Assembly: GCA_021371795.1 (NCBI GenBank)
Contig: JAJFVK010000002.1
Span: forward strand, 1-64,000
Length of the DNA stretch: 64,000 nt
From: Planctomycetaceae bacterium
GTDB taxonomy: Bacteria > Planctomycetota > Phycisphaerae > Sedimentisphaerales > UBA12454
Direction of reading: 5' to 3'
Positions 1 to 64,000 of this stretch are shown here, in pieces. The position numbers were made by a program, and so were the translations under genes. The notes under the pieces were generated by a model that was given only the letters and a program-made list of their open reading frames with translations, did no database searches and was not told where the DNA came from. The first letter of the stretch is position 1. Each line of letters begins with the position of its first letter.

Positions 1-419
1 GTCCTTTAAATATCCCTTGTCAATATCTTTGACGGTATCCCAATTAAGGCCGGTCAGTTCACTAACATCCTGAATAGTCATTACCCGGCAAAGGTCTATG
101 ACGAAGTTCTCTAATGAATGCGTGTAATGCTTTTTGGGGTCAGCGAATTTTAGATTCGACTGACGGATAGAGCCGCAGTTTTTACAGAACAGTCTTGGTA
201 TGTGGACAGTTAGTTCGACTTTTCGCTTTCCAACCGGCAGCATTTTGAAAGTTCTTGTTGTATTGCCGTAGCGGATGACATGACGAGAGTTGCATACCGG
301 ACAGACAATTTCGTTGGGGTGGATTGAGCCGTAAAAGACAGTTTTTCCGCCAAAAAATTGGTACTGACATATTGCACAGAACGAATACCAAAGGTATGAT
401 ACAACAGACTTGTTGACAT
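1..419 (-). pseudogene. ISL3-family transposase, N-terminal part, frameshifted and cut by the window edge
   Basis: The minus strand opens with ATG at 419, preceded by a GGAG ribosome site, and reads MSTSLLYHTFGIRSVQYVST, the usual start of ISL3-family transposases. The frame must then slip by one base at the A6 run (plus strand 352-357). In the second frame the protein continues with a zinc-ribbon (CPVCNSRH, later FCKNCGS) and a helix-turn-helix-like stretch (GLNWDTVKDID) up to base 1. One extra T in the run, seven instead of six, would join both halves as ...STNFFGGKT. It is therefore either an inactive copy or a homopolymer consensus error. The catalytic DDE part lies outside the window. 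The T/A-rich segment 440-500 may hold the element end, but no terminal repeat can be proved here. Confidence 0.8.
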
Positions 420-682
420 GGCTTTATCTCCAATAGGTGGTTTATTTTTTTCCCATCTATAATAAAGCTATGTCTTTTTTTTGCAACCTACCAACCCATT
501 TACCGGAAGAGCCTTAATTTTTAGATTAGAAGCGACATTGCTATGCTAAAGTCATACTCCCACATTAACTATATCGTTTAGTACATCATAAAACTTAAAT
601 GAAAAATATAAAATATAATAATATTTTCCGCCAGACTCTTTTGCCACATCTGATTACGACAAAGAACAGCAGTTCATCGACT

Positions 683-3463
683 TTAGATTGGGCTGGAATC
701 GACCGCTTCGATTAAAATCTGTTTTTTTGACGGCAGGTACTTACGAATTATTTTCAGCAGTTCCCTGTTATCTAATGGTTTAGCTAAATAACCATCGCAG
801 CCGGCCTCAATACATTTTTTATTATCTCCGATCATTGTGCTAGCCGTCAGTGCAATTATTGGCGTTGTTATTCCTTTTTTTCTAAGAACCTTTGTTGCTT
901 CATAACCGTTCATAAATGGCATTTGCATATCTATTAATATTAGGTCAAATTTTTGAGCAATAGCTTTCTGAACCGTCTCATTTCCATCTGATGCAATTGT
1001 TACATCCAGACCCATTCGTTTCAATAGCAACTCAACAAGCATTTGATTGGTTTCGACATCGTCAGCAATGAGTATACGACCTGAAAATTTTGGTTCGCTT
1101 AATCTGTCGCTCGGAGAATCTAAGCGTTTGGTAATATTATGTCTATCCAAAAAGGGCTGCCTGGCCACATTAGTACCAGCCGGAATAACCAGTGTGAACG
1201 TAGATCCTTTTCCTTCCTGACTTATAAAACTAATTTTTCCCCCGAGCAGTTCTGCCAAGTGTTTTGTAATAGCCAATCCAAGCCCCGTCCCTCCGAATTT
1301 GCGGGTAGTGCTTCCGTCAGCCTGCATGAATGGTTCAAATATATTTTCATAATAATCAGACAATATGCCGATACCGGTATCTTCAACATCGAAGCGAATA
1401 TACGACTGATTGTTTTTTTCTTCCAGAGAAACATTTAAATGCACATATCCATGTTCAGTAAATTTAACGGCATTATTTACGAGATTGAGTAAGCATTGCA
1501 TCAAACGAGTAGGGTCGGTTTGTATTTGTGCGGGCAGGTCTTTGGTTTCTACTATCTTAAACTCAATACCTTTTTCTGTTACCATTGCCATTATCAGTGA
1601 TTCAATGGAATTAAGTATTTTTCCGAGTGAATAATCTATAAATTCTATATCAACCTTATTTGCCTCAATTTTGGAAAAGTCCAGAATATCATTTATGATC
1701 TCCAAAAGATGCCTGCTGCAGCCGAGAATAGTATCAACATAACTTTTCTGTTCATCTGTAAGTATCTCATCCGCTAAAACTTCGCTGAATCCCATAATAG
1801 CGTTCATCGGAGTGCGGATTTCGTGGCTCATGTTAGCCAAAAACTGGCTCTTGGCTATATTGGCGGCTTCAGCCTGTTCCTTGGCCTGTTTTAGCATTTC
1901 CTCCGCCTGCTTGCGATCGGTAACGTTCTCATAAGTTCCTAAAATGCCAATTATATTTCCCTGGGAATCCGTTAGAGGCACTTTACTTGTTTTTAACCAG
2001 ATTTTATCTCCATTTGGAGCGGTTTGAATTTCTTCAAAATTGAGCTTTGAATTTCCTGAATCAATAACGTTTCGGTCATCATCCTGATAGTCTTTGGCCT
2101 GCTCCTTCCAGCTCATCTGAAAGTCGTCTTTGCCAATCAGTTCTTCCGATGTATTTTTACCGGCATCTTTAGCAAGAATATCGTTGCAGCCAAGAAACTT
2201 AAAATTTTTATCTTTCCAGAATACTCTTACCGGAAGAATGTTAATAATTCTCTGCAGCAACTTTTGAGAATTATTTATTTTTTCCTCTGCCTGCTTGTGT
2301 TCCGCGACTTCCTTTTCAAGCTTATTATTTGCGATTAATAATTGAGAGGTATATTTTTGTGCCCGTATATTCCAAAACATAATAAGCAGAGTATATCCTG
2401 TTAGAAAGACAGTGGAGAAAAGTCCTGTTATTAAGATACTGCGAAGATACCATTTCTCGTCTACGGTAATCACATAACCAGATGCGGGCAAAATCTTAAT
2501 AGACCACTTTCGGTCTGCAATTGTAATGACCTCTGTATGCAGCAACGTCGTTTTTTGCAAAGTTTTGTTCAGGTATTCAAATTTTATCGGCGTCTTCCAC
2601 TTGCGTGATGAATGTAAGCCAAGTAACTCTTCCTGTTGCCCGGTTATATCTGACATAATAACATCCAGTCCCTTCGGAGCAAAAGATACCAAAGCATTAT
2701 CTATAACATCGTTCACACAAAATACTATCAGAACAAATCCCTTTAGATTATTATGTCCGTTTTCAACAGTATCAGTGGGACGGTTTCTCTCATATACAGG
2801 CTTGAACACCAATACGCTTTGTCGAGCGCCGGTTTCCTGTACCAAAGTAACAGGTGTGGTTATGACGGCTTTTCCAGTACCATGAGCTTTCTCCATTGCT
2901 TTAAGCCAACTTGGATTCGAGGCAAGATCAAAACCAAAAGCCAGAGCGTTACTCTGATAAGGCTCAATATAATAAACAGGAAAATGTTCATAGCGATCGC
3001 CTGCGGCAACCATCTTGCCCTGACTTTGTTTTTCAGTTATTTGAAAATCGGCAAAGCCTTCTTTACGCACCATTTCTTCAAATAATTTCCGCTGTGAATA
3101 TGACACAAACGGCACCCATCCTGCCGCTTGTATACCGGTCAGCTTTTTTAAAAATGGCTCAACAAATGTTTGGAATTCACTTTTGGTCACGTTTTCTGAA
3201 CCATCATAGAATAAACCGATAGAATCGAGGAACAATAAATCGATGTCAATTCTTTTCTGAATTGCTGAAGCATAGTCTTTGGCATCCATTCCGAATCGTT
3301 CGTGTATCATATGCTGTTCTCTTTTTATCACAGTTTGATACATAAAAATTGATAACGCAATGCCGATGCATATAATCAAAGCCAGAACAATAAGACTTCG
3401 CTTTCGCAGAATAGTCAGCATATTGCCCTTTCCACCTTGTTTGTTGATATTCGACGTATTCAT
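683..3463 (-). CDS. Hybrid sensor histidine kinase (CHASE-PAS-HisKA-HATPase-REC)
   Basis: Membrane sensor that autophosphorylates and passes phosphate to its own receiver domain. From the chosen start (926 residues): transmembrane helix at about 23-43, an extracytoplasmic CHASE-type domain at about 55-310, a second helix near 345-365, a short coiled coil, a PAS domain ([20 protein letters not shown]), HisKA with the phospho-accepting His in [19 protein letters not shown], a HATPase with N box [16 protein letters not shown] and GGTGLGL, and a C-terminal receiver with Asp in LILIDMQMP. An upstream start would add 26 residues, but AAAAGGAGAA lies just before the ATG at 3463, so that start is preferred. 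The ligand is unknown. No partner regulator lies next to it, so output may pass through a separate phosphotransfer protein. Confidence 0.93.
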
Positions 3464-4163
3464 TGCCAAATTCTCCTTTTGCGCAGCAATCCCATCGTCT
3501 AAACGCAGACACACGATATTTATTAACAAACGGTAATCCACGCTCCATAACTAAAGGTCATTCAGGCACTGTGGCCTGTTTAGTTACAGACTCTCTCTGC
3601 TCTCATAAGGTGTGATTGAAGGTACTGATATGTCTGTGAAATGAATTCTCCGGACAATCGTAATAACTGGTACCCTAATCTAATACTTAGTTGGCGTGGG
3701 TAATTAATCATTTTTTTTATTTAAATTTACTGTCTCTTCTCCTACGTCGGACTTTATCACAGGTCAGATAAGTTTAATTTTTCTTAAAACAACATAATGT
3801 TTACAGGTCTTCTTTTGTTTAAACAGTCCTGATTTTGGAGACGTGATAAATAGTAATTTAAATTGTTTTAATTAAAGCTTAAGTCAAATGAAAATTCATC
3901 GAGAAAGAGGTAAAGGGAGTGTAAACCTGATTCTCGTTTCATGGTACCCATTGGCGTGGGAGTCTTTAGGCGAGTAATGGTTCACACCCTTTTTTTATGG
4001 CATCTGTTTCCCATATCTCGACCTTGCGACCCTTTAGCCGAGAAACAATAAAAACCTGCATCTATTGCCCCGTACCTGCGGCAGGGCTTTTCGCGAAAAG
4101 CGGAACCGTAGAGATGATTGATTTATATTGAATATTTACCCCTGATACTGTATAATTTAGCGT
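3464..4163. other. 700-base intergenic region with a short direct repeat and a palindrome
   Basis: No convincing gene is seen. The decamer TTGGCGTGGG occurs twice (3691-3700 and 3951-3960), each time a short way after TGGTACCC (3668-3675 and 3942-3949). A perfect 14-base palindrome, CTTTTCGCGAAAAG, lies at 4087-4100, and CCTGCGGCAGG just before it can fold too. A TATAAT box sits at about 4151. The repeat could be a regulator site for the kinase gene, whose promoter must lie here, but this is only a suggestion. Confidence 0.4.
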
Positions 4164-4517
4164 GTGAATAGAATGACATTACATAAACCTGTATTAACGA
4201 TGCTTGTTGTATGCATTGCCGTACAAGGCTTTTCCGTTGCCAAACCAACTGATGTTTCAAAGCAGAAATGCGACTCGTGTCTCCTGCCGAGTATTTGTTC
4301 CGAAACAACCACTCTCTTCTTATCACTGCAAAAGCGTCCCAAAACAGACGGCAGTTTTTCTGCTAAAGATGGATATTATCCGGTCAACACCGGCGGATAT
4401 AGTTTTTGCAATATCTTCCGCAGAAACACCTGTAAATCGGGCGACCACTTAGATTCTCTCCGCCTGTCAGCAATATCCAACAGTCTTCAATCCCTGTTCT
4501 GTCAGTTCATCATTTAA
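4164..4517 (+). CDS. Possible small secreted protein
   Basis: A weak candidate of 117 residues. It would start at GTG (or ATG at 4173), with a hydrophobic N-terminus (LHKPVLTMLVVCIAVQGFSVA) that looks like a signal peptide, then a Cys-containing region without recognisable domain (CDSC, SICSET, NIFRRNTC). A TATAAT-like box lies about 10 bases upstream, but there is no clear ribosome site. It precedes the TPR gene in the same direction. It may be spurious or the remnant of a larger gene. Confidence 0.25.
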   Translation: MNRMTLHKPVLTMLVVCIAVQGFSVAKPTDVSKQKCDSCLLPSICSETTTLFLSLQKRPKTDGSFSAKDGYYPVNTGGYSFCNIFRRNTCKSGDHLDSLRLSAISNSLQSLFCQFII

Positions 4518-4630
4518 ACACCGATTCTTTTTCCCAAACATCGGCGAAGCCTTCATACGGGCTTCATAAATAAATTCAAAAGAGTTTTTCTGCGCCCCCG
4601 GTACAGAGAATATCCTATATGAGGTGAACA

Positions 4631-5092
4631 ATGACTACGAAAACTATTCAGGAAAAATTAAACATCATTCAGAACTATTTAAAATCCGGAAACCCGGAAA
4701 AAGCATTACGTCTGCTCGGCGAAGAAACGCATCAACCGGAGTTGGAGAACGCGCGGGGCGTTTGCTTGCTGCGGCTGAATAGAATCGATTCCGCGCTGGA
4801 AATTTTCAAAGAGATTGTGTTTCAGCATTGCATTTGTATAGCTTCCACGACTCCATCGTTGTACAAAGCCAACTATATGACAGCACTGCTATTAAAGGGC
4901 AGCACATCAATGGCGATGGAGTTAGACGGAACACTGAATGACACTGATAATATCCATCCTTATGTGGTGGAATTGAAACAGTTAATACGGAACTTTAAAT
5001 ATACGTTGCCATGGTATCAGCGAATATTGTGTTATGTTGGGGTATATCCGAACAAATCGCTGACGCTGCCGTTTGAGCCGGGCGGTATTTAA
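4631..5092 (+). CDS. Small TPR-type hypothetical protein
   Basis: A 153-residue soluble protein with a good ribosome site (GAGGTG 7 bases before ATG). Residues 1-60 form helix pairs like a tetratricopeptide repeat (IIQNYLKSGNPEKALRLLGE, then NARGVCLLRLNRIDSALEIF), and residues 75-115 a further helical pair. The C-terminus (YQRILCYVGVYPNKSLTLPFEPGGI) is short and not recognised. TPR repeats serve protein-protein contacts; no partner can be named. It lies upstream of the broken DUF502 gene in the same direction, with a 50-base gap, so co-transcription is possible. Confidence 0.75.
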   Translation: MTTKTIQEKLNIIQNYLKSGNPEKALRLLGEETHQPELENARGVCLLRLNRIDSALEIFKEIVFQHCICIASTTPSLYKANYMTALLLKGSTSMAMELDGTLNDTDNIHPYVVELKQLIRNFKYTLPWYQRILCYVGVYPNKSLTLPFEPGGI

Positions 5093-5158
5093 TGAAACTG
5101 CTTAACAGGTGAAGTTCGCCATCGCAATGAATTATAACAAAATATGGAAAGGCCTATT

Positions 5159-5777
5159 ATGGCATCAAAATTATTATCAGGAATTAAAAAAAGTTTTGTG
5201 GCAGGTCTGCTTCTGATACTGCCGCTGATTATTACACTTTTAATTTTTCGGTTTTTGTTCGGTATTATCACAGGACTGTTTTCGCCGATCCTGTTGCATT
5301 TTTTCCAGGTCATTCCAATCTGGCTGAAAGCGTTTATTTCAGTCACCATCCTTATTGTACTGGTCTGCGGGCTTGGCATCCTGACCGGTCATTTTCTGGG
5401 GCGGTGGTTCTGGAATTGGTTCGAATATATTTTAATGCAGATCCCCCTGTTGCGAAGCATTTACATCGCTTCACGGGAGGTTGTCGGCGTATTTCACAGT
5501 TCGAATCAGACTAACTTTAAAGAAGTGGTTATGGTCGAATTTCCGCGTGCAGGTATGAAGTCTCTTGGCTGATGACACTGGCAGCGACTGTTATAAAATA
5601 TTTATTCCCACCACTCCAAATCCAACCACAGGATTTCTGGAGATTGTCGAAAAATCAGCAGTCGTTCGATGCGATATGAGCGTTGAAGATGGTATTAAAA
5701 TGATCATGTCGGGCGGGATCCTGGGGCCGGAAAGGATTTCCTCACCAATGAGCTCGATTCAGCATTCGCAAGTATAG
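5159..5777 (+). pseudogene. DUF502 family membrane protein, frameshifted
   Basis: DUF502 proteins are about 200 residues long, with two or three transmembrane helices and no known function. The first part (to 5572) has helices LLLILPLIITLLIFRFLFGI and AFISVTILIVLVCGLGILTG, then the conserved RSIYIASREVV and VMVEFPRAGMKSLG before a TGA. The rest continues in another frame from about 5565 with YKIFIPTTPNPTTGFLEIV and DMSVEDGIKMIMSGGILGP, exactly the C-terminal DUF502 signature. A small indel near 5567-5571 (net plus two or minus one) would restore about 205 residues. The site is not a homopolymer. An in-frame ATG lies at 5144, but GGAAAGG supports 5159. Confidence 0.85.
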
Positions 5778-6339
5778 TCTTCTGAACCCGGCCGGCAGAA
5801 AGGATTTGACAAATAACAGGAATACTTTTGCTATCTGGGCTAACTAACCCAACATGTCTTGCATTTGATAAAAGTGGCAATCTCTCGAGATATCTTGGGG
5901 CACCTCACGAACGTCTTTACGCCTTGTTCTTTTTCTTCTCTAAAAAATTCCGCCTTTATTTAGAATGCACAACTTTTCGTTTGCGTCCAGTAAGCGATAG
6001 CCGAACTGGAATCGATATTGACTATTAACTACAGGCTATTGGCTACTAAACTATTAACTAAAATAGCACGATTGTGCTAAAACAGCCGTTTTCAGGTGTC
6101 ACGCGTTGTAGCGAAGCGTTGGAGCCGCAGCGGAAACCCTCGATTCTTTAGGTTTTTTCTTCTTCGAAAAGAAAAAACAAAGGGGGCCGACTTTAGACTT
6201 TAAATTCAGCCGGTACGATTCACAAGCGATTTACTCGACAATCTTCTGACAAAGTCTATATTTATCTTTTATTTTACTGCCGGTATGGCTATACTGTTCC
6301 GTTTCATAAACCCAAAAACAATTCTACGAAAGGAAGTAT
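5778..6339. other. 560-base intergenic region with a strong AT-rich hairpin
   Basis: No supported gene. A perfect 10-base inverted repeat, GTTTTTTCTT at 6152-6161 and AAGAAAAAAC at 6169-6178, encloses a 7-base loop; it could act as a transcription end in either direction. Upstream, 6010-6060 contains reiterated TATTAACTA/CTATTGGCTACTAAACTA words, typical of short degenerate repeats. The ppiC-like gene follows with its own ribosome site (AAAGGAAG). Confidence 0.45.
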
Positions 6340-7551
6340 ATGACCGGTTTGAAAAATGTTTTGATATCGATAACGGTAGTTTTATTGATGGCTAACCTTG
6401 CCTGCGCGAAGAAAAAGGCAAAGGAAGTCAAAGAGCCCGCTGCTGAAACAAAAGCCACAGCAACGTATGACGCAAATGAAACTAAAAAGGCCGAACCTGC
6501 TCCGGCAGTTGAGGCAGCAGCACCCACAGCACCTGTAATTGAATTTAACGAGCCCAAAATGGACCCAAACGCATTAGTTGCAACAGTCAATGGAACAAAA
6601 ATCACAGCAGGTCAAATCGATACAGTTCTCGATGCAAGACTTGAGCAGATGGCAAGCAGAATTCCGCCGAATATGAAAGACCAGTACCGCCAGCAGATGA
6701 GAAAACGTCTGGTTGAGCAGATGGTTATCGAAGAAATCCTTACTCAAAAGGAAAAGACACTGAATATCACCGTCAGCCAGGCTGATGTAAACGCACAGGT
6801 TCAGGAACAGATGAAATCACAGAACCTGAATTTGGACGAGTTTAAAGCCCTTTTAAAGAACTATGGCACAACCTACGCTGAATTCGAACAGAATATGCGT
6901 AAGAAGCTGATGTTTGAAAAGCTGATGGAAGGCGAATTCAAAAATAACATCAAAGAGCCGAACGACGCAGCTGTTAAAGCGTTTTATAATGAGAACAGTG
7001 ACCAGTTCAAAGAGCCGGAATCAATTCATACAAAGCACATCCTTATCAAGCCTGCCGACGGCAACGACCCGAACAAGGCAAAAGCCGAAGCAAAAGTAAA
7101 GGCTGAAGAAGTTCTGAAGAAAGTAAAAGACGGCGGAAACTTTGAAGAGCTGGCGAAAGAATATTCAGCTTGTCCGTCAGCGAAGAATGGCGGCGATTTG
7201 GGCGATGCTCCGAAAGGCAGTTTCGTGCCGGCGTTTGAAAAGGCAGCTTACGCTCTTGAACCGAATCAGGTCAGCGATGTTGTTGAAACGGAATTCGGCT
7301 ACCATATTATTAAACTTATCAGCCACAAAGACGCCAATACGGTAAGTCTTGACCAGGCTAAAGAAAAGATTGCCCAGCACTTGAGCAACCAACAGAAGCA
7401 GGATGTTGTCGTAAATTACATCCAGAAGATTAAGAAAGAAGCGGATATTAAGTTCACAGACCCGAACGATAATTTCGAGATTCCGGCTCCGAAGCCTGCC
7501 GCACCGGCAAGGCCAGAGGCCGATAAAAGCGAGCCTAACGCTCAAAAATAA
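6340..7551 (+). CDS. SurA/PrsA-like periplasmic peptidyl-prolyl isomerase (parvulin)
   Basis: Exported foldase of 403 residues. An N-terminal signal sequence (about 1-23) ends near LACAKKK; the Cys is not in a canonical lipobox, so lipid anchoring is uncertain. A Lys/Ala/Glu/Pro-rich linker (24-70) leads to a SurA_N-like chaperone part (VATVNGTKITAGQIDTVL, about 85-215) and a rotamase domain at about 228-330 (HTKHILIK, NFEELAKEYSACPSAKNGGDLG, FVPAFEKAAYALEP, TEFGYHIIKL). The C-tail is Pro/Ala-rich. AAAGGAAG precedes the ATG, and a strong terminator follows at 7568. It probably helps fold outer-membrane proteins, in keeping with the BamD-like and LptE-like genes downstream. Confidence 0.92.
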   Translation: MTGLKNVLISITVVLLMANLACAKKKAKEVKEPAAETKATATYDANETKKAEPAPAVEAAAPTAPVIEFNEPKMDPNALVATVNGTKITAGQIDTVLDARLEQMASRIPPNMKDQYRQQMRKRLVEQMVIEEILTQKEKTLNITVSQADVNAQVQEQMKSQNLNLDEFKALLKNYGTTYAEFEQNMRKKLMFEKLMEGEFKNNIKEPNDAAVKAFYNENSDQFKEPESIHTKHILIKPADGNDPNKAKAEAKVKAEEVLKKVKDGGNFEELAKEYSACPSAKNGGDLGDAPKGSFVPAFEKAAYALEPNQVSDVVETEFGYHIIKLISHKDANTVSLDQAKEKIAQHLSNQQKQDVVVNYIQKIKKEADIKFTDPNDNFEIPAPKPAAPARPEADKSEPNAQK

Positions 7552-7567
7552 GCTATTTTGCTAATAC

Positions 7568-7602
7568 AAACCCGTGGTTTAAACAGAATCACGGGTTTTT
7601 TT
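7568..7602 (+). terminator. Rho-independent terminator after the parvulin gene
   Basis: Inverted repeat AAACCCGTG / CACGGGTTT (7568-7576 and 7590-7598), followed by a T-run to 7602, 17 bases after the stop codon. Confidence 0.92.
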
Positions 7603-7659
7603 ATGCGCATTTGGCGGCTGAAAACATCGCTTTTAAAAGAAATTCGGCAGTTTTGAAGT

Positions 7660-7687
7660 TTGCAACCTTAAAATCTTTGTATATAAT
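7660..7687 (+). promoter_or_regulatory. Candidate sigma-70 type promoter for the bamD-like/lptE pair
   Basis: TTGCAA at 7660-7665 and TATAAT at 7682-7687 are 16 bases apart. The ATG at 7717 is 30 bases downstream and the preceding gene is closed by a terminator, so a promoter is expected here. Confidence 0.65.
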
Positions 7688-7716
7688 AGCTTGCCTAATA
7701 AAACGGAGTTTAGAAA

Positions 7717-8712
7717 ATGCTTAGAAAAATCGTAATTGCATTAACAATTTTGTGCGTATCGGTCATCTGTATTGGCGAAACCTGGCGGCTCGGAAGCAAT
7801 CAGCAATGGCAGAAATCGGCTGACAGTAATGAGAGTTCGTTTGCGACTATCGCATCGGATGCGAAACAATTTGTTTCGACCGGAAAAGCGGGCAAAGCTA
7901 AAAGGGCTTACGCAGACCTGAAGAAAAATTTCCCGCAGGTAGCCGGCGAAGATTACGATGCTTATGTAAAAGCGGAACTGCTCTACGCAAAGCGCAGGTT
8001 TCCTGACGCGGCCAAGTCATACTCTGATTTTCTCGATATGTATCCTGAAAGTTCGCTTCGCGATGCGGCACTGGAAAGAGAATTCCAAATCGGTGCAGCT
8101 TTTCTTAACGGACAGAAGAGAACTGTGTTAAAAATTTTCAAAGTAAAAGCTTACGACGAGGGCACGGAGATTATGAATCAAATCGCCGACAGGGAAGGCG
8201 ACGCTCCGATTTCACAGCGGGCAATTACGACGCTTGCACAGTCCAACGAAAAACGCGGCGCTTATGAAGAAGCGTATCAGGCATGGTCTGACGCTTCCAG
8301 CCGATGGCCGACAGGCGATTTGGGCAGGGACTCGCTGCTCGGAATGGCAAGAAGTCTTGAGAAAGATTACAGAGGCCCGAACTTCGAGAGCAAATCTCTC
8401 GCAAGTTCGAAAAGCTATTATTCACAATATATAGAACGCTATCCTGAATCGGCGCAGGAAATGGCTCTAACACAAAAAGTAAGCAAACTCAATATCGACC
8501 TTGCTGAAAAAGAACTTACAGTCGCTAAATATTACGAACGGACATTGAGCTATGGCGCGGCTGATATTTATTATCAGAAAATAGCCGAACAATGGCCCGG
8601 CAGCAACGCGGCGAAAATCGCAGAATCAAAAGTACCGGTAATGGAAAAATTAACTGTTGAGTCCAAAATGCCGAAAAAGAAAAAGCTTAACTGGAAAGGA
8701 TTACTCCTGTGA
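7717..8712 (+). CDS. BamD/YfiO-like TPR outer-membrane assembly protein
   Basis: A 331-residue exported protein. Residues 1-20 are a signal peptide (MLRKIVIALTILCVSVICIG). There is no obvious lipobox Cys at a standard site, so membrane anchoring is unclear. The rest is a chain of helical TPR pairs with the BamD-type periodicity: LKKNFPQV, YSDFLDMYPESSLRDAA, WSDASSRWPTGDLG, YSQYIERYPESAQE, YYQKIAEQWPGSNAA. The motif of a Tyr-rich helix followed by YP or WP is usual in YfiO/BamD and CpoB-type proteins. The stop overlaps the GTG start of the lptE-like gene by four bases, so the two are translationally coupled, which fits a joint envelope-assembly role. It could also be a CpoB-like periplasmic protein. 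Confidence 0.75.
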   Translation: MLRKIVIALTILCVSVICIGETWRLGSNQQWQKSADSNESSFATIASDAKQFVSTGKAGKAKRAYADLKKNFPQVAGEDYDAYVKAELLYAKRRFPDAAKSYSDFLDMYPESSLRDAALEREFQIGAAFLNGQKRTVLKIFKVKAYDEGTEIMNQIADREGDAPISQRAITTLAQSNEKRGAYEEAYQAWSDASSRWPTGDLGRDSLLGMARSLEKDYRGPNFESKSLASSKSYYSQYIERYPESAQEMALTQKVSKLNIDLAEKELTVAKYYERTLSYGAADIYYQKIAEQWPGSNAAKIAESKVPVMEKLTVESKMPKKKKLNWKGLLL

Positions 8713-9326
8713 CCAATATAAAAAATAAAATATTAAATATAAAAATTTGTCCCGAAGGGATCTTCGCTTCGCTACGAGAACGGCCTGCGGCCGGAATTTA
8801 TTATAAAAAATTTATCCCGATTTATCGGGATTCCATAATTTTTATTTTTTCATTTTTATTTTTAATTTTTTTTACCGGATGCAGCGGTTACACCAACCAA
8901 TCTCTATATTCAGACGAAGTAAGAACCGTTTATGTTGAAATGTTCGACAACACAACTTTTTATAGAGACCTTGAATACACGCTCACCGACGCAATCGCTA
9001 AAAGGGTTGAAACCGACACGCCATACAAAATCGTGTCCAACAGAAATACCGCTGATACCATATTGAGCGGAAAAATAGTCAGTATGGGCAGCTCGGCTCT
9101 GACTCTCGACCGCAATACGGGCAGATCGCTTGAAAATCTGGCCGAGGTTACAGCACGGTTCAGTTGGAAAAATCTCAAGACCGGCCAATACATCGTTCAG
9201 GATTCTTCCGCTACCTCCTCATGGGGCTACTCCAGTTTCCAGGGGCAAAGTTTTGACAACGCTTCAAAAGTCGCGGCAAATAAACTTGCAGAAAGAATCG
9301 TAGAGCAAATGCAGGTCGGCTGGTAG
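8709..9326 (+). CDS. lptE: LptE-like LPS-assembly lipoprotein with an unusual N-terminal extension
   Basis: Residues about 62-205 match LptE (DUF4136/LptE fold): TVYVEMFDNTTFYRDLEYTL, a central beta region (ILSGKIVSM) and a C-terminal helix (KLAERIVEQM). LptE forms the plug of the LptD lipopolysaccharide export channel in the outer membrane. The signal helix (SIIFIFSFLFLIFFTGCSG) with lipobox-like FTGC lies at about 42-60, not at the start. Residues 1-41 come from AT-rich DNA plus a palindromic intergenic repeat (8751-8845). The only usable start is GTG at 8709, overlapping the upstream stop codon; no ATG exists between it and the signal helix. Either the repeat has been absorbed into the protein or a rare start near 8835 is used. 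Confidence 0.8.
   Translation: MTNIKNKILNIKICPEGIFASLRERPAAGIYYKKFIPIYRDSIIFIFSFLFLIFFTGCSGYTNQSLYSDEVRTVYVEMFDNTTFYRDLEYTLTDAIAKRVETDTPYKIVSNRNTADTILSGKIVSMGSSALTLDRNTGRSLENLAEVTARFSWKNLKTGQYIVQDSSATSSWGYSSFQGQSFDNASKVAANKLAERIVEQMQVGW
8751..8845. repeat. Palindromic interspersed repeat inside the lptE reading frame
   Basis: Contains three short inverted repeats in a row: TCCCGAAGGGA, CGGCCTGCGGCCG, and ATCCCGATTTATCGGGAT. The word order CCCGAAGGGATCTTCGCTTC recurs in degenerate form in clearly intergenic DNA at 57899-57935 (CCCCGTTCGGGGATCTCCGC), and shorter relatives occur at 12632, 25746 and 54213. It is read through in frame here. Confidence 0.65.
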
Positions 9327-9368
9327 TAAATAGTTGTTAGGCAATAGTTGTTAGTTGATAGTACAAAA

Positions 9369-9393
9369 GAAAAGGCCGGCATAATAAACCGGC
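9369..9393 (-). terminator. Probable terminator, mainly for the minus-strand genes
   Basis: GCCGG (9375-9379) pairs with CCGGC (9389-9393). Read on the minus strand the stem is followed by CCTTTTCTTTTG, a U-rich tail. It ends minus-strand transcription coming from the YeeE fragment, and may also lie at the end of lptE. Confidence 0.55.
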
Positions 9394-9440
9394 ATTTAAT
9401 GTTCACCACAGAAGTAATAAATTTCAGCCAAATTCGTCAA

Positions 9441-9695
9441 TTAAAAATGTACTAGCATAAACTGCCAGTCAACTTTGACTTTCGTTTCTGTGTAATATTC
9501 ATTTGTCGCGACGTGTTCGCCAGCGTTTTTTCTTTCGAGCAGACCGGCAGCCCTGACGAAAGTAGTCGATGCACCGAGGTAGTTTGTTTTGCCAAGCAGT
9601 TTCGTTGTCGCGAAAACTGAAGCGATAGCCAGCAGGCCTGTAAGTACGCCGGCAAGGTATGAGTTCCAGCCGCCGTCATCTGTTTTCCATTTCAT
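9441..9695 (-). pseudogene. YeeE/YedE family sulfur transporter, truncated after the first third
   Basis: The reading frame gives MKWKTDDGGWNSYLAGVL, a transmembrane helix (GLLAIASVFATTKLLG), the conserved YLGASTTFVRAAGLLE and then VDWQFMLV, where the normal family continues with a GIFIGA-type second helix. Here it stops after only HF. The normal protein is about 180 residues or longer; this one has 84. AAAGGA lies 7-8 bases before ATG 9695; an upstream start at 9761 is less likely. No continuation is seen in other frames, so this is a deletion remnant. Intact members bring thiosulfate-type sulfur compounds across the inner membrane. Confidence 0.72.
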
Positions 9696-9741
9696 AAAAA
9701 ATCCTTTCAAACAGAATCCAAATTTAATATAAAATAAAAAA

Positions 9742-10149
9742 TCAAATTTTAATTTGTTCATACGCCATATCAGTGCCGGATACGGCGCGGATGTTGTCGG
9801 GAATCATTTTGATAATCACATATTCCGGCATTGCGGGGTCGGGGAAATACTTTGCCAGTTCAGGAACCTGTTTATACAGCCAAAGTTTTTCGGCGTTGTC
9901 TGTACTAATCGAACATTTGCCTGCGACGCGGACGTGTTTGCCAGTCGAATCGCAAAAACAATATTCAGCATACGGCACTTTCTCAAGCTGCTTAATTTTA
10001 TCCGATGGCGTAAATGTCGCGCATAATAATTGATTGTCTTTCCACATCAGGCCGCCCATCGGTCGGACGCCGACAGTTTTGCCATCTGTTGTTGCCAGGT
10101 ATCCCCAGTGGGTTTGTTTTGTGAATTGTTTCAGTTCTTCAAAATTCAT
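9742..10149 (-). CDS. Pyridoxamine 5'-phosphate oxidase-like FMN-binding protein
   Basis: A 135-residue single-domain protein of the split beta-barrel flavin family. Seen: WGYLATTDGKTVGVRPMGGLMWKDNQL near the N-terminus (strand pair and phosphate-binding Arg), YAEYCFCDSTGKHVRVAGKCSI in the middle and YVIIKMIPDNIRAV near the end, the usual layout of small PNPOx-like general-stress or flavin reductase proteins. The substrate is unknown; it lacks the C-terminal PLP-binding region of true PdxH. AGGAG stands 7 bases before the ATG. The YeeE remnant lies 46 bases downstream on the same strand, so they may form one transcript. Confidence 0.88.
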   Translation of the reverse strand: MNFEELKQFTKQTHWGYLATTDGKTVGVRPMGGLMWKDNQLLCATFTPSDKIKQLEKVPYAEYCFCDSTGKHVRVAGKCSISTDNAEKLWLYKQVPELAKYFPDPAMPEYVIIKMIPDNIRAVSGTDMAYEQIKI

Positions 10150-10423
10150 AACAACTTCTCCTAAAATTCGAAATACACGTAAATCTTACTGATAATCTAC
10201 CACATTTCATAATTATACCTACAATAAGCAAAGACGCTATGCAAAAATGCCGATGTTACTATAGTGGCATTGTTCGACAGCAGCAAAAACATAACATTTT
10301 ACACCACCGTGATTTGCGAAGAAGCGAAATACATCTTATGCTTTAAAAAAGAATATACGGTTTTCGGTTCGCAGGCAGTAAGTTTGCGGTATTATGGGAC
10401 TTAAAAACAATAAGAGAGCTTTT

Positions 10424-10996
10424 ATGGAAACAGAAAAGGTAAATTCGATATTTATTGACGGCCGAACAGTGCTTTTTGTTGACGATGAGGAAAAAGTGCT
10501 GCTGTCGCTAAAGCGAGCCTTGATTGATGAGCCATATAACCAACTGTTCGCGGTTAGCGGTATGGAAGCACTGGAAATCCTCAATCAGCAGGATGTGCAT
10601 GTAATTGTCAGTGATATGCGAATGCCCGAAATGGATGGTCTGCAATTGCTGAAAATCGTTAAGGAGAAACGGCCGAATATCATCAGAACTGTTTTAAGCG
10701 GCTATGCGGATATCGATATGCTGCGCGGCGTTATCAACAGAGGTGAAATATACCGTTTTGTTACCAAGCCGTGGAGTACCGAAGAACTGAAATGCGTTAT
10801 AATGCAGGCGCTGGAGTATTATGAGCTGTTCGGCGAACGTGAAATGCTGATGCAGTTCTTCGAAAAGTGGGTAACGGGCAATGAACCAAAGGCCGCTGAT
10901 ATCGAATTTCTGAAAGAATTAGTCTCCACGCGAAAAACGAATATGGCCAACTGGGAGAAAATACACGAGGAGGCATTAGCGGCAACTTTGGCGTAG
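10424..10996 (+). CDS. Single-domain response regulator with helical C-terminus
   Basis: The receiver domain at about 15-135 contains the acidic pair in VLFVDDEEKVL, the phospho-accepting Asp in VIVSDMRMPEMDGL, the switch residues in TVLSGYAD and the conserved Lys in RFVTKPWSTEEL. The last step (KPW) is typical of RpfG-like regulators, but no HD-GYP or DNA-binding domain follows. Residues 140-190 are only helical (MLMQFFEKWVTGNEP). It may act by protein contact or compete for phosphate. ATG 10424 has AGAGAG upstream; ATG 10394 would add 10 residues. A strong terminator ends the unit at 11061, so the gene is monocistronic. Confidence 0.9.
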   Translation: METEKVNSIFIDGRTVLFVDDEEKVLLSLKRALIDEPYNQLFAVSGMEALEILNQQDVHVIVSDMRMPEMDGLQLLKIVKEKRPNIIRTVLSGYADIDMLRGVINRGEIYRFVTKPWSTEELKCVIMQALEYYELFGEREMLMQFFEKWVTGNEPKAADIEFLKELVSTRKTNMANWEKIHEEALAATLA

Positions 10997-11023
10997 CAAA
11001 TTACGTTGGCACATTAAAAACAG

Positions 11024-11061
11024 GCTTAGAATCTGTTAATTATGGATTCTAAGCTTTTTTT
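11024..11061 (+). terminator. Rho-independent terminator after the response regulator
   Basis: Perfect 10-base arms GCTTAGAATC (11024-11033) and GATTCTAAGC (11044-11053), followed by seven or eight Ts. Confidence 0.93.
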
Positions 11062-11121
11062 ATGAATATTTTGCCCATTCCGAACGTCTGACATTACGTA
11101 CATTTTAATAGACATACAGGG

Positions 11122-11150
11122 TTGACAGTTAGCGTAAGTTGTTATATTAT
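11122..11150 (+). promoter_or_regulatory. Sigma-70 type promoter for the TPR gene
   Basis: TTGACA at 11122-11127 and TATTAT at 11145-11150, spaced by 17 bases, lie 31 bases before the ATG at 11181. A TATAAT overlaps at 20-base spacing and is less likely. Confidence 0.75.
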
Positions 11151-11180
11151 AATGTGGTTAAGGAGTGACATCAGCCTTTT

Positions 11181-12596
11181 ATGGCGGAAGCGATAACAAA
11201 TAGTAATAGTAATGGTGCGACACCCAACGGCGAAATTGAGGGTTTGGATAAGGCCATCGCCTTTTTCAAACGAGCTGAAGAGGTGGCCTCGACGGACAAT
11301 TTCGATTACGCAATCGATTTGTTTATGGAGGGACTCCAGCGAGCGCCGGATGCGGTAGAAGACGGCCATAAACCATTGCGTTATAATTCGCTTGTACGTC
11401 AGGGTAAGGGCGGCAAAAAGCCGGCAATGATGGAGAAAATGAAGTATTCCCGCGGCAAGACACCGATGGAAAATATGCTCAACGCAGAGTTCCTGCTGGC
11501 TAAAGATCCTGATAATTTGCAGTATGCTGAACAGGTACTCAATGCCGCGATGACCGGCGGATATAAGCGGGCGGCACTGTGGATGGCGGATTTGATGTAT
11601 GAGGCGTGTAGGGCGACGGACAAGCCTTCAATGGCGACACTGCTTTTACTCAAAGACGCTTACTCGATGATGGAACAGTACACCAAGGCGGTCAGCGTTT
11701 GCGGATACGCACTGAAGCTGAATCCCACTGACGGCATTTTGATGGGCGAATATAAGAATCTTTCTGCCCGACTTACGATGCAGAAGGGCAAATACGAACA
11801 GAATTTCAGGGATTCGATACAGGACAGGGAAACGCAGGAAAAAATGCAGGCCCAGCAGGGACTGGTCAAAAGCGTTGATGTTCGGCAGCAGGCGGTCGAA
11901 GATGCCAGAAAGGCTGTTCAGGCCGGCAGAACTGTCCATACGCTGTTTAAGCTGGCCGATGCTTTGGGCGATTTGCAGACCGATGCGGCTGATACCGAAG
12001 CGGTAAATCTGCTCGAACAGGAATATAGGATTTCGAACGATTTTAATTATAAGAAACGTGCAGGCGAAATGAGGCTGCGTATGCTCCGACGGCAGGTTCG
12101 GCAGACGAAGGAAACGCTGGTCGGCGGAAAACCCGGGCAGGTAACGCAGGAAGTTCTGAACGCGAAAATTAAGGAGCTTTTGACCTCGGAACTTGAGCAT
12201 TATAAGCAATGTTCCGACAATTATCCGACGGATTTGCGGCTAAAATACGAATATGGGCTGCGTTTGATGAGAAATCAGCGGTATGACGACGCGATCCCGT
12301 GTTTTCAGGCGGCACGCAAGGACCAGAAGCACAAGATTATGGCGATGAACAAAATCGGGCTGTGCTTTTTCGTTAAGGGATGGTTCACCGACGCTATTGA
12401 TACGCTCAAGGAAGCTATAGAAATATACGAAATAAAAGACAATGACATCGCCAAGGATTTACGGTATAATCTGGCACGGGCCTATGAACAGAACGGCAAT
12501 GCCGGCGAGGCGCTGGAATTGTACCGGCGGATAGCTCAAATTGATTTTGCCTACAAGGATGTCCGGGCGAGAATAAACAGGATAAGGCAAAATTAA
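11181..12596 (+). CDS. Large TPR protein, unknown function
   Basis: A 471-residue soluble helical protein with no signal peptide. TPR-like repeats occur at about 22-55 (AIAFFKRAEEVASTDNFDYAI) and 95-185 (LLAKDPDNLQYAEQVL, MMEQYTKAVSVCGYALKLNP), then a long charged coiled coil at about 195-260 (QDRETQEKMQAQQGLVKS). Further repeats run at 335-465 (YGLRLMRNQRYDDAIPCFQ, GWFTDAIDTLKEAIEIY, AGEALELYRRIAQ). Large proteins of this make-up are common in Planctomycetota, and none I recall has a proven role. A good promoter lies upstream; AGGAG stands 17 bases before the ATG, rather far. The ribosomal gene rpsT follows after 100 bases. Confidence 0.85.
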   Translation: MAEAITNSNSNGATPNGEIEGLDKAIAFFKRAEEVASTDNFDYAIDLFMEGLQRAPDAVEDGHKPLRYNSLVRQGKGGKKPAMMEKMKYSRGKTPMENMLNAEFLLAKDPDNLQYAEQVLNAAMTGGYKRAALWMADLMYEACRATDKPSMATLLLLKDAYSMMEQYTKAVSVCGYALKLNPTDGILMGEYKNLSARLTMQKGKYEQNFRDSIQDRETQEKMQAQQGLVKSVDVRQQAVEDARKAVQAGRTVHTLFKLADALGDLQTDAADTEAVNLLEQEYRISNDFNYKKRAGEMRLRMLRRQVRQTKETLVGGKPGQVTQEVLNAKIKELLTSELEHYKQCSDNYPTDLRLKYEYGLRLMRNQRYDDAIPCFQAARKDQKHKIMAMNKIGLCFFVKGWFTDAIDTLKEAIEIYEIKDNDIAKDLRYNLARAYEQNGNAGEALELYRRIAQIDFAYKDVRARINRIRQN

Positions 12597-12697
12597 ATAT
12601 AAAAAATAAAAATGCAAAATTAAGGAATCGGCCTGACGGCCTAATTGAATTAAAATAAAAAAGTAGAATATTTAAACAACAATTTTTAGGAGTAAAG

Positions 12698-12961
12698 ATG
12701 GCACATTCATTATCAGCCAAAAAAAGAGTAAGGCAGAACACAAAAAAACGCGTAATCAACCGCGCAAGGAAGACCACTGTAAAGGCGAATCTTAAGGGAA
12801 TCAATGCTGCAATCACAGCCGGTGATAAAAAGTCGGCATCAGAACAGCTTACGAAAGTAGTCAAGAATCTCGATAAGACCGCGGCTCTCAAGACAATTCA
12901 CAAAAACAGAGCAGCAAGATTGAAATCGCGTCTGACGAAAAAAATCAACAAACTGAAATAA
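12698..12961 (+). CDS. rpsT: 30S ribosomal protein S20
   Basis: An 87-residue basic helical protein that binds 16S rRNA in the small subunit. It shows the usual S20 signature: MAHSLSAKKRVRQNTKKR at the start, ARKTTVKANLK, and the C-terminal HKNRAARLKSRLTKKIN. Length agrees with the family. TAGGAG stands 8 bases before the ATG. A rho-independent terminator at 13025-13064 ends it, so rpsT is separate from RNase R. Confidence 0.97.
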   Translation: MAHSLSAKKRVRQNTKKRVINRARKTTVKANLKGINAAITAGDKKSASEQLTKVVKNLDKTAALKTIHKNRAARLKSRLTKKINKLK

Positions 12962-13024
12962 CTTCGATTGTGCAGACCCCCAAGGGGGTGCCTTCGGCAG
13001 AAAACACGGAAGTACAAATTGAAC

Positions 13025-13064
13025 AGCGCTATGCCGGCTAAAGTTTTGGTATAGCGCTTTTTTT
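13025..13064 (+). terminator. Rho-independent terminator after rpsT
   Basis: AGCGCTAT (13025-13032) pairs with ATAGCGCT (13051-13058), followed by a T-run. A smaller ACCCCCAAGGGGGT hairpin lies earlier, near 12976. Confidence 0.88.
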
Positions 13065-13073
13065 ATTATTTAT

Positions 13074-13102
13074 AAGGTATAGGATTTAGGTATAGGGTAT
13101 AG
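13074..13102. repeat. GGTATAGG-type short tandem repeat before rnr
   Basis: Reiterated AGGTATAGG/GGTATAG words end two bases before the rnr start codon. The same word family occurs at 24981-25018, where it forms the end of pdxB. It takes the place of a normal ribosome site. Confidence 0.6.
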
Positions 13103-13104
13103 AA

Positions 13105-15318
13105 ATGGTAGAAACACTAAAGAAGAGAATATTAGATCACCTCAAGCACAGAGATTATACGCCTGTTAAGGCATCGGAGCTTGCCAAACGACTCGGATTG
13201 AAAACTGACCAGATGGACACATTCAATCAGGCTGTCGAGCAGCTCAAGGCAGACGGGTTTGCGGTGATGGGGACGAAAAATGTTATGTCGCTGCCTGGTC
13301 CCGGCGCGAAAGTTTCCGGAATATTCAGAGGAACATCGAAAGGGTTCGGTTTTGTTACGCCGACAGAAGCAAATTCGCACGGCGATTTGTTTATCCCTGA
13401 AAAATATACGAACAACGCGATGAGCGGCGATATTGTAATCGCGACAGCCGCAAAAGACGGTCATCGCGACGGACTGGACAGGTATAGCGGAAAGATTATC
13501 GAAATTGTGCAGCGGGCGAATAATAAATTTGTCGGCACAATTATCAAAAAGAAAGAATCGTATTTTCTTGTGCCGGACGGAAAATTTACCGAGCTTGTCG
13601 AAATCGACGACGTTACAGCGAAAAACGGAACGGTGAACGATAAGGCAGTTGTTGAGATTATCAGCTTTCAAACGAAAGAAAAATTCGCGAGAGGTGTGCT
13701 GATAGAAGTTCTCGGCAAAAGCGGAATTTATAAAACGGAAATCAACGCGGTTATCAAGCGGTTTGGGATTCCATGCGAATTCAAAGCCGAATGTCTGGAT
13801 GAAGCGGGGCAGGTGGCCAGGAGTTTTGAATCTGCGGAATTTCCGAATCGGCTCGACCTGACGAAAAAAGTTATTGTTACGATTGACCCGCCGGACGCGA
13901 AAGATTTCGACGACGCTATCAGTATCGAGAAAAATCGTAACGGGACTTTTACGCTTGGCGTACATATTGCCGACGTGAGCGAATTTGTAAAGCAGGGCAG
14001 TGAGCTTGATACCGAAGCGACCAAGAGAGGCAACAGCGTTTATCTGCCGGGGCGTGTGATACCGATGCTGCCGGAGACGTTGAGCAATGGTGTTTGCAGT
14101 TTGCAGCCGCAGCAGAGACGGCTGGCCAAATCGGCGTTCGTAACTTACGACGATTCCGGAAAGATTATCAAAGAAGAATTTGCCGACAGCGTGATTCTGT
14201 CAAAGGCACGTTTGACTTATATTGAAGTTGATAAAATTCTCAAGGGTACCAAAACAGACAAGCCGCAGGAAGTTGTCGCGCTTTTGCGAGATATGGACAA
14301 ACTCGCGAAGATTATCGAAGTCCGGCGAAGGCGTGAAGGTATGCTTCATCTTAATATGCCGGAGACTGAACTTGTGTTTGATGATGCCGGCAAGGTTGTC
14401 GATGCGCATCCTGCTGATACGAGTTATCCGCACACGATAATTGAAATGTTTATGGTCGAGGCGAACGAAGCGGTTGCGCGAATGCTTGACAGGGCGGATG
14501 TTCCGTTTATGCGGAGGATTCATCCGGACCCGGATTCGTTGAGTCTGAAGAAGATGGTTGATACGCTCAAAACGTTTGGAATTTCCGCGCCGAAAAATCC
14601 GAACAGGTTCGATTTGCAGGATATTATCGACAAGGTCAAAGGCAAACCGATGGAATACGCGGTCAATACTTATGTTCTGCGTTCGCTTGCGAGGGCGGAA
14701 TATTCGCCGCTGAATATCGGGCACTTTGCTCTGGCGTCGAAACATTATTGCCATTTCACAAGTCCGATTCGCAGGTACGCTGATTTGCTTGTGCACAGGC
14801 TGTTTGAAAAATATGTGAACAAAGAAAGTTTTAAAAACGCGCCGACTAATGAAGAACTTATCGAGACGGGCAAGCGTTTGTCTTTTACCGAAGGGCGAGC
14901 CTCTGATGCCGAAGAAGACCTCAAGGCGGTTTTGATTCTGGAGCTTTTGCAGCACAGACTCGGCGAGACGATGGAGACGGTTATATGCGGGCTGGCGAAT
15001 TTCGGAATTTTTGTGCAGTGTACAAAATTCGGCATCGAAGGTTTGATTCCAATGAGTATGCTCGGCAAAGATAATTATGTCTATGATTTTAAGGCGCAAT
15101 GCGTTCACGGCCAGCGAAACGGGAAGACTTATCATATCGGCCAGCCGCTGACGGCGCGAATCGTGTCGGTGAATATGTCGGCAAGGCAATTGAATGTTGT
15201 GCCGGTCGAAAAAGAAAAAGAAGGAAAAGAAGAAAATAAAAAATGGAAGAAGAAAAAACAGGAACAAAAAAGCCAACGAAAAGAAAAAAAGAAAGGCAGA
15301 CAACGCCGGCGAAGATAA
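13105..15318 (+). CDS. rnr: Ribonuclease R
   Basis: A 3'-to-5' exoribonuclease that degrades structured RNA, 737 residues. Order of domains: N-terminal winged helix (about 1-65), two cold-shock OB folds (GIFRGTSKGFGFVTPTE, about 70-225), the RNB catalytic domain (about 250-580) with the Mg-binding aspartates in IDPPDAKDFDDAI, HIADVSEFV and SPIRRYADLLVHR, then an S1 domain (ETVICGLANFGIFVQ). A very basic, Lys-rich tail closes the protein (KWKKKKQEQK, then ending RRRR), as in many RNase R proteins. The start ATG follows directly on a GGTATAGG repeat; no strong Shine-Dalgarno sequence is seen. It stands alone, between the rpsT terminator and a repeat. Confidence 0.96.
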   Translation: MVETLKKRILDHLKHRDYTPVKASELAKRLGLKTDQMDTFNQAVEQLKADGFAVMGTKNVMSLPGPGAKVSGIFRGTSKGFGFVTPTEANSHGDLFIPEKYTNNAMSGDIVIATAAKDGHRDGLDRYSGKIIEIVQRANNKFVGTIIKKKESYFLVPDGKFTELVEIDDVTAKNGTVNDKAVVEIISFQTKEKFARGVLIEVLGKSGIYKTEINAVIKRFGIPCEFKAECLDEAGQVARSFESAEFPNRLDLTKKVIVTIDPPDAKDFDDAISIEKNRNGTFTLGVHIADVSEFVKQGSELDTEATKRGNSVYLPGRVIPMLPETLSNGVCSLQPQQRRLAKSAFVTYDDSGKIIKEEFADSVILSKARLTYIEVDKILKGTKTDKPQEVVALLRDMDKLAKIIEVRRRREGMLHLNMPETELVFDDAGKVVDAHPADTSYPHTIIEMFMVEANEAVARMLDRADVPFMRRIHPDPDSLSLKKMVDTLKTFGISAPKNPNRFDLQDIIDKVKGKPMEYAVNTYVLRSLARAEYSPLNIGHFALASKHYCHFTSPIRRYADLLVHRLFEKYVNKESFKNAPTNEELIETGKRLSFTEGRASDAEEDLKAVLILELLQHRLGETMETVICGLANFGIFVQCTKFGIEGLIPMSMLGKDNYVYDFKAQCVHGQRNGKTYHIGQPLTARIVSVNMSARQLNVVPVEKEKEGKEENKKWKKKKQEQKSQRKEKKKGRQRRRR

Positions 15319-15329
15319 AGACAATATAA

Positions 15330-15362
15330 TGAACATCGAACATTCAACATCGAACGTTGAAC
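15330..15362. repeat. AACATCGAACATTCAAC-type interspersed repeat
   Basis: Alternating GAACATCGAACATTCAAC and CATCGAACGTTGAAC words lie just after rnr. A second copy at 42821-42852 (CAACATCGAACATTGAACG) encodes the end of the PfkB-type kinase. It is internally self-complementary through GTTCAA/TTGAAC words. Confidence 0.7.
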
Positions 15363-15475
15363 TTCTAAGTACTTGAAAAGAGCAAGGGGGCAGGCGTTCA
15401 GGGCTCTGAAAATCTGGTATAACTAATTGACAAACAGCGGTTTAGCCGATAAAAAGGTATGACATCGGATTAAAT

Positions 15476-16312
15476 ATGGCAGAAATTGAAGAAAAAATAA
15501 CGTTTGTCGAGCATTTTGGAGCGGCAATACTCCGCAGTATCAATAACAGCGGGAGATTTGCGCGTTTCCAGTTCGATTCGCTCATTGCATCCGTGCTTAC
15601 CTGTTTTACGCCGAGTACCTATTCGTTAATCTGGAATCAAATGCTCGCAATAGGTGTGCGAAGTGTTCCGGTTGTCGCGATTACCGGTGCGTTTGTCGGT
15701 ATGGTGCTGGCGATTGACGCCTACGACCAGCTTGCGGGGCTGGGCATCGAAGAACACCTCGGCGTACTAATCAACCTTTCGGTTGTGAAGGAACTTGGGC
15801 CGGTGCTTGCGGCGGTGATGCTTGCCGGCAGAGTCGGCGGCGCTTTGACAGCCGAACTTGGCACGATGAATGTTACTGAACAGATTATGGCTGTGCGGAG
15901 TATGGGCACAGACCCGATTCGATATCTCGTCGCGCCGCGATTGCTGGCGTGTCTTTTTCTCACTCCGTTTTTGATTATCTACGCGGATTTTCTTGGTATG
16001 CTCGGCGGGTATTTGATATCCGTGCCGTATCTGGGAATTAACGGCAGGGCATACTGGAGCTTCAGTGCTAACGGCGTCGAACTGTGGGATATCGCGGATG
16101 GTATCGTGAAAGGATTTTTCTTCGGCGCGGCAATTGCCGGCGTGAGTTGCTATAAAGGTTTCCACTGCAAGGAAGGCGCCGAGGGCGTCGGGCAGGCGTG
16201 TACGGAAGGTTTCGTCGGGAGCTTTATTATAATTCTGGCGATTGATTTTGTGCTGGTTGTAATTTCAAAAGCGATTTATGCGTCGATTTGGCCGTTGAAA
16301 CTGCTCCTTTAG
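15476..16312 (+). CDS. mlaE: MlaE-family ABC transporter permease
   Basis: Inner-membrane permease of 278 residues for phospholipid movement between the membranes (Mla/MCE type). Features: amphipathic N-terminus, then helices with the family signature: VVAITGAFVGMVLAI, the conserved GLGIEEHLGVLINLSVVKELGPVL, MLAGRVGGALTAELGTM, VRSMGTDPIRYLVAPRLLA and three further helices. It pairs with the MlaF-type ATPase 40 bases downstream. A separate mlaD (MCE substrate-binding) gene, usual as the next gene, is absent from the cluster. TTGACA at about 15428 may belong to a promoter. Confidence 0.93.
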   Translation: MAEIEEKITFVEHFGAAILRSINNSGRFARFQFDSLIASVLTCFTPSTYSLIWNQMLAIGVRSVPVVAITGAFVGMVLAIDAYDQLAGLGIEEHLGVLINLSVVKELGPVLAAVMLAGRVGGALTAELGTMNVTEQIMAVRSMGTDPIRYLVAPRLLACLFLTPFLIIYADFLGMLGGYLISVPYLGINGRAYWSFSANGVELWDIADGIVKGFFFGAAIAGVSCYKGFHCKEGAEGVGQACTEGFVGSFIIILAIDFVLVVISKAIYASIWPLKLLL

Positions 16313-16350
16313 TCCGTGTCAGTCCGTGTTTTCGTCCGTGTTAGTCAGTG
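16313..16350. repeat. GTCCGTGT-type short repeat between mlaE and mlaF
   Basis: AGTCCGTGTCAGTCCGTG and TCGTCCGTGTTAGTCAGTG follow each other. Related words (ATTCGTGTTCATTCGTGG) stand before folP at 25790-25840. The repeat separates the two coupled genes and contains a spurious in-frame GTG. Confidence 0.55.
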
Positions 16351-16354
16351 TATT

Positions 16355-17158
16355 ATGGATAATAATATAATAACGATAAAGAATTTAACCAAACGGTTCG
16401 GCAAGCTGACCGTGCTTGATGATATTTCGCTTTCCATCGAAAAGGGGAAAACGACTGTAATCATCGGCCCCAGCGGCTGCGGCAAAACCGTTCTGATAAA
16501 ACACATTATTGTTTTGCTTAGGCCGAACGAAGGCGAAGTGTATTTTCATGATCAGCGAATTGATGATATGAACGAAAGACAACTCGCCGCTGTTCGAACG
16601 CAGATGGGGTATCTGTTCCAAAGCGGAGCGCTTTTTGACAGTATGACTATTGAGGAAAATATAATTTTCCCGCTTCAGCAGCACAGCAAAATTAAAGACC
16701 GTGAAAAACTCAACGCGATTGCGAAGGAAAAACTTTCGCTTGTCGGTCTGGACGGTTATCAGGAATATTATCCTGCGAAACTTTCCGGCGGGCAGAAAAA
16801 AAGAGTTGCGCTGGCGCGTGCCATTGCGCTTGAGCCGGAGGTTATACTTTACGATGAGCCTACGACGGGCCTTGACCCAATTCGCTCGGACATTATTAAT
16901 GAGTTGATAATTAAGCTGAAGAAGGATTTGGGCGTAACGAGTATCGCGGTAACGCACGATATGAAGAGCGCCTACAAAATCGCCGACAGAATAATAATGC
17001 TGCACAAGGGAAAGATTGAAGCTGACGGCGACGCGGCGGCAATCCAAAACAGTCCTTCGCAGGTAGTTCAGCGGTTTATTAAAGGTGAAATAAGCGAGGG
17101 CGATTTACAAACTATGCAGGTTTCGTTCGAAGATATAAAGACAAACGACAAGAAATAG
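16355..17158 (+). CDS. mlaF: MlaF-family ABC transporter ATP-binding protein
   Basis: ATPase that drives the MlaE permease, 267 residues from the ATG at 16355. Seen: Walker A GPSGCGKT, Q-loop MGYLFQSGALFDSM (the GALFDS sequence is typical of MlaF), signature LSGGQKKRVALARAI, Walker B VILYDEPTTGLDP and the H-loop VTHDM. A GTG at 16316 would add 13 residues, but that stretch is a GTCCGTGT-type interspersed repeat and is not expected in the protein. Two genes (mlaE-mlaF) form the unit; the 406-residue orphan gene follows after 45 bases. Confidence 0.93.
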   Translation: MDNNIITIKNLTKRFGKLTVLDDISLSIEKGKTTVIIGPSGCGKTVLIKHIIVLLRPNEGEVYFHDQRIDDMNERQLAAVRTQMGYLFQSGALFDSMTIEENIIFPLQQHSKIKDREKLNAIAKEKLSLVGLDGYQEYYPAKLSGGQKKRVALARAIALEPEVILYDEPTTGLDPIRSDIINELIIKLKKDLGVTSIAVTHDMKSAYKIADRIIMLHKGKIEADGDAAAIQNSPSQVVQRFIKGEISEGDLQTMQVSFEDIKTNDKK

Positions 17159-17203
17159 TTATTGATTAGGTACGTTGGTAAAGTAAGGTTGGAGATATAA
17201 ATT

Positions 17204-18424
17204 ATGCGATTGTTCTGGCGAATAAGGTATCTTGATACGTGCGAAAAAAAATTCAAAGACCGCGATTTATGGTTGGAAACGGATACATTAGACAATGTGA
17301 CTAAAACCGCTATCGAGTTAACTTATGCGTTACAGGATGTCAAACCACGGCGAGAAATGTTACGTTATCGCAACTTGTTTAGTGAAAAGAGTGTCCCCAA
17401 AGATGAGGTTGAGTCCTTGTCTATTAGCAGTAACAATATTCATTCTTGGTATATTCCTGATTATTTTGAAGACGAAACCGGCCAAGAGTTATCTCGCAAG
17501 CGTATGGCTACAGTTTTAACAGATAATTCTCATGCGATTATGTTTCCATCTGGTACCAAGCAGTATGATATAGATTATGCGATATCCGATAAACGGCCAA
17601 TTCCAATCGCGCAAATTTCTTTGTCACAAGATCAACTTAAGGTTTTAGGTTATTTCGCACGAGATTTAAGAGAGATGTTGGCTTCGGCGTTTTACAAAGA
17701 AGGACCCGGAAAACTTACGAGTTCAAGCGGAAGTGAGCCGCAATTGCATACTGCCATTACAGATGAAGAGATTAGGTCTTTTGTCATAATATTTCGTCGA
17801 TTGTACATGAATAATGAACCAGCGAATTTCATCAAAGCCGTTAATGTTTTCGGAGCGGCAACCAGCGAATACCCAATAAGCAAATGGGTAAAAGGCATTG
17901 CCGAAGAATACCAAGCGGAGTTAAACTTAAAACCGGATTTTGTCCCATTTCTTGAAAAAGATTTTATTTTTACTCGTAAAAGATTAATCGATATATTTCT
18001 CTACACACAATATGTTCATCAACCGGATACTACCCGAATGCATCAATTTAAGGAATGTCTTTCTGTTGTTGATAATAAAAAATCAATATTAACTTGGTTG
18101 TTTCTGATGGCACTATACACTGGCAGTCTGCATATGCGAAATGCGGGGGTGGTTATTGCAGATTTTTATGACAAATATTGCCAATATCACAAAATATCAA
18201 CCGATATTTTAGCATCTGTAATCAACGATAATCCTGGAATTGGGGTACTTGAGAAAAAGAACGATCAAATAGATAGATTGTTCCAAGAAAAAGTGGAAGA
18301 GCTATCTATGAAAATATGGATACTAAATAATCGTCCTTCTGGGGGGCCTACTCAATTTCTTAACCAAGCACGAGAACAATTGAATGTCGCAATGAGGAGT
18401 GAAAACGGTAAAATGTCTGTTTAG
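17204..18424 (+). CDS. Unrecognised 406-residue protein
   Basis: I do not recognise this family. It is soluble, without signal peptide or clear membrane helix, and mostly helical in the C-terminal half (FVIIFRRLYMNNEPANFIKAV, FIFTRKRLIDIFLYTQYVHQ, RLFQEKVEELSMKIWILN). The N-terminal 160 residues look more mixed. Its codon use is more AT-rich than mlaE/mlaF before it and the oxidoreductase after it, which suggests later acquisition. GGAG stands 11 bases before the ATG. It takes the place where mlaD would be expected but shows no MCE domain. Intact length and neat boundaries argue that it is a working gene. Confidence 0.7.
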   Translation: MRLFWRIRYLDTCEKKFKDRDLWLETDTLDNVTKTAIELTYALQDVKPRREMLRYRNLFSEKSVPKDEVESLSISSNNIHSWYIPDYFEDETGQELSRKRMATVLTDNSHAIMFPSGTKQYDIDYAISDKRPIPIAQISLSQDQLKVLGYFARDLREMLASAFYKEGPGKLTSSSGSEPQLHTAITDEEIRSFVIIFRRLYMNNEPANFIKAVNVFGAATSEYPISKWVKGIAEEYQAELNLKPDFVPFLEKDFIFTRKRLIDIFLYTQYVHQPDTTRMHQFKECLSVVDNKKSILTWLFLMALYTGSLHMRNAGVVIADFYDKYCQYHKISTDILASVINDNPGIGVLEKKNDQIDRLFQEKVEELSMKIWILNNRPSGGPTQFLNQAREQLNVAMRSENGKMSV

Positions 18425-18629
18425 ATAATTTAGCGTATAGATTAATTCTTATTCTTGTTGGTATAATAATTGATTATTCAAGCCATTCTTCAAAGAATTC
18501 AAGTAACTTTTACAATTTACTCAATATACTGAGTAAGCAGTTTAAACAATATAACAAAAATCTAAAAAATCTGAAATGTTCGTGAATTTCAGATGACCTG
18601 CGGAATAGTTTGGGTATAATCCGTAAACT

Positions 18630-21488
18630 ATGACAAAAAATTCAGACCAAATTGCAAAAGACTTATCGGCTTTGATTTCGGGCGAATGTTACGCTGACAT
18701 TTTCAACCGCGTCGCATACAGCACTGACGGCAGCATCTATCAAATCATTCCGGAATGTATCGTTGCGCCTAAAACGACCGAAGATGTCGTAGCGGTTATA
18801 AAATACGCTGGAGCGAACAATATTCCGGTCTCGCCTCGCGGAGCAGGAAGCGGACTCGGCGGCGAATCACTAACGAGCGGCATTATGCTCGATATGACAA
18901 AATTTATGAACAAAATCATCAGCACAAGCAATGACGGCAGTGTCGTTTGCTGTCAGGTCGGCGTTGTGCTCGATGATGTTAATAAACACCTTGCAAAATT
19001 CGGCAGAAAAATCGGGCCGGACCCATCCAGTGGAAATCGTGCAGTTATCGGAGGAGTTGTCGGTAATAATTCGACCGGCGCTCATTCGTTGAGTTATGGT
19101 TATATATCAAACTTTGTCGAAAAAATAAAATGCGTTCTGCCGGATGGAAGAATCGCTGAATTTGAAAATAACATCGGCAGCGGCGAAAAAAAAATCGCAA
19201 GGGAATGTTTTGAACTTTTAAATTCCAACGCCGAGTTGATTGCGAAAGTTCAGCCTTCGACGAAGCGAAACCACAGCGGCTACAATATCGCCAACGTCGT
19301 GCATAACGGCAGAATCGATATGGCCAAAATGCTCGCAGGTTCCGAAGGGACGCTGGCGGTGTTTACGGAAGTTACGCTGCGGAGCGTTGAGATTCCCAAA
19401 GCCATCGCGGTTGTGCAGTTCGAGTTCGATTCGCTCGACAAAATGGCGCGTGCTGTGCCGGTGATTGTCGATTGCGGCGCGGCGGCGTGCGAACTTATGG
19501 GCAAAGAATTAATACAAATCGCGCGCGACGCCTTTGAACAATACCATGATATTCTCAATCCCAATTCGGTCGCCAGTCTGCTTGTGGAATTTTCAGACAC
19601 GAAGGATTCGGAGGTTGTCACGAAAATCAAAAAGACGGTCGAGGCAGTTGGTGAGCTTTGTTACGATAAAAAAATCGTGTTCGACCCTGCGATTCAGAAA
19701 CGGCTTTTCAAATGCCGAAAAGATGCGGTGCCTCTTTTGTCTCGGAGAAAAGGTCTCAAACAGCCTATACCATTTATCGAGGATGTTTCAGTCGATAGTC
19801 TCAAACTTGCGGAGTATCTGGCGGGTTTGCAGAAAATCGGCGAAAAATACAAAGTTGAAATGGTTTATTACGGACACGCAGGCGACGGCGAGATTCACGT
19901 TCGGCCGCTGCTGGATTTGACCGACCCTGCTGATTTAAAAAAGATGACCGAAATCGCAGAGGATGTTTTTGCGCTGGCGCTTTCACTCGGCGGCTCACTT
20001 AGCGGCGAACACGCCGACGGTCTGATCCACGCGGCGTTTATGGAAAAACATTTCGGCAAAGAATATTGCGATATTCTCCGCAAACTGAAAAAAATATTCG
20101 ACCCGAAGAATATTCTCAACCCCGGCAAAATCTTCAGCGATAATCCGAATGTGATGACTGAACAGCTTCGCGCAGAACATAAATTAATTGCTGACAGAAT
20201 TTCACCTGTGCTGAATTTCAAGAATGACGAATTCAAACTTGAGGTTATTCAGTGCACCGGCTGCGGCCTTTGCAGAAACACGGATGCCGCCTTGAGGATG
20301 TGTCCTGTATTCAGAGCCAAAGGCGAAGAAATTTATTCATCGCGCGGCAGAGCGAATCTTCTGGCCGCCTGGGCAAAGGGAATATTGACGGACAAAGATT
20401 TCGAATCCGAAAAATTCAAAGAAATTCTGGCAAGCTGCCTGAACTGCAAGGCCTGTGTCGTTGATTGTCCGTCCGGCGTTGATATCTCGAAAATGATGAT
20501 TGAAGCCAGAGCTAAACTTGCGCAACGAAAAGGCTTGAGCAGGGCGGCTATGGTTTTGGCTAATAATCGATATATGAGTATGCTCGCTTCGACGTTTTCG
20601 CCAATCAGCAATTATTTTATGAGCCTTGAGTTTGTAAAGAGTCTGATGCAGACCTTTACAGGTATCGACAAACGAAGGTCGATGCCGAAATTCGGATTCT
20701 CAAGTTTTATTAGAAAAGGAAATAAATATCTGGCATCGCAGCCGAGGCTGCAAAGTCCGGTCGATAAGGTCGCGTACTTTACAGATACTTACGCCAACTA
20801 CAACGACCACGAACTCGGCTTTGCGGTGATAAAATTTCTGCGTGCGAATAATATCGATGTGATAATTCCATCGCAAAGGCCTGCGCCGCTGCCGGCGGCT
20901 GTTTACGGCGATGTAAAGACAAGCAAAAGAGATTTGCAATATAATGCAAAGCAGCTCGCAAAAATGATTCGAGCGGGTTATAAAATTGTCTGTTCAGAGC
21001 CGAGCGCAGCGCTGTGTTTGAAAGAAGATTTAAGATTTTTCGACGACAGCGAAGATGCGAAATTGGTCTCGAAGAATACATTCGAATTTTTCGAGTATAT
21101 CAAAGGGATAGATTCCCGCCTGCGCGGGAATGACACAGCAGCGTGCGCACAGTGTTTAAACAAGAGTTATGTTCATCATACGCCTTGTCATCTGAACGCA
21201 TTGGAAACTAAACCTGCGACACTTGAAGTGCTTGAAAAACTTACAGGCATTAAAGCAAAAGAGCTTAACGGCGGCTGCTGCGGAATCGCGGGCACTTTCG
21301 GAATGCAGGTGAAAAATTATGACCTTTCTATACAGATAGGCTCTAAACTTGCCGAGAAAATAAAAGAATCAAACGCCGATATGGTTCTTACGGAATGTTC
21401 GACGTGTAAAATGCAGATTGAACATTTGACCGGCAAACAAACAGAACATCCAATTAAAATATTGGCGAAAGCCTACGGCCTGATGTAA
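18630..21488 (+). CDS. FAD/iron-sulfur oxidoreductase, GlcD-GlcF type fusion (D-lactate or glycolate dehydrogenase family)
   Basis: A 952-residue fusion for oxidation of a 2-hydroxy acid, electrons passing from FAD to iron-sulfur centres. FAD-binding type 4 domain at about 30-250 (VSPRGAGSGLGGESLTSG, NRAVIGGVVGNNSTGAHS), FAD-oxidase C-terminal domain to about 510 (YYGHAGDGEIHVRP, GGSLSGEHADG), two 4Fe-4S motifs at about 545-625 (CTGCGLCRNTDAALRMCP, CLNCKACVVDCP), and CCG cysteine-rich domains (HTPCHLNAL, GGCCGIAG, ECSTCKMQ). The substrate cannot be fixed. A palindromic repeat (21111-21133) is translated as GIDSRLRGND between the iron-sulfur and CCG parts, a place likely to tolerate a loop. 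Confidence 0.9.
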   Translation: MTKNSDQIAKDLSALISGECYADIFNRVAYSTDGSIYQIIPECIVAPKTTEDVVAVIKYAGANNIPVSPRGAGSGLGGESLTSGIMLDMTKFMNKIISTSNDGSVVCCQVGVVLDDVNKHLAKFGRKIGPDPSSGNRAVIGGVVGNNSTGAHSLSYGYISNFVEKIKCVLPDGRIAEFENNIGSGEKKIARECFELLNSNAELIAKVQPSTKRNHSGYNIANVVHNGRIDMAKMLAGSEGTLAVFTEVTLRSVEIPKAIAVVQFEFDSLDKMARAVPVIVDCGAAACELMGKELIQIARDAFEQYHDILNPNSVASLLVEFSDTKDSEVVTKIKKTVEAVGELCYDKKIVFDPAIQKRLFKCRKDAVPLLSRRKGLKQPIPFIEDVSVDSLKLAEYLAGLQKIGEKYKVEMVYYGHAGDGEIHVRPLLDLTDPADLKKMTEIAEDVFALALSLGGSLSGEHADGLIHAAFMEKHFGKEYCDILRKLKKIFDPKNILNPGKIFSDNPNVMTEQLRAEHKLIADRISPVLNFKNDEFKLEVIQCTGCGLCRNTDAALRMCPVFRAKGEEIYSSRGRANLLAAWAKGILTDKDFESEKFKEILASCLNCKACVVDCPSGVDISKMMIEARAKLAQRKGLSRAAMVLANNRYMSMLASTFSPISNYFMSLEFVKSLMQTFTGIDKRRSMPKFGFSSFIRKGNKYLASQPRLQSPVDKVAYFTDTYANYNDHELGFAVIKFLRANNIDVIIPSQRPAPLPAAVYGDVKTSKRDLQYNAKQLAKMIRAGYKIVCSEPSAALCLKEDLRFFDDSEDAKLVSKNTFEFFEYIKGIDSRLRGNDTAACAQCLNKSYVHHTPCHLNALETKPATLEVLEKLTGIKAKELNGGCCGIAGTFGMQVKNYDLSIQIGSKLAEKIKESNADMVLTECSTCKMQIEHLTGKQTEHPIKILAKAYGLM
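21111..21133. repeat. Palindromic repeat inside the oxidoreductase gene
   Basis: ATTCCCGC (21112-21119) and GCGGGAAT (21124-21131) form a perfect hairpin, followed by GACACA. The same type appears at 41809-41832 (CCGCCTGCGCGGAAATGAC) and degenerately at 54257-54285. The frame stays open through it. Confidence 0.75.
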
Positions 21489-21495
21489 TAATGTT

Positions 21496-22530
21496 ATGGC
21501 AGAAAAATTAAAAGAAGCTGTTTTATACGAGCAGGCAGAAGATAAAAAAGTACGCTGCAATCTTTGCAATCATCGCTGCAAAATCAGCGAGGGCAATCGC
21601 GGGTTGTGTGGTGTTCGGCAAAATATTGACGGCAAATTATACTCGCTCAATTATCATAAACTTTGCGCAGCTAACGCCGACCCGATAGAGAAAAAGCCGT
21701 TGTTTCATTTTCAGCCGGGCAGCAGGGCTTTTTCCATCTCTGCACCGGGATGCAATTTTCAATGCGACTTTTGTCAGAACTGGCAAATCAGTCAAATCTT
21801 GGACAATAAAATAGAAGGTCAGGCTGTCGAACCGGCCCGGCTGGTCGATTTGGCAATCGGAGAAAAATGCAGAAGTATGGCTTACACTTATACCGAGCCG
21901 ACAGTTTTTATGGAACTTGCGGCTGATTGCGCGATAATCGCAAAACAAAGGGGGCTTGCCAATGTTTTTGTTTCAAACGGTTATATGACGAAAAACGCAA
22001 TTGATTTCGCAAAAGACTGGCTCGATGGAATTAACATCGATTTGAAAAGTTTCAGCGAGGGGTATTATAAAAGACTGTGCAAAGCAAAGGTTTCGCCGGT
22101 GTTTCAAACGATTGATTATGTCGCCAATCATACAAATATCTGGATGGAGATTACGACGCTGATTGTGCCGGGCGAAAACGATTCTGAAAAGGAATTGCGT
22201 CAAATCGCGGAATTCATTTTTAATACCTGCGGCGCGGATGTGCCCTGGCACGTAAGCAGGTTTTATCCGCAATATAAATACACAGACGCCTCCGCAACGC
22301 CGTATTCAACGTTGCAAATGGCTTATGATATTGCAAAACAGGTCGGACTACGTTATGTATATATAGGTAATCTGCGCACGCAAAAAGGCGAAAACACATA
22401 TTGCCCGAAATGCGGCAGTCTGCTGGTTGAACGTGAAGGTTATTATATAACCCAAAATCGGATAAAAAACAGCATTTGTCTGGATTGCGGTGAAAAAATT
22501 GCTGGATTTAAACTTAATGGTGAAAAATAA
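21496..22530 (+). CDS. amrS: AmmeMemoRadiSam system radical SAM enzyme
   Basis: Radical S-adenosylmethionine protein of 344 residues, homologous to pyruvate formate-lyase activating enzymes. An N-terminal zinc-like motif CNLCNHRCKISEGNRGLCGVR is followed by the radical SAM cluster motif CNFQCDFCQNW at about 92, the SAM-binding TYTEPTVFMEL and a C-terminal rubredoxin-like pair CPKCGS...CLDCG. AmrS is named for its neighbours AMMECR1 and Memo in other genomes; neither partner is in this window. Its substrate is not established. The start follows the upstream stop by seven bases, so it shares a transcript with the oxidoreductase. Confidence 0.92.
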   Translation: MAEKLKEAVLYEQAEDKKVRCNLCNHRCKISEGNRGLCGVRQNIDGKLYSLNYHKLCAANADPIEKKPLFHFQPGSRAFSISAPGCNFQCDFCQNWQISQILDNKIEGQAVEPARLVDLAIGEKCRSMAYTYTEPTVFMELAADCAIIAKQRGLANVFVSNGYMTKNAIDFAKDWLDGINIDLKSFSEGYYKRLCKAKVSPVFQTIDYVANHTNIWMEITTLIVPGENDSEKELRQIAEFIFNTCGADVPWHVSRFYPQYKYTDASATPYSTLQMAYDIAKQVGLRYVYIGNLRTQKGENTYCPKCGSLLVEREGYYITQNRIKNSICLDCGEKIAGFKLNGEK

Positions 22531-22701
22531 TATATACTTGTTGTCCGTTGTCTGTATGTGTGGTAAAATTAGCCAAAGTATGTATTAAAATGGAATAGTC
22601 GGGCATTAGCAGGCGTTGAAAATGGGAAGTCGCCTGAAAGGAATATCAGCTTCAATACCTACCATTAACGACATTCTCTTATACGACTAACTATTAAATT
22701 T

Positions 22702-23814
22702 ATGAAAGCATTTATGTGCACAAATAAAAATATACCAGCTTTGAGAATCGGCAACTTGACGATTAATCCGCCAATAATTCAGGGCGGAATGGGAATACGA
22801 GTTTCAGGCGCGAATCTTGCCGCGGCGGTTGCGAATACCGGCTGCGCCGGAGTCATAGCGAGTACAGGCATAGGTTTGTTCGAAGAACTTAGCGGTCAAG
22901 CTTTATGGACATTCAATGGTGAATCCCTGCGGAGTGAAATTCGAAGAGCAAGGAGTATGACCAAGGGAATAATTGGCGTCAACGTAATGGTTGCACTTAC
23001 TGATTATGAAAACCTTGTTAAAGTTTCGATAGAAGAAAATGTTGATATGGTGATTTGCGGAGCGGGACTGCCGCTGGAACTGCCGAAATTTCTTAACGGC
23101 AAAGATGTCAAGCTGATTCCAATCGTTTCATCCGCGAAGGCTCTTTCACTGATTATTAGAAGATGGCAGGGAAGATATAACAAATTGCCGGATGCTGTGA
23201 TTGTCGAAGGCTTAAAAGCCGGCGGACATCTCGGATATTCCGCTGAAAGTCTGGCGGATGGAACAGCAATGCCGCTGGAAGACATCATCAAAGAAGTTGT
23301 CGCATTGGCGAACTCTTATGAGAAAAAAATTCCTGTCATAGCAGCCGGCGGAATTTTCGATGGCGCGGACATCGCGAAATTTTTGAAACTCGGCGCATCG
23401 GGCGTGCAAATGGCAACAAGATTTGTCTGCACCGAAGAATGCGATGCGCATATAAATTTCAAACAGGCTTACATTAACGCAAAAAAACCAGAAGACCTCA
23501 CAATTATCAAAAGTCCGGTCGGTTTGCCCGGCAGAGTTATAAATTCGCCGTTTGTAGAAAAAATCAAACATGGTTTGACAATACCTTTCAAATGCACCTA
23601 TACTTGCCTGCGAACCTGTGATGCTAAAAATGCGCCATACTGCATTGCCAAAGTTTTGTCGAACGCCTCGAATGGCAAATTTGATGAAGCATTTGCATTT
23701 GCCGGCTCAAACGCTTACAGGTGCAATGAAATCGTACCTGTAAAAACGCTGGTTGACACATTGAGCAAAGAATTGTCCGCCGCTCTGGAACAAAAAGCCG
23801 TCTCGAAGGTCTGA
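22702..23814 (+). CDS. Nitronate monooxygenase / FabK-type flavoenzyme
   Basis: A TIM-barrel FMN enzyme of 370 residues. Seen: PPIIQGGMGIRVSGANLAAA at the start, GVNVMVAL, the phosphate-binding loops VIVEGLKAGGHLG and IPVIAAGGIFDGADIAKFLKLGASGVQMATRFV. The family includes nitronate monooxygenases and the enoyl-ACP reductase FabK. Here a Cys-rich insert follows (CTYTCLRTCDAKNAPYC), as in related NMO-type proteins of anaerobes. Which reaction it catalyses cannot be told; accA elsewhere in the window shows that fatty-acid synthesis exists but is not evidence for FabK. ATG 22702 and 22714 are both possible; no clear ribosome site. Confidence 0.85.
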   Translation: MKAFMCTNKNIPALRIGNLTINPPIIQGGMGIRVSGANLAAAVANTGCAGVIASTGIGLFEELSGQALWTFNGESLRSEIRRARSMTKGIIGVNVMVALTDYENLVKVSIEENVDMVICGAGLPLELPKFLNGKDVKLIPIVSSAKALSLIIRRWQGRYNKLPDAVIVEGLKAGGHLGYSAESLADGTAMPLEDIIKEVVALANSYEKKIPVIAAGGIFDGADIAKFLKLGASGVQMATRFVCTEECDAHINFKQAYINAKKPEDLTIIKSPVGLPGRVINSPFVEKIKHGLTIPFKCTYTCLRTCDAKNAPYCIAKVLSNASNGKFDEAFAFAGSNAYRCNEIVPVKTLVDTLSKELSAALEQKAVSKV

Positions 23815-23834
23815 TAGTAGTGTCTGGCACAAAT

Positions 23835-23861
23835 ACGAAAAGTGTGTATAATACTTTTCGT
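23835..23861 (+). promoter_or_regulatory. Inverted repeat over a -10 box upstream of pdxB
   Basis: ACGAAAAGT (23835-23843) and ACTTTTCGT (23853-23861) are perfect arms around TATAAT (23847-23852). It lies 19 bases before the pdxB ATG, so it could be an operator over the promoter or a short hairpin after the preceding gene. Confidence 0.5.
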
Positions 23862-23879
23862 TATTTGATGAAAGGTACT

Positions 23880-25004
23880 ATGAAGATTATCGCGGACGAA
23901 AATATACCATTTGTGAAAGAATGTTTCAGTTCTGCCGGAAATGTTACAACTGTTCATGGCCGAAAGATTTCCAAAGACATTTTGCAGGACGCAGACGCTC
24001 TGCTTGTCCGCAGTATCACCAAAGTTAATAAAGACCTGCTCGACGGCACGAACATAAAATTTGTCGCCACAGCAACCATTGGCTTTGAACATATTGATAT
24101 AGATTATCTCAAAAGCAAAAATATCAGCTTTGCTTCCGCGCCCGGCTCGAACGCAAATTCCGTCGCCGAGTATGTTACATCGACGTTATTGAATCTCGCG
24201 GAAAAATATCATTTCGACATTTCAAAAAAATCAATCGGCATAGTAGGCGTCGGCAATGTCGGCAGCAGAGTCGAGAAAAAAGCAAAAGCGCTCGGAATGA
24301 AAGTCGTTCTTAATGATCCGCCTTTGAAAAGACTCTCCGGCGATGAAAAATATCGCCCACTGAATGAAATTTTAGATTGCGATATTATTACGCTGCATAC
24401 GCCATTGACGAAAGATGGAATTGATAAAACTTATCATCTGGCTGATGAAAATTTTTTGGCGGCGATGAAAGATGGTGCGATTTTATTTAATACCTGCCGT
24501 GGAGGCGTTCACGATACCGCTGCGTTGAAAAAAGCGATTGCGACAAAGAAATTGAGCGCCTGCGTGCTTGATGTCTGGGAAAAAGAGCCGGATATTGACG
24601 TTGAGCTTTTGGAAATGGTAGATTTCGGCACGCCGCACATCGCTGGCTATTCTTATGATGGCAAAGTTGTCGGAATGATAATGATTTATGAGGCGTTTTG
24701 TAGATTTTTTAATATTCAGGCAAAACATACAGCCAAAGATTTCCTGCCGCCGGCTCAAATTTCGGAAATTGTGATAAAAAATGAAAAAAGTCCGTTACTT
24801 TTTGCCGTGAATACACTCTATAATATTAGTAAAGACGATGCGAACCTGCGGCAGATGAAAAACGAACCTGCCGATAAACGCGGAGCGTATTTTGATTCAC
24901 TGCGCAAGAATTATCCCGTCCGCAGAGAGTTTCCAAATACAAAAGTTTTGACTGATAGTAAAATGCTTAAAAATATACTTGAGGGTATAGGGTTCAGGGT
25001 ATAG
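23880..25004 (+). CDS. pdxB: Erythronate-4-phosphate dehydrogenase
   Basis: NAD-dependent enzyme of the DXP-dependent pyridoxal phosphate pathway, oxidising 4-phospho-erythronate; 374 residues. Opening MKIIADENIPFVKECFSSAG and LLVRSITKVNKDLL are characteristic. The Rossmann loop is GIVGVGNVGSRVEKKAKALGM. Catalytic parts include NTCRGGVHDTAAL, LDVWEKEPDIDVELL and HIAGYSYDGKVVGM. The C-terminal dimerisation domain follows. AAAGG precedes the ATG at 23880; the frame is open further upstream but without support. The last residues (EGIGFRV) and the stop codon come from a GGTATAGGG repeat. No other pdx gene is seen nearby. Confidence 0.93.
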   Translation: MKIIADENIPFVKECFSSAGNVTTVHGRKISKDILQDADALLVRSITKVNKDLLDGTNIKFVATATIGFEHIDIDYLKSKNISFASAPGSNANSVAEYVTSTLLNLAEKYHFDISKKSIGIVGVGNVGSRVEKKAKALGMKVVLNDPPLKRLSGDEKYRPLNEILDCDIITLHTPLTKDGIDKTYHLADENFLAAMKDGAILFNTCRGGVHDTAALKKAIATKKLSACVLDVWEKEPDIDVELLEMVDFGTPHIAGYSYDGKVVGMIMIYEAFCRFFNIQAKHTAKDFLPPAQISEIVIKNEKSPLLFAVNTLYNISKDDANLRQMKNEPADKRGAYFDSLRKNYPVRREFPNTKVLTDSKMLKNILEGIGFRV

Positions 25005-25018
25005 GGTATAGGGTGTAG
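24981..25018. repeat. GGTATAGGG-type tandem repeat at the end of pdxB
   Basis: GGGTATAGGGTTCAGGGTAT is followed by AGGGTATAGGGTGTAG. It supplies the last codons and the TAG of pdxB. The same family stands before rnr at 13074-13102. Confidence 0.65.
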
Positions 25019-25040
25019 TTCTATTATGAAAGGTGCGATT

Positions 25041-25676
25041 ATGAAAAAGAGCTTGATTGTTTTGTGTGTTTTGGCGATGTGTTCAGTTGTTTGGGCAGAA
25101 GAGAAAAAAGCAGAAGAAGTAAAAAAAGAGAAGCCGGATTATCGTAGCGTGATTGTCGATGCCTGGCTTGTTAGAGTTGACGCCGATGCTCTTGCCGAAT
25201 CCGGCGTGAAGCCATTGTCTGAAAAAGAAAAAGAGAATGTTTCTGTAATGAATTTGATGTGGTGTTTGAGCGAACCCAATTGTGGCGAAGTAGTTACGTC
25301 TGCAAGAACTATGGGAAATACAAAAGCAGAAATTGAAAATAATTTTCAACAAGATATTTACCTGACTGAATCGACAGAAGCCGTTTTAGTTGAAGGAAGA
25401 ACAGTAAAAGGCAGAACTTCAAATTCTTATAATCTAAAGGTAGATTTTAAAACTTATTCACAGGTATTGGAAAATAAGCAGGTTGGAATCAGTTGGTCGT
25501 TCTTTTCTCGTTTTATTTGTGATAAATCACGAAATAAGTTGCCGCCCGACACTGGCAATCTAAGTTATGAAAATCACTGGGGGATTTTGCCCACAGGAAA
25601 ATCGGTTATTGTCGGTCAGTCTCAAATTGGCAAAGATATGTTCTTTCTTGTTATGAAGGCTGAAATTGTAGAATAG
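25041..25676 (+). CDS. Secreted protein of unknown function
   Basis: A 211-residue protein with a clean signal peptide (MKKSLIVLCVLAMCSVVWAEEKK) and a Lys/Glu linker. The remainder shows YRSVIVDAWLVRVDADALAESG and a C-terminal beta-rich part (WGILPTGKSVIVGQSQIGKDMFFLVMKAEIVE). Strands of the form "VDAWLVRVD" and a final "LVMKAEIV" recall secretin-type or GspD-like domains, but this is only a likeness. AAAGG lies before the ATG at 25041; an ATG at 25026 is in frame. It follows pdxB after 36 bases. Confidence 0.7.
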   Translation: MKKSLIVLCVLAMCSVVWAEEKKAEEVKKEKPDYRSVIVDAWLVRVDADALAESGVKPLSEKEKENVSVMNLMWCLSEPNCGEVVTSARTMGNTKAEIENNFQQDIYLTESTEAVLVEGRTVKGRTSNSYNLKVDFKTYSQVLENKQVGISWSFFSRFICDKSRNKLPPDTGNLSYENHWGILPTGKSVIVGQSQIGKDMFFLVMKAEIVE

Positions 25677-25683
25677 GCAGTTT

Positions 25684-25710
25684 GTAGGGTGGGCTTTAGC
25701 CCACGCGGTA
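25684..25710. repeat. Palindromic repeat, copy 1 of a pair
   Basis: The core GTGGGCTTTAGCCCAC is flanked by GTAGG on the left and GCGGTA on the right. The reverse complement of 45907-45933 matches it over 27 bases with one difference, at the centre of the palindrome. This copy lies between the secreted protein and folP. Confidence 0.8.
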
Positions 25711-25803
25711 GTTTTAAATATTTGAATTTTGGTAATTTGAATTTGCCCGAAGGGCGGATTTAGATATTCGTATTTTATAATTAGTGTAGATTCGTGTTCA
25801 TTC

Positions 25804-26697
25804 GTGGTTAAAAATCGTTGTAAAAAATTCGTGGTTAAAGAGAATTCAAAAATTTTAGTTTGGCCAGGCGGGAAAATGGATTTTTCCGCCGGCTGTCTTG
25901 TAATGGGTATCCTGAATGTAACGCCTGATTCGTTCAGTGACGGCGGAGATTTTCTCGATATCGAAAAAGCTGTTGCCCGCGGCATCGAAATGGAAAAGCA
26001 TGGCGCAGCGATAATCGACATTGGTGCAGAATCAACTCGCCCCGGCTCAAAAGCCGTCAGCAGCAAAGAGCAAATCAAACGCGCGATACCTGTAATTGAA
26101 AAACTTGCGGCGAAAATTAAAATTCCGATCAGTATCGACAGTAAGGATTTTGAAGTAACAAAAGCTGCGATAGAAGCAGGCGCATCGATAATAAATGATA
26201 TTACTTCACTTGCAGATATCCGCACTGCCAAACTTGCAGCGGAGAAAAAATTGCCTGTGATATTAATGCATATGCAGCACAATCCCGAAACTATGCAAAA
26301 AGAGCCGTATTATAAAAATGTTGTGCAGGAAGTTTTGGAATATCTGCTGGCAAGAGCAAAAGCGGCACAGGATGCCGGCATAGAAAAAGAAAAAATATTT
26401 ATTGACCCGGGGATTGGTTTTGGCAAAACGCTTGAGCATAATATAACACTTCTGAAGAACATCGGCATTTTTGTAAATTCCGGTTACAGGGTCTTGCTCG
26501 GCACAAGCAGGAAAAAATTTATTGGCACGCTGACGGGCAAAGAAAATCCCAGGGACAGGATTTTGGGTACTGCCGCGACAGTTGCATTGGCTGCGGCAGC
26601 AGGCGTTTCAATTATCCGTGTTCACGATGTCGCCGAGATGGTTGATGTCGCCAAAGTCGGCAGCGTTTTCACAAAAAAGGTGTCAGGCACCTTTTAA
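25804..26697 (+). CDS. folP: Dihydropteroate synthase
   Basis: Joins 6-hydroxymethyl-dihydropterin pyrophosphate to p-aminobenzoate in folate synthesis. The TIM-barrel signatures are all present: MGILNVTPDSFSDGG, IDIGAESTRPGSKAV, IPISIDSKDFEV, ASIINDITSL, PVILMHMQ, IFIDPGIGFGKTLEHNI, LLGTSRKKFIG, GVSIIRVHDVAEM. Start codons are unclear: GTG at 25804 or GTG at 25831 both lie in a short ATTCGTGG repeat, and ATG 25876 would cut the first strand. The C-terminal KKVSGTF and the stop codon are written by a REP palindrome (26675-26695). folC, the next folate gene, is on the other strand 9 kb away. Confidence 0.94.
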   Translation: MVKNRCKKFVVKENSKILVWPGGKMDFSAGCLVMGILNVTPDSFSDGGDFLDIEKAVARGIEMEKHGAAIIDIGAESTRPGSKAVSSKEQIKRAIPVIEKLAAKIKIPISIDSKDFEVTKAAIEAGASIINDITSLADIRTAKLAAEKKLPVILMHMQHNPETMQKEPYYKNVVQEVLEYLLARAKAAQDAGIEKEKIFIDPGIGFGKTLEHNITLLKNIGIFVNSGYRVLLGTSRKKFIGTLTGKENPRDRILGTAATVALAAAAGVSIIRVHDVAEMVDVAKVGSVFTKKVSGTF

Positions 26698-26757
26698 GTT
26701 GTTGTTTTGTAAGTAGTTATGAATGACTTTTTGATAATATGGTGTCAGGAACTATTT
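26672..26757. repeat. REP-type repeat pair between folP and the activase gene
   Basis: AAAAGGTG (26675-26682) and CACCTTTT (26688-26695) form a palindrome around TCAGG; 58 bases after its first half GGTGTCAGGAACTATTTTT begins (26741). These are the words that flank the RAYT gene at 50121-50203 and 51021-51107. The repeat overlaps the ends of both convergent genes. Confidence 0.8.
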
Positions 26758-29700
26758 TTGCCCGCTGACTGCACTGCTGATAAAACGCTTCCAAACGTGT
26801 AGCGAAAGTAACATCTTCCGTACCGTCAAACGTAATATTCAAAATCGGCATATTATCACAATCTTTGCTTATCTGCGGAATAATGCTCGAAACAATCGTC
26901 GAGGGCATACACGTAAACGGCATCACATTAATCACGCCCGCGAAACCTTCGTGGTAATATTCAATAATTTTGCTGACGCTTAAGACCGCTTCGCCTTCGA
27001 ATGAAATGTCGATGTATTTTTGGCCGAACTTCAAAACAGATTTCACATCGTGCTCTGCGACCGTGCCGAATTTTTTCTCAAGCGGCGCAGCAAGAGATTT
27101 CTCAATCCAATGCTGAATAAAATCCTGTGCGGCATTAACCATATAATGCCAATGTTGGCCGGCTCTTTTTGCGCCGAGCATTCGCATATAATTAGTATAG
27201 TAAACCCATTCAGCAAGCGGCGCAAGCGCACAGGCTGCGCCGAGTTCCTCCAGCCGATGAATGATATTGTTATTCGAGAAAGGATGACTGCGGACATAAA
27301 TTTCACCGACAACGCCGATGCGAGGTCTTGAAATCGCAGGATTCGTTGTCTGTGAAAATTTTTGCGCGAAGTCCGCCATTAATTTCTTCTTGCTCGCAAG
27401 CGAACCGCTCGCTTCGGTATTCTCAAGCCAGACTTTCAGCCATTGTTTATAAATTTTTTCAATCGCCGCTCTGTCATTACTTTGCGATTTTGCTTTCAGC
27501 AGTACCTTGCCAATTAAGTCGATGCCGACCATCGATGTCCATGCGTTGAGCATAAGTTTCCAGCCTTTTTCGTCCATCGCATCGGCAATCTCATTATAAA
27601 ATTTCGTATCCTGATTCGGTGCGAAAATCGGAACATCTTTTAGTCCCGCATATTGCAATACCTGCTTTTGCATACAATTATACACACCCATTCGGCACGG
27701 CCCGGATGTTGACGGCATCAGGAAAGCACTTTTGTCCGGCTGGAAATCTTTTCGCTCTGCGGTCGCGAGCATATCGCCTACGGTAATCGCGCACGGCAGA
27801 CACTCTTTGCCGGTCGAAAACTTTCTGCCGAGAAGCAAGCCGTGTTCGTCTGCGCATTTCATTACTTCGGCGTCTTTGCCGAGCGATTTAAAAGTTGACG
27901 CCATTCCATACGAACAGTCGCTCATATATGGAATAAAGAGTTTTCGGTTGACGCAGCCTTTTTCCGCGACAGCCTGAATTTTGATTTTCTGCGGCGAAGG
28001 CTGATAATGGCTTAAACTATCGAAGAACGCTTCCAGTCTTGTAACAAGCCCCGCGTCGGCGGAATGTTCGTCAAGCTCAAGGAACAGACTCGGTTTTTCG
28101 GCTGAAATATTTCTGAAAAATGTTTCAAGGAACGAATCCGGCCCGCAACTGAAATTTGAAAGATAAACTGCGAACAAACGTTTATCCTGTTTTATAATTT
28201 CCGCGCCGCGGAGAATTTTCTGGCCGAGCCCCCAGTACATACTTTTATGCAAATATTCATCCGCAATCGGTGCCGTGGAAAGGTCAAGCATATCTAAAGG
28301 CAGTACATCGATACCCATCGCGGAAAGTTTGTCGGCTAATTGCAAATTTATCTGCGCATCGCAACTATTATACGGCCTGCCGAACAGGACGAACAATCTG
28401 CCGTTTTCGCCGATAGATGACAATACCTCTTTGCCTTTTTGAATCAGACTCGCCTCGAAATTTTTCTGCGCCGCAAGCGCATCGTCGATTGCTTTTTCGA
28501 CAAGCGACTTTTTCACGTTCAACTGTACGGCAAGATTCGCAAATGTTTGCAGTAGTTCTTTCCTGCCGTTGCCGAGCCTGATTACAGGCGTAAGCAGTTT
28601 GCATTTGCCCAGCCTGCCGGCAAAAGCGGTTTTCGCCTGATATGGCAGCGACTGAACATACGGACATAATTTCGACGCGGTGTTTGTGTCGAACAAATTT
28701 GCAAGACTAACAACGCTCGGCAGGAAAATATAATCGACTTGCTGCTCGATGAGTTCGGCAATGTGGCCGAACGCGACCTTGACTGGGAAACACTGCTCGG
28801 CGGTAACGGCCTCGACGCCTTTTTTTATGGTCAATCTGCTTGTTGTCTGTGTTACACACGGCTCGAATCCGAGATTTTTGAAAAACACGCTGAACAGCGG
28901 AAGATACTGCCAGTTAATCAGCGACATCGGAATGCCGATTTTTTCTTTTCGTGTATTTTCCGCCGGCTCATCCAACCGAGCGAACTGCCGCAGCATAAGA
29001 TTCCGATATTCGAACGCAGCCGCTGTTCTCTTGTGTTTTTTTGCTCGCGAAATATTATATCTGTCGCAGCGTGAGCCGTAATAAAGCGGTTCGCAGCCCG
29101 GCAGCATAACTTTTTTGATTTCGCAATTGTTGGAGCAGTGTTCGCACGCGAAAGATTCCACGTCATATTTAATGTGAATGAGATTTTCAAAGCCGCGGAA
29201 TTTCGATTGCCCCTGCGTTCTTGCTTTTGCGATTACCGCAGCGCCAAGTGCGCCGGTAACTTCATGATGGTCGGGCACGCGGATTGGTTTGCCGACAATT
29301 TTTTCAAATGCCGCCCAAACTGCTTTATTAAAAGCTGTGCCGCCCTGAAAGCAAATATTGTCGCCGAGTTTTCTTCTGCCGACGACGCGGTTGAGATAGT
29401 TTGTAACAATTGAATAAGCAAGCCCCGCGACGAGGTCTTTTGTCTCCGCTCCCTGCTGCTGGTAATCGAGCAAATCGGATTCCATAAACACCGTGCATCG
29501 TTCGCCGAGTTTTATCGGTGCGGCACTTTGAAACGCAAGCGATGCGAATTCGTCTTTGATACTTATGCCGAGTTTCTCCGCCTGCTCTTCGAGAAACGAA
29601 CCGGTGCCAGCGGCGCAAGCGTGATTCATCTCGAAATCGACAACTACGCCGTTCTTGAGCGAAATAAATTTACTGTCCTGTCCGCCGATTTCAAAAATCG

Positions 29701-31039
29701 TATCAACTTCCGGACACACAACCGCAGCGCCGGCCGCTTGCGCAGTGATTTCATTTATCACAATATCAGCGCCGAGAAAATCTCCGGTGAGGTATCTTCC
29801 TGAACCGGTTGTCGCGGCGCCTTTGATTATGACTTTATCGCCGAGGTCGTTTGCGGCCATTTGCAGGCCTTGCTTTACAGCCTCCAAAGGTCTGCCCGCC
29901 GTCATCAAATACGCTTTCGACAAAACATTTTTATCTTTGTCAATCACAACAACATTTGTGCTGATACTTCCGACATCAACGCCGAGCCAGGCGTCAATTT
30001 TTTCTTTGCAGTCCGGCGGCAAACTGTGAACTTTACCTGCGGGTGCGTCGAATGAAGGCCTCGGCAGCGGGTCTCTTCGCGGAGCCTTTTCGCCGAAATT
30101 TCTTTGTGTGTGCAGATATTCGTGCAGTTTTTTGATATTAAATTTCTGCTCGTTCTTTCGCGAATCTTTTGTAGCAAGTACCGCGCCTATTGCGCCAGTG
30201 AAGAAATGTTCTTTTGGAACTATCAATTGACCTGATTGTAATTTAAAAGCCTCTTTGATTGCGTTCACAACGCCGATGTTTTCGGCGACTCCGCCGGTGA
30301 AAATTATCGGCGCGATGAATTCTCTGCCTTTGCCGAGATTGGTTTTCAAATTTCTCGCAAGAGCCAGACACAATCCTGCGATAATATTCTCAACCGGCGT
30401 CGCCTGCTGCTGCAAGTGAATCATATCGCTTTTGGCGAACACCGAACATCTGCCTGCGATTGTCGGAACACTTTTGGCAGCGATTGCCATTTTGCTAAAT
30501 TCGTTTTCAATGTTTATTCCCAGACGCTGCGCCTGCTGGTCGAGAAATGAACCTGTACCAGCGGCACACGCACTGTTGAGCGCGAAATCTGTAAGAGCCA
30601 ATCTTCCGTTTTCAGTTTTGAGGAAAAGCAGTTTGCTGTCCTGTCCGCCCATTTCAATTATAGTTGCCTGCGAAAAGTGCGGATACAAATGCGCAATCGC
30701 AAAAGCCTGCGCGGAAACTTCGTTGATGTATGGAATGTTTAATAATGAAGCGATAAGTCTTGAAGCTGAGCCTGTCGCGGCGGCAAATTCAATTCTATTG
30801 ATGGGAATTTTTTTGAACAGTTCGTTAAGTGCAGTGCCGAGCGTTTCTACCGGCCTGCCTTTGGTGCGCCGATAATCACTGTAAATAAGCCCAAGACTTT
30901 GATTTAGAAGAATAACATCGCAGCTTGTCGAGCCGACGTCGATGCCAAGATACAATCCTCTATCGTCGCGCAGAACCTCCGGCGAATAATTCGATACTCC
31001 CACTGATACGATTTTTTCAGTATTATCCTTGCTCTGCAC
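26717..31039 (-). CDS. Giant CoA-dehydratase-type activase, two BcrA/BadF ASKHA domains plus DUF2229
   Basis: A 1440-residue protein. Two ASKHA ATPase domains stand in tandem: LGIDVGSTSCDVILLN with NSACAAGTGSFLDQQAQRLGI (about 28-310), and LGVDVGSISTNVVVID with NHACAAGTGSFLEEQAEKLGI (about 350-620). The Cys of each ACAAGTGSF is the usual cluster ligand of 2-hydroxyacyl-CoA dehydratase activators. Then follow a Cys-rich joint (CEHCSNNCEIKKVMLPGC), a DUF2229 domain and a C-terminal dehydratase-like part (GKECLPCAITVGDML, GPCRMGVYNCMQKQ). Such proteins are found in anaerobes; the function of the giant form is not established. Start is GTG 31039 with AAGGAG. The C-terminal KIVPDTILSKSHS comes from a REP repeat. 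No separate dehydratase subunits lie nearby. Confidence 0.93.
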   Translation of the reverse strand: MQSKDNTEKIVSVGVSNYSPEVLRDDRGLYLGIDVGSTSCDVILLNQSLGLIYSDYRRTKGRPVETLGTALNELFKKIPINRIEFAAATGSASRLIASLLNIPYINEVSAQAFAIAHLYPHFSQATIIEMGGQDSKLLFLKTENGRLALTDFALNSACAAGTGSFLDQQAQRLGINIENEFSKMAIAAKSVPTIAGRCSVFAKSDMIHLQQQATPVENIIAGLCLALARNLKTNLGKGREFIAPIIFTGGVAENIGVVNAIKEAFKLQSGQLIVPKEHFFTGAIGAVLATKDSRKNEQKFNIKKLHEYLHTQRNFGEKAPRRDPLPRPSFDAPAGKVHSLPPDCKEKIDAWLGVDVGSISTNVVVIDKDKNVLSKAYLMTAGRPLEAVKQGLQMAANDLGDKVIIKGAATTGSGRYLTGDFLGADIVINEITAQAAGAAVVCPEVDTIFEIGGQDSKFISLKNGVVVDFEMNHACAAGTGSFLEEQAEKLGISIKDEFASLAFQSAAPIKLGERCTVFMESDLLDYQQQGAETKDLVAGLAYSIVTNYLNRVVGRRKLGDNICFQGGTAFNKAVWAAFEKIVGKPIRVPDHHEVTGALGAAVIAKARTQGQSKFRGFENLIHIKYDVESFACEHCSNNCEIKKVMLPGCEPLYYGSRCDRYNISRAKKHKRTAAAFEYRNLMLRQFARLDEPAENTRKEKIGIPMSLINWQYLPLFSVFFKNLGFEPCVTQTTSRLTIKKGVEAVTAEQCFPVKVAFGHIAELIEQQVDYIFLPSVVSLANLFDTNTASKLCPYVQSLPYQAKTAFAGRLGKCKLLTPVIRLGNGRKELLQTFANLAVQLNVKKSLVEKAIDDALAAQKNFEASLIQKGKEVLSSIGENGRLFVLFGRPYNSCDAQINLQLADKLSAMGIDVLPLDMLDLSTAPIADEYLHKSMYWGLGQKILRGAEIIKQDKRLFAVYLSNFSCGPDSFLETFFRNISAEKPSLFLELDEHSADAGLVTRLEAFFDSLSHYQPSPQKIKIQAVAEKGCVNRKLFIPYMSDCSYGMASTFKSLGKDAEVMKCADEHGLLLGRKFSTGKECLPCAITVGDMLATAERKDFQPDKSAFLMPSTSGPCRMGVYNCMQKQVLQYAGLKDVPIFAPNQDTKFYNEIADAMDEKGWKLMLNAWTSMVGIDLIGKVLLKAKSQSNDRAAIEKIYKQWLKVWLENTEASGSLASKKKLMADFAQKFSQTTNPAISRPRIGVVGEIYVRSHPFSNNNIIHRLEELGAACALAPLAEWVYYTNYMRMLGAKRAGQHWHYMVNAAQDFIQHWIEKSLAAPLEKKFGTVAEHDVKSVLKFGQKYIDISFEGEAVLSVSKIIEYYHEGFAGVINVMPFTCMPSTIVSSIIPQISKDCDNMPILNITFDGTEDVTFATRLEAFYQQCSQRAKIVPDTILSKSHS

Positions 31040-31195
31040 ACAATTCTCCTTAAATGAGCAGTCAGAGTATTCTAACTCATTTTATGTGCAAGTCAAGATT
31101 TTTAGGTAACAGAAAATTTTGATGTAACCTCAAAAAAATTGAAATGACATCGAAAGTTATTTCTCTGTGAACTCTGTGTTCTCTGTGGCTATAAA

Positions 31196-32590
31196 TTAAA
31201 CTTTCTTTTTCAGCAGAAACACCGCGAATAATATTACTGTCGCCCCGATGCCTGCCGGGTAACTTATTTTAGCCGCTAATCCGAACCCTTCCGGCGCAAT
31301 CAAAATATAAGTAACACTTACAGCCGTCATAAACGCCGCCGGTATAACGGTAATCCAGTAGAATCGATTGTTCTTTCGCAGATACACCGCCGTTGCCCAT
31401 AGTATCACCATAGCCAGCGTTTGATTTGCCCATGCGAAGTACCGCCAGATAATATCGAACTTTATAAACGTAAGGCCAAATCCCGCGATGAACAGCGGCG
31501 CAGCGATGAGCAGTCTTTTAGTAATCGGCTTTTGATTTATTTTGAACGCATCAGAAATTGTAAGTCTTGCGCTGCGAAAAGCTGTATCGCCGGTGGTAAT
31601 CGGACATGCGATAACGCCGAGCATTGCCAGCACTCCGCCGAAACCGCCGAGCAGGCTGACGGATATCTTATGCACAGCGCCGCCGGCAGCGTTGGCGGCA
31701 AGTTCTTTGCCGAGTTCCGTTGTTGAGCCGAAAAATGCCATACCCGCTGCGGCCCATATCAGTGCGATGAGTCCCTCGGCTATCATTGCTCCGTAGAAAG
31801 CTCTTCTGCCGTATTTTTCGTTCGTCAGGCAGCGAGCCATCATTGGCGATTGTGTCGCGTGGAATCCGCTGATTGCTCCTCACGCTACGGTGATGAACAT
31901 CAGCGGCCAGATTGGCAGTGCCTTGGGATGCATATTTGTAAATTGCAGTTCGGGAATTTTATAGCCTTCGACAATTATTCCGCCGGCGATGCCCGCCGCC
32001 ATTACTACCAAAGCGATTCCGAACAGCGGATATAGTCTGCCGATGATTTTGTCTATCGGGAAAATCGTCGCGATGAAATAATATATAACTATGCAAATTG
32101 CCCAAAATGTAGCGTTAAGAGATTCCGGCGTAAGAACGGCAAGAAGTTTTGCCGGCCCGCTGATAAAAACCGCTCCGACCAGAATCAGCAGCATTACTAT
32201 GAAAACCAGCATAATATTTTTTACGTATTTGCCCAGATATATTCCGATGATTTCAGAAACACTTGTGCCGTTGTGCCGCAGCGACATCATACCGGAAATA
32301 TAATCGTGAACTGCTCCGGCGAAGATACAGCCGAATACTATCCACAGAAAAACCACCGGCCCCCATAACGCGCCTGCCAACGCTCCGAAAATGGGGCCCA
32401 GACCTGCGATGTTAAGCAACTGTATCAGGAATATTTTTGACCAGTGCATCGGCACGAAATCCACGCCGTCCGGCTGTGTTGCTGCCGGAGTTGGGCGTTC
32501 CGGCTGGATACAGAATACTTTTTCGACGAACCTGCCGTATATCCAGTAACCGGCGAACAACATTACCACTGAAACAAAAAACGTTATCAT
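31196..32590 (-). pseudogene. cstA: Carbon starvation protein CstA family transporter with an in-frame UGA
   Basis: A polytopic peptide or pyruvate permease of the CstA family, 464 codons. The first part starts at ATG 32590 and carries the family signatures LLNIAGLGPIFGALAGALWGP, GAVHDYISGMMSLRHNGTSV, and IPELQFTNMHPKALPIWPLM. It runs into TGA at 31880-31882. The frame then continues without shift as GAISGFHATQSPMMARCLTNEKYGRR and several more helices to KKKV. In CstA proteins the residue at this point is a conserved Cys (ITIACGAISGFH), so a TGC or TGT codon has become TGA. It may be a nonsense mutation, a consensus error, or selenocysteine; no convincing SECIS hairpin is visible. TGA is an ordinary stop elsewhere in the window. 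Confidence 0.9.
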
Positions 32591-32974
32591 TAAACTGACT
32601 CCAAAGCAAAGTAGTTATGAAACCGTAATTCTATCAAATAGAATGAGTGTGGCAATTGAAAAACAATTAATTATAGATGGACGACAATTTTGTCATGAAA
32701 TTGGAGAAGATATTGAGTGGGATATTGAAACATAAAAAGGGCTAAAAAGGACAAAGCAGAAAATGTTGGAAAGCGAAAAATTAATATGATATTCCCAGAT
32801 TTCCAGAAAAAGCTCTCTTGGAAAAGAGCTGCTTTTGTGCCATTCTTGCTGACGACATACATGCTGTACTAATTTTTGGAAATCAGAAATCAGTAGATAC
32901 CTTACTAATTTTGGCATTGATAGGCAGATTTTCTAATTTTATATCATAGCAAGTCGAAAGAGAAATCAAAGTTA
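32591..32974. other. 384-base intergenic region, nothing recognised
   Basis: AT-rich; only small unsupported reading frames. It holds the promoter of cstA (minus strand) and the end of the membrane-protein gene. No hairpin, RNA or repeat could be supported. Confidence 0.4.
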
Positions 32975-34663
32975 CTAATTCTCATTTCCTTTTTTAATTA
33001 TATTTTTGATTGAATTTTTAAATAAGCTTATTACAGTTCCAACCCCAAGCATTAAAAACCCGACAATAACCTGCCGCCAATAGCCTATGCCTTTTGCGTA
33101 CATATATAATCTAAACAAAAACGGCATCAGTAAAATTGGAATAATCAAACTGTCCTTGGTTCTTATCCATACGCCAAAAATAATTAATCCTGTTGCTATT
33201 AGTGTTCCCGGAAATCTCCATTGAAAAGATTCAGGAAGATAGTCGAATAAAAATATGGCAAAGAAAATAGTTCCAATAATTCGGATAGCTTTGTTTAAGC
33301 TTTGTCCAAACAGGATGTAAAGAATCATAGAGCCGAAACCAAACATCCCAACCAGCGTTCCCTCTTTTGTTAAACCATTTTCTTTCACAAGTTCCGCAAA
33401 ACACTTGAATTGGGGCAGTAAAAAACAAAGTGAGATAATACCCGCAATACAAAAATATTGGTTCCAAACAAAAATACCGTATGCAAATGAAATTATGCTG
33501 CAGGTCGCGAAAAACGCGCGGATATTTAAATCATACGGATGTTCAGGAGAGAAACCGGCCGTTAAAACAACTCCCAAACCGTATATAACAGTTAAAATGA
33601 TTAAACCTTTCCAGCGATGATATTTTGCCAAGGCAGCGATAGCTATGCCGGATAAAGCTAATATGACAGGCGGATAGCTGAATAGTGATGCATTAATATG
33701 GCCGGATGCAAGTATTGATTTGTTGTTAATAGCCAGCATTGTCACCAATAAAGGCACACACAAACTGACAATAGATAAAATATCAAATCGTTTACCGTTA
33801 TGATGAAAAATCTCGAATAAAAGTATGCTGCTGATTGCTATTACAGGAATAAAATCTCCAAACACATATTTTATTGCAAAACTATACCCAATTGCATATT
33901 GATGAATACCGGTCATAGCCAGGAGTATTAACGCAAAGATATAAGCCATTGTGGGTTTCTGCAAGAAAGCTTTTTTGTCTTCTTCCATTTTTTTTCGAGC
34001 TGCTTCAATAATCACAAAAACTGCACCAATCAGGATTAAAACATTTAGATTCAGCCAATATCCTCTGCACAGTTCTCTTTGCGAAGCATGTTCGGAAATT
34101 ATATTTGCCATAAAAACCGGGCCAAGATAATTAAATATCATAATTATAAGAAGCCCCGCAAATGTCATGATTCCAATTTGAATCTTAACAAGTCTTTTAA
34201 TACAGAAAAATTTTATAAAAGCTAATACAACGCCAATTATACCTGCATAGAAACCGGCTTTAATAGCGGTATCTGCAACCGAACCTAAAGCAATGCTGGT
34301 ACCGACAAGAAACATCGCTATCAGGATGACCAGAGATACGGCATCATCGACTGCCTTTTTGTAAACAATCAAAATTAAAACGCCCAAAAGAGCAATCTCA
34401 TAAAAATGAAGAGTAAAAAGACAGGGCAGTGCTTCACGCAAAGAATTGCTTGCTGATAATATAGGCCCCATCACTTTGACTATGCCATATGCTACGAATA
34501 CAGCGCTCAAACAATAAAATACGCTTGCCCCGGCCACATTGAGAAAATTCTTCCATGCCATCGTGTCAATGATATTACCTGATAATACTGAATTTGTCTG
34601 ATTTGGATTTGGAATAGGCGGCGGAATAGGCCGGCCGTAACTGTCTTTCTTTGTTTCATCCAT
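32975..34663 (-). CDS. Polytopic membrane protein (DUF2157/DUF2339-like), unknown function
   Basis: 562 residues from the ATG at 34663, which has CGGAG 8 bases before it. A soluble, proline-rich N-terminus (YGRPIPPPIPNPNQ) is followed by at least 14 hydrophobic helices, for example FYCLSAVFVAYGIVKVMGPI, IALLGVLILIVY, LIILTVIYGLGVVLTAGF and LIATGLIIFGVWI. Rows of short helices without charged motifs recall DUF2157/DUF2339 proteins, without proof. The gene follows the prepilin-like gene on the same strand after 20 bases, so the two are one operon, perhaps with a surface or secretion role. Confidence 0.78.
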   Translation of the reverse strand: MDETKKDSYGRPIPPPIPNPNQTNSVLSGNIIDTMAWKNFLNVAGASVFYCLSAVFVAYGIVKVMGPILSASNSLREALPCLFTLHFYEIALLGVLILIVYKKAVDDAVSLVILIAMFLVGTSIALGSVADTAIKAGFYAGIIGVVLAFIKFFCIKRLVKIQIGIMTFAGLLIIMIFNYLGPVFMANIISEHASQRELCRGYWLNLNVLILIGAVFVIIEAARKKMEEDKKAFLQKPTMAYIFALILLAMTGIHQYAIGYSFAIKYVFGDFIPVIAISSILLFEIFHHNGKRFDILSIVSLCVPLLVTMLAINNKSILASGHINASLFSYPPVILALSGIAIAALAKYHRWKGLIILTVIYGLGVVLTAGFSPEHPYDLNIRAFFATCSIISFAYGIFVWNQYFCIAGIISLCFLLPQFKCFAELVKENGLTKEGTLVGMFGFGSMILYILFGQSLNKAIRIIGTIFFAIFLFDYLPESFQWRFPGTLIATGLIIFGVWIRTKDSLIIPILLMPFLFRLYMYAKGIGYWRQVIVGFLMLGVGTVISLFKNSIKNIIKKGNEN

Positions 34664-34683
34664 ATTTATATCTCCGTTAAATT

Positions 34684-35568
34684 TTACTCTCCGAGCCCAT
34701 CGGGCGGTAGATTTTTGCTTGCCCACGCTAATGACAAATTTCCCGCAGTTCCAAACGTACTGCTGGAAAATCTTGTTTTTGGCGATTGTTCATGTGCTGA
34801 AACTGAATTTACATGGCCATCTATAAATACCACATTACTTGAACCAGAATTTAAATCACGAGCATCATGGTAAGTTGCGAAACAATCTCTGGCTTCAGAT
34901 GTGGAACTTATATAAAGCATTGTATCATCCAATGCTTTGGTACTTAAAGGTTTTTTCAGCCATTCAGCCTTATACTTTGGATTGTTCGGGCTTAATGTCC
35001 AGGAGTTTTCTTCTGCAAAAAAGAACACCTTGGCCGGATTCCTGACTTCATTTGATTTTTGTACGCTGCCGTTTTGCTTTCCGCCTAAGTATGCATTCAT
35101 TGTATAGCTGTATTGCGGTTCGACAGGTATGTTTTCATTATGGTTTGGATTCTCGCATCCTCTGAAACGCGCAATGTTGATAAAAACGGGACAACCCCTT
35201 GTATATTTTTCATCAAAATATTTCACCATTTTCCCGTAATATTCTTGTTTTCCCTCCATAGTTTCGCTTTGGAGTGACATTTGTCCATCGTGCCATCGGC
35301 ATCCGATTGGATGCGATTCATTAACTGAAAGACCGCTGTAAAGCCATTCATTAGGCTCTGGGAAATAATCATCATTATCGTTAAGAAAAGCCTGCCCGGC
35401 CGTACTATATGAGTGCAAACAATGCTGACAAACAATAACTACTGCTCTTGACCTCGACTTGCTAAGTGATGGCATTAATAAACTAAACAGCAGAAAAATT
35501 ATAAAAAGTAAAAATAATAATTCCCAAATGGTGAAAGCTCTTCTCGAATTGATAACTTTATTTTCCAT
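34684..35568 (-). CDS. Prepilin-like protein with H-X9-DG C-terminal motif
   Basis: A 294-residue pseudopilin-type protein as seen in great numbers in Planctomycetota. The N-terminal cleavage and helix signature is SRRAFTIWELLFLLFIIFLLFSLL; Trp stands where Leu/Ile is usual, but the Glu at position +5 is kept. The middle contains a Cys pair (CQHC) and YSYTMNAYLGG, and the end HDARDLNSGSSNVVFIDGHVNSV gives the H-X9-DG signature of the processing-associated domain. The Cys-rich and SSTFGT part at the end is not recognised. It is co-transcribed with the polytopic protein downstream. Its export would need a type II secretion or type IV pilus system located elsewhere. Confidence 0.82.
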   Translation of the reverse strand: MENKVINSRRAFTIWELLFLLFIIFLLFSLLMPSLSKSRSRAVVIVCQHCLHSYSTAGQAFLNDNDDYFPEPNEWLYSGLSVNESHPIGCRWHDGQMSLQSETMEGKQEYYGKMVKYFDEKYTRGCPVFINIARFRGCENPNHNENIPVEPQYSYTMNAYLGGKQNGSVQKSNEVRNPAKVFFFAEENSWTLSPNNPKYKAEWLKKPLSTKALDDTMLYISSTSEARDCFATYHDARDLNSGSSNVVFIDGHVNSVSAHEQSPKTRFSSSTFGTAGNLSLAWASKNLPPDGLGE

Positions 35569-35620
35569 CCCACGAATTATATCTTTTTGAATATTTTATT
35601 CAACTCTTACTTTTTTGCGC

Positions 35621-35650
35621 AAAAAAAAATCCGCGGTTAAGCGGATTTTT
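35621..35650 (-). terminator. Rho-independent terminator after folC
   Basis: On the minus strand AAAAATCCGC and GCGGATTTTT (35641-35650 and 35625-35634) enclose a 6-base loop and are followed by a long T-run, just 12 bases after the folC stop. Confidence 0.93.
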
Positions 35651-35662
35651 GTAAGTGTTAAT

Positions 35663-37078
35663 TTAATCCTGTCCCGGCATATACATCGTTCTTGCCTGAC
35701 CGACAAGATAGAAACTTCCGGTAATGCAAATCAAATCTTCTTTGCCGATTGCGCTTGATGCGACTCGTATCGCCTCTTTGAGACTAAACGCCGTCTGGCA
35801 CATCTTGCCGCAAATCTCGGTGTACATATCCGCAAGCTCCTGCGGGTAAACAGCCTTTGGCGAATTGCTGCGTGTGAAAATTACTTTGTCAGCGCCATAC
35901 TGAAGCTGTTCGAGCATACCGCGAACATCTTTATCCTGTCCGCAGCCGAAAATCACGACCATCGAATCATACGGCACGTGCTGACCGATTGCCTGAACGA
36001 GTGCGCGAATACTCGACGCGTTATGTGCGCCGTCAATCAGAATACGCGGGTCGTTGTGGACGGTTTCCATTCGGCCCAGCATTTTTATGTCTTTCAAACC
36101 TGCAATTGCTTTCGCATCGTCAATTTTATAGCCGCCGGCTTTGAGCGAGTCGAGCATAGCGATCGCAAGACCGCAATTCATCGCCTGATGTTCGCCGGGC
36201 AGCGGAACTCGTAAATGTTCAAATTTACATGTCGGAGTTGTCAGGCAAATTCGTGTGTGCGGGCCGTACTCGCGCGACGATTCGAATCGATACGAAAAAT
36301 CGATATCTTTGCCGGTAACAAGAAGCGGCGCCTTAACAGCGTTTGCCTGTTTCTTTATCTCTTTCATCGCAAGCGGTTCCTGCGGCACAGTTATAACTGG
36401 TATGCCTTTTTTAATAATGCCCGCTTTTTCTTTGGCGATACTGTCGAGCGTTTTGCCCAGCAGATTCATATGATCCATACTGATATTTGTTATGCCGACA
36501 ACAGCCGGCTCAATAACGTTTGTGCTGTCTAATCTTCCGCCAAGACCAGTTTCGATTACCGCAATGTCAACTTTCTTATCGACGAAGTACATAAACGCCA
36601 TCGCAGTCAAAATCTCGAAGAACGTTGGCGCATCAGTTTTTGCCAGCTTCTCAACCGGAGCATATACTCTGTTAATCAGACCGGTCAATTCGGAATCTGT
36701 AATTCTTTTGCCGTCAATTTCGATTCGCTCATGCAGATTGACAACGTGCGGCGAAGTGTACAGGCCGACTGAATATTCGTTTGCCTGAAGCATTCTGGCC
36801 AGCATTGTCGCCGTCGAGCCCTTGCCCTTAGTTCCGGCGATGTGTGCGCAGGCCAATTTCTTTTGCGGATTGGCCAGCAGTCCCAGCAGTTTTTCCATTC
36901 TTTCAAGGCTGAAAGTCGTTACATTATAGCGAAGGCGGCTTTGTTTCTCATAGTCAGTTCGGGTAAACAGGTATTCTAATGCCTGTTTAAATGTGCGAAA
37001 CTGCTTAGGAGATTTCACCGGCTGAACTTTGCCAGATTTCTCCGCTGCCTTCTTACTTGTGCTTGTGTGTACAGTCAT
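35663..37078 (-). CDS. folC: Bifunctional folylpolyglutamate/dihydrofolate synthase
   Basis: Adds glutamate to folates (and to dihydropteroate) with ATP; 471 residues. Seen: ATP-loop HIAGTKGKGSTATML at about 79-93, TSPHVVNLHERI, FFEILTAMAF, ETGLGGRLDSTN, GITNISMDHMNLLG with KEKAGIIKKG, the central hinge LPGEHQAMNCGLAIAML, and the C-terminal DGAHNASS plus VVIFGCGQDKDV. An N-terminal Lys-rich stretch of about 25 residues is unusual. GAGGAG stands just before the ATG. The unit is closed by a terminator and has its own promoter, so folC is monocistronic. It completes the folate step begun by folP. Confidence 0.96.
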   Translation of the reverse strand: MTVHTSTSKKAAEKSGKVQPVKSPKQFRTFKQALEYLFTRTDYEKQSRLRYNVTTFSLERMEKLLGLLANPQKKLACAHIAGTKGKGSTATMLARMLQANEYSVGLYTSPHVVNLHERIEIDGKRITDSELTGLINRVYAPVEKLAKTDAPTFFEILTAMAFMYFVDKKVDIAVIETGLGGRLDSTNVIEPAVVGITNISMDHMNLLGKTLDSIAKEKAGIIKKGIPVITVPQEPLAMKEIKKQANAVKAPLLVTGKDIDFSYRFESSREYGPHTRICLTTPTCKFEHLRVPLPGEHQAMNCGLAIAMLDSLKAGGYKIDDAKAIAGLKDIKMLGRMETVHNDPRILIDGAHNASSIRALVQAIGQHVPYDSMVVIFGCGQDKDVRGMLEQLQYGADKVIFTRSNSPKAVYPQELADMYTEICGKMCQTAFSLKEAIRVASSAIGKEDLICITGSFYLVGQARTMYMPGQD

Positions 37079-37115
37079 AGCTCCTCAATATATAGATTTT
37101 ATCATCCAAAGTCAA

Positions 37116-37144
37116 TTTATAACGATTAGTTTTCTTTTGTGCAA
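37116..37144 (-). promoter_or_regulatory. Candidate sigma-70 type promoter for folC
   Basis: Read on the minus strand: TTGCAC (37144-37139), 17 bases, TATAAA (37121-37116). A transcript would start about 30 bases before the folC ATG, leaving room for the ribosome site. Confidence 0.6.
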
Positions 37145-37485
37145 AAGACACTTTATAATTCCACATTTTTAAGTCTTTATCATACATATATTTACACTAA
37201 ATGGTTAAGCAAAAAGAAATGCGGTTTTTTGTGCGGATTTAAGGATTAGATAAGTCCATTTTACAGCTTAACTGTTACTAAAATCACAGAAAACCGGTGC
37301 TTTTCACGTCAAATTATAACAATACTTCACCCTATAAATCTTTTATTTTTTAGGGGGAAAGGAGAATTATATCCTGATATACGTAAAAAACCGCGACCTG
37401 TTCGCCTATTTTCGGACGTTTTTTGCAGTAGCCGGTAGTCATTAGGTAGTAGATAAGGTATTAAGAGTTGAAATGTTTAGAATAG
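37145..37485. other. 340-base intergenic region, nothing firm
   Basis: Between the divergent folC and MazG-like genes. A purine-rich GGGGGAAAGGAG at about 37355-37366 looks like a ribosome site but no reading frame follows it. Short AAAAAACCG and CGTTTTTT words (37386-37425) could pair loosely. Confidence 0.35.
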
Positions 37486-37521
37486 GTGATAAGATTTGTT
37501 TTCATAGATTGGAGTTTTATT

Positions 37522-37869
37522 ATTAACGACGTTAAAAAAATCACGGATATGATAAAGCAGTTTCGCGACGAGCGCGACTGGATGCAGTTTCATGACCCCA
37601 AGAATATGAGCATCTCTATCGTTCTCGAAGCGTCCGAACTGCTCGAACATTTCCAATGGAAAACCAAAGAAGAAGCCCAACAATATGTCAAAGAACATAA
37701 AGAGGAAATTCAGGACGAAATCGCCGATGTCGCGATGTACCTTTTTGAACTGGCAGATAATCTGGGCATCGATTTGCTCGACGCGATGAAAAATAAAATG
37801 GAAAAAAATATAAAAAAATATCCGGTTGAAAAGGCAAAAGGAAAACATACGAAATATAATAAACTTTAA
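37522..37869 (+). CDS. MazG-like nucleotide pyrophosphohydrolase (RS21-C6 type)
   Basis: A small all-helical NTP pyrophosphatase that removes unwanted nucleotides. The family core is complete: IKQFRDERDWMQFHDPKNMSISIVLEASELLEHFQW, then the metal-binding EXXE pair and DEIADVAMYLFELADNLGIDL. Homologues start with M-N-D-x-K-K; here the matching codon is ATT at 37522 with GGAG 7 bases upstream, so a rare AUU start looks likely. Alternatives are GTG 37486, in frame, or ATG 37549, which would remove the first helix. dprA follows after 60 bases; they may share a transcript. Confidence 0.88.
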   Translation: MNDVKKITDMIKQFRDERDWMQFHDPKNMSISIVLEASELLEHFQWKTKEEAQQYVKEHKEEIQDEIADVAMYLFELADNLGIDLLDAMKNKMEKNIKKYPVEKAKGKHTKYNKL

Positions 37870-37932
37870 CCGCGGATTATACGGATTTTCACGGATTTTT
37901 TTATGTGATATATAAAATTTGGAGGCGGACAA

Positions 37933-39078
37933 TTGAAGGGACATTCGGAAGGGGTAGGCAAGTGGCTGCGGATTGCTCATTGTCAGGGTGTGGGGCCGGT
38001 GATTTTCGGGCGACTGCTCGAAAAGTTCGGCAGGCCGGAGGAAATTCTTAACGCATCAATGGCCGCTCTTTCGCAAGTCGAAGGAATCGGCAGCAAAACA
38101 GCAGAAAAAATATTCAGCTCACGAAACGACTTCGACGTCGAAAAAGAAATCGCACTGGCCGACAAATTCGGCGCGTGCATTATCGATATTACAGATGCCC
38201 GCTACCCGGCCGCGCTGAAAAGAATTTATGACCCGCCGCCGGTGCTTTACGTCAAAGGCGATTTTGTGCCGAGCGATTCGCTTGCGGTCGCGATTGTCGG
38301 CTCTCGGCATTGCAGCAATTACGGAACGGAACAGGCTTCGCGGTTCGCACATCTGCTTGCGGCCGCGGGGTTCACTGTCGTTTCCGGTATGGCACGCGGC
38401 ATTGACTCGGCTGCGCACAGCGGAGCGTTGAGCGCAAAGGGCAGAACTATCGCGGTGCAGGGCTGCGGACTTTCTAATATTTTCCCGCCTGAAAATAAAA
38501 CGCTATTCGAGAAAATTTGCCAAAGCGGCGCGTGCATTAGTGAACTGCCGATGGGATATGAACCGCTGGCGGAAAATTTTCCGCCTCGCAATAGAATTAT
38601 CGCAGGGCTTTCGCTTGCGACGATTGTTGTCGAAGCTATGCCGCGCTCGGGTGCGCTTCTGACGGCCAAAGCTGCGCTGGAAAATAATCGCGAAGTTATG
38701 GCAATCCCCGGCAGAATCGATTCGCCTTTGTCAAAAGGGCCGCACGGCCTGATTAAGCAGGGCGCGAAATTAGTCGAGTCGGTCGATGATGTGATTGAGA
38801 CGCTGGAGTTTCTGCAAATTGATTTTCAGCAACATGTCAAAAACACAAGCGCAAAAGCAGTTGAAAAAGTGCAAAAGGAATTGTTCGACACATCGAAATT
38901 AAATCTTACAGAAACAGAACGGAAAATTTTGGATTCGTTAGACGGCGAACCGGTTCATATCGAAGAAATAATAAGCAAGACCCAATTCGCAGCCGGCAAA
39001 GTCAGCGCGACATTAGTTTCTATGAGATTGAAAGGTTTGGTAAAACAGTTTCCGGGAAACTATTATGCGAAGAGATGA
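37933..39078 (+). CDS. dprA: DNA-processing protein DprA
   Basis: Loads RecA on incoming single-stranded DNA during transformation; 381 residues. A helix-hairpin-helix part at about 10-60 (IAHCQGVGPVIFGRLLEKFG, VEGIGSKTAEKIF) precedes the Rossmann-like core: VAIVGSRHCSNYG, FTVVSGMARGIDSAAHSGAL, TIAVQGCGLSNIFPPEN, ENFPPRNRIIAGLS, EAMPRSGALLTAKAALENNREVMAIPG. A winged-helix end (KILDSLDGEPVHIEEII) is also present. The start is TTG at 37933 with GGAGG 7 bases upstream. Competence genes beyond this one are not seen here, and dprA alone does not prove transformability. Confidence 0.96.
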   Translation: MKGHSEGVGKWLRIAHCQGVGPVIFGRLLEKFGRPEEILNASMAALSQVEGIGSKTAEKIFSSRNDFDVEKEIALADKFGACIIDITDARYPAALKRIYDPPPVLYVKGDFVPSDSLAVAIVGSRHCSNYGTEQASRFAHLLAAAGFTVVSGMARGIDSAAHSGALSAKGRTIAVQGCGLSNIFPPENKTLFEKICQSGACISELPMGYEPLAENFPPRNRIIAGLSLATIVVEAMPRSGALLTAKAALENNREVMAIPGRIDSPLSKGPHGLIKQGAKLVESVDDVIETLEFLQIDFQQHVKNTSAKAVEKVQKELFDTSKLNLTETERKILDSLDGEPVHIEEIISKTQFAAGKVSATLVSMRLKGLVKQFPGNYYAKR

Positions 39079-39106
39079 TGTTACACAAAAATGAAATTAT
39101 CTTATT

Positions 39107-41491
39107 ATGCCAAAAGAAAAACCTATACAACCTGAAATTACAAAAAGAAATCATTATGTACCCCAATGGTATCAAAGAAGATTTATTGAAAATGGTACAC
39201 AATATTGGTGTTTAGATAAAAATTTAACAAATACAGAAAGCAAGCCCTATCATAATTTACCTAAATATTTTTTTCAGCAAAAACATCTCTATACGATTGA
39301 TTTATTTGGTCAAAAAAGTGATATTGTAGAGAAAAAGTTATTCGGTGATATTGATATTAGAGGTTCCAAATCTATAGATAAAATAGCAATAAAGGAAGGT
39401 TGGGAAACAATCGATGGGCATCAAAGTTGGCTAGATTTTATGGATTTTATGAATGCACAAAAACTCCGCACGCCAAAAGGTTTAGATTGGACAAAAAAAT
39501 ATATGGTGGCTTGTGGATATAATCTTGAATCTTTAAATAACAATATTGTACTACATACAATGCAGACAATACGGCATCTTTATTGTTCTATGTGGACGGA
39601 AGCGATTTGGGAGATCGTATCTGCAGATGATAGTAAGACAAAGTTTATAATTAGCGATAATCCAGTAACATTTTATAACCACAGCATTAAACCTGATTCA
39701 GATAAATGGAGGTATCCTGATGAGCCATCTTTGGAAATGATAGGAACACAAACAATTTATCCTTTATCGTTAAATTATTGCTTAATTCTAACCCATAGGC
39801 AATTAGCTCTCAATCATCAGGCTGATCCATTGCAAAACAGAATTAATGCTAGATACTATGATGATGTTAATAACAAAGCTATTTTTAATTTTTTAGATAT
39901 AATTCATGAACGAAGCTTAATAGAAAATGATATTTGTATAATTAATTATGTCCTAAAACAACAAGCAAAAAGTTATATTGCAGGAGCAAAGAAAGAATGG
40001 CTTTATCCTGAAAAATATATAAACAATAGTAATTGGCATGAATTTTATAAAATTTTTTTACCACCCCAAAATAAGGTTCATATATCAACTGGTATTTTTA
40101 TGGGGCACATAGATGGATCGATTGAAGGGTTTGATCCTTATGGCAAAAGAATAACAGACAGTAAAAAAATTGACGAAATGAAGAATAGTATTAACTTTAT
40201 CAAAAAATATACAAGGAAAGAAAATTTCAGTGATTATCTTACTAAATTACTTGATCAATATAACACTCCTAACATACAAGAGCAAAATCTACTTTTAGTA
40301 GAAGGTATTGTTGATATCTTTAAAATGAAAGATAATAAGTTTGAAGATTTCAAAAATAATTTTAATGCTGAAAATGTAAGAACGTTTTATTTGCTGATTG
40401 ATGATTTATGGCCAGCCGGAGTAGACACTATTAAGCCAATCTCAAGTGAGCAAGAATTCAGTTTATTCTATTTGGGAGAATTAGATTATCAAATTATTTT
40501 TTCAAAACTGCTAAATTTAAGTTTATATTTTGATAAATTTTATATATGTAATCCATTCCCACATCCTTGTTGCACGAAAGAATCATATAATCCTATACTG
40601 AATTCTGAACATTATATCGTCAGTACTTATAATTTTATCCTTACTATAATTACATTGTTACCTTGGATTGATACTGGTCAATTACAAATATTACCAAATC
40701 CTTTTGCATTAGATTTTAGTTTTCGAGAAATAGCAATGGCCAATGCTAAAAAGAAAAAACAATATAATATACAAGGAGACCAAGAATTTTTTTGCAGACA
40801 AATGATGTTACAACTTGAGAATATTTTGTTTATAACTCCTGACGAAATTTTAGAACGAACAATCAAAAATTTAATTCCAAATATACCGCAAAATATTATT
40901 TTTGAAATAGCACAAGACACTAGAGAGAAAAAAAAGAAAAATACATTGTTAGTTGGAAAAACAATTGAGAAACTTGGTGAGCAGTATCTATTATATAAAA
41001 CAAATGAAATGGTAGAAATCATGTTTTACATGGCAAAATTGACAAACGCCATACCTTATACTTATCTAAATTTTCAGAAAAATGAATTAGATAGTTTAAA
41101 TGATCTGCAAAATAATTCATTACAATTCAAAATTAATACGTTCAACTGCGATGATGGTTATCTTGTCAGGTCGTTTAAGGATGTGGGAATTTTAGAAAAG
41201 GTTCGTTTGGTTCTAAGGAAATTTAAAAACGAACCCTTTAATCAGGATACACATAAAGAATTGGAAAAAGCTATTTTTGAATCACAAAGTGATTGGGAAA
41301 CTATTAACGTTGCTATGCATAAGTACAAAAATGCAAAATATTCTATATCGCAGGAAAACATTGAATTTAATTTAGGAAACTACGATTTACCAATAATTCA
41401 CCAGCATCTTAAAAAAACTTTTGACAAAAATGAAATATCTTCAGTTCATACTTATCTTTTCAGTGGTACTGCATCAGATAAAACAGAATAA
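39107..41491 (+). CDS. DUF4238-domain protein fused to a large uncharacterised C-terminal region
   Basis: A 794-residue protein in clearly AT-rich DNA, unlike dprA before it. Residues 10-300 form a DUF4238 domain, seen by the opening ITKRNHYVPQWYQRRFIENG and the later FIISDNPVTFYNH and TIYPLSLNYCLILTHRQLAL. Residues 310-480 are a hinge of charged helices. From about 430 a second region follows (FYLLIDDLWPAGVDTIKP, LFYLGELDYQIIF, YICNPFPHPCC, LLPWIDTGQLQILPNPF), which resembles an uncharacterised protein family I cannot name. No membrane helix or signal peptide is clear. DUF4238 proteins are often in variable, mobile or defence-rich regions, so a defence role is possible but unproven. The gene follows dprA after 28 bases, with no clear ribosome site. 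Confidence 0.78.
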   Translation: MPKEKPIQPEITKRNHYVPQWYQRRFIENGTQYWCLDKNLTNTESKPYHNLPKYFFQQKHLYTIDLFGQKSDIVEKKLFGDIDIRGSKSIDKIAIKEGWETIDGHQSWLDFMDFMNAQKLRTPKGLDWTKKYMVACGYNLESLNNNIVLHTMQTIRHLYCSMWTEAIWEIVSADDSKTKFIISDNPVTFYNHSIKPDSDKWRYPDEPSLEMIGTQTIYPLSLNYCLILTHRQLALNHQADPLQNRINARYYDDVNNKAIFNFLDIIHERSLIENDICIINYVLKQQAKSYIAGAKKEWLYPEKYINNSNWHEFYKIFLPPQNKVHISTGIFMGHIDGSIEGFDPYGKRITDSKKIDEMKNSINFIKKYTRKENFSDYLTKLLDQYNTPNIQEQNLLLVEGIVDIFKMKDNKFEDFKNNFNAENVRTFYLLIDDLWPAGVDTIKPISSEQEFSLFYLGELDYQIIFSKLLNLSLYFDKFYICNPFPHPCCTKESYNPILNSEHYIVSTYNFILTIITLLPWIDTGQLQILPNPFALDFSFREIAMANAKKKKQYNIQGDQEFFCRQMMLQLENILFITPDEILERTIKNLIPNIPQNIIFEIAQDTREKKKKNTLLVGKTIEKLGEQYLLYKTNEMVEIMFYMAKLTNAIPYTYLNFQKNELDSLNDLQNNSLQFKINTFNCDDGYLVRSFKDVGILEKVRLVLRKFKNEPFNQDTHKELEKAIFESQSDWETINVAMHKYKNAKYSISQENIEFNLGNYDLPIIHQHLKKTFDKNEISSVHTYLFSGTASDKTE

Positions 41492-41664
41492 GAGATTCAG
41501 AAATAAGAAGCGAACTAAGTATTTTAAATTACTATCACAAATATAATAGTCTTCACTTAATTTAGATGATACTGAATATTCAAACTTAAAATTTACTTTG
41601 TTCCATGATAATTTTCATTTTAATCGAAGGCTTTTGCGGTCGCGGATTTGGGATTTCAGAAAAT

Positions 41665-41860
41665 GAGATTACCGCGTGGTTGTGCACCTCGCAAAGACGC
41701 GTGGCCGCTGCGGCCACGGCTAAACAAATGAACCCTGCCAAAGTCCCCGCAATGGGGATTGAAATGTTGACAGGGCTTAAACAACGTGGATTACCTCACA
41801 AGGGATTTTTAACCGCCTGCGCGGAAATGACACATCGCCGTACCGGCGATGGCTAAACAC
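41665..41860. repeat. Island of four palindromes between the DUF4238 and HNH genes
   Basis: Hairpins in order: CGTGGCCG/CGGCCACG (41700-41718); CCCTGCCAA/TTGACAGGG with inner CCCC/GGGG (41733-41775); CCGC/GCGG (41813-41824), a relative of the repeat at 21111; CATCGCCG/CGGCGATG (41833-41851). The last overlaps the 3' end of the HNH gene. An unsupported reading frame across it has no ribosome site. Confidence 0.7.
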
Positions 41861-42527
41861 GGATATATCTTCTAAAATTTTTCATAAATTTGAATTCCAA
41901 TTGGGCGTTTGCATATCTTTCGGTTTTGTATTTTCGCAAATCTTCGTTCAATAAAATACTCCTGAACGGTTCATTTTTAAAGCAGGGGAAATTCAGCGGG
42001 GCGTATTCCTCATCGCCGGCCTGCAAAACAAATTTGTCACGAGCCAAAGCAACCAATGCTCTATTGGCAGGATTGTCAGGCAATTGAAAGCAAATTTCCT
42101 TTCGGCCTTTAGGTAAAAATTTTCCGGCACAAAAAAGGTTTTTGCCCTGATGTCTGATAAAGACGCCGAAAAAGCCAGTGCCGTTGTCGCATTTTCTGTT
42201 GAGATTGTTTTGTCTCTTTGTAACAAATCTCAAATTACATCTGCGATTGTCTAAAGGGTTGCGGTTTATGTGGTCAACAATCTGGCCTTTTTTTGCGTTC
42301 ATCACAAATCGCGCAAGCGGAATATGACGCGCAGGTTTTTTACTGCAAATGACGACCGGCCAGCCATCAGCGGCAATACGCACGGATGCAATATCACTAT
42401 TGTATTTTTTGTTTGGCGGGTCGCGGCGAATGTTGAATATTTGGCGGTAAATATCCGGGTCGATTTTGATAATGTGATTCTGCATCTTGAGCAGAACATA
42501 ATCGATTTTTTTGCGTGGAATGGGCAT
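41853..42527 (-). CDS. HNH endonuclease, stand-alone, homing-type
   Basis: A 224-residue protein with an HNH nuclease core at about 100-130 (VDHINRNPLDNR followed by NLRFVTKRQNN), the arrangement of homing endonucleases and of NUMOD/AP2-linked HNH proteins. The following FFGVFIRHQGKNLFCAGKFLPKG resembles an AP2-like DNA-binding strand set. The N-terminal stretch (ASVRIAADGWPVVIC) is not recognised. No intron or intein is visible around it, so it is free-standing. It lies between two hairpin clusters, which fits a mobile origin. A weak ribosome site makes the start at 42527 uncertain. Confidence 0.82.
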   Translation of the reverse strand: MPIPRKKIDYVLLKMQNHIIKIDPDIYRQIFNIRRDPPNKKYNSDIASVRIAADGWPVVICSKKPARHIPLARFVMNAKKGQIVDHINRNPLDNRRCNLRFVTKRQNNLNRKCDNGTGFFGVFIRHQGKNLFCAGKFLPKGRKEICFQLPDNPANRALVALARDKFVLQAGDEEYAPLNFPCFKNEPFRSILLNEDLRKYKTERYANAQLEFKFMKNFRRYIRV

Positions 42528-42574
42528 AGAGATTGAAGAATTAAAATTGAAGATTTAAAGAAATGGTTAACTTG

Positions 42575-42770
42575 CCCCCTCTAATTTTACCTTCCCTTGC
42601 GCAGGGTCGTCACTTCGTTTTGACGAGGCAGTAAAATTCTTAAAATTCGGGGGTTTTCAACGTGATTTTGAATGTTTAGCGTCCCCTCTGTTTTTTCTGT
42701 TCGAGGTGGAAAAAACCTTAAGAATCGGGGATTACAAGATTAAAAAATACAAATTTCTTAATCTTGTAAT
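42575..42770. repeat. Three consecutive hairpins, two of related sequence
   Basis: Hairpin 1: CCCCC (42575-42579) with GGGGG (42649-42653), inner AATTTTAC/GTAAAATT, and two side stems. Hairpin 2: CCCC/GGGG around GTTTTTTC/GAAAAAAC (42683-42730). Both carry CCCCTCT on the left and TCGGGG on the right. Hairpin 3: a perfect 13-base stem ATTACAAGATTAA / TTAATCTTGTAAT (42731-42770). They fill the gap between pfkB-type and HNH genes on the minus strand. Hairpin 3 could also stop transcription. Confidence 0.75.
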
Positions 42771-42806
42771 ATTATACCATATTTTTTTAAAAAATCAAGA
42801 AAAGAA

Positions 42807-43772
42807 TTAAATTTTAACGTCCAACATCGAACATTGAACGTTCAACATTGAATTAATTTTTTTCCAATCGAGTTTTTTGCTTAAGCCGAATGCTTTTGCG
42901 GTTGCGGATTTTATTCCATATTCGAGTGCGCGTTTTGCGCAATCAATTCTTGGGCAAAAACAACTTATAAAACCTGCAAGTAAATAATCGCCGCAGGCGA
43001 CGGTGTTACATACATCATATTTTTTGCCAACATATTTGGCGGAGAGAATATATTCATTGGAAATTAACATTGCGCCTTTATCGCCGCGAGAAACGAGGAT
43101 GAATTTTACTTTCGGCAATATTTTTTTTGCAGCGGCGATAATATTTTCTTCTTCTTTTTGGTTCGACAAGCTCACCACAGGTCTGCCGATGAGTTCACTC
43201 AATTCCTCTACGTTGGGCTTAATTAAAAACAAGCCGCCTTTTGCGACAATCTTCTTCATCGCATCGCCGGATGAATCGACGACAACGTTCGCACCTTTCT
43301 TTTTTGCCAGTTCAACCAATTCAATTGCATCGTTCGGCATTGCGCCTGCGAAAATACAAAAACTATGCTTAACGATAATTTTCTGCAAATCACGTTTGAG
43401 CATTTTCATTGATTTTGCATTTGCCAATGTGCTTTTGCTGCGCAAGTGAAGCTGACGTTTATTTTTTGTGTCAACGATTGTAATGTTTTCGCGGGTTCGG
43501 CCGGGGGCCCCTGTAAATTTTATGTTTATATTTTTGAGTTTTTTTAAAGCCTCCTGCATTTGGACGAAATCATCATCGCCCCATAATCCGGCGGCGATTG
43601 ACTGCTCTCCGAGCCACGCGAGAGCTTTATTAATGTTCAATGCTTTGCCGGCGGGGGAAAGTTTCTGTTCGGAGACGATTTTGTGTTCGTTCCAGTTTAT
43701 GCCGGCGATTTCGATAGTCTTGTCCCACGCAGGGCTAAGACCAAGAGTAATAATCTTTTTTATTTTCACCAC
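42807..43772 (-). CDS. PfkB-family sugar (1-phosphofructokinase-like) kinase
   Basis: ATP-dependent ribokinase-fold kinase of 321 residues. The opening ITLGLSPAWDKTIEI and SPAGKALNINKALAWLG are those of the FruK/LacC group (phosphofructokinase or tagatose-phosphate kinase). ILVSRGDKGAMLI and the end motif NTVACGDYLLAGFI stand where most members have GAGDs; Cys replaces the first Gly-Ala, while the catalytic Asp is kept. The last residues (MLNVQCSMLDVKI) come from an interspersed AACATTGAAC repeat. The start is probably GTG 43772 in a CACAGAGACACC-type repeat. accA lies 30 bases upstream on the same strand. Confidence 0.85.
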   Translation of the reverse strand: MVKIKKIITLGLSPAWDKTIEIAGINWNEHKIVSEQKLSPAGKALNINKALAWLGEQSIAAGLWGDDDFVQMQEALKKLKNINIKFTGAPGRTRENITIVDTKNKRQLHLRSKSTLANAKSMKMLKRDLQKIIVKHSFCIFAGAMPNDAIELVELAKKKGANVVVDSSGDAMKKIVAKGGLFLIKPNVEELSELIGRPVVSLSNQKEEENIIAAAKKILPKVKFILVSRGDKGAMLISNEYILSAKYVGKKYDVCNTVACGDYLLAGFISCFCPRIDCAKRALEYGIKSATAKAFGLSKKLDWKKINSMLNVQCSMLDVKI

Positions 43773-43801
43773 AGAGACACCGAGAAAATAGAGATAAAGA
43801 A

Positions 43802-44887
43802 TTATACGCGGATGGTTTTAGAATGGGAAGTTTTAATTTTGCCGTCATCGGCGATTTTGTGGGTTGCGATTTTGATTTTCTGTGTTGTTTCTTCTACTTC
43901 GGCTTCGAGTTTTGTAGCGGTACTGCCCATTGCGCGAAGTTTATTATATCTTGCATCGAGAAGCGAATCGACGTCCATCCTCTTAAGCTCTCGCAATGTC
44001 TTTATAATGTACTGCTCGACATTATAAACCGCGTCGTGGGTGTTTCTGTGCGCGCCGCCGAGCGGTTCGGCAATAATTGAATCCGCAATACCCAGCCGCT
44101 GGAGTTCTCTGCTTGTGAGTTTGAGCGCCTCGGCCGCTTCCTGTGCTTTTGTGCCGTCACGCCAGAGAATCGCAGCGCAGCCTTCCGGCGAAATAACGGA
44201 ATAATATGCGTATTCGAGGATTGCCATTCTATCGCCGACGCAGATACCCAGCGCGCCGCCGGAGCCGCCTTCGCCGATAACGACGCAGATAATCGGAACA
44301 CGCAGGCGGGACATTTCCATCAGGTTGACTGCGATGGCTTGTGCCTGGCCGCGTTCTTCTGCGCCAATGCCGGGATATGCACCGGGTGTGTCGATGAATG
44401 TAACGACGGGAATATTATATTTTTCCGCGAATTTCATTTTCGCAAGCGCTTTGCGATAGCCTTCCGGGTTCGGACAGCCGAAATTGCATTTGATTTTCTC
44501 TTTTACATCACGGCCTTTATTTTGGCCAATGACCATAACATTTTCTCTGCCGATGCGTCCCAAGCCGCAGACCATCGCGGGGTCATCGCCGAAACATCTG
44601 TCGCCGTGGAGCTGGCGGAAATCCTTGACCATCAAATTAAGATAGTCGCCAAGCAGCGGTCTTTTTGGATGGCGGGCGACCTGCACCGTCTGCCATGCGG
44701 AAAGATTCGAATATATATTTTTGAACTCGGTAACCTGCTGCTGCTGAAGTTTACGAATCTCGGCTGAATAGTCTATGCCCTTGACGGACGCGAGCCTTGT
44801 AAGCTCGGCCATCTGGCTGTCTATGTCAGCTATCGTATTTTCAAACGCTAAATAATCGCCGTTTTTCTTATTTTTTGAGTTTGCCAT
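43802..44887 (-). CDS. accA: Acetyl-CoA carboxylase carboxyltransferase subunit alpha
   Basis: Carboxyltransferase subunit that, with AccD, makes malonyl-CoA for fatty-acid synthesis. The AccA signatures are intact: the N-terminal coiled part FENTIADIDSQMAELTRLA, ARHPKRPLLGDYLNLM, HGDRCFGDDPAMVCGLGRI, GQNKGRDVKEKIKCNFGCPNPEGYRKALA, TFIDTPGAYPGIGAEERGQA, VIGEGGSGGALGI and EYAYYSVISPEGCAAILWRDG. Length 361 is a little above the usual 320 because of a 40-residue C-tail. No accD is near. The gene is divergent from tyrA. No strong Shine-Dalgarno sequence is seen. Confidence 0.97.
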   Translation of the reverse strand: MANSKNKKNGDYLAFENTIADIDSQMAELTRLASVKGIDYSAEIRKLQQQQVTEFKNIYSNLSAWQTVQVARHPKRPLLGDYLNLMVKDFRQLHGDRCFGDDPAMVCGLGRIGRENVMVIGQNKGRDVKEKIKCNFGCPNPEGYRKALAKMKFAEKYNIPVVTFIDTPGAYPGIGAEERGQAQAIAVNLMEMSRLRVPIICVVIGEGGSGGALGICVGDRMAILEYAYYSVISPEGCAAILWRDGTKAQEAAEALKLTSRELQRLGIADSIIAEPLGGAHRNTHDAVYNVEQYIIKTLRELKRMDVDSLLDARYNKLRAMGSTATKLEAEVEETTQKIKIATHKIADDGKIKTSHSKTIRV

Positions 44888-45031
44888 AAGTATAAAGATT
44901 AAGCATTTATTGAATTGAAGTTTAGCATAATAGCAATTTTGGGCTTAAAATGAAAGAAAAAATTTGACAGATATCACTTTTGAGGGTACTTTCTACGCAC
45001 CTGGCAAGGATGGTTAATTAATCATAAACTT

Positions 45032-45904
45032 ATGAATATAAAAGATTTACGACAAGTTACGGTAATAGGACTCGGGCTTTTGGGTTCCTCGATAACGCTG
45101 GCTGTAAAGGGCGGAAATTTTGGGATTAAAGCCGCCGGTTTCAGTCATAGGGAATCCACACGAAAAAGGGCCAGAAAACTCGAAGTAGCGGATATTGTAT
45201 ATAGCGATATCCTTGAAAGTGTTGCTGACGCCGATGTCGTAATTCTCGCCACGCCGATTTGTACCTTTGAGGAAATCTTCAAAACCATTAGGCCTGCTTT
45301 GAAAAAGGGCTGCATAGTTACTGATGTCGGGTCGACAAAAGTTTTGCCGCACAAATGGGCGAAGAAAACTTTGCCTGCTTGTGTAAATTATGTAGGTTCA
45401 CATCCGATAGCAGGTTCCGAGCAGCGTGGTGTTGAGTTTGGACGCGATGACCTGTTTTACGGCGCGGCGTGCATTTTGACGGAAGACGCATCGACGGATA
45501 AATCTGCGGCCGCGGTATTGAAAAAATTCTGGTCGCTTCTGGGCTGTCGGGTTTATACAATGGCCGCGGCCAAACACGATAAGATTTTGAGTAATGTAAG
45601 TCATCTGCCGCACGCGACGGCGGCTGCTTTGCTGAACGCTTCGGATTCTGAGCAGCTCAAACATTGCGGCAAAGGTTTTATCGATACATCCAGAGTTGCA
45701 TCCGGGCCGGCGAATGTCTGGTCGGATATTTTTATTACCAACGCGGAAAATATTGAAAAAGGTATCGAAAAATTAATTAAAGAACTTGTGAAAATAAAAA
45801 AAGCGGTTAAACATAAGAAAAAAATTGAAAAACTGCTCGAACAAGCCCGGCAAAAACGGGCTAAACTTATAGAATACAAAGTTTCAAAGAAAGAGATATT
45901 GTAG
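45032..45904 (+). CDS. tyrA: Prephenate dehydrogenase
   Basis: NAD-linked enzyme of tyrosine synthesis, 290 residues. The Rossmann loop VTVIGLGLLGSSITLAV, ADADVVILATPICTF, GCIVTDVGSTK, the catalytic VGSHPIAGSEQRGVEFGRDDLF and the helical NVSHLPHATAAALL are typical of TyrA. The C-terminus is a Lys-rich coiled coil (KKAVKHKKKIEKLLEQARQKR) instead of an ACT domain. Regulation by tyrosine is therefore not indicated. It is followed after two bases by a palindromic repeat and then purL. Confidence 0.94.
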   Translation: MNIKDLRQVTVIGLGLLGSSITLAVKGGNFGIKAAGFSHRESTRKRARKLEVADIVYSDILESVADADVVILATPICTFEEIFKTIRPALKKGCIVTDVGSTKVLPHKWAKKTLPACVNYVGSHPIAGSEQRGVEFGRDDLFYGAACILTEDASTDKSAAAVLKKFWSLLGCRVYTMAAAKHDKILSNVSHLPHATAAALLNASDSEQLKHCGKGFIDTSRVASGPANVWSDIFITNAENIEKGIEKLIKELVKIKKAVKHKKKIEKLLEQARQKRAKLIEYKVSKKEIL

Positions 45905-45906
45905 CT

Positions 45907-45933
45907 TACCGCGTGGGCTGAAGCCCACCCTAC
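45907..45933. repeat. Palindromic repeat, copy 2 of a pair, reversed
   Basis: Core GTGGGCTGAAGCCCAC. Its reverse complement matches 25684-25710 with a single change. It sits between tyrA and purL. Confidence 0.8.
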
Positions 45934-45958
45934 ATATTTAAAACAGGATTTAGCATAA

Positions 45959-48838
45959 ATGGCACAATTTCGTTTTGAAGTTTTTAACAAGGCTGACAGT
46001 GTAGACCTCGGCGGCAGAAATGTTTTTGCGGATGTTAAAGAACTCGGCATCGATACGGTACTCGATGTTCTGTCGGCAAGAGTGTTTTTAATCGAAGGCG
46101 ATTTCGAGGAAGCGTTCGCAAAACGCATCGGCGGCGAATTACTCGCAGACCCTGTTTGCGAAGAATTTTATATCGGAAAATCCGTTCCGCCGGCAGGTCT
46201 TGCCAAAGCCACCATCGTTGAAATACATCTCAAGAGCGGCGTTACAGACCCGGTTGCCGAGTCTGTGATGACGGCTATCGATGATATGGGACAAAAATGT
46301 CAGCATGTTCGCACGGCGAGAAAATATGTTCTGCTGGGAGAAATAACTGACAAGCAGCTCAAGAAAATTGTTCGCAGGCTCTCGAATGACTGTATCGAAG
46401 TTGTTGTTATAGGTTCTGACGCCGAGCCGCCAAGCCCGCATCTTGCGTCATATCAGTTTAATCTTAAAACTCTCGAATTGTTGAGTCTCGATGAGCAGCA
46501 GCTTGTTGAGTTGAGCAAGAAAATGGATTTGTTCCTCAACGCAGTTGAAATGCAAACCATTCAGGATTATTTCAAATCGGTCGGCAGAAATCCAACTGAT
46601 ATTGAACTTGAAGCGATTGCTCAAACGTGGAGCGAGCATTGCGTTCACAAGACACTCAAGAGCAGTGTTGATTTTGAATTTGACGGCAAGCAAACTCATT
46701 TTGATAATCTTATTAAAGAGACGGTTTTTGGCGCAACGCAAAAACTTAATAAAGACTGGTGCATCAGCGTTTTCAAAGATAACGCAGGTGTGATTGAATT
46801 CGACGAGAAAGACGCGATTTGCTTCAAAGTTGAAACACACAATCACCCGTCAGCACTCGACCCTTATGGCGGGGCGGCGACTGGTATCGGCGGCGTTATT
46901 CGAGATCCGATGGGAACCGGTCTTGGCTCAAAGCCGATTGCAAATACTGATATTTTCTGTTTCGCAGAGCCGGACAAGAGTTTCGATGAGATTCCGCGCG
47001 GCGTTCTGCATCCAAAACGAATCGCAAAAGGCGTTGTCGCAGGCGTTCGCGATTATGGCAACAGAATGGGAATACCGACTGTCAACGGCGCGATATTTTT
47101 CGACGACCGTTATCTCGGCAATCCTTTGGTGTTCTGCGGCAATGTCGGAATTATGCCGAGGGATAAATGCTTTGGCAAAACGTCGACCGGCGAATTTATT
47201 GTGGTTGTCGGCGGCAAGACAGGAAGAGACGGCATTCACGGCGCGACGTTCTCCAGCGGCGCGATGACGCACGAACACGAAACGGTATTTTCACACGCTG
47301 TTCAAATCGGAAACGCAATTACCGAAAAGAAAACGCTCGACACATTATTGCAGGCACGCGAACTCGGCTTGTACACCGCGATTACAGATTGCGGAGCGGG
47401 CGGATTGAGCAGTGCGGTCGGCGAAATGGGCGCGGAACTCGGCGCTGATGTTGAACTTTCAAAAGTACCGTTGAAATACGCGGGGCTTTCTTATACTGAA
47501 ATATGGATCAGCGAAGCACAGGAACGAATGGTTATCTCGGTAAAGCCGGAGAACCTTGAAAAGATTAGCGCAATATTCGCAGGTGAAAACGTTGAGGCTA
47601 CAATCATCGGCACATTCACCGACAACAAAAAACTGACGCTGAAATATAATGGCACGCAGGTCGGGCAAATCGATATGGATTTTCTGCACGATGGTCTGCC
47701 GAAATATTCACGCAAGGCGAAATGGATGACAAAGGTATTTTCAGAGCCGGCGATTGCGGCGAAAGAAAACTACAATAACGACCTTGTGAAAATTCTTTCC
47801 ACATATAATGTGGCGAGCAAGGAATGGGTCATTCGTCAATACGACCACGAAGTGCAGGGCGGTTCGGTTGTTAAGCCGCTGGGCGGAATTACTAATGATG
47901 GGCCGAATGACGCGGCGGTTGTTCAGCCGAAGTTCGACAGCGACAAGGGCATCGCAATCGGATGCGGTATGAATCCTTTATACGGCGATATCGACCCGTA
48001 CTGGATGGCGATGGCTGGAATTGATGAGGCGATTCGAAACGTTGTTTGCGTCGGCGCTCGGCCGGACAGAATCGCGATACTCGATAATTTCTGCTGGGCA
48101 GACTGTAAGAAAGAAGAAACGCTGGGGTCGCTTGTTCGCGCGGCACAGGCCTGTTACGATGGCGCGGTCGCGTTCGGCACGCCTTTCATTTCCGGCAAAG
48201 ATTCGCTGAATAATAATTTCATCTGCGATGACGGAACTGAAATTGCAATCCCTGCGACGCTGCTTATCAGCGCGATGGGAATTGTTGACGATGTGAAAAA
48301 ATGCGTAACGGCAGATTTGAAGGCCGCGGGCAATATGATTTTTGTTGTCGGTCTTACACGCAACGAACTTGGCGGCTCACATTATTACAAAACTAAAAAG
48401 CAAGTCGGAGCGAATGTTCCGAAAGTCGATTTACGAACGGCGAAATTAACCGCTGAAAAAATTTACAAGGCGATTGACGCAGGACTCGTCGCGAGCTGCC
48501 ATGATTGCAGCGAAGGCGGCCTTGCGGTTGCGCTTGCGGAAATGGCGTTCTCCGGCGGATTAGGCGTTATGGCTGATTTGAAAGGCCTGCCGAAGACGGA
48601 TGATTGTGCGAATCTTGCGGCGCAGCTTTTCAGCGAATCGTGTTCGAGATATGTTGTCGAAGTTACGCCGGGAAAATTCAACGATTTCGCGAAGATGATG
48701 CTCGGCGTTCCGTTCGGACAAATCGGCAGAGTAATCGAAGTTAAACATTTAATTATTAAAGACAGTACCGGCAAAAATATTATTGATGCGGAGATTGATA
48801 GTTTGAAAGATGCCTGGCTGAAACCTTTGAAATGGTAA
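45959..48838 (+). CDS. purL: Phosphoribosylformylglycinamidine synthase, PurS-like domain fused to PurL
   Basis: Purine synthesis enzyme that makes FGAM from FGAR with ATP and ammonia; 959 residues. Residues 1-165 contain two PurS-like alpha/beta halves (MAQFRFEVFNKADSVDLGG, and ATIVEIHLKSGVTDPVAESV). Then follow the two PurL half-barrels: TWSEHCVHKTLKSS, CFKVETHNHPSALDPYGGAATGIGGVIRDPMGTG, GRDGIHGATFSSG, DCGAGGLSSAVGEMG and a second half with PLGGI, VCVGARPD, SGKDSLNN, CHDCSEGGLAVALAEMAF. Fused PurS-PurL proteins occur in several phyla. The glutaminase domain is supplied by purQ, seven bases downstream. Confidence 0.96.
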   Translation: MAQFRFEVFNKADSVDLGGRNVFADVKELGIDTVLDVLSARVFLIEGDFEEAFAKRIGGELLADPVCEEFYIGKSVPPAGLAKATIVEIHLKSGVTDPVAESVMTAIDDMGQKCQHVRTARKYVLLGEITDKQLKKIVRRLSNDCIEVVVIGSDAEPPSPHLASYQFNLKTLELLSLDEQQLVELSKKMDLFLNAVEMQTIQDYFKSVGRNPTDIELEAIAQTWSEHCVHKTLKSSVDFEFDGKQTHFDNLIKETVFGATQKLNKDWCISVFKDNAGVIEFDEKDAICFKVETHNHPSALDPYGGAATGIGGVIRDPMGTGLGSKPIANTDIFCFAEPDKSFDEIPRGVLHPKRIAKGVVAGVRDYGNRMGIPTVNGAIFFDDRYLGNPLVFCGNVGIMPRDKCFGKTSTGEFIVVVGGKTGRDGIHGATFSSGAMTHEHETVFSHAVQIGNAITEKKTLDTLLQARELGLYTAITDCGAGGLSSAVGEMGAELGADVELSKVPLKYAGLSYTEIWISEAQERMVISVKPENLEKISAIFAGENVEATIIGTFTDNKKLTLKYNGTQVGQIDMDFLHDGLPKYSRKAKWMTKVFSEPAIAAKENYNNDLVKILSTYNVASKEWVIRQYDHEVQGGSVVKPLGGITNDGPNDAAVVQPKFDSDKGIAIGCGMNPLYGDIDPYWMAMAGIDEAIRNVVCVGARPDRIAILDNFCWADCKKEETLGSLVRAAQACYDGAVAFGTPFISGKDSLNNNFICDDGTEIAIPATLLISAMGIVDDVKKCVTADLKAAGNMIFVVGLTRNELGGSHYYKTKKQVGANVPKVDLRTAKLTAEKIYKAIDAGLVASCHDCSEGGLAVALAEMAFSGGLGVMADLKGLPKTDDCANLAAQLFSESCSRYVVEVTPGKFNDFAKMMLGVPFGQIGRVIEVKHLIIKDSTGKNIIDAEIDSLKDAWLKPLKW

Positions 48839-48845
48839 TGAATAT

Positions 48846-49628
48846 ATGACTGATGTTAGAGCGATAGTTTTACGAGCGGCAGGAATTAATTGTGATGTTG
48901 AGACGCAGCACGCGCTGGAACTTTCAGGCGCGACGGCTGAACGAATTCACGTAAACAGAATTATCGAGAGTCCGGAACTTCTTGAGCAATTCCAGATTAT
49001 GGTGATTCCGGGCGGATTCAGCTACGGCGATGATGTCGCGGCGGGCAAGATTCTTGCCAATCAGATTGTTCACCATCTTTCCGACAGGCTCAACAGTTTT
49101 ATCGAAGCGGGCAAACTTGTGCTCGGCATCTGCAACGGTTTTCAGGTTCTTGTAAAGACCGGCATTCTCGGCAAAGTTGACGCAGACGCAAGACAGCAGA
49201 TAACGATTGCGAATAATGATTGCGGCAAATTCGAGGACAGATGGGTTTATCTTGAGCCATCGAGCAAGAAATGTATTTTCATAGAGCAGGGCAGGAGAAT
49301 TTATCTGCCGATAGCGCACGGCGAAGGCAAAGTTCTTTTCGAAAGCAACAATGTGTTCGAGAAAGTCAAAGCTGATGACAGAATTGCGTTCAGGTATGTA
49401 GATGAGAACGGGAATTTCGGAGATTTTCCAATTAATCCGAACGGCTCGACTGATGCGATTGCTGCGCTTTGCGATTCAACCGGCAGAGTGATGGGTCTTA
49501 TGCCGCATCCGGAAAGATTCGTGCGAAACACACAGCATCCACACTGGACGAGACTTGCTGATAAAACACGCGCTGACGGCAGGACGATTTTTGATAATGC
49601 TGTTAAATATGTGAAACAAAACTTGTAA
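48846..49628 (+). CDS. purQ: Phosphoribosylformylglycinamidine synthase, glutaminase subunit
   Basis: Class I glutamine amidotransferase that gives ammonia to PurL; 260 residues. The nucleophile Cys is in LGICNGFQVL, preceded by VIPGGFSYGDDVAAGKI. The His-Glu pair of the triad is in MPHPERFVRN, and HGEGKVLF is also conserved. It follows purL closely and is co-translated. A spacer of 50 bases with GTGAAAAGTG words leads to the S23 gene. Confidence 0.96.
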   Translation: MTDVRAIVLRAAGINCDVETQHALELSGATAERIHVNRIIESPELLEQFQIMVIPGGFSYGDDVAAGKILANQIVHHLSDRLNSFIEAGKLVLGICNGFQVLVKTGILGKVDADARQQITIANNDCGKFEDRWVYLEPSSKKCIFIEQGRRIYLPIAHGEGKVLFESNNVFEKVKADDRIAFRYVDENGNFGDFPINPNGSTDAIAALCDSTGRVMGLMPHPERFVRNTQHPHWTRLADKTRADGRTIFDNAVKYVKQNL

Positions 49629-49662
49629 GTGAATAGTGAAAAACGAAAAGTGAAAAGTGTGG
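49627..49662. repeat. GTGAATAGTGAAAA-type repeat, left flank of the S23 gene
   Basis: AGTGAATAGTGAAAAACG and AAAAGTGAAAAGTG. The inverted words CACTTTTCACTGTTCAC stand at 50029-50045, on the other side of the S23 gene, and GTGAATAGTGAATG at 51131. Confidence 0.65.
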
Positions 49663-49677
49663 AATTTTCTTTTTTAA

Positions 49678-50024
49678 ATGAAAACGTCGATACTTAAAGA
49701 GAAGTCTTATAAATATGCAATCAGAATTGTCAAATTGTCTCAATATCTGCAATCCGAGAAAAAAGATTTTATATTAAGCAAGCAAATCCTGCGAAGCGGT
49801 ACTTCAATAGGCGCATTAGTTAGAGAGGCAGAGTTCCGGCAAAGTAAAGCTGATTTTACGAATAAAATGAGTATAGCTTTAAAAGAAGCAAATGAAACGG
49901 ATTATTGGCTGTTATTGTTGCATGATACAAAATACATCAACACAAAATTATTTGACAGTTTAGAACAAGATTGCAAAGAAATCATAGCATGTTAGTTTCC
50001 ACAGTCAAAACAAGCAAAAAATAA
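49678..50024 (+). pseudogene. Four-helix-bundle protein (S23 type), frameshifted near its end
   Basis: Small four-helix-bundle protein of the 23S-rRNA-intervening-sequence family (about 118 residues). The usual helices are present: SYKYAIRIVKLSQYL, ILSKQILRSGTSIGALVREAEFRQSKADFTNKMSIALKEA, ETDYWLLLLHD. The frame ends with EIIAC at 49995, but in the next frame the family tail MLVSTVKTSKK follows to the stop at 50022-50024. One missing base near 49988 explains it. Only about 12 residues are lost, so the product may still work. It is enclosed by inverted GTGAAAAGTG repeats. Function unknown. Confidence 0.8.
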
Positions 50025-50049
50025 TATCACTTTTCACTGTTCACTTTAT

Positions 50050-50112
50050 CTGATGATTCCCATTCTTTCGGCTCCATCCTCTTGTAAAGTTTTGTTCTAT
50101 AAATCTTCCATA
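50050..50112 (-). pseudogene. Degenerate fragment of an NtrC-type regulator 3' end
   Basis: On the plus strand GATTCCCATTCTTTCGGC and, after a gap, CTTGTAAAGTTTTGTTCT are near copies of 52769 onward, the last 100 bases of the intact regulator gene (52764-54152), with about 22 bases missing in between. The reading frame is broken. It lies 2.7 kb away from the intact gene, with the RAYT cassette and another gene between. It is likely a duplicated end left by a rearrangement, or the remnant of a paralogue. Confidence 0.7.
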
Positions 50113-50120
50113 AGTCAATT

Positions 50121-50203
50121 AAGGTGTCTGACACCTTTTAAATGCTTTTCAAATAAAGACTTACATTGGCATATTTTATAAAAATGTTCCTGACACCTTT
50201 TAT
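50121..50203. repeat. REP-type repeat unit, left of the RAYT gene
   Basis: Palindrome AAGGTGTCTGACACCTT (50121-50137), then after about 48 bases GTTCCTGACACCTTTTAT. The right side of the RAYT gene carries the same two words in the same order and orientation (51021-51107). Confidence 0.85.
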
Positions 50204-50240
50204 GCTTGAAATGCTTAAAATTTATGGTATTATAAATTTT

Positions 50241-50924
50241 ATGGGAAGAGCTTTAAGAATATTGCCGGGAGGTTACGCATACCATATTTTTAATAGGGCT
50301 AATGCGCGTGTGCCAATCTTTACCAATGAACAGGATTATCTACTGTTTGAGAATACATTATTCCAAGCCTGTATCAAATTTGATATGCGATTGTGTACAT
50401 ATTGCATAATGCCGAATCATTGGCATCTTGTGTTGTGGCCGCAAAAGGATAATGAAATTTCGTCTTTTATGCGTTGGCTTACATTATCGCATACACAACG
50501 GTGGCATTCGACTCATAAAACAACAGGTTCCGGTCATCTTTATCAAGGACGTTTTAAATCATTTCCCGTTCAGGAAGATTCACATTTTCTTACGCTTTGT
50601 AGATACGTCGAACGCAATCCTTTAAATGCTGCCATGGTCGAAAAGGCGGAACAGTGGAGATGGTCTGCGATGTGGCACAGAATGAATAAAATCAAACATA
50701 ATAATATTCCACTTTCACAATGGCCGGTCGAAATGCCTAATGATTGGCAAATGTTAGTTAATCAAGTTTTACATGAAAAAGAAATTGCAGAGATCCGAAG
50801 ATCAATCGAAAAGAACAGGCCGTTTGGCGAAGTTGAATGGATGATGAAAACATCGTCTTCACTTGGTTTGAACTCTACTTTAAAGGGACGCGGAAGACCT
50901 CTGAAAACAAAAGGCAACCTCTAA
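50241..50924 (+). CDS. REP-associated tyrosine transposase (RAYT, Y1 family)
   Basis: A HUH-type single-strand DNA transposase of the IS200-like/RAYT group, 227 residues. Opening YAYHIFNRANARVPIF, then the metal-binding HUH motif in YCIMPNHWHLVLWP, SSFMRWLTLSHTQRWH, GSGHLYQGRFKSFPV and the catalytic Tyr in LCRYVERNPLNAAMV. The end (SSLGLNSTLKGRGRPLKTKG) is usual for RAYTs. ATG 50241 is preceded by TATAAA and matches family length; a frame from 50166 would add 25 residues. RAYT genes are single copy and flanked by REP repeats, which is just what is seen here. Confidence 0.92.
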   Translation: MGRALRILPGGYAYHIFNRANARVPIFTNEQDYLLFENTLFQACIKFDMRLCTYCIMPNHWHLVLWPQKDNEISSFMRWLTLSHTQRWHSTHKTTGSGHLYQGRFKSFPVQEDSHFLTLCRYVERNPLNAAMVEKAEQWRWSAMWHRMNKIKHNNIPLSQWPVEMPNDWQMLVNQVLHEKEIAEIRRSIEKNRPFGEVEWMMKTSSSLGLNSTLKGRGRPLKTKGNL

Positions 50925-51020
50925 AAATTCATTTCTGCTGCGACTGCCAGCAATTTCCACCGCCATTGTTATTAAGCCAAAATACCTCAATAAGTTTCCT
51001 ATGTAATAGTATTATATAAC

Positions 51021-51107
51021 ATTAAAAGGTGTCTGACACCTTTTAATACCTTTATTTATAAAGGTTTATAGTGGTGTTTATAATAAAATTGTACCTGACA
51101 CCTTTTT
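51021..51107. repeat. REP-type repeat unit, right of the RAYT gene
   Basis: Perfect palindrome: ATTAAAAGGTGTC, T, GACACCTTTTAAT (51021-51047), then after about 43 bases GTACCTGACACCTTTTT (51091-51107). Confidence 0.88.
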
Positions 51108-51187
51108 GGATAGATTGACAAAACCTTTTATAGTGAATAGTGAATGCCGAAGGCATTCCTTTGGGAAAACAATTGCTTCCTGTATTA

Positions 51188-52744
51188 TTACTTAAGGTTT
51201 CTTTGCCAATAAATTATATCATCACTATCGTCCTTGCTGTCTTTACCGACAGCATACAAAGTGGCTTGCTTCCCGTCATTGCTATAAATTATTTTGCCAT
51301 CGGAATCCGGGTTGTTCGGCAGTTGAGTTGTAAAACCGGCCTGACTAAGTTTTGAAATATCTTCCGGATAACAGCCTTTGATTAATTTGTATTCCTCAAG
51401 GTCAAGCATGAAATAACCTGCCGAAAGTGTTGTATTTGCATTTTGAAAAACTTTGTAAACTGCAGCAGTTACTTTATCAGTGCTATTATTATTAAAAATT
51501 TTTTCCCTGTGTATTATAAATGAATTAAAAATCGAAAATTCACTTTTGTTTTCTGTGCGTGTTCTGGTTTGCTCAAACACAGTTTGATAATGCTTTTGGG
51601 CGTATTTTTCGAGACCTGAAATTGAACCAATCTCTCTAAAGTCCGGATTAAGTGGTGTTACCATTGGCATATTAGAGCCAAATGCCTCAACATAACTCGC
51701 ACATGTCATAAATATTTCACCAGTAGGGTTTGGTGGCGGCAGTTCGGCAGGAAAGAATTCTTTAAGCAGTTGTCTGGCTTTTTGCAACTCCTGGCTTGTA
51801 TAATTATCATGCTTTGCAAGCAGCCTGATGTTAAGTTTGATAGTGAAATATCCTAAAAGCTGCTCCTTGAAAGTTTTTCCATGAATAAAATGTCTGGAAG
51901 TCTTCAGTTGGGTTTGAAGTAAATTGAGCCAGTTCACGTCAAATACTCCTGCAATCTGGCCTGCTGTTATATTTCTACAAAAATTTATAAGCGGATAAAC
52001 TATTTCACCTGGAGTAATTTTCGGGTCGTTCTGGTCTGTAATTTCAAGAAAAGATATGTTTTTATAGGTCGCATTGCAATAGCTAATGGATGATGCTTTT
52101 TTAAAGTTCTCCCATGCAGAGGTGTTTTCGTAAAACCATTTTTGTAAATTTTCTCTCTGGGTATCATTAAAATCGAATTGGTTGTATTTGAAATTTTCTA
52201 TTATGCTGTTTTGAAAATTATCTTCCAGCTTTGTACAGGTTACAGCGGCTTCAATATAATAAGGCTAAGCATTTTCAGATTGATTAGGCTCAGCACCCAT
52301 AGAATTAAACGCGGCGGTGTAGTCTTTTCTGAAAAAATCATAATCTATGCAACAGTAAGAAGTATAAAATAGGGGCAAACTAAATACCATTAAATAGGCA
52401 GTGAATGGAAATACAATCTTTGTGCCTCTTGCACTTCTTATTTCTAAATAACAGACAAATGAAAGTATTAAAGGGGAAACAATTCCGACTACGATGATGA
52501 GAAAAATGTTTATGTTTTTGCTAATTACTGCAATTAATAATGGTAATATACAGCCTATATATCCTATCAGGGCAGCAATGCCGGCAATGATATGCAACTT
52601 TACTGCATGGTGTCGAAGTTCGCGAATTTGGTCTTTATCGTTAATATTTTCAGGTTTATTGTAAGTGTCTTTTAATAAAATAAATGCCTTTAATTTAGTA
52701 ATCCAAAATATCACTAAACATATTATTAGCAAAATGCCTAACAT
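51188..52744 (-). pseudogene. Membrane-anchored hypothetical protein with an in-frame amber stop
   Basis: Read as one frame this is 518 codons from ATG 52744 (AGAGGAG 6 bases upstream, 19 bases after the regulator gene). Residues 1-159 have helices LGILLIICLVIFWI, AGIAALIGYIGCILPLLIAV and FPFTAYLMVFSLPLFYT, ending MGAEPNQSENA before TAG at 52265-52267. The frame then stays open for 109 codons without a start codon (PYYIEAAVTCTKLEDN onward) and joins a 249-residue part beginning with GTG 51937. The join ENA-stop-PYYIEAA resembles NALPYYIEA-type motifs of Planctomycetota proteins, so a Leu or Trp codon has probably become TAG. Function unknown. The C-terminal half holds YPEDISKLSQAG and PDSDGKIIYSNDGKQA, which recall prepilin-type endings. 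Confidence 0.82.
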
Positions 52745-52763
52745 AAACGCTCCTCTGATTTAT

Positions 52764-54152
52764 TTATCTGATTCCCATTCTTTCGGCTTCGTCTTCGAGG
52801 CCGTATTTTTTCATCTTCTTATAAAGCGTTGTTCTGTTAATCTTCAGCGCAAGAGCAGTTAATTGTCTGTTCCAGTTATTTGCCTCAAGCGCGGCTCGCA
52901 AAATTTTTCGCTCCGGCTCGGCAATCGCCGACTTCAAACTCGTACTGTCAAAATCATCCGCAGAGTTCAACGGTGCATAAGCCGTAACATTGAAAGGTAA
53001 ATCATCGAACGTGATATAATCCGTCTTACTCAAAAGCACCGCACGCTCTATCACATTCTCCAGTTCGCGAACGTTGCCAGGCCAGTCATATCTCTGCAAT
53101 ACACTCATCGCTTCATTATCAATGCCTAACTTCATACGGTTGTGCGCAATGCAGAAATTCTTCATAAACTGCTGCGCGAGCAGCGGAATATCGGCGGGAC
53201 GTTCGTTAAGCGACGGCAGATTAATCGTTATCACATTCAAGCGATAATACAAATCTTCCCTGAATCGACCTGCACGGACTTCATTCATCATATTCTGGTT
53301 CGAGGCGACAATCACTCTGGTATCCACGGTAGTCGTTTTGTTGCTGCCGACAGGTTCAAATTGTCTGTCCTGAATCACGCGCAGAAATTTTACCTGCAGC
53401 GCAGCGGATGCTGTTGAAATTTCATCGAGGAAAATAGTCCCGCCGTCGGCGGCGAGGAATTTGCCCTGCTTGTCGCTGATTGCGCCGGTGAATGAGCCTT
53501 TGACGTGGCCGAATAATTCACTTTCGAGCAGCGTTTCCGGCAGCGCACCGCAGTTCACTTCGACAAACGGCTTGTCTCTTCTGTCTGAACGGTAATGAAT
53601 TGCTCTTGCGAGCATTGTTTTACCTGTTCCGCTTGAGCCGGTCATAAGAATCGTTGACCTGCTGTCGGCGACCGCTTCAATAAGGTCGAAGATTTTCGCC
53701 ATTTTGTAGTCCTGGCTGACAATATTTTCCAGACTATATTTATGTACAAGCTGGCTCTTTAGATTCGCGTTTTCACTAATAAGTGACTGCTGCTTGAGCG
53801 ATCTTTCGATTGTCAGCCGCAGTTCGTCATCGACAACCGGTTTTGTCAGATAATCGTAAGCTCCCTGCTTGATTGCCTCTACTGCGCTTTCAATTGTGCC
53901 GTAACCTGTAATAATGATGACAACTGTTTGCGGATAGTTTTGTCTTATCAGATTGAGCAGCTCGAAGCCGTTGCCGTCCGGCAGGTTCACGTCAGTGATG
54001 ACCAGATGGAAACGCTGTCTTTGCAGTCGGCTCAATGCCTGTCTGTAAGAGTCTGCGCCGACAACGCCGTAGCCTTCGAGTTTCAAAAACTCGCAAAGCG
54101 AATCAAGAATGATTTTGTCATCATCTACAACTAAAATGTTTACAGGAACCAT
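52764..54152 (-). CDS. NtrC-family sigma-54-dependent response regulator
   Basis: 462 residues from ATG 54152 (GGAAGG upstream). Receiver at 1-120 ([12 protein letters not shown], Asp in [13 protein letters not shown], Lys in YLTKPV), AAA+ activator domain at about 140-370 with Walker A GSSGTGKT, the sigma-54 contact loop GSFTGA, Walker [10 protein letters not shown], and the arginine finger region [11 protein letters not shown] Fis-type helix-turn-helix ends the protein ([26 protein letters not shown]). It activates sigma-54 RNA polymerase from an upstream site. The kinase gene lies just upstream on the same strand. A sigma-54 promoter candidate lies beyond it, at 55676. Confidence 0.95.
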
Positions 54153-54164
54153 AAATACCTTCCA

Positions 54165-54290
54165 AATATCATATATCAAATATCAAAATGCAAAAATCAA
54201 AATTCTTGAACCGGCCGTTGGCCGAGCTATTTAATTTTGAATTTTACAATGTCATCCCCACCTTCGTGAGGACAAGCTTTTATATTTGAT
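54165..54290. repeat. Composite interspersed repeats between kinase and regulator genes
   Basis: Contains ATATCAAATATCAAAATGC, then GGCCGTTGGCC, and CATCCCCACCTTCGTGAGG, each a type of short repeat also found elsewhere in the window. The 176-base gap between two genes of one operon is filled by them. Confidence 0.5.
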
Positions 54291-54328
54291 TTTGTGCCTT
54301 TACAAACTATCTTATTCGCGCTATCGTA

Positions 54329-55411
54329 CTATTTATTAACTGGTAGATACACTGTAAAGATACTTCCTGAATCCGAAGCGTTTTGGGCGGTGATTTTCCC
54401 GCCGTGCTTTTCGATAATGTCTCTGCAAATCGCAAGGCCCAAGCCCGTTCCCTTGCGGCCTGTTTTTGTGGAAAAGAACGGCTCGAAAATCGCTTCGCAT
54501 ACCGCAGGGTCGATTCCCTTGCCTGTGTCGCGGAATTTTATCGCCGCGATGTTATCGTCTGAAACATCGCATGTAATAATAATTTTTCCGCCGTCGTGCA
54601 TCGCTTCAATCGCGTTCTTAATCAGATTGCAGAATACCTGGAACAAATTGCCGCATTTTGCCTTTGGAAGCGGAGTTGTGTATTGTCGTTGAATTTCGAC
54701 AGATGCGGTGTTTGCCATAGGCTCATTGTACTTAATTGCCTCTTCGATGATTTTATCTATAGTTGTGTCTTCGAGAGATGAGTGTCTGTTTCTGGAGAAT
54801 TCCAGAAGTTCGGTGATAATGCCAATCATTCTTTTCAGGCCGTCGCCGGCATTGTCGAGATATTCGACTGGTTTGGTAAGGCCGTGTTCATTAACGATTC
54901 GCTTGGCAAGGTTGATATACCTTAATACGCCATCCATCGGGTTGTTCAATTCGTGTGCGACTTTGCTGGCGAGTTTGCCAAGCGCGGCAAGGCGTTCGGT
55001 TTGGGCGTACTGCTTTTGAAGCGTGGCTTTTTCGGTAACGTTTTCAAGCAGGATAATGCCGCCTGTAATAACGCCGTCATCCTTCATCGCGGAGCAGATT
55101 ATTTGCAAAAGAGCGGATTTGTCTTCGTAAAGATAGCTTACATTGTCGAATCGGCGGGATTTGCCTGTGTTTAAGACTCCGGTGAGTATTGCATGCCAAT
55201 TGCCCCAGATGTTTTCATTTGTGCCGGCGGCCAGAGTGGCGTCAGCTTTCATCTGGATATTAATGCAGTCATACGCGCATCGGTTTGCGTTTTGGATTTT
55301 TAAGGTTTTGTCAAAAACGACAACGCCAATCGGCAGCGATTGCAAAACCAAAGAATCGCCGTTAATCTTAACATCTTTAACAAAAATATCTTGTGCTACA
55401 TCTTCGAGCAT
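54329..55411 (-). CDS. PAS-domain sensor histidine kinase, NtrB-like
   Basis: Soluble kinase of 360 residues. A PAS domain at about 15-125 (LVLQSLPIGVVVFDKTLKIQNANRCA), a HisKA helix with the phospho-His in LGKLASKVAHELNNPMDGVLRYI, and the HATPase N box [42 protein letters not shown]. There are no membrane helices, as in NtrB. The downstream NtrC-type gene is its natural partner. The ligand of the PAS part is unknown. Confidence 0.95.
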   Translation of the reverse strand: MLEDVAQDIFVKDVKINGDSLVLQSLPIGVVVFDKTLKIQNANRCAYDCINIQMKADATLAAGTNENIWGNWHAILTGVLNTGKSRRFDNVSYLYEDKSALLQIICSAMKDDGVITGGIILLENVTEKATLQKQYAQTERLAALGKLASKVAHELNNPMDGVLRYINLAKRIVNEHGLTKPVEYLDNAGDGLKRMIGIITELLEFSRNRHSSLEDTTIDKIIEEAIKYNEPMANTASVEIQRQYTTPLPKAKCGNLFQVFCNLIKNAIEAMHDGGKIIITCDVSDDNIAAIKFRDTGKGIDPAVCEAIFEPFFSTKTGRKGTGLGLAICRDIIEKHGGKITAQNASDSGSIFTVYLPVNK

Positions 55412-55550
55412 AGTTGATGTGTATTATAGAACCATCTGGCGAGATTTGTCAACCAGTATGTTGCAAAAAAACAACAAAACTTAAGTTTTTAAGGTATAAA
55501 GTATAAAGTTGATAATTTTTTAACGCATTAAACAACGGTTTTGTTGACCT

Positions 55551-55648
55551 TTGTAAACAGGGTTTCCCAATTTTACAACTTCCCTGGTTTAATCAGGATA
55601 TTAGTGAGGTTGTAACTTTATATTTTACAATAGGTTATGTTGTTGTAA
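55551..55648 (+). promoter_or_regulatory. Row of TTGTAA/TTACAA words, possible activator sites
   Basis: TTGTAA at 55551, TTACAA at 55573, TTGTAA at 55610, TTACAA at 55625 and TTGTAA at 55643: two facing pairs about 55 bases apart plus a single half site. They lie 30-125 bases upstream of the sigma-54 promoter, where NtrC-type enhancer sites sit. Low complexity by chance cannot be ruled out. Confidence 0.4.
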
Positions 55649-55675
55649 TGTGGATGGACTCTAAATATGAAAAAG

Positions 55676-55691
55676 TGGTACATTATTTGCG
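55676..55691 (+). promoter_or_regulatory. Sigma-54 promoter upstream of the PilZ gene
   Basis: TGGTACATTATTTGCG matches the consensus TGGCAC-N5-TTGC: the GG (55677-55678) and GC (55689-55690) are 10 bases apart, the exact -24/-12 spacing. The transcript would begin near 55702, about 67 bases before the PilZ ATG. Confidence 0.75.
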
Positions 55692-55768
55692 AGTCCGATA
55701 ACGGTAACGTTAGGGATAGTGTGTTTATCTTTTTTTCATAGCATGGAGGTAAAGGAAAGGAAAAACTA

Positions 55769-56116
55769 ATGGGAGGAGTATTGGAAGAAAGACGGAAATA
55801 TAGGCGTTTGGATATACGAACGGATGTTCTGTGTAAAAAAATCGATTCCGGGTGCGGCCACAGTTTTAAGGCGAATAGTATAAACATCAGCACAGAGGGA
55901 CTGCTCGCGGAAATAGCGAATCATCATTTAATGGAAATAAATGATGGTGAACTTTTCGGTTTGGAAATGGATGTTCCCGTCGAAGACAATACGGATTTGT
56001 TAGGCGGAAAGTTGTGGGCATACGGCAAAGTCGTTCGCATTGTTGAACAGCAACCTCAAACCAGCAAGAAACGAATCGCTTTTCAGTTTTGTACCCGCCC
56101 AATGTTTGAAATATAG
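55769..56116 (+). CDS. PilZ-domain protein
   Basis: A 115-residue single-domain protein of the c-di-GMP receptor type. The first binding motif is ERRKYRRLD (RxxxR), the second NISTEGLL in place of DxSxxG, so ligand binding is likely but the Asp/Asn change is worth noting. GGAGGTAAAGGAAAGG stands before the ATG. The gene reads divergently from the kinase/regulator operon and has a sigma-54 promoter. It may pass the c-di-GMP signal to surface or motility functions. Confidence 0.85.
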   Translation: MGGVLEERRKYRRLDIRTDVLCKKIDSGCGHSFKANSINISTEGLLAEIANHHLMEINDGELFGLEMDVPVEDNTDLLGGKLWAYGKVVRIVEQQPQTSKKRIAFQFCTRPMFEI

Positions 56117-56186
56117 AATCAGGCGTTTCCTGAAAATTTAAATTTTATATTTTAAATTTACATTTCTGATATTACTATCAAGCCTT

Positions 56187-56987
56187 ATGAAAATACTGAA
56201 ATACATACCGATTCTGATATTCATGTTGATTTTGGCCGGCTGCAACGAGCAAAAGAAAGTGGATCACTGGCAAAATGTCAGCATAAACGATTTGATGCCG
56301 AAAGGCGGACCGGCACGTACTAAAGACACTATCATCGGTTTATCTGTTTTTGTCTTTGAGGCAGACAGCGGCAGGTATTTAGCTGTTCAGTCTGCTATGG
56401 CGGGCACAAGTGAATTGCAGGTTGATGCTTCCGGCAATATAAATCTGGCGGAAAATGGAATGATATGCGGAAACGGGGACCTGCAGAACTGGCCTGGAAT
56501 AGCCAAAAGTCTGGCAGACGCCAATGCTGTGATTGTCAAGCGTGTAACTTTGTTTATGACTGAAAACGTTAGTGAGCAGATTGAACTGGCCGGCTTTCCG
56601 CAAGGCGCATCTGTATGTTATCAGACAGATAACAAAACAACGGCGGCGGTCGGATTGCCGGAAGGAAGCGTTTTACTCGATATAAACGCTAAATCCCTCA
56701 TAGGCCTTAAACAGGTCTGTCAGCTTGAAATCAAACCGATTTATAAGACCATAAGGAAAAAAGTCGAGGAAAAGCGAATACCCGCCTGGGAATACTTGTT
56801 TGATTCTATCGGCTGCAAGTCGCCTGTTCGGCCGGGTCAATTCATTTTTCTGTCACCGCAAATTGACGACATCAAGACATCTGAACAGAAAGCTATTGCG
56901 AACGTTGGAAGGTTGATTTTCACAGATAAACAGAAAGAAAACAGAGTAAAATTCTGTTTAATCGTTTGTGGTCTTATAAAGGATTGA
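56187..56987 (+). CDS. Lipoprotein of unknown function
   Basis: A 266-residue exported lipoprotein: the signal peptide ends with lipobox LAGC (MKILKYIPILIFMLILAGCNE). The body has GLSVFVFEADSGRYLAVQSAM, GFPQGASVCYQTDN, and a C-terminal IANVGRLIF part; no known domain is recognised. It lies 70 bases after the PilZ gene in the same direction, so the two may be one unit. A terminator follows at 57152. Confidence 0.82.
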   Translation: MKILKYIPILIFMLILAGCNEQKKVDHWQNVSINDLMPKGGPARTKDTIIGLSVFVFEADSGRYLAVQSAMAGTSELQVDASGNINLAENGMICGNGDLQNWPGIAKSLADANAVIVKRVTLFMTENVSEQIELAGFPQGASVCYQTDNKTTAAVGLPEGSVLLDINAKSLIGLKQVCQLEIKPIYKTIRKKVEEKRIPAWEYLFDSIGCKSPVRPGQFIFLSPQIDDIKTSEQKAIANVGRLIFTDKQKENRVKFCLIVCGLIKD

Positions 56988-57315
56988 TTTTTCCGCATCC
57001 GTCACCCGCAGGCATTCAAGTGAGGAATTAACAGAATAACCGTTAGTAATTTCATCGCATTTTCACACTCTGCGAAGCAGTTTTTCAACACAGCATCAAG
57101 AAGACAAAAAAGCAAAGCAGTTGTTATATTTCCTGATTTGGCCTGTTGTGCAAAAGTGGATAAAAAATATTTATCACTTTTTTTTGTTTTATTACGAATT
57201 TTCTTAAAATTTTTCCACTCTTTTGACGATAGCACTTATATATTGGTATGTTGCCAATAACCTCTGTGAAGCCTAATACTTAGCGGAGGGCGGAAGGTCC
57301 GAATAACTTCAATGG
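56988..57315. other. 330-base intergenic region with a terminator-like hairpin
   Basis: No gene seen. A stem AAAAGTG...ATAAA / TTTAT CACTTTT with one bulged G is followed by Ts (57152-57186). The segment 57240-57315 has GCGGAGGGCGGAAGG, a purine block 20-33 bases before the next ATG. It does not fit a c-di-GMP riboswitch on inspection. Confidence 0.4.
57152..57186 (+). terminator. Terminator-like hairpin with T-run
   Basis: Arms 57152-57164 and 57170-57181 (one bulge), then eight Ts. About 165 bases beyond the lipoprotein stop codon, so a long 3' end or a small RNA may precede it. Confidence 0.6.
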
Positions 57316-57873
57316 ATGAAACGAATGACAGGTCAGCCAAGACAAGCTAAAATTTTGATTTGCCTGGTAGTCTCTATGACAGCCGGCGCAGCAGTGCTTA
57401 TGGCACTGGATAATCAGTCGATATCAGCAGGCGCGTTCAGCCTTGCAAGCTATTCGTCTCTTGGCTCGATAGAATCTGTAACAATCACCCGTCAGGCAAC
57501 AACCGCTGACAGGTGGAACATGATTGAAGTTTACTTCAGCAACACCAAAGGCGGCGACCTTGCACAAATCGCATCGCTTACCGGCCTGACAAGTGCAGAC
57601 GATTTAAATTTCCATTTTCTCGTATGCAACAGCCTGGGCGACATTGACGGCCGGATTCAGCCGACTGAAAAGTGGCTCAATCAATGGTCGGCACTGCCGG
57701 CGGCAGGCTGGTACGGCACCAGCAAGACGATTCGCGTCTGCGTAGTCGGCGAAAAGACCGATGGCGCATCAGATTACCAGACAGGCAGAACTGAAGAACT
57801 GGTTGAAAATCTCGCCAGAAGCTTCAACGTCCCGGCTGCGAATATTCAATATCCTGCCGGCTGGAAACTGTAA
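57316..57873 (+). CDS. Secreted protein, possibly degenerate N-acetylmuramoyl-L-alanine amidase fold
   Basis: A 185-residue protein with an N-terminal hydrophobic helix (AKILICLVVSMTAGAAVLMAL) which anchors or exports it. The rest follows the Amidase_2/PGRP pattern: RWNMIEVYFSNTKGGDLAQI, LNFHFLVCNSLGDIDGRIQPTEKWLNQW, KTIRVCVVGEK, YQTGRTEELVENLARSF. The first His zinc ligand (usual HHS) is replaced by Phe-Ser, and the late His/Cys ligands are missing, so it is probably not catalytic and may bind peptidoglycan. This reading is an inference from pattern, not a firm match. Confidence 0.6.
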   Translation: MKRMTGQPRQAKILICLVVSMTAGAAVLMALDNQSISAGAFSLASYSSLGSIESVTITRQATTADRWNMIEVYFSNTKGGDLAQIASLTGLTSADDLNFHFLVCNSLGDIDGRIQPTEKWLNQWSALPAAGWYGTSKTIRVCVVGEKTDGASDYQTGRTEELVENLARSFNVPAANIQYPAGWKL

Positions 57874-58227
57874 GTAGTGCACAGTGAAGACTTAATACGT
57901 CCCCGTTCGGGGATCTCCGCTTTGCTCCGATGAATAGTTCAACTTTTCCCCAGTAAATATATCCCCCAAAGTAAATCTGTTTATTCTGCGAAAGTGTTTT
58001 TTTAACTTTTCGCTCTTCACTTTTAGTTTTCCACTTAATAAATTGCCTATTTTATCTTAACACTACAAAAAAGATATTTCTGCTTGACTTTCCACTTAAT
58101 ACACATATAATTATTCAACTTTTGGATTTCACACCGCCGGAGAAACCGCAGAGGAAATGTTGCCTCTTGGTTTGTTGGTATGTAGTTTTGGTTTGAATAA
58201 ATCACAATGATTTTTCAGGAGAAGAGT
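57874..58227. other. 350-base intergenic region with a repeat and a promoter
   Basis: Holds a CCCCGTTCGGGGATCTCCGC repeat (57900-57935), related to the repeat within lptE, then short CACTTTT words, and a promoter at 58084-58111. A purine-rich GGAGAAACCGCAGAGG and TTGGTTTG tract lies in the leader of the next gene; no RNA structure could be supported. Confidence 0.45.
58084..58111 (+). promoter_or_regulatory. Sigma-70 type promoter for the GLUG/dockerin protein
   Basis: TTGACT (58084-58089), 16 bases, TATAAT (58106-58111). The transcript would carry a leader of about 110 bases before ATG 58228. Confidence 0.7.
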
Positions 58228-60975
58228 ATGAAGAAGATTATTTCAATTATCGCAGCAGCAATAATATTTTCGTCATCAACTTATGCAGCAAATTATTCCG
58301 GCGGCAGCGGGACAGAATCAGACCCATATCTAATCGCAACGGCGGTGGATATGAATACTATCGGTTTGGATGCTAATGACTGGAACAAATGTTTTAAACT
58401 CGTCGCTGATATAAATATGGCCGAATATACCGGTACAAAATATATGATTATTGGTACTGATTATTATACTCCATTCACTGGTACTTTTGATGGTAATGGA
58501 CATGTCATCCGCAATCTAACATATATTACAACCATTGCAGTTGATTATATCGGCTTATTTGGCTTTGCCTCTAATGCCACAATCAAAAATTTAGGTCTCG
58601 AAAATGTCAATATAGATGCAAATGATGCGTATGTTGGTGGTTTGATCGGCTATCAATATGGTGGCACAATAACAAATTGTTACAGCACTGGCGTTATTGC
58701 TGCCTCCTCTGCTGGGGGATTAGTAGGGTGTCAGGGAGGAGGTACCATAACAAATTGTTATAGCACTGTTAAGGTTACTTCTTCTGCTATTGATTATGCT
58801 TATGCAGGTGGTCTGGTAGCATATCAAACCAGTAACACTCAGACCAGTGAAAGTATCATAACAAACAGCTATAGCACAGGCTCGGTTTCCGCTTCTTCCG
58901 GTTGTTATGCTGATGCAGGGGGAATAGTAGGGGAACAAGCTGCTGGTAGTATAACCAATTGCTATAGCATCGGACCGGTTGTTTCTTCATCGTCCTCTTC
59001 GTCATTTGCCTCGTATGCTGGAGGGGTGGCTGGGTATCAGTGGAGCGGTGTTATAACGAATTCTTATAGTGAGGGAGATGTTACTTCTACTGCACTCAAT
59101 TCTTTTGCCTATGCAGGTGGATTGTTGGGTATGCAGTACGATCAATCTATTGCAGAAATTAATAAATGTTATTCGACTGGTACTATTTTCACAAATGGAG
59201 AAATTACATATAAAGGTGGTTTTCTTGGCTACTATGGTGGCAGTGGAATAATTACTGCCTGCTTTTGGGATGTAAATTCAAGCGGCATAAGTAATGGCCT
59301 TGGCTATGGTTCTTCCAGCGGCGCTGTTGGTAAAACAACTGTTGATATGCAAACACAATCGACATTTACCGGCTGGGATTTTAATACGCCGGTGTGGATG
59401 ATTTGCGGACAGGATTATCCAAAGCTGATTTGGAATACGTCAACGGATATAGATGACGACAAGGATGTCGATTTTTCTGATTTTGCGATTTTGGCTGAAC
59501 TTTGGCAGGCAGATGATTGCGGTTTCTGCAATGGCGCAGACCTGACCGGCGACCGCAAGGTAAATATGTACGATTTGAATATCTTTGTCGCCAACTGGCT
59601 GAAAGAAGAGCCTATCGCCGAGCACGTTAGTAATATTTGTATCAAATATAGTTATGATTATGAATCGCTGGACAGTTCGACAGATACCAATTATGATTTT
59701 GAATTTGTCATAGATACGGATGACACAGTTGAAAGAATAGAGTTTTTGACACCGGCGGGTAATACTTATGAAATAACCGCCACGCCGAATGAATGGGCAG
59801 ATGAAACCGGTTGGTTTGATGTCGGTGGAGAACTCAACGATGATGGCGGATGGGAATGGTGGTATGAAGTAGAATTTTTTGGTGCAGCTTCGCTGGACAA
59901 CTTTGGCGACGGCGAATATACCATTACGGTTTATTATAAAAATGGCCGAAGTCAGCAGACAACGGCGAACTTCAGTATCCCCGGCACAAACGACCCGCTT
60001 CCGCAACCAACTCAAATGCCGGTAATTACCAGTTTCGCCAACGGCGCAACTCTTACCTCGCCAATAACAGTTACATGGCAAGCCTGTACAGACCATAATG
60101 CAAATAATATTGTTTTAGATATTGAAGATTTGGCAACGGACGATGAATTGGAATATGAAGTTGATGTCGCCGCAACAGGTCTTGGCGATGCAATCCAATT
60201 AAATCCGGGCAATTATGAAGTTGAGTTGGACTATAGAGCCGCATATGGTGGGCCGAATAATGATGGCATTTATGTTTTCAGATGTAAATACGCTGAGAGC
60301 GATTATGAAATTACTGTTGAAGAACCTATCGCCGAACATGTCTATGAAATTGAAATCTGTCAGGGTATAGTATATGCGTCACCTGATAGTTCAACAGACA
60401 CTATGTATGATTTTGAGTTTGAAATATATACAGACAACACTGTCGAACGAATAGAATTTCTTACTCCGGCTGGAAATACTTATGAAATTACCGAGACATC
60501 AAATGAATGGTGTTATGAGGCAGAATTTTTTGACGCAGCTTCGCTGGACAATTTTGGCGACGGCGAATATGTGATTACAGTTTATTATAATAATGGCCGC
60601 AGTCAGCAGACAACAGCGAACTTTAGTATCCCCGGCACAAATAATCCGCTTCCGCAAACAACTCAAATTCCAATAATCACAAGTTTTGCAAATGGTGCAA
60701 CTCTTGTTTCACCAGTGACATTTACATGGCAGGCGTGTATAGACCCTAATGCAGAAAATATTTATTTGGGCATTGAGAATCAGGCTACAGATGAAGAATT
60801 AGAATATGACCTTGTACTTGCCGCAACAAGTTTACCTAATTCAGTAGGGTTAAGTTCAGGCGGCTATATGATTGATTTAAGCTATGAAACGGATTATGAA
60901 ATTGTGAACAGTGATGGGATTGCTTTGTATCTGTGTAAATACGCCGAAAGCGATTACGAGATTACGATAGAATAG
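58228..60975 (+). CDS. Large secreted protein with GLUG repeats, dockerin-like module and two tandem C-terminal repeats
   Basis: 915 residues from ATG 58228 (CAGGAGAAG upstream). Signal peptide MKKIISIIAAAIIFSSSTYA. Residues about 30-380: a beta-helix-like row of GLUG motifs (GGLIGYQYGGTITNCYSTG and six or more copies). Residues about 405-460: two calcium loops as in dockerin (DIDDDKDVDFSDFAILAELW, DLTGDRKVNMYDLNIFVANW), a type common in Planctomycetota. Then two copies of a 210-250-residue domain beginning EEPIAEHV with VERIEFLTPAGNTYEIT and ATTNFSI-type ends; the second copy lacks an inner segment. It is probably a surface or extracellular adhesion/polysaccharide-binding protein. The DNA copies are nearly identical in places, so recent duplication is likely. 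Confidence 0.85.
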   Translation: MKKIISIIAAAIIFSSSTYAANYSGGSGTESDPYLIATAVDMNTIGLDANDWNKCFKLVADINMAEYTGTKYMIIGTDYYTPFTGTFDGNGHVIRNLTYITTIAVDYIGLFGFASNATIKNLGLENVNIDANDAYVGGLIGYQYGGTITNCYSTGVIAASSAGGLVGCQGGGTITNCYSTVKVTSSAIDYAYAGGLVAYQTSNTQTSESIITNSYSTGSVSASSGCYADAGGIVGEQAAGSITNCYSIGPVVSSSSSSSFASYAGGVAGYQWSGVITNSYSEGDVTSTALNSFAYAGGLLGMQYDQSIAEINKCYSTGTIFTNGEITYKGGFLGYYGGSGIITACFWDVNSSGISNGLGYGSSSGAVGKTTVDMQTQSTFTGWDFNTPVWMICGQDYPKLIWNTSTDIDDDKDVDFSDFAILAELWQADDCGFCNGADLTGDRKVNMYDLNIFVANWLKEEPIAEHVSNICIKYSYDYESLDSSTDTNYDFEFVIDTDDTVERIEFLTPAGNTYEITATPNEWADETGWFDVGGELNDDGGWEWWYEVEFFGAASLDNFGDGEYTITVYYKNGRSQQTTANFSIPGTNDPLPQPTQMPVITSFANGATLTSPITVTWQACTDHNANNIVLDIEDLATDDELEYEVDVAATGLGDAIQLNPGNYEVELDYRAAYGGPNNDGIYVFRCKYAESDYEITVEEPIAEHVYEIEICQGIVYASPDSSTDTMYDFEFEIYTDNTVERIEFLTPAGNTYEITETSNEWCYEAEFFDAASLDNFGDGEYVITVYYNNGRSQQTTANFSIPGTNNPLPQTTQIPIITSFANGATLVSPVTFTWQACIDPNAENIYLGIENQATDEELEYDLVLAATSLPNSVGLSSGGYMIDLSYETDYEIVNSDGIALYLCKYAESDYEITIE

Positions 60976-61031
60976 TTTCATTTGTGCGGATGGTTTAATA
61001 TTAACAAGGATGTGATATAAAGGAAAAAGTG

Positions 61032-62051
61032 ATGAGAAAAAATAATACATACAATCTTATTTTAACATTACAAATTATGGCCATTACAATTCCGCTGATA
61101 TTTTTCTCAAGCGGTTGTACGATGGTGGCACATGATATGACAATAGATAAATATCCTTTTCTGCACACAACGATAGCACAGGCTCCGCCTCAAAATCCGG
61201 CATATTCACGTGTGGTTGTATATTCGCCTCGTGCGCCGCTTGGCGGTTTCAGTGTGAATCCGATTGAAGCGGTAGGCGGGTGGGACGTACTGCCGGTAAT
61301 AATCGAAGGACAAGCCGGAATATTTCGGGGAGATATTTTAGACCAGACAGGTTATTATATCGACATCCCGCCGGGCGATTATAAAATTACCGGCAAACCG
61401 ACAGCTATAGTTGATGACAAAAAAATTATTAATACCTCTTTCGCAGCCTCTAAAATATACGTGATAAAAGCTGAATCCGAAGTAGGCGTTGTAACATCGA
61501 AAACACCTGTGATTAGTGATGATATAGACCAGGCGATGAAGGATATGGAAAAGAGAAAGGTTCGTTATTGTCCGCCTACTGGAATGACCAAGAGTCTTAA
61601 GCGATTACCGCTGCAGCCGACATTGATTCCAAAGGCCGAGGCAAAATCTATATGGGAGTCTTCTCCATTACCGCAATCCAAACAGGATTCTGCCGCGAGA
61701 GTTTATATATTAAACAGAACGTGCGTTGTTGGCGCTGCGTTGCGGCCACTGGTTGGTGTGGATTGTTTGCCGGATATTGAAATCGACAAGACCAAATACA
61801 TTTGCTTTGAGGTTACTCCCGGCAGGCATATTTTGTCAGCTAAAGTAGGATGTTTTACGAAAGAAGGGTATATGCCGGCGATGGGATTCATTGTTGATGT
61901 TAATGCAGGGCAGGACTTTTTTATTGATTTTGACCCGATTAAAGGTTTTGGTTTTGTAACGCAAGATAAAGCGCAGGAACTCGTGAAAAAGCCGGGCAAA
62001 TTAGCGAAGAATGGATATTACCGCCGCATTTCTTCTTCGTCGTTACAATAA
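61032..62051 (+). CDS. Lipoprotein with two DUF2846-like domains
   Basis: 339 residues; the signal peptide ends in a lipobox-like SSGC (IPLIFFSSGCTMV). Two similar halves follow: SRVVVYSPRAPLGG...DQTGYYIDIPPGDYKITGK, and ARVYILNRTCVVGAALRPLV...KTKYICFEVTPGRHILSAK. Each has the DUF2846 layout of a strand with RVYxxR and an "ixPGxhxi" end. It is an envelope protein without known function. ATG 61032 is taken (AGGA 7 bases upstream); GTG 61029 is just before it. It follows the GLUG protein after 56 bases, so they may be co-transcribed. Confidence 0.78.
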   Translation: MRKNNTYNLILTLQIMAITIPLIFFSSGCTMVAHDMTIDKYPFLHTTIAQAPPQNPAYSRVVVYSPRAPLGGFSVNPIEAVGGWDVLPVIIEGQAGIFRGDILDQTGYYIDIPPGDYKITGKPTAIVDDKKIINTSFAASKIYVIKAESEVGVVTSKTPVISDDIDQAMKDMEKRKVRYCPPTGMTKSLKRLPLQPTLIPKAEAKSIWESSPLPQSKQDSAARVYILNRTCVVGAALRPLVGVDCLPDIEIDKTKYICFEVTPGRHILSAKVGCFTKEGYMPAMGFIVDVNAGQDFFIDFDPIKGFGFVTQDKAQELVKKPGKLAKNGYYRRISSSSLQ

Positions 62052-62060
62052 ATGTGAATT

Positions 62061-62951
62061 TTATTTGTTTTTATTTTCTGCTAATTGGCGGATGACATCG
62101 TAGAGCGATTGAGTGCCGTCGCGGCCGCGGCCTTGTGCCTGCAAAACTGTAAATAATTCTTTTATCATCGCAACGCCGGGCAGCGGTTGGCCAATCTTCT
62201 CGGCATACTCAAGCACGAGTCGCAAATCCTTGACCTGCAAATCGACCATAAACGTCGGCTTGAAATCGCCTGCGATAATCTTCGCGCCCAAAACTTTCAG
62301 CGAAAAACTTCCGGCTGCGCCTGAAACTGTAGCATCAAGTGTCGTCTGTAAATCCAATCCCGCCTGCTTCGCGAACGCCAGGCCTTCAGCGGTACTCATT
62401 ATCGTGTGGACGACCATAACCTGATTTGCGAGCTTTGTTATCTGTCCAAAACCCGACGGCCCGCAATATGTAATCGTTCTGCCCATCGCCTCGAAAACAG
62501 GGCGGAGCTTTTCGAAAGCTTCTTTGTTGCCGCCGGCCATAATTGATAATTTTGCTTCGGTTGCGCCGAGCTGTCCGCCGCTGACAGGAGCATCAATCAA
62601 AATCACCTTTTTATCAGCGAGTAATTTTGCCATCTCTTGCGTTTCGGTAGGGGAAATGGTTGACATATCAACGCAAATCAATCCCGGTCTTGCGGATTCG
62701 ATAACGCCTTGTTTGCCGAGCAAAACATTTCTCACATCAGGCGTGTCGGTAACGCAGGTAATAACTACATCAGCATTTTTCGCCGCATCGGCGGGGGAGT
62801 CTGCCCATGTCGCGCCTGCGGAAATTACATCCTGTGCTTTTGATTTTGTGCGCGAATTAATAATTAACGGGAAACCGGCTTTAAGCAAGTTCAAGGCCAT
62901 CGGCCTGCCCATTATGCCCATGCCGATAAAGGCGATGTTTGATTTTTTCAT
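62061..62951 (-). CDS. garR: 2-hydroxy-3-oxopropionate reductase / 3-hydroxyisobutyrate dehydrogenase family
   Basis: NAD(P)-dependent beta-hydroxyacid dehydrogenase, 296 residues. Seen: the Rossmann start IAFIGMGIMGRPMALNLLKAG, VITCVTDTPDVRNVLLG, the substrate loop DAPVSGGQLGATEAKLSIMAGG, the catalytic Lys in GFGQITKLANQVMV, and the C-terminal KDLRLVLEYAEKIGQPLPG. It resembles tartronate semialdehyde reductase (GarR) most in the last feature, but the true substrate is not fixed. It stands alone on the minus strand, after a convergent lipoprotein gene. Confidence 0.88.
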   Translation of the reverse strand: MKKSNIAFIGMGIMGRPMALNLLKAGFPLIINSRTKSKAQDVISAGATWADSPADAAKNADVVITCVTDTPDVRNVLLGKQGVIESARPGLICVDMSTISPTETQEMAKLLADKKVILIDAPVSGGQLGATEAKLSIMAGGNKEAFEKLRPVFEAMGRTITYCGPSGFGQITKLANQVMVVHTIMSTAEGLAFAKQAGLDLQTTLDATVSGAAGSFSLKVLGAKIIAGDFKPTFMVDLQVKDLRLVLEYAEKIGQPLPGVAMIKELFTVLQAQGRGRDGTQSLYDVIRQLAENKNK

Positions 62952-62958
62952 TGCAATG

Positions 62959-63050
62959 TCGCTTATATTGAAGATTGAATATTGTAGATTGAAGATTTAC
63001 GGAAACGCCTGTGGCGGATTTGTGCTAATCTTCATTCTTCAATTTTCAAT
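62959..63050. repeat. ATTGAAGATTGAA-type interspersed repeat
   Basis: ATTGAAGATTGAATATTGTA and, inverted, CTTCATTCTTCAATTTTCAA enclose GCCTGTGGCGG. A similar AATTGAAGATTTAAAG stands at 42545. It fills the gap between two minus-strand genes. Confidence 0.55.
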
Positions 63051-63785
63051 TTATCTAACGATTCCTAATCTTCGGAGTGAATTTCTCGACCATTTCATAC
63101 TCTTGACCTGTGCCCAGAGCAGCAGAAGAATTGAAAAACATCCGAGCCCGACGTATCTTGCGTAAACGCTGAATGCCTTTTCGAATGTGTTCATATCAGC
63201 GTACATCAACCAGCTTGCCAGAAGTTCAGCCGGTTTGAAAATTGTGCCGACGCCGACGGTTCTGAAAATGGTCTGCCACGGCATAAGCACGACAATGAAC
63301 AGCAGCGAAATGAAAAACGCTTTTGTAACGTGACTGATTCCACCGAGTTTGCCGACAAGTGAAATCATCAGGCCGAACAGCATCGACATCGCGTAAATCA
63401 CCGAACTGATTATCAGCAGATAATTGCAAATGCGAATTGCCCATGCGATTTTTTCGAAATCAATTTTTGTACTGACTATCTTGTTGGAATATTTGTGCCA
63501 GCCGTCGTTTGGGTCTAATAGAGCTTTGTTTGCGTCAACCATATTCGGCGAAGCTACTTTTGCGGCGGCATTATGGGCAGCCTTTTCGATTGTCGGTGCG
63601 TTCGGCTCGATTTGGCCGTAGTTCACATGGCCGGTTGCCATAAGCCAAAAACATCCCTGCAAAACAAGCAGGCAGATGAAACAGACAAAGAAAAATAGAT
63701 TCTTATTGCTTTTAAGCGTACCGATAGCCTCCAGACAATCTGTGGTTTCAAGAAGCTGGTCCTGCTTTTTTCCGTCTTCAGACAT
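63051..63785 (-). CDS. Membrane protein of unknown function
   Basis: 244 residues from ATG 63785 (GGAG 8 bases upstream; a frame from 63851 would add 22). Five hydrophobic helices: FFFVCFICLLVLQGCFWLM, YLLIISSVIYAMSMLFGLMI, a conserved middle stretch (FFISLLFIVVLMPWQTIF), and LGCFSILLLLWAQV at the end. Between helix 1 and 2 lies an extracytoplasmic loop rich in Asn/Ala. The C-terminus is basic. Proteins of this kind, about 250 residues with one long loop, occur in Planctomycetota without known function. Confidence 0.72.
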   Translation of the reverse strand: MSEDGKKQDQLLETTDCLEAIGTLKSNKNLFFFVCFICLLVLQGCFWLMATGHVNYGQIEPNAPTIEKAAHNAAAKVASPNMVDANKALLDPNDGWHKYSNKIVSTKIDFEKIAWAIRICNYLLIISSVIYAMSMLFGLMISLVGKLGGISHVTKAFFISLLFIVVLMPWQTIFRTVGVGTIFKPAELLASWLMYADMNTFEKAFSVYARYVGLGCFSILLLLWAQVKSMKWSRNSLRRLGIVR

Positions 63786-63822
63786 TTCTATACTCCAAAA
63801 ATGTATCTCGTTATTCGCGAAG

Positions 63823-63852
63823 CGTGAAGCGAAATACGAAATACGCTTCACG
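63823..63852. repeat. Palindromic repeat upstream of the membrane-protein gene
   Basis: CGTGAAGCG (63823-63831) and CGCTTCACG (63844-63852) enclose AAATACGAAATA. The reiterated CGAAATACGAAAT words are of the interspersed type. Confidence 0.65.
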
Positions 63853-64000
63853 AGATGCGATGATTATATCGTATCAAGAGCATTTTGTGCAGAAAAAAGA
63901 GTTTTTGCAAATCCTTTTTTTAATATGCCGTCAAAACCATTTCAAAAGCCGGTAATAACTATCTAATACCAATAAATAGGCTTAGGTTGGTTGTAAAGTT

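Follow-up and report, generated by a model that had tools for sequence, protein, structure and literature searches.

In gammaproteobacteria, the BarA/UvrY (GacS/GacA) two-component system turns on small RNAs with GGA-bearing loops, CsrB and RsmZ, in cells that contain CsrA. This Gac/Rsm pathway has been linked to surface life; its response regulator is of the LuxR type and works with sigma-70. The LuxO-Qrr and GlrR-GlmY systems instead use an NtrC-type response regulator to drive a sigma-54 promoter for a small RNA, and the Qrr and GlmY RNAs are reported to act by base-pairing or as a decoy. GlmY is mentioned in PMC3162934 and PMC7073468. In the PrsK-PrsR system of PEP-CTERM genes, an NtrC-type regulator goes together with a repeated box before sigma-54 promoters and with long intergenic regions (PMC1569441). 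Finally, NtrB/NtrC pairs a soluble PAS kinase with a sigma-54 response regulator, the kinase lying upstream of the regulator.

The 64-kb stretch of planctomycete DNA analysed here (the window) carries a kinase-regulator operon and a divergent PilZ gene that invite comparison with each of these systems. We put at roughly 0.78 the probability that this locus is home to a sigma-54 regulon extending across an order of the Phycisphaerae (Sedimentisphaerales and kin), with the PilZ operon and a probable CsrA-sponge RNA as joint targets. PrsK-PrsR is the nearest system in logic, and the likeness extends to two targets read in a related family, f15, which carry PEP-CTERM tails. However, the box is an 18-mer here, TGTTG-N8-CAACA, and a 17-mer ending in TTTACA there (PMC1569441); the planctomycete kinase is soluble, unlike PrsK, and the regulator scores 400.6 bits against the PrsR model (TIGR02915), under its cut-off of 502.6. 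With NtrB/NtrC the locus shares the type of kinase and the gene order, but the NtrC score (TIGR01818, 376.7 bits) falls under the cut-off of 558.6 and no nitrogen genes occur among the targets found. The regulator was also below the curated cut-offs for AtoC (451.5 bits, cut-off 714), ZraR (397.3 bits, cut-off 760), LuxO and GlrR, and its membership of the NtrC, AtoC, ZraR and PrsR families was rejected on these grounds. Of the term 'NtrBC-type', applied to the operon in the first-pass annotation, the NtrC-type architecture stands, while NtrBC proper does not.

For the RNA, the nearest counterparts are Gac-RsmZ by function and LuxO-Qrr or GlrR-GlmY by sigma-54 control. It differs from CsrB and RsmZ in having no Rfam match, in a CsrA target that is proposed by analogy, in a predicted control shared with a PilZ operon and in a regulator that is a sigma-54 activator. 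Unlike Qrr and GlmY, it has loops that suggest a CsrA sponge, and it belongs to another phylum.

The regulator gene (52764..54152, minus strand) encodes an NtrC-type protein of 462 amino acids, counted from ATG, in which Pfam recognizes a receiver, a sigma-54 activation domain with the GSFTGA loop and a Fis-type helix-turn-helix. The kinase gene (54329..55411, minus strand) specifies a histidine kinase with HisKA and HATPase_c domains (Pfam) and a PAS-like N-terminus; no membrane segment is evident by inspection. These domains, and that of the PilZ protein, are as first described. No protein of the set is better conserved than the regulator, whose orthologues are 64-90% identical across the order; alignment of these orthologues reveals conservation of D54 and of the G-FTGA columns. 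One relative, UR.bin163, has a regulator gene with an in-frame TAA at codon 347, due to either an assembly error or a recent loss. A kinase orthologue adjoins the regulator in nearly all relatives. Transcription of the operon would start from a sigma-70-like promoter read from the sequence (55423..55452, minus strand), with TTGACA (55452-55447) separated by 18 bp from TATAAT (55428-55423); the -10 and most of the -35 are kept in 11 gaps of the family. About 11 nt separate TATAAT from the start codon of the kinase (55395-55452), leaving a leader of only a few bases, so that the kinase mRNA would be nearly leaderless.

On the plus strand, the PilZ gene (55769..56116) encodes a protein of 115 amino acids that matches Pfam PilZ with E=7e-6 and contains the RxxxR and [ND]x[SC]xxG motifs for c-di-GMP. 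Both motif arginines are invariant in an alignment of 24 orthologues. Because these motifs are kept and the genome encodes three GGDEF proteins, a role of the PilZ protein as a c-di-GMP receptor is plausible. The next gene (56187..56987, plus strand; 266 amino acids) carries a signal sequence that bears out its initial description as a lipoprotein gene. It is the second gene of the PilZ operon and adjoins PilZ in all family members. The lipoprotein has no match in Pfam. Its AlphaFold model (pLDDT 83) retrieves the secretins PilQ, GspD and InvG as top Foldseek hits (E about 2e-4, probability 0.96) with TM scores of just 0.23-0.28, which gives a hint, and only that, of a resemblance to the secretin fold. 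In other genera a DUF362 gene is the third member of the PilZ-lipoprotein operon, as seen at seven loci; it is missing from the genus of the window.

The first-pass annotation had expected five genes to stay together, the kinase operon ending with an amber-broken membrane protein gene. The kinase, the regulator and the divergent PilZ operon are indeed linked in relatives, but the amber-broken gene is not part of this set. It is absent from relatives, which have purQ or other genes after the regulator, and therefore does not represent the operon end. The split is genuine in the sequence: the ORF (51188-52744, minus strand) is a single frame with TAG between segments of 159 and 359 codons. By comparison with relatives, it is a local lineage-specific insertion. 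Beside it, the segment 49678-50924 looks like a four-helix-bundle gene together with a REP-type transposase gene. A sigma-54 site at 52375 on the minus strand, which sits within this lineage-specific ORF, was taken as chance.

The sigma-54 promoter TGGTACATTATTTGCG is present, with its GG-N10-GC spacing, exactly where it had been placed (55676-55691, plus strand; predicted start near 55702). The spacing by itself is common, with 378 matches in the window against 348 expected, and was dropped as evidence. Scored in full, the site reaches 13.2 of 19.8 bits, a value attained by 0.5% of gap shuffles. Orthologous loci were drawn from the 98 nearest genomes, nearly all of them metagenome genomes, and yielded 27 kinase-PilZ gaps for scoring. 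A sigma-54 site is kept in 25 of these 27 homologous gaps (1.95 expected from dinucleotide shuffles), the other two having no recognizable promoter. It takes the forms TGGYAY-, TGGTCT- or TGGAAY-N5-TTGC, and in nearly every locus of the family and order it precedes PilZ by 41-93 bp. This conservation identifies the site as a real sigma-54 promoter. A single copy of rpoN is found in the genome, 4.4 kb past the end of the window. The genome contains 39 TGGYAY-N5-TTGC sites, compared with 9 for the reversed-pattern control; among the genes downstream of such sites, recognized by reading their sequences, are dnaK, groEL, clpC, flgB, flgD and a fliK-like gene. Sigma-54 control of chaperones has been reported in planctomycetes (PMC12316311).

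The TTGTAA/TTACAA words initially proposed as enhancer sites did not hold up. TTGTAA occurs three times on the forward strand of the gap and not at all in the gaps of ten family relatives, and its frequency in the window is not above chance (54 against 50 expected). Conservation instead picks out an 18-bp palindrome, TGTTG-N8-(C/A)AACA, of which there are two copies per gap. In the 27 gaps, 28 exact copies are found against 0.05 expected; if up to one mismatch is tolerated, which some copies require, the count is 55 against 1.5. Predicted enhancer box A (TGTTGCAAAAAAACAACA, 55459-55476, without strand assignment) precedes the PilZ promoter by 217 bp. It is conserved out to families f5, f6 and f7 and is one of just two perfect two-way palindromes in the genome. 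Since it also adjoins the kinase -35 on the upstream side, the kinase-regulator operon is probably autoregulated through it. Predicted box B (TGTTGACCTTTGTAAACA, 55542-55559, plus strand) lies 134 bp upstream of the sigma-54 promoter, a distance that nearly every member of the family keeps at 133-134 bp. The overlap of this box with the first TTGTAA is coincidental. Family alignment reveals a block between it and the promoter, TTTACAACTTnCCnnGTTTAAA (55571-55592, plus strand), which is conserved in the family only and includes one of the TTACAA words. A solitary TGTTG box, without a partner box, lies elsewhere in the genome at G000:C1:38576. Judged by its conservation, TGTTG-N8-MAACA is the true enhancer element of the locus.

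The locus had been described as a self-contained unit, a view that the distribution of the box and promoter contradicts. The regulon was scanned by pattern searches, with a box, a spacer of 95-125 nt and the promoter as the query (box-N95-125-promoter). Of 96 relatives, 48 had matches, 74 in all, where the reversed control gave 3. Three targets recur: the PilZ operon, a structured RNA encoded far from it and, in other genomes, a coiled-coil protein of about 85 amino acids. In the genome of the window, 30 of the 39 sigma-54 sites were examined and only two have the box pair, at -217/-134 for PilZ and at -228/-136 for the RNA. The RNA site (G000:C16:33249) is outside the window, and its box-pair promoter precedes the RNA. 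The coiled-coil family, which ends in FDLEATRREN-YLRKML, has a box and sigma-54 promoter at six loci, with further targets (L372-L374, L387) in other families of the class; a homologue in the genome of the window has the promoter and no recognizable box. Genomes G105 and G114 of family f15 contain 35 and 12 box plus sigma-54 elements, respectively. Because the two elements read there sit upstream of PEP-CTERM proteins, it is suggested that boxes of this type govern a regulon of matrix proteins in f15.

The small RNA (G000:C16:33249-33440, equal to L176:1501-1687) is about 160 nt long and consists of three hairpins and an intrinsic terminator. A covariance model finds it once per genome in 12 of 13 family genomes, with E values from 1e-11 to 1e-47, and in further families it was found via the box-promoter pattern. 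Conversely, five weak hits from the RNA model alone proved to carry the promoter and the pair of boxes with their offsets unchanged. The stems show compensatory changes, and GGAGGA in the terminator loop is invariant in 18 of 18 sequences. GGA falls in hairpin loops 47 times, against 6.4 expected from folded shuffles, with two to four per RNA. The fold energy of the copy in the genome of the window is only moderately unusual (z -1.95). Some RNAs of family f6 lose the GGAGGA loop (L206, L208). No match was obtained in Rfam, including CsrB, RsmY and RsmZ, up to E=1, and identity with a riboswitch or a known Rfam family was accordingly rejected; a coding gene was rejected since there is no shared ORF and the length changes are not multiples of three. 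Comparative analysis thus establishes the RNA and its structure as conserved elements, and the RNA is apparently undescribed. In the genome of the window it is followed by a gene for a lipoprotein of 235 amino acids and by a tRNA gene on the opposite strand.

Several other readings of these elements have to be weighed. The promoter and boxes could be chance or the inherited background of an AT-rich gap. The TTGTAA words are exactly such background, but the promoter and the TGTTG boxes far exceed the shuffle and reversed-pattern controls in several families, and conservation has already refuted this hardly credible reading. A separate question is which protein binds the boxes. It could be another sigma-54 activator, such as one that resembles PrsR and controls PEP-CTERM (exosortase) genes, the adjoining regulator being incidental. 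The kinship of the window regulator with PrsR speaks for this, as does the occurrence of the same box and sigma-54 element 12-35 times per genome in f15. Yet no PrsR above cut-off is found in 14 genomes (that of the window and 13 relatives), and the motif published for PrsR is not the same as this box (see above). Moreover, the box travels with the regulator. Schlesneria-like planctomycetes encode homologues that are 55-58% identical to it and lack a neighbouring PilZ gene; the same palindrome stands before these regulator genes themselves, and the 14-residue recognition helix of their products is identical to that of the window regulator. In contrast, the helices of the other sigma-54 activators in the genome of the window differ from this one, as judged from the HTH tails of six of the seven. 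Conversely, box and promoter stay with PilZ genes that are unlinked from the regulator, at five loci of family f4. An outside activator is therefore improbable. The accompaniment of PilZ-less regulator homologues and of regulator-unlinked PilZ genes by the box supports the view that the adjoining regulator and the box-promoter unit belong together. The link from regulator to promoter, which the first-pass annotation had offered as inference, now has independent backing from this co-occurrence across genomes and from the distinct helix.

The alternatives for the RNA concern what it is and what it acts on. In many genomes a ThiD2-ThiE gene begins 190-300 nt past the promoter, which would fit a leader or attenuator of this thiamine gene better than a free small RNA. 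However, the RNA ends in a strong intrinsic terminator and matches no riboswitch, and it is still conserved in genus g1 and in three further genomes (G034, G037, G069), where no ThiD2-ThiE gene is seen within about 450 nt. Since the RNA stands alone in genus g1 and in part of the f7 genomes, a thiamine-gene leader is very doubtful. More serious, if still unlikely, is the possibility that the regulon is as described while the RNA has a target other than CsrA, with its GGAGGA loops pairing to CU-rich mRNA or with the anti-Shine-Dalgarno end of 16S rRNA. Indeed, the GGAGG of the loop is also a perfect Shine-Dalgarno-like word, some f6 RNAs do without GGAGG loops, and one genome (G008, 89% complete) has the RNA and no CsrA match. 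Against this, CsrB and RsmZ are known to show this arrangement, with GGA in apical loops on stems that otherwise vary, the enrichment of GGA in loops is strong (see above) and a relaxed f6 copy (L207) retains an AAGGAU loop. CsrA is, besides, almost universal in the group: its gene is intact in the genome of the window and found in 88 of 96 relatives. By analogy with CsrB/RsmZ, a CsrA sponge is the simplest reading, and the small RNA most likely binds and sequesters CsrA. In the open-licence literature we found no CsrA-antagonist RNA from planctomycetes; csrA itself has been reported under sigma-54 promoters in these bacteria (PMC12316311).

These considerations lead us to the following model. 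The cytosolic PAS-type histidine kinase would phosphorylate its partner, the NtrC-type regulator, which would bind a pair of TGTTG-N8-(C/A)AACA palindromes at each target, one near -134 and the other near -217 to -228 relative to the promoter, and activate sigma-54 polymerase at TGGYAY-N5-TTGC. One target would be the divergent operon encoding the presumptive c-di-GMP receptor and the lipoprotein, plus the DUF362 protein in other genera. The other would be the unlinked gene for the structured small RNA, whose GGAGGA loops would sequester CsrA. The output may be a move away from CsrA-repressed physiology along with raised c-di-GMP responsiveness, in other words a surface or matrix programme.

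In its broadest form, the proposal is that one sigma-54 two-component system turns on both an operon for a c-di-GMP receptor and a CsrA-sponge RNA family not described before, making it an independently evolved sigma-54 counterpart of the Gac/Rsm cascade. We regard this wider claim as evenly balanced. In TGTTG-N8-CAACA, the analysis provides a defined candidate operator for this regulator family. If the wider claim is true, the phylum would have a circuit ready at hand to regulate surface life, and the likeness of this circuit to Gac/Rsm would offer a testable case of convergent wiring.
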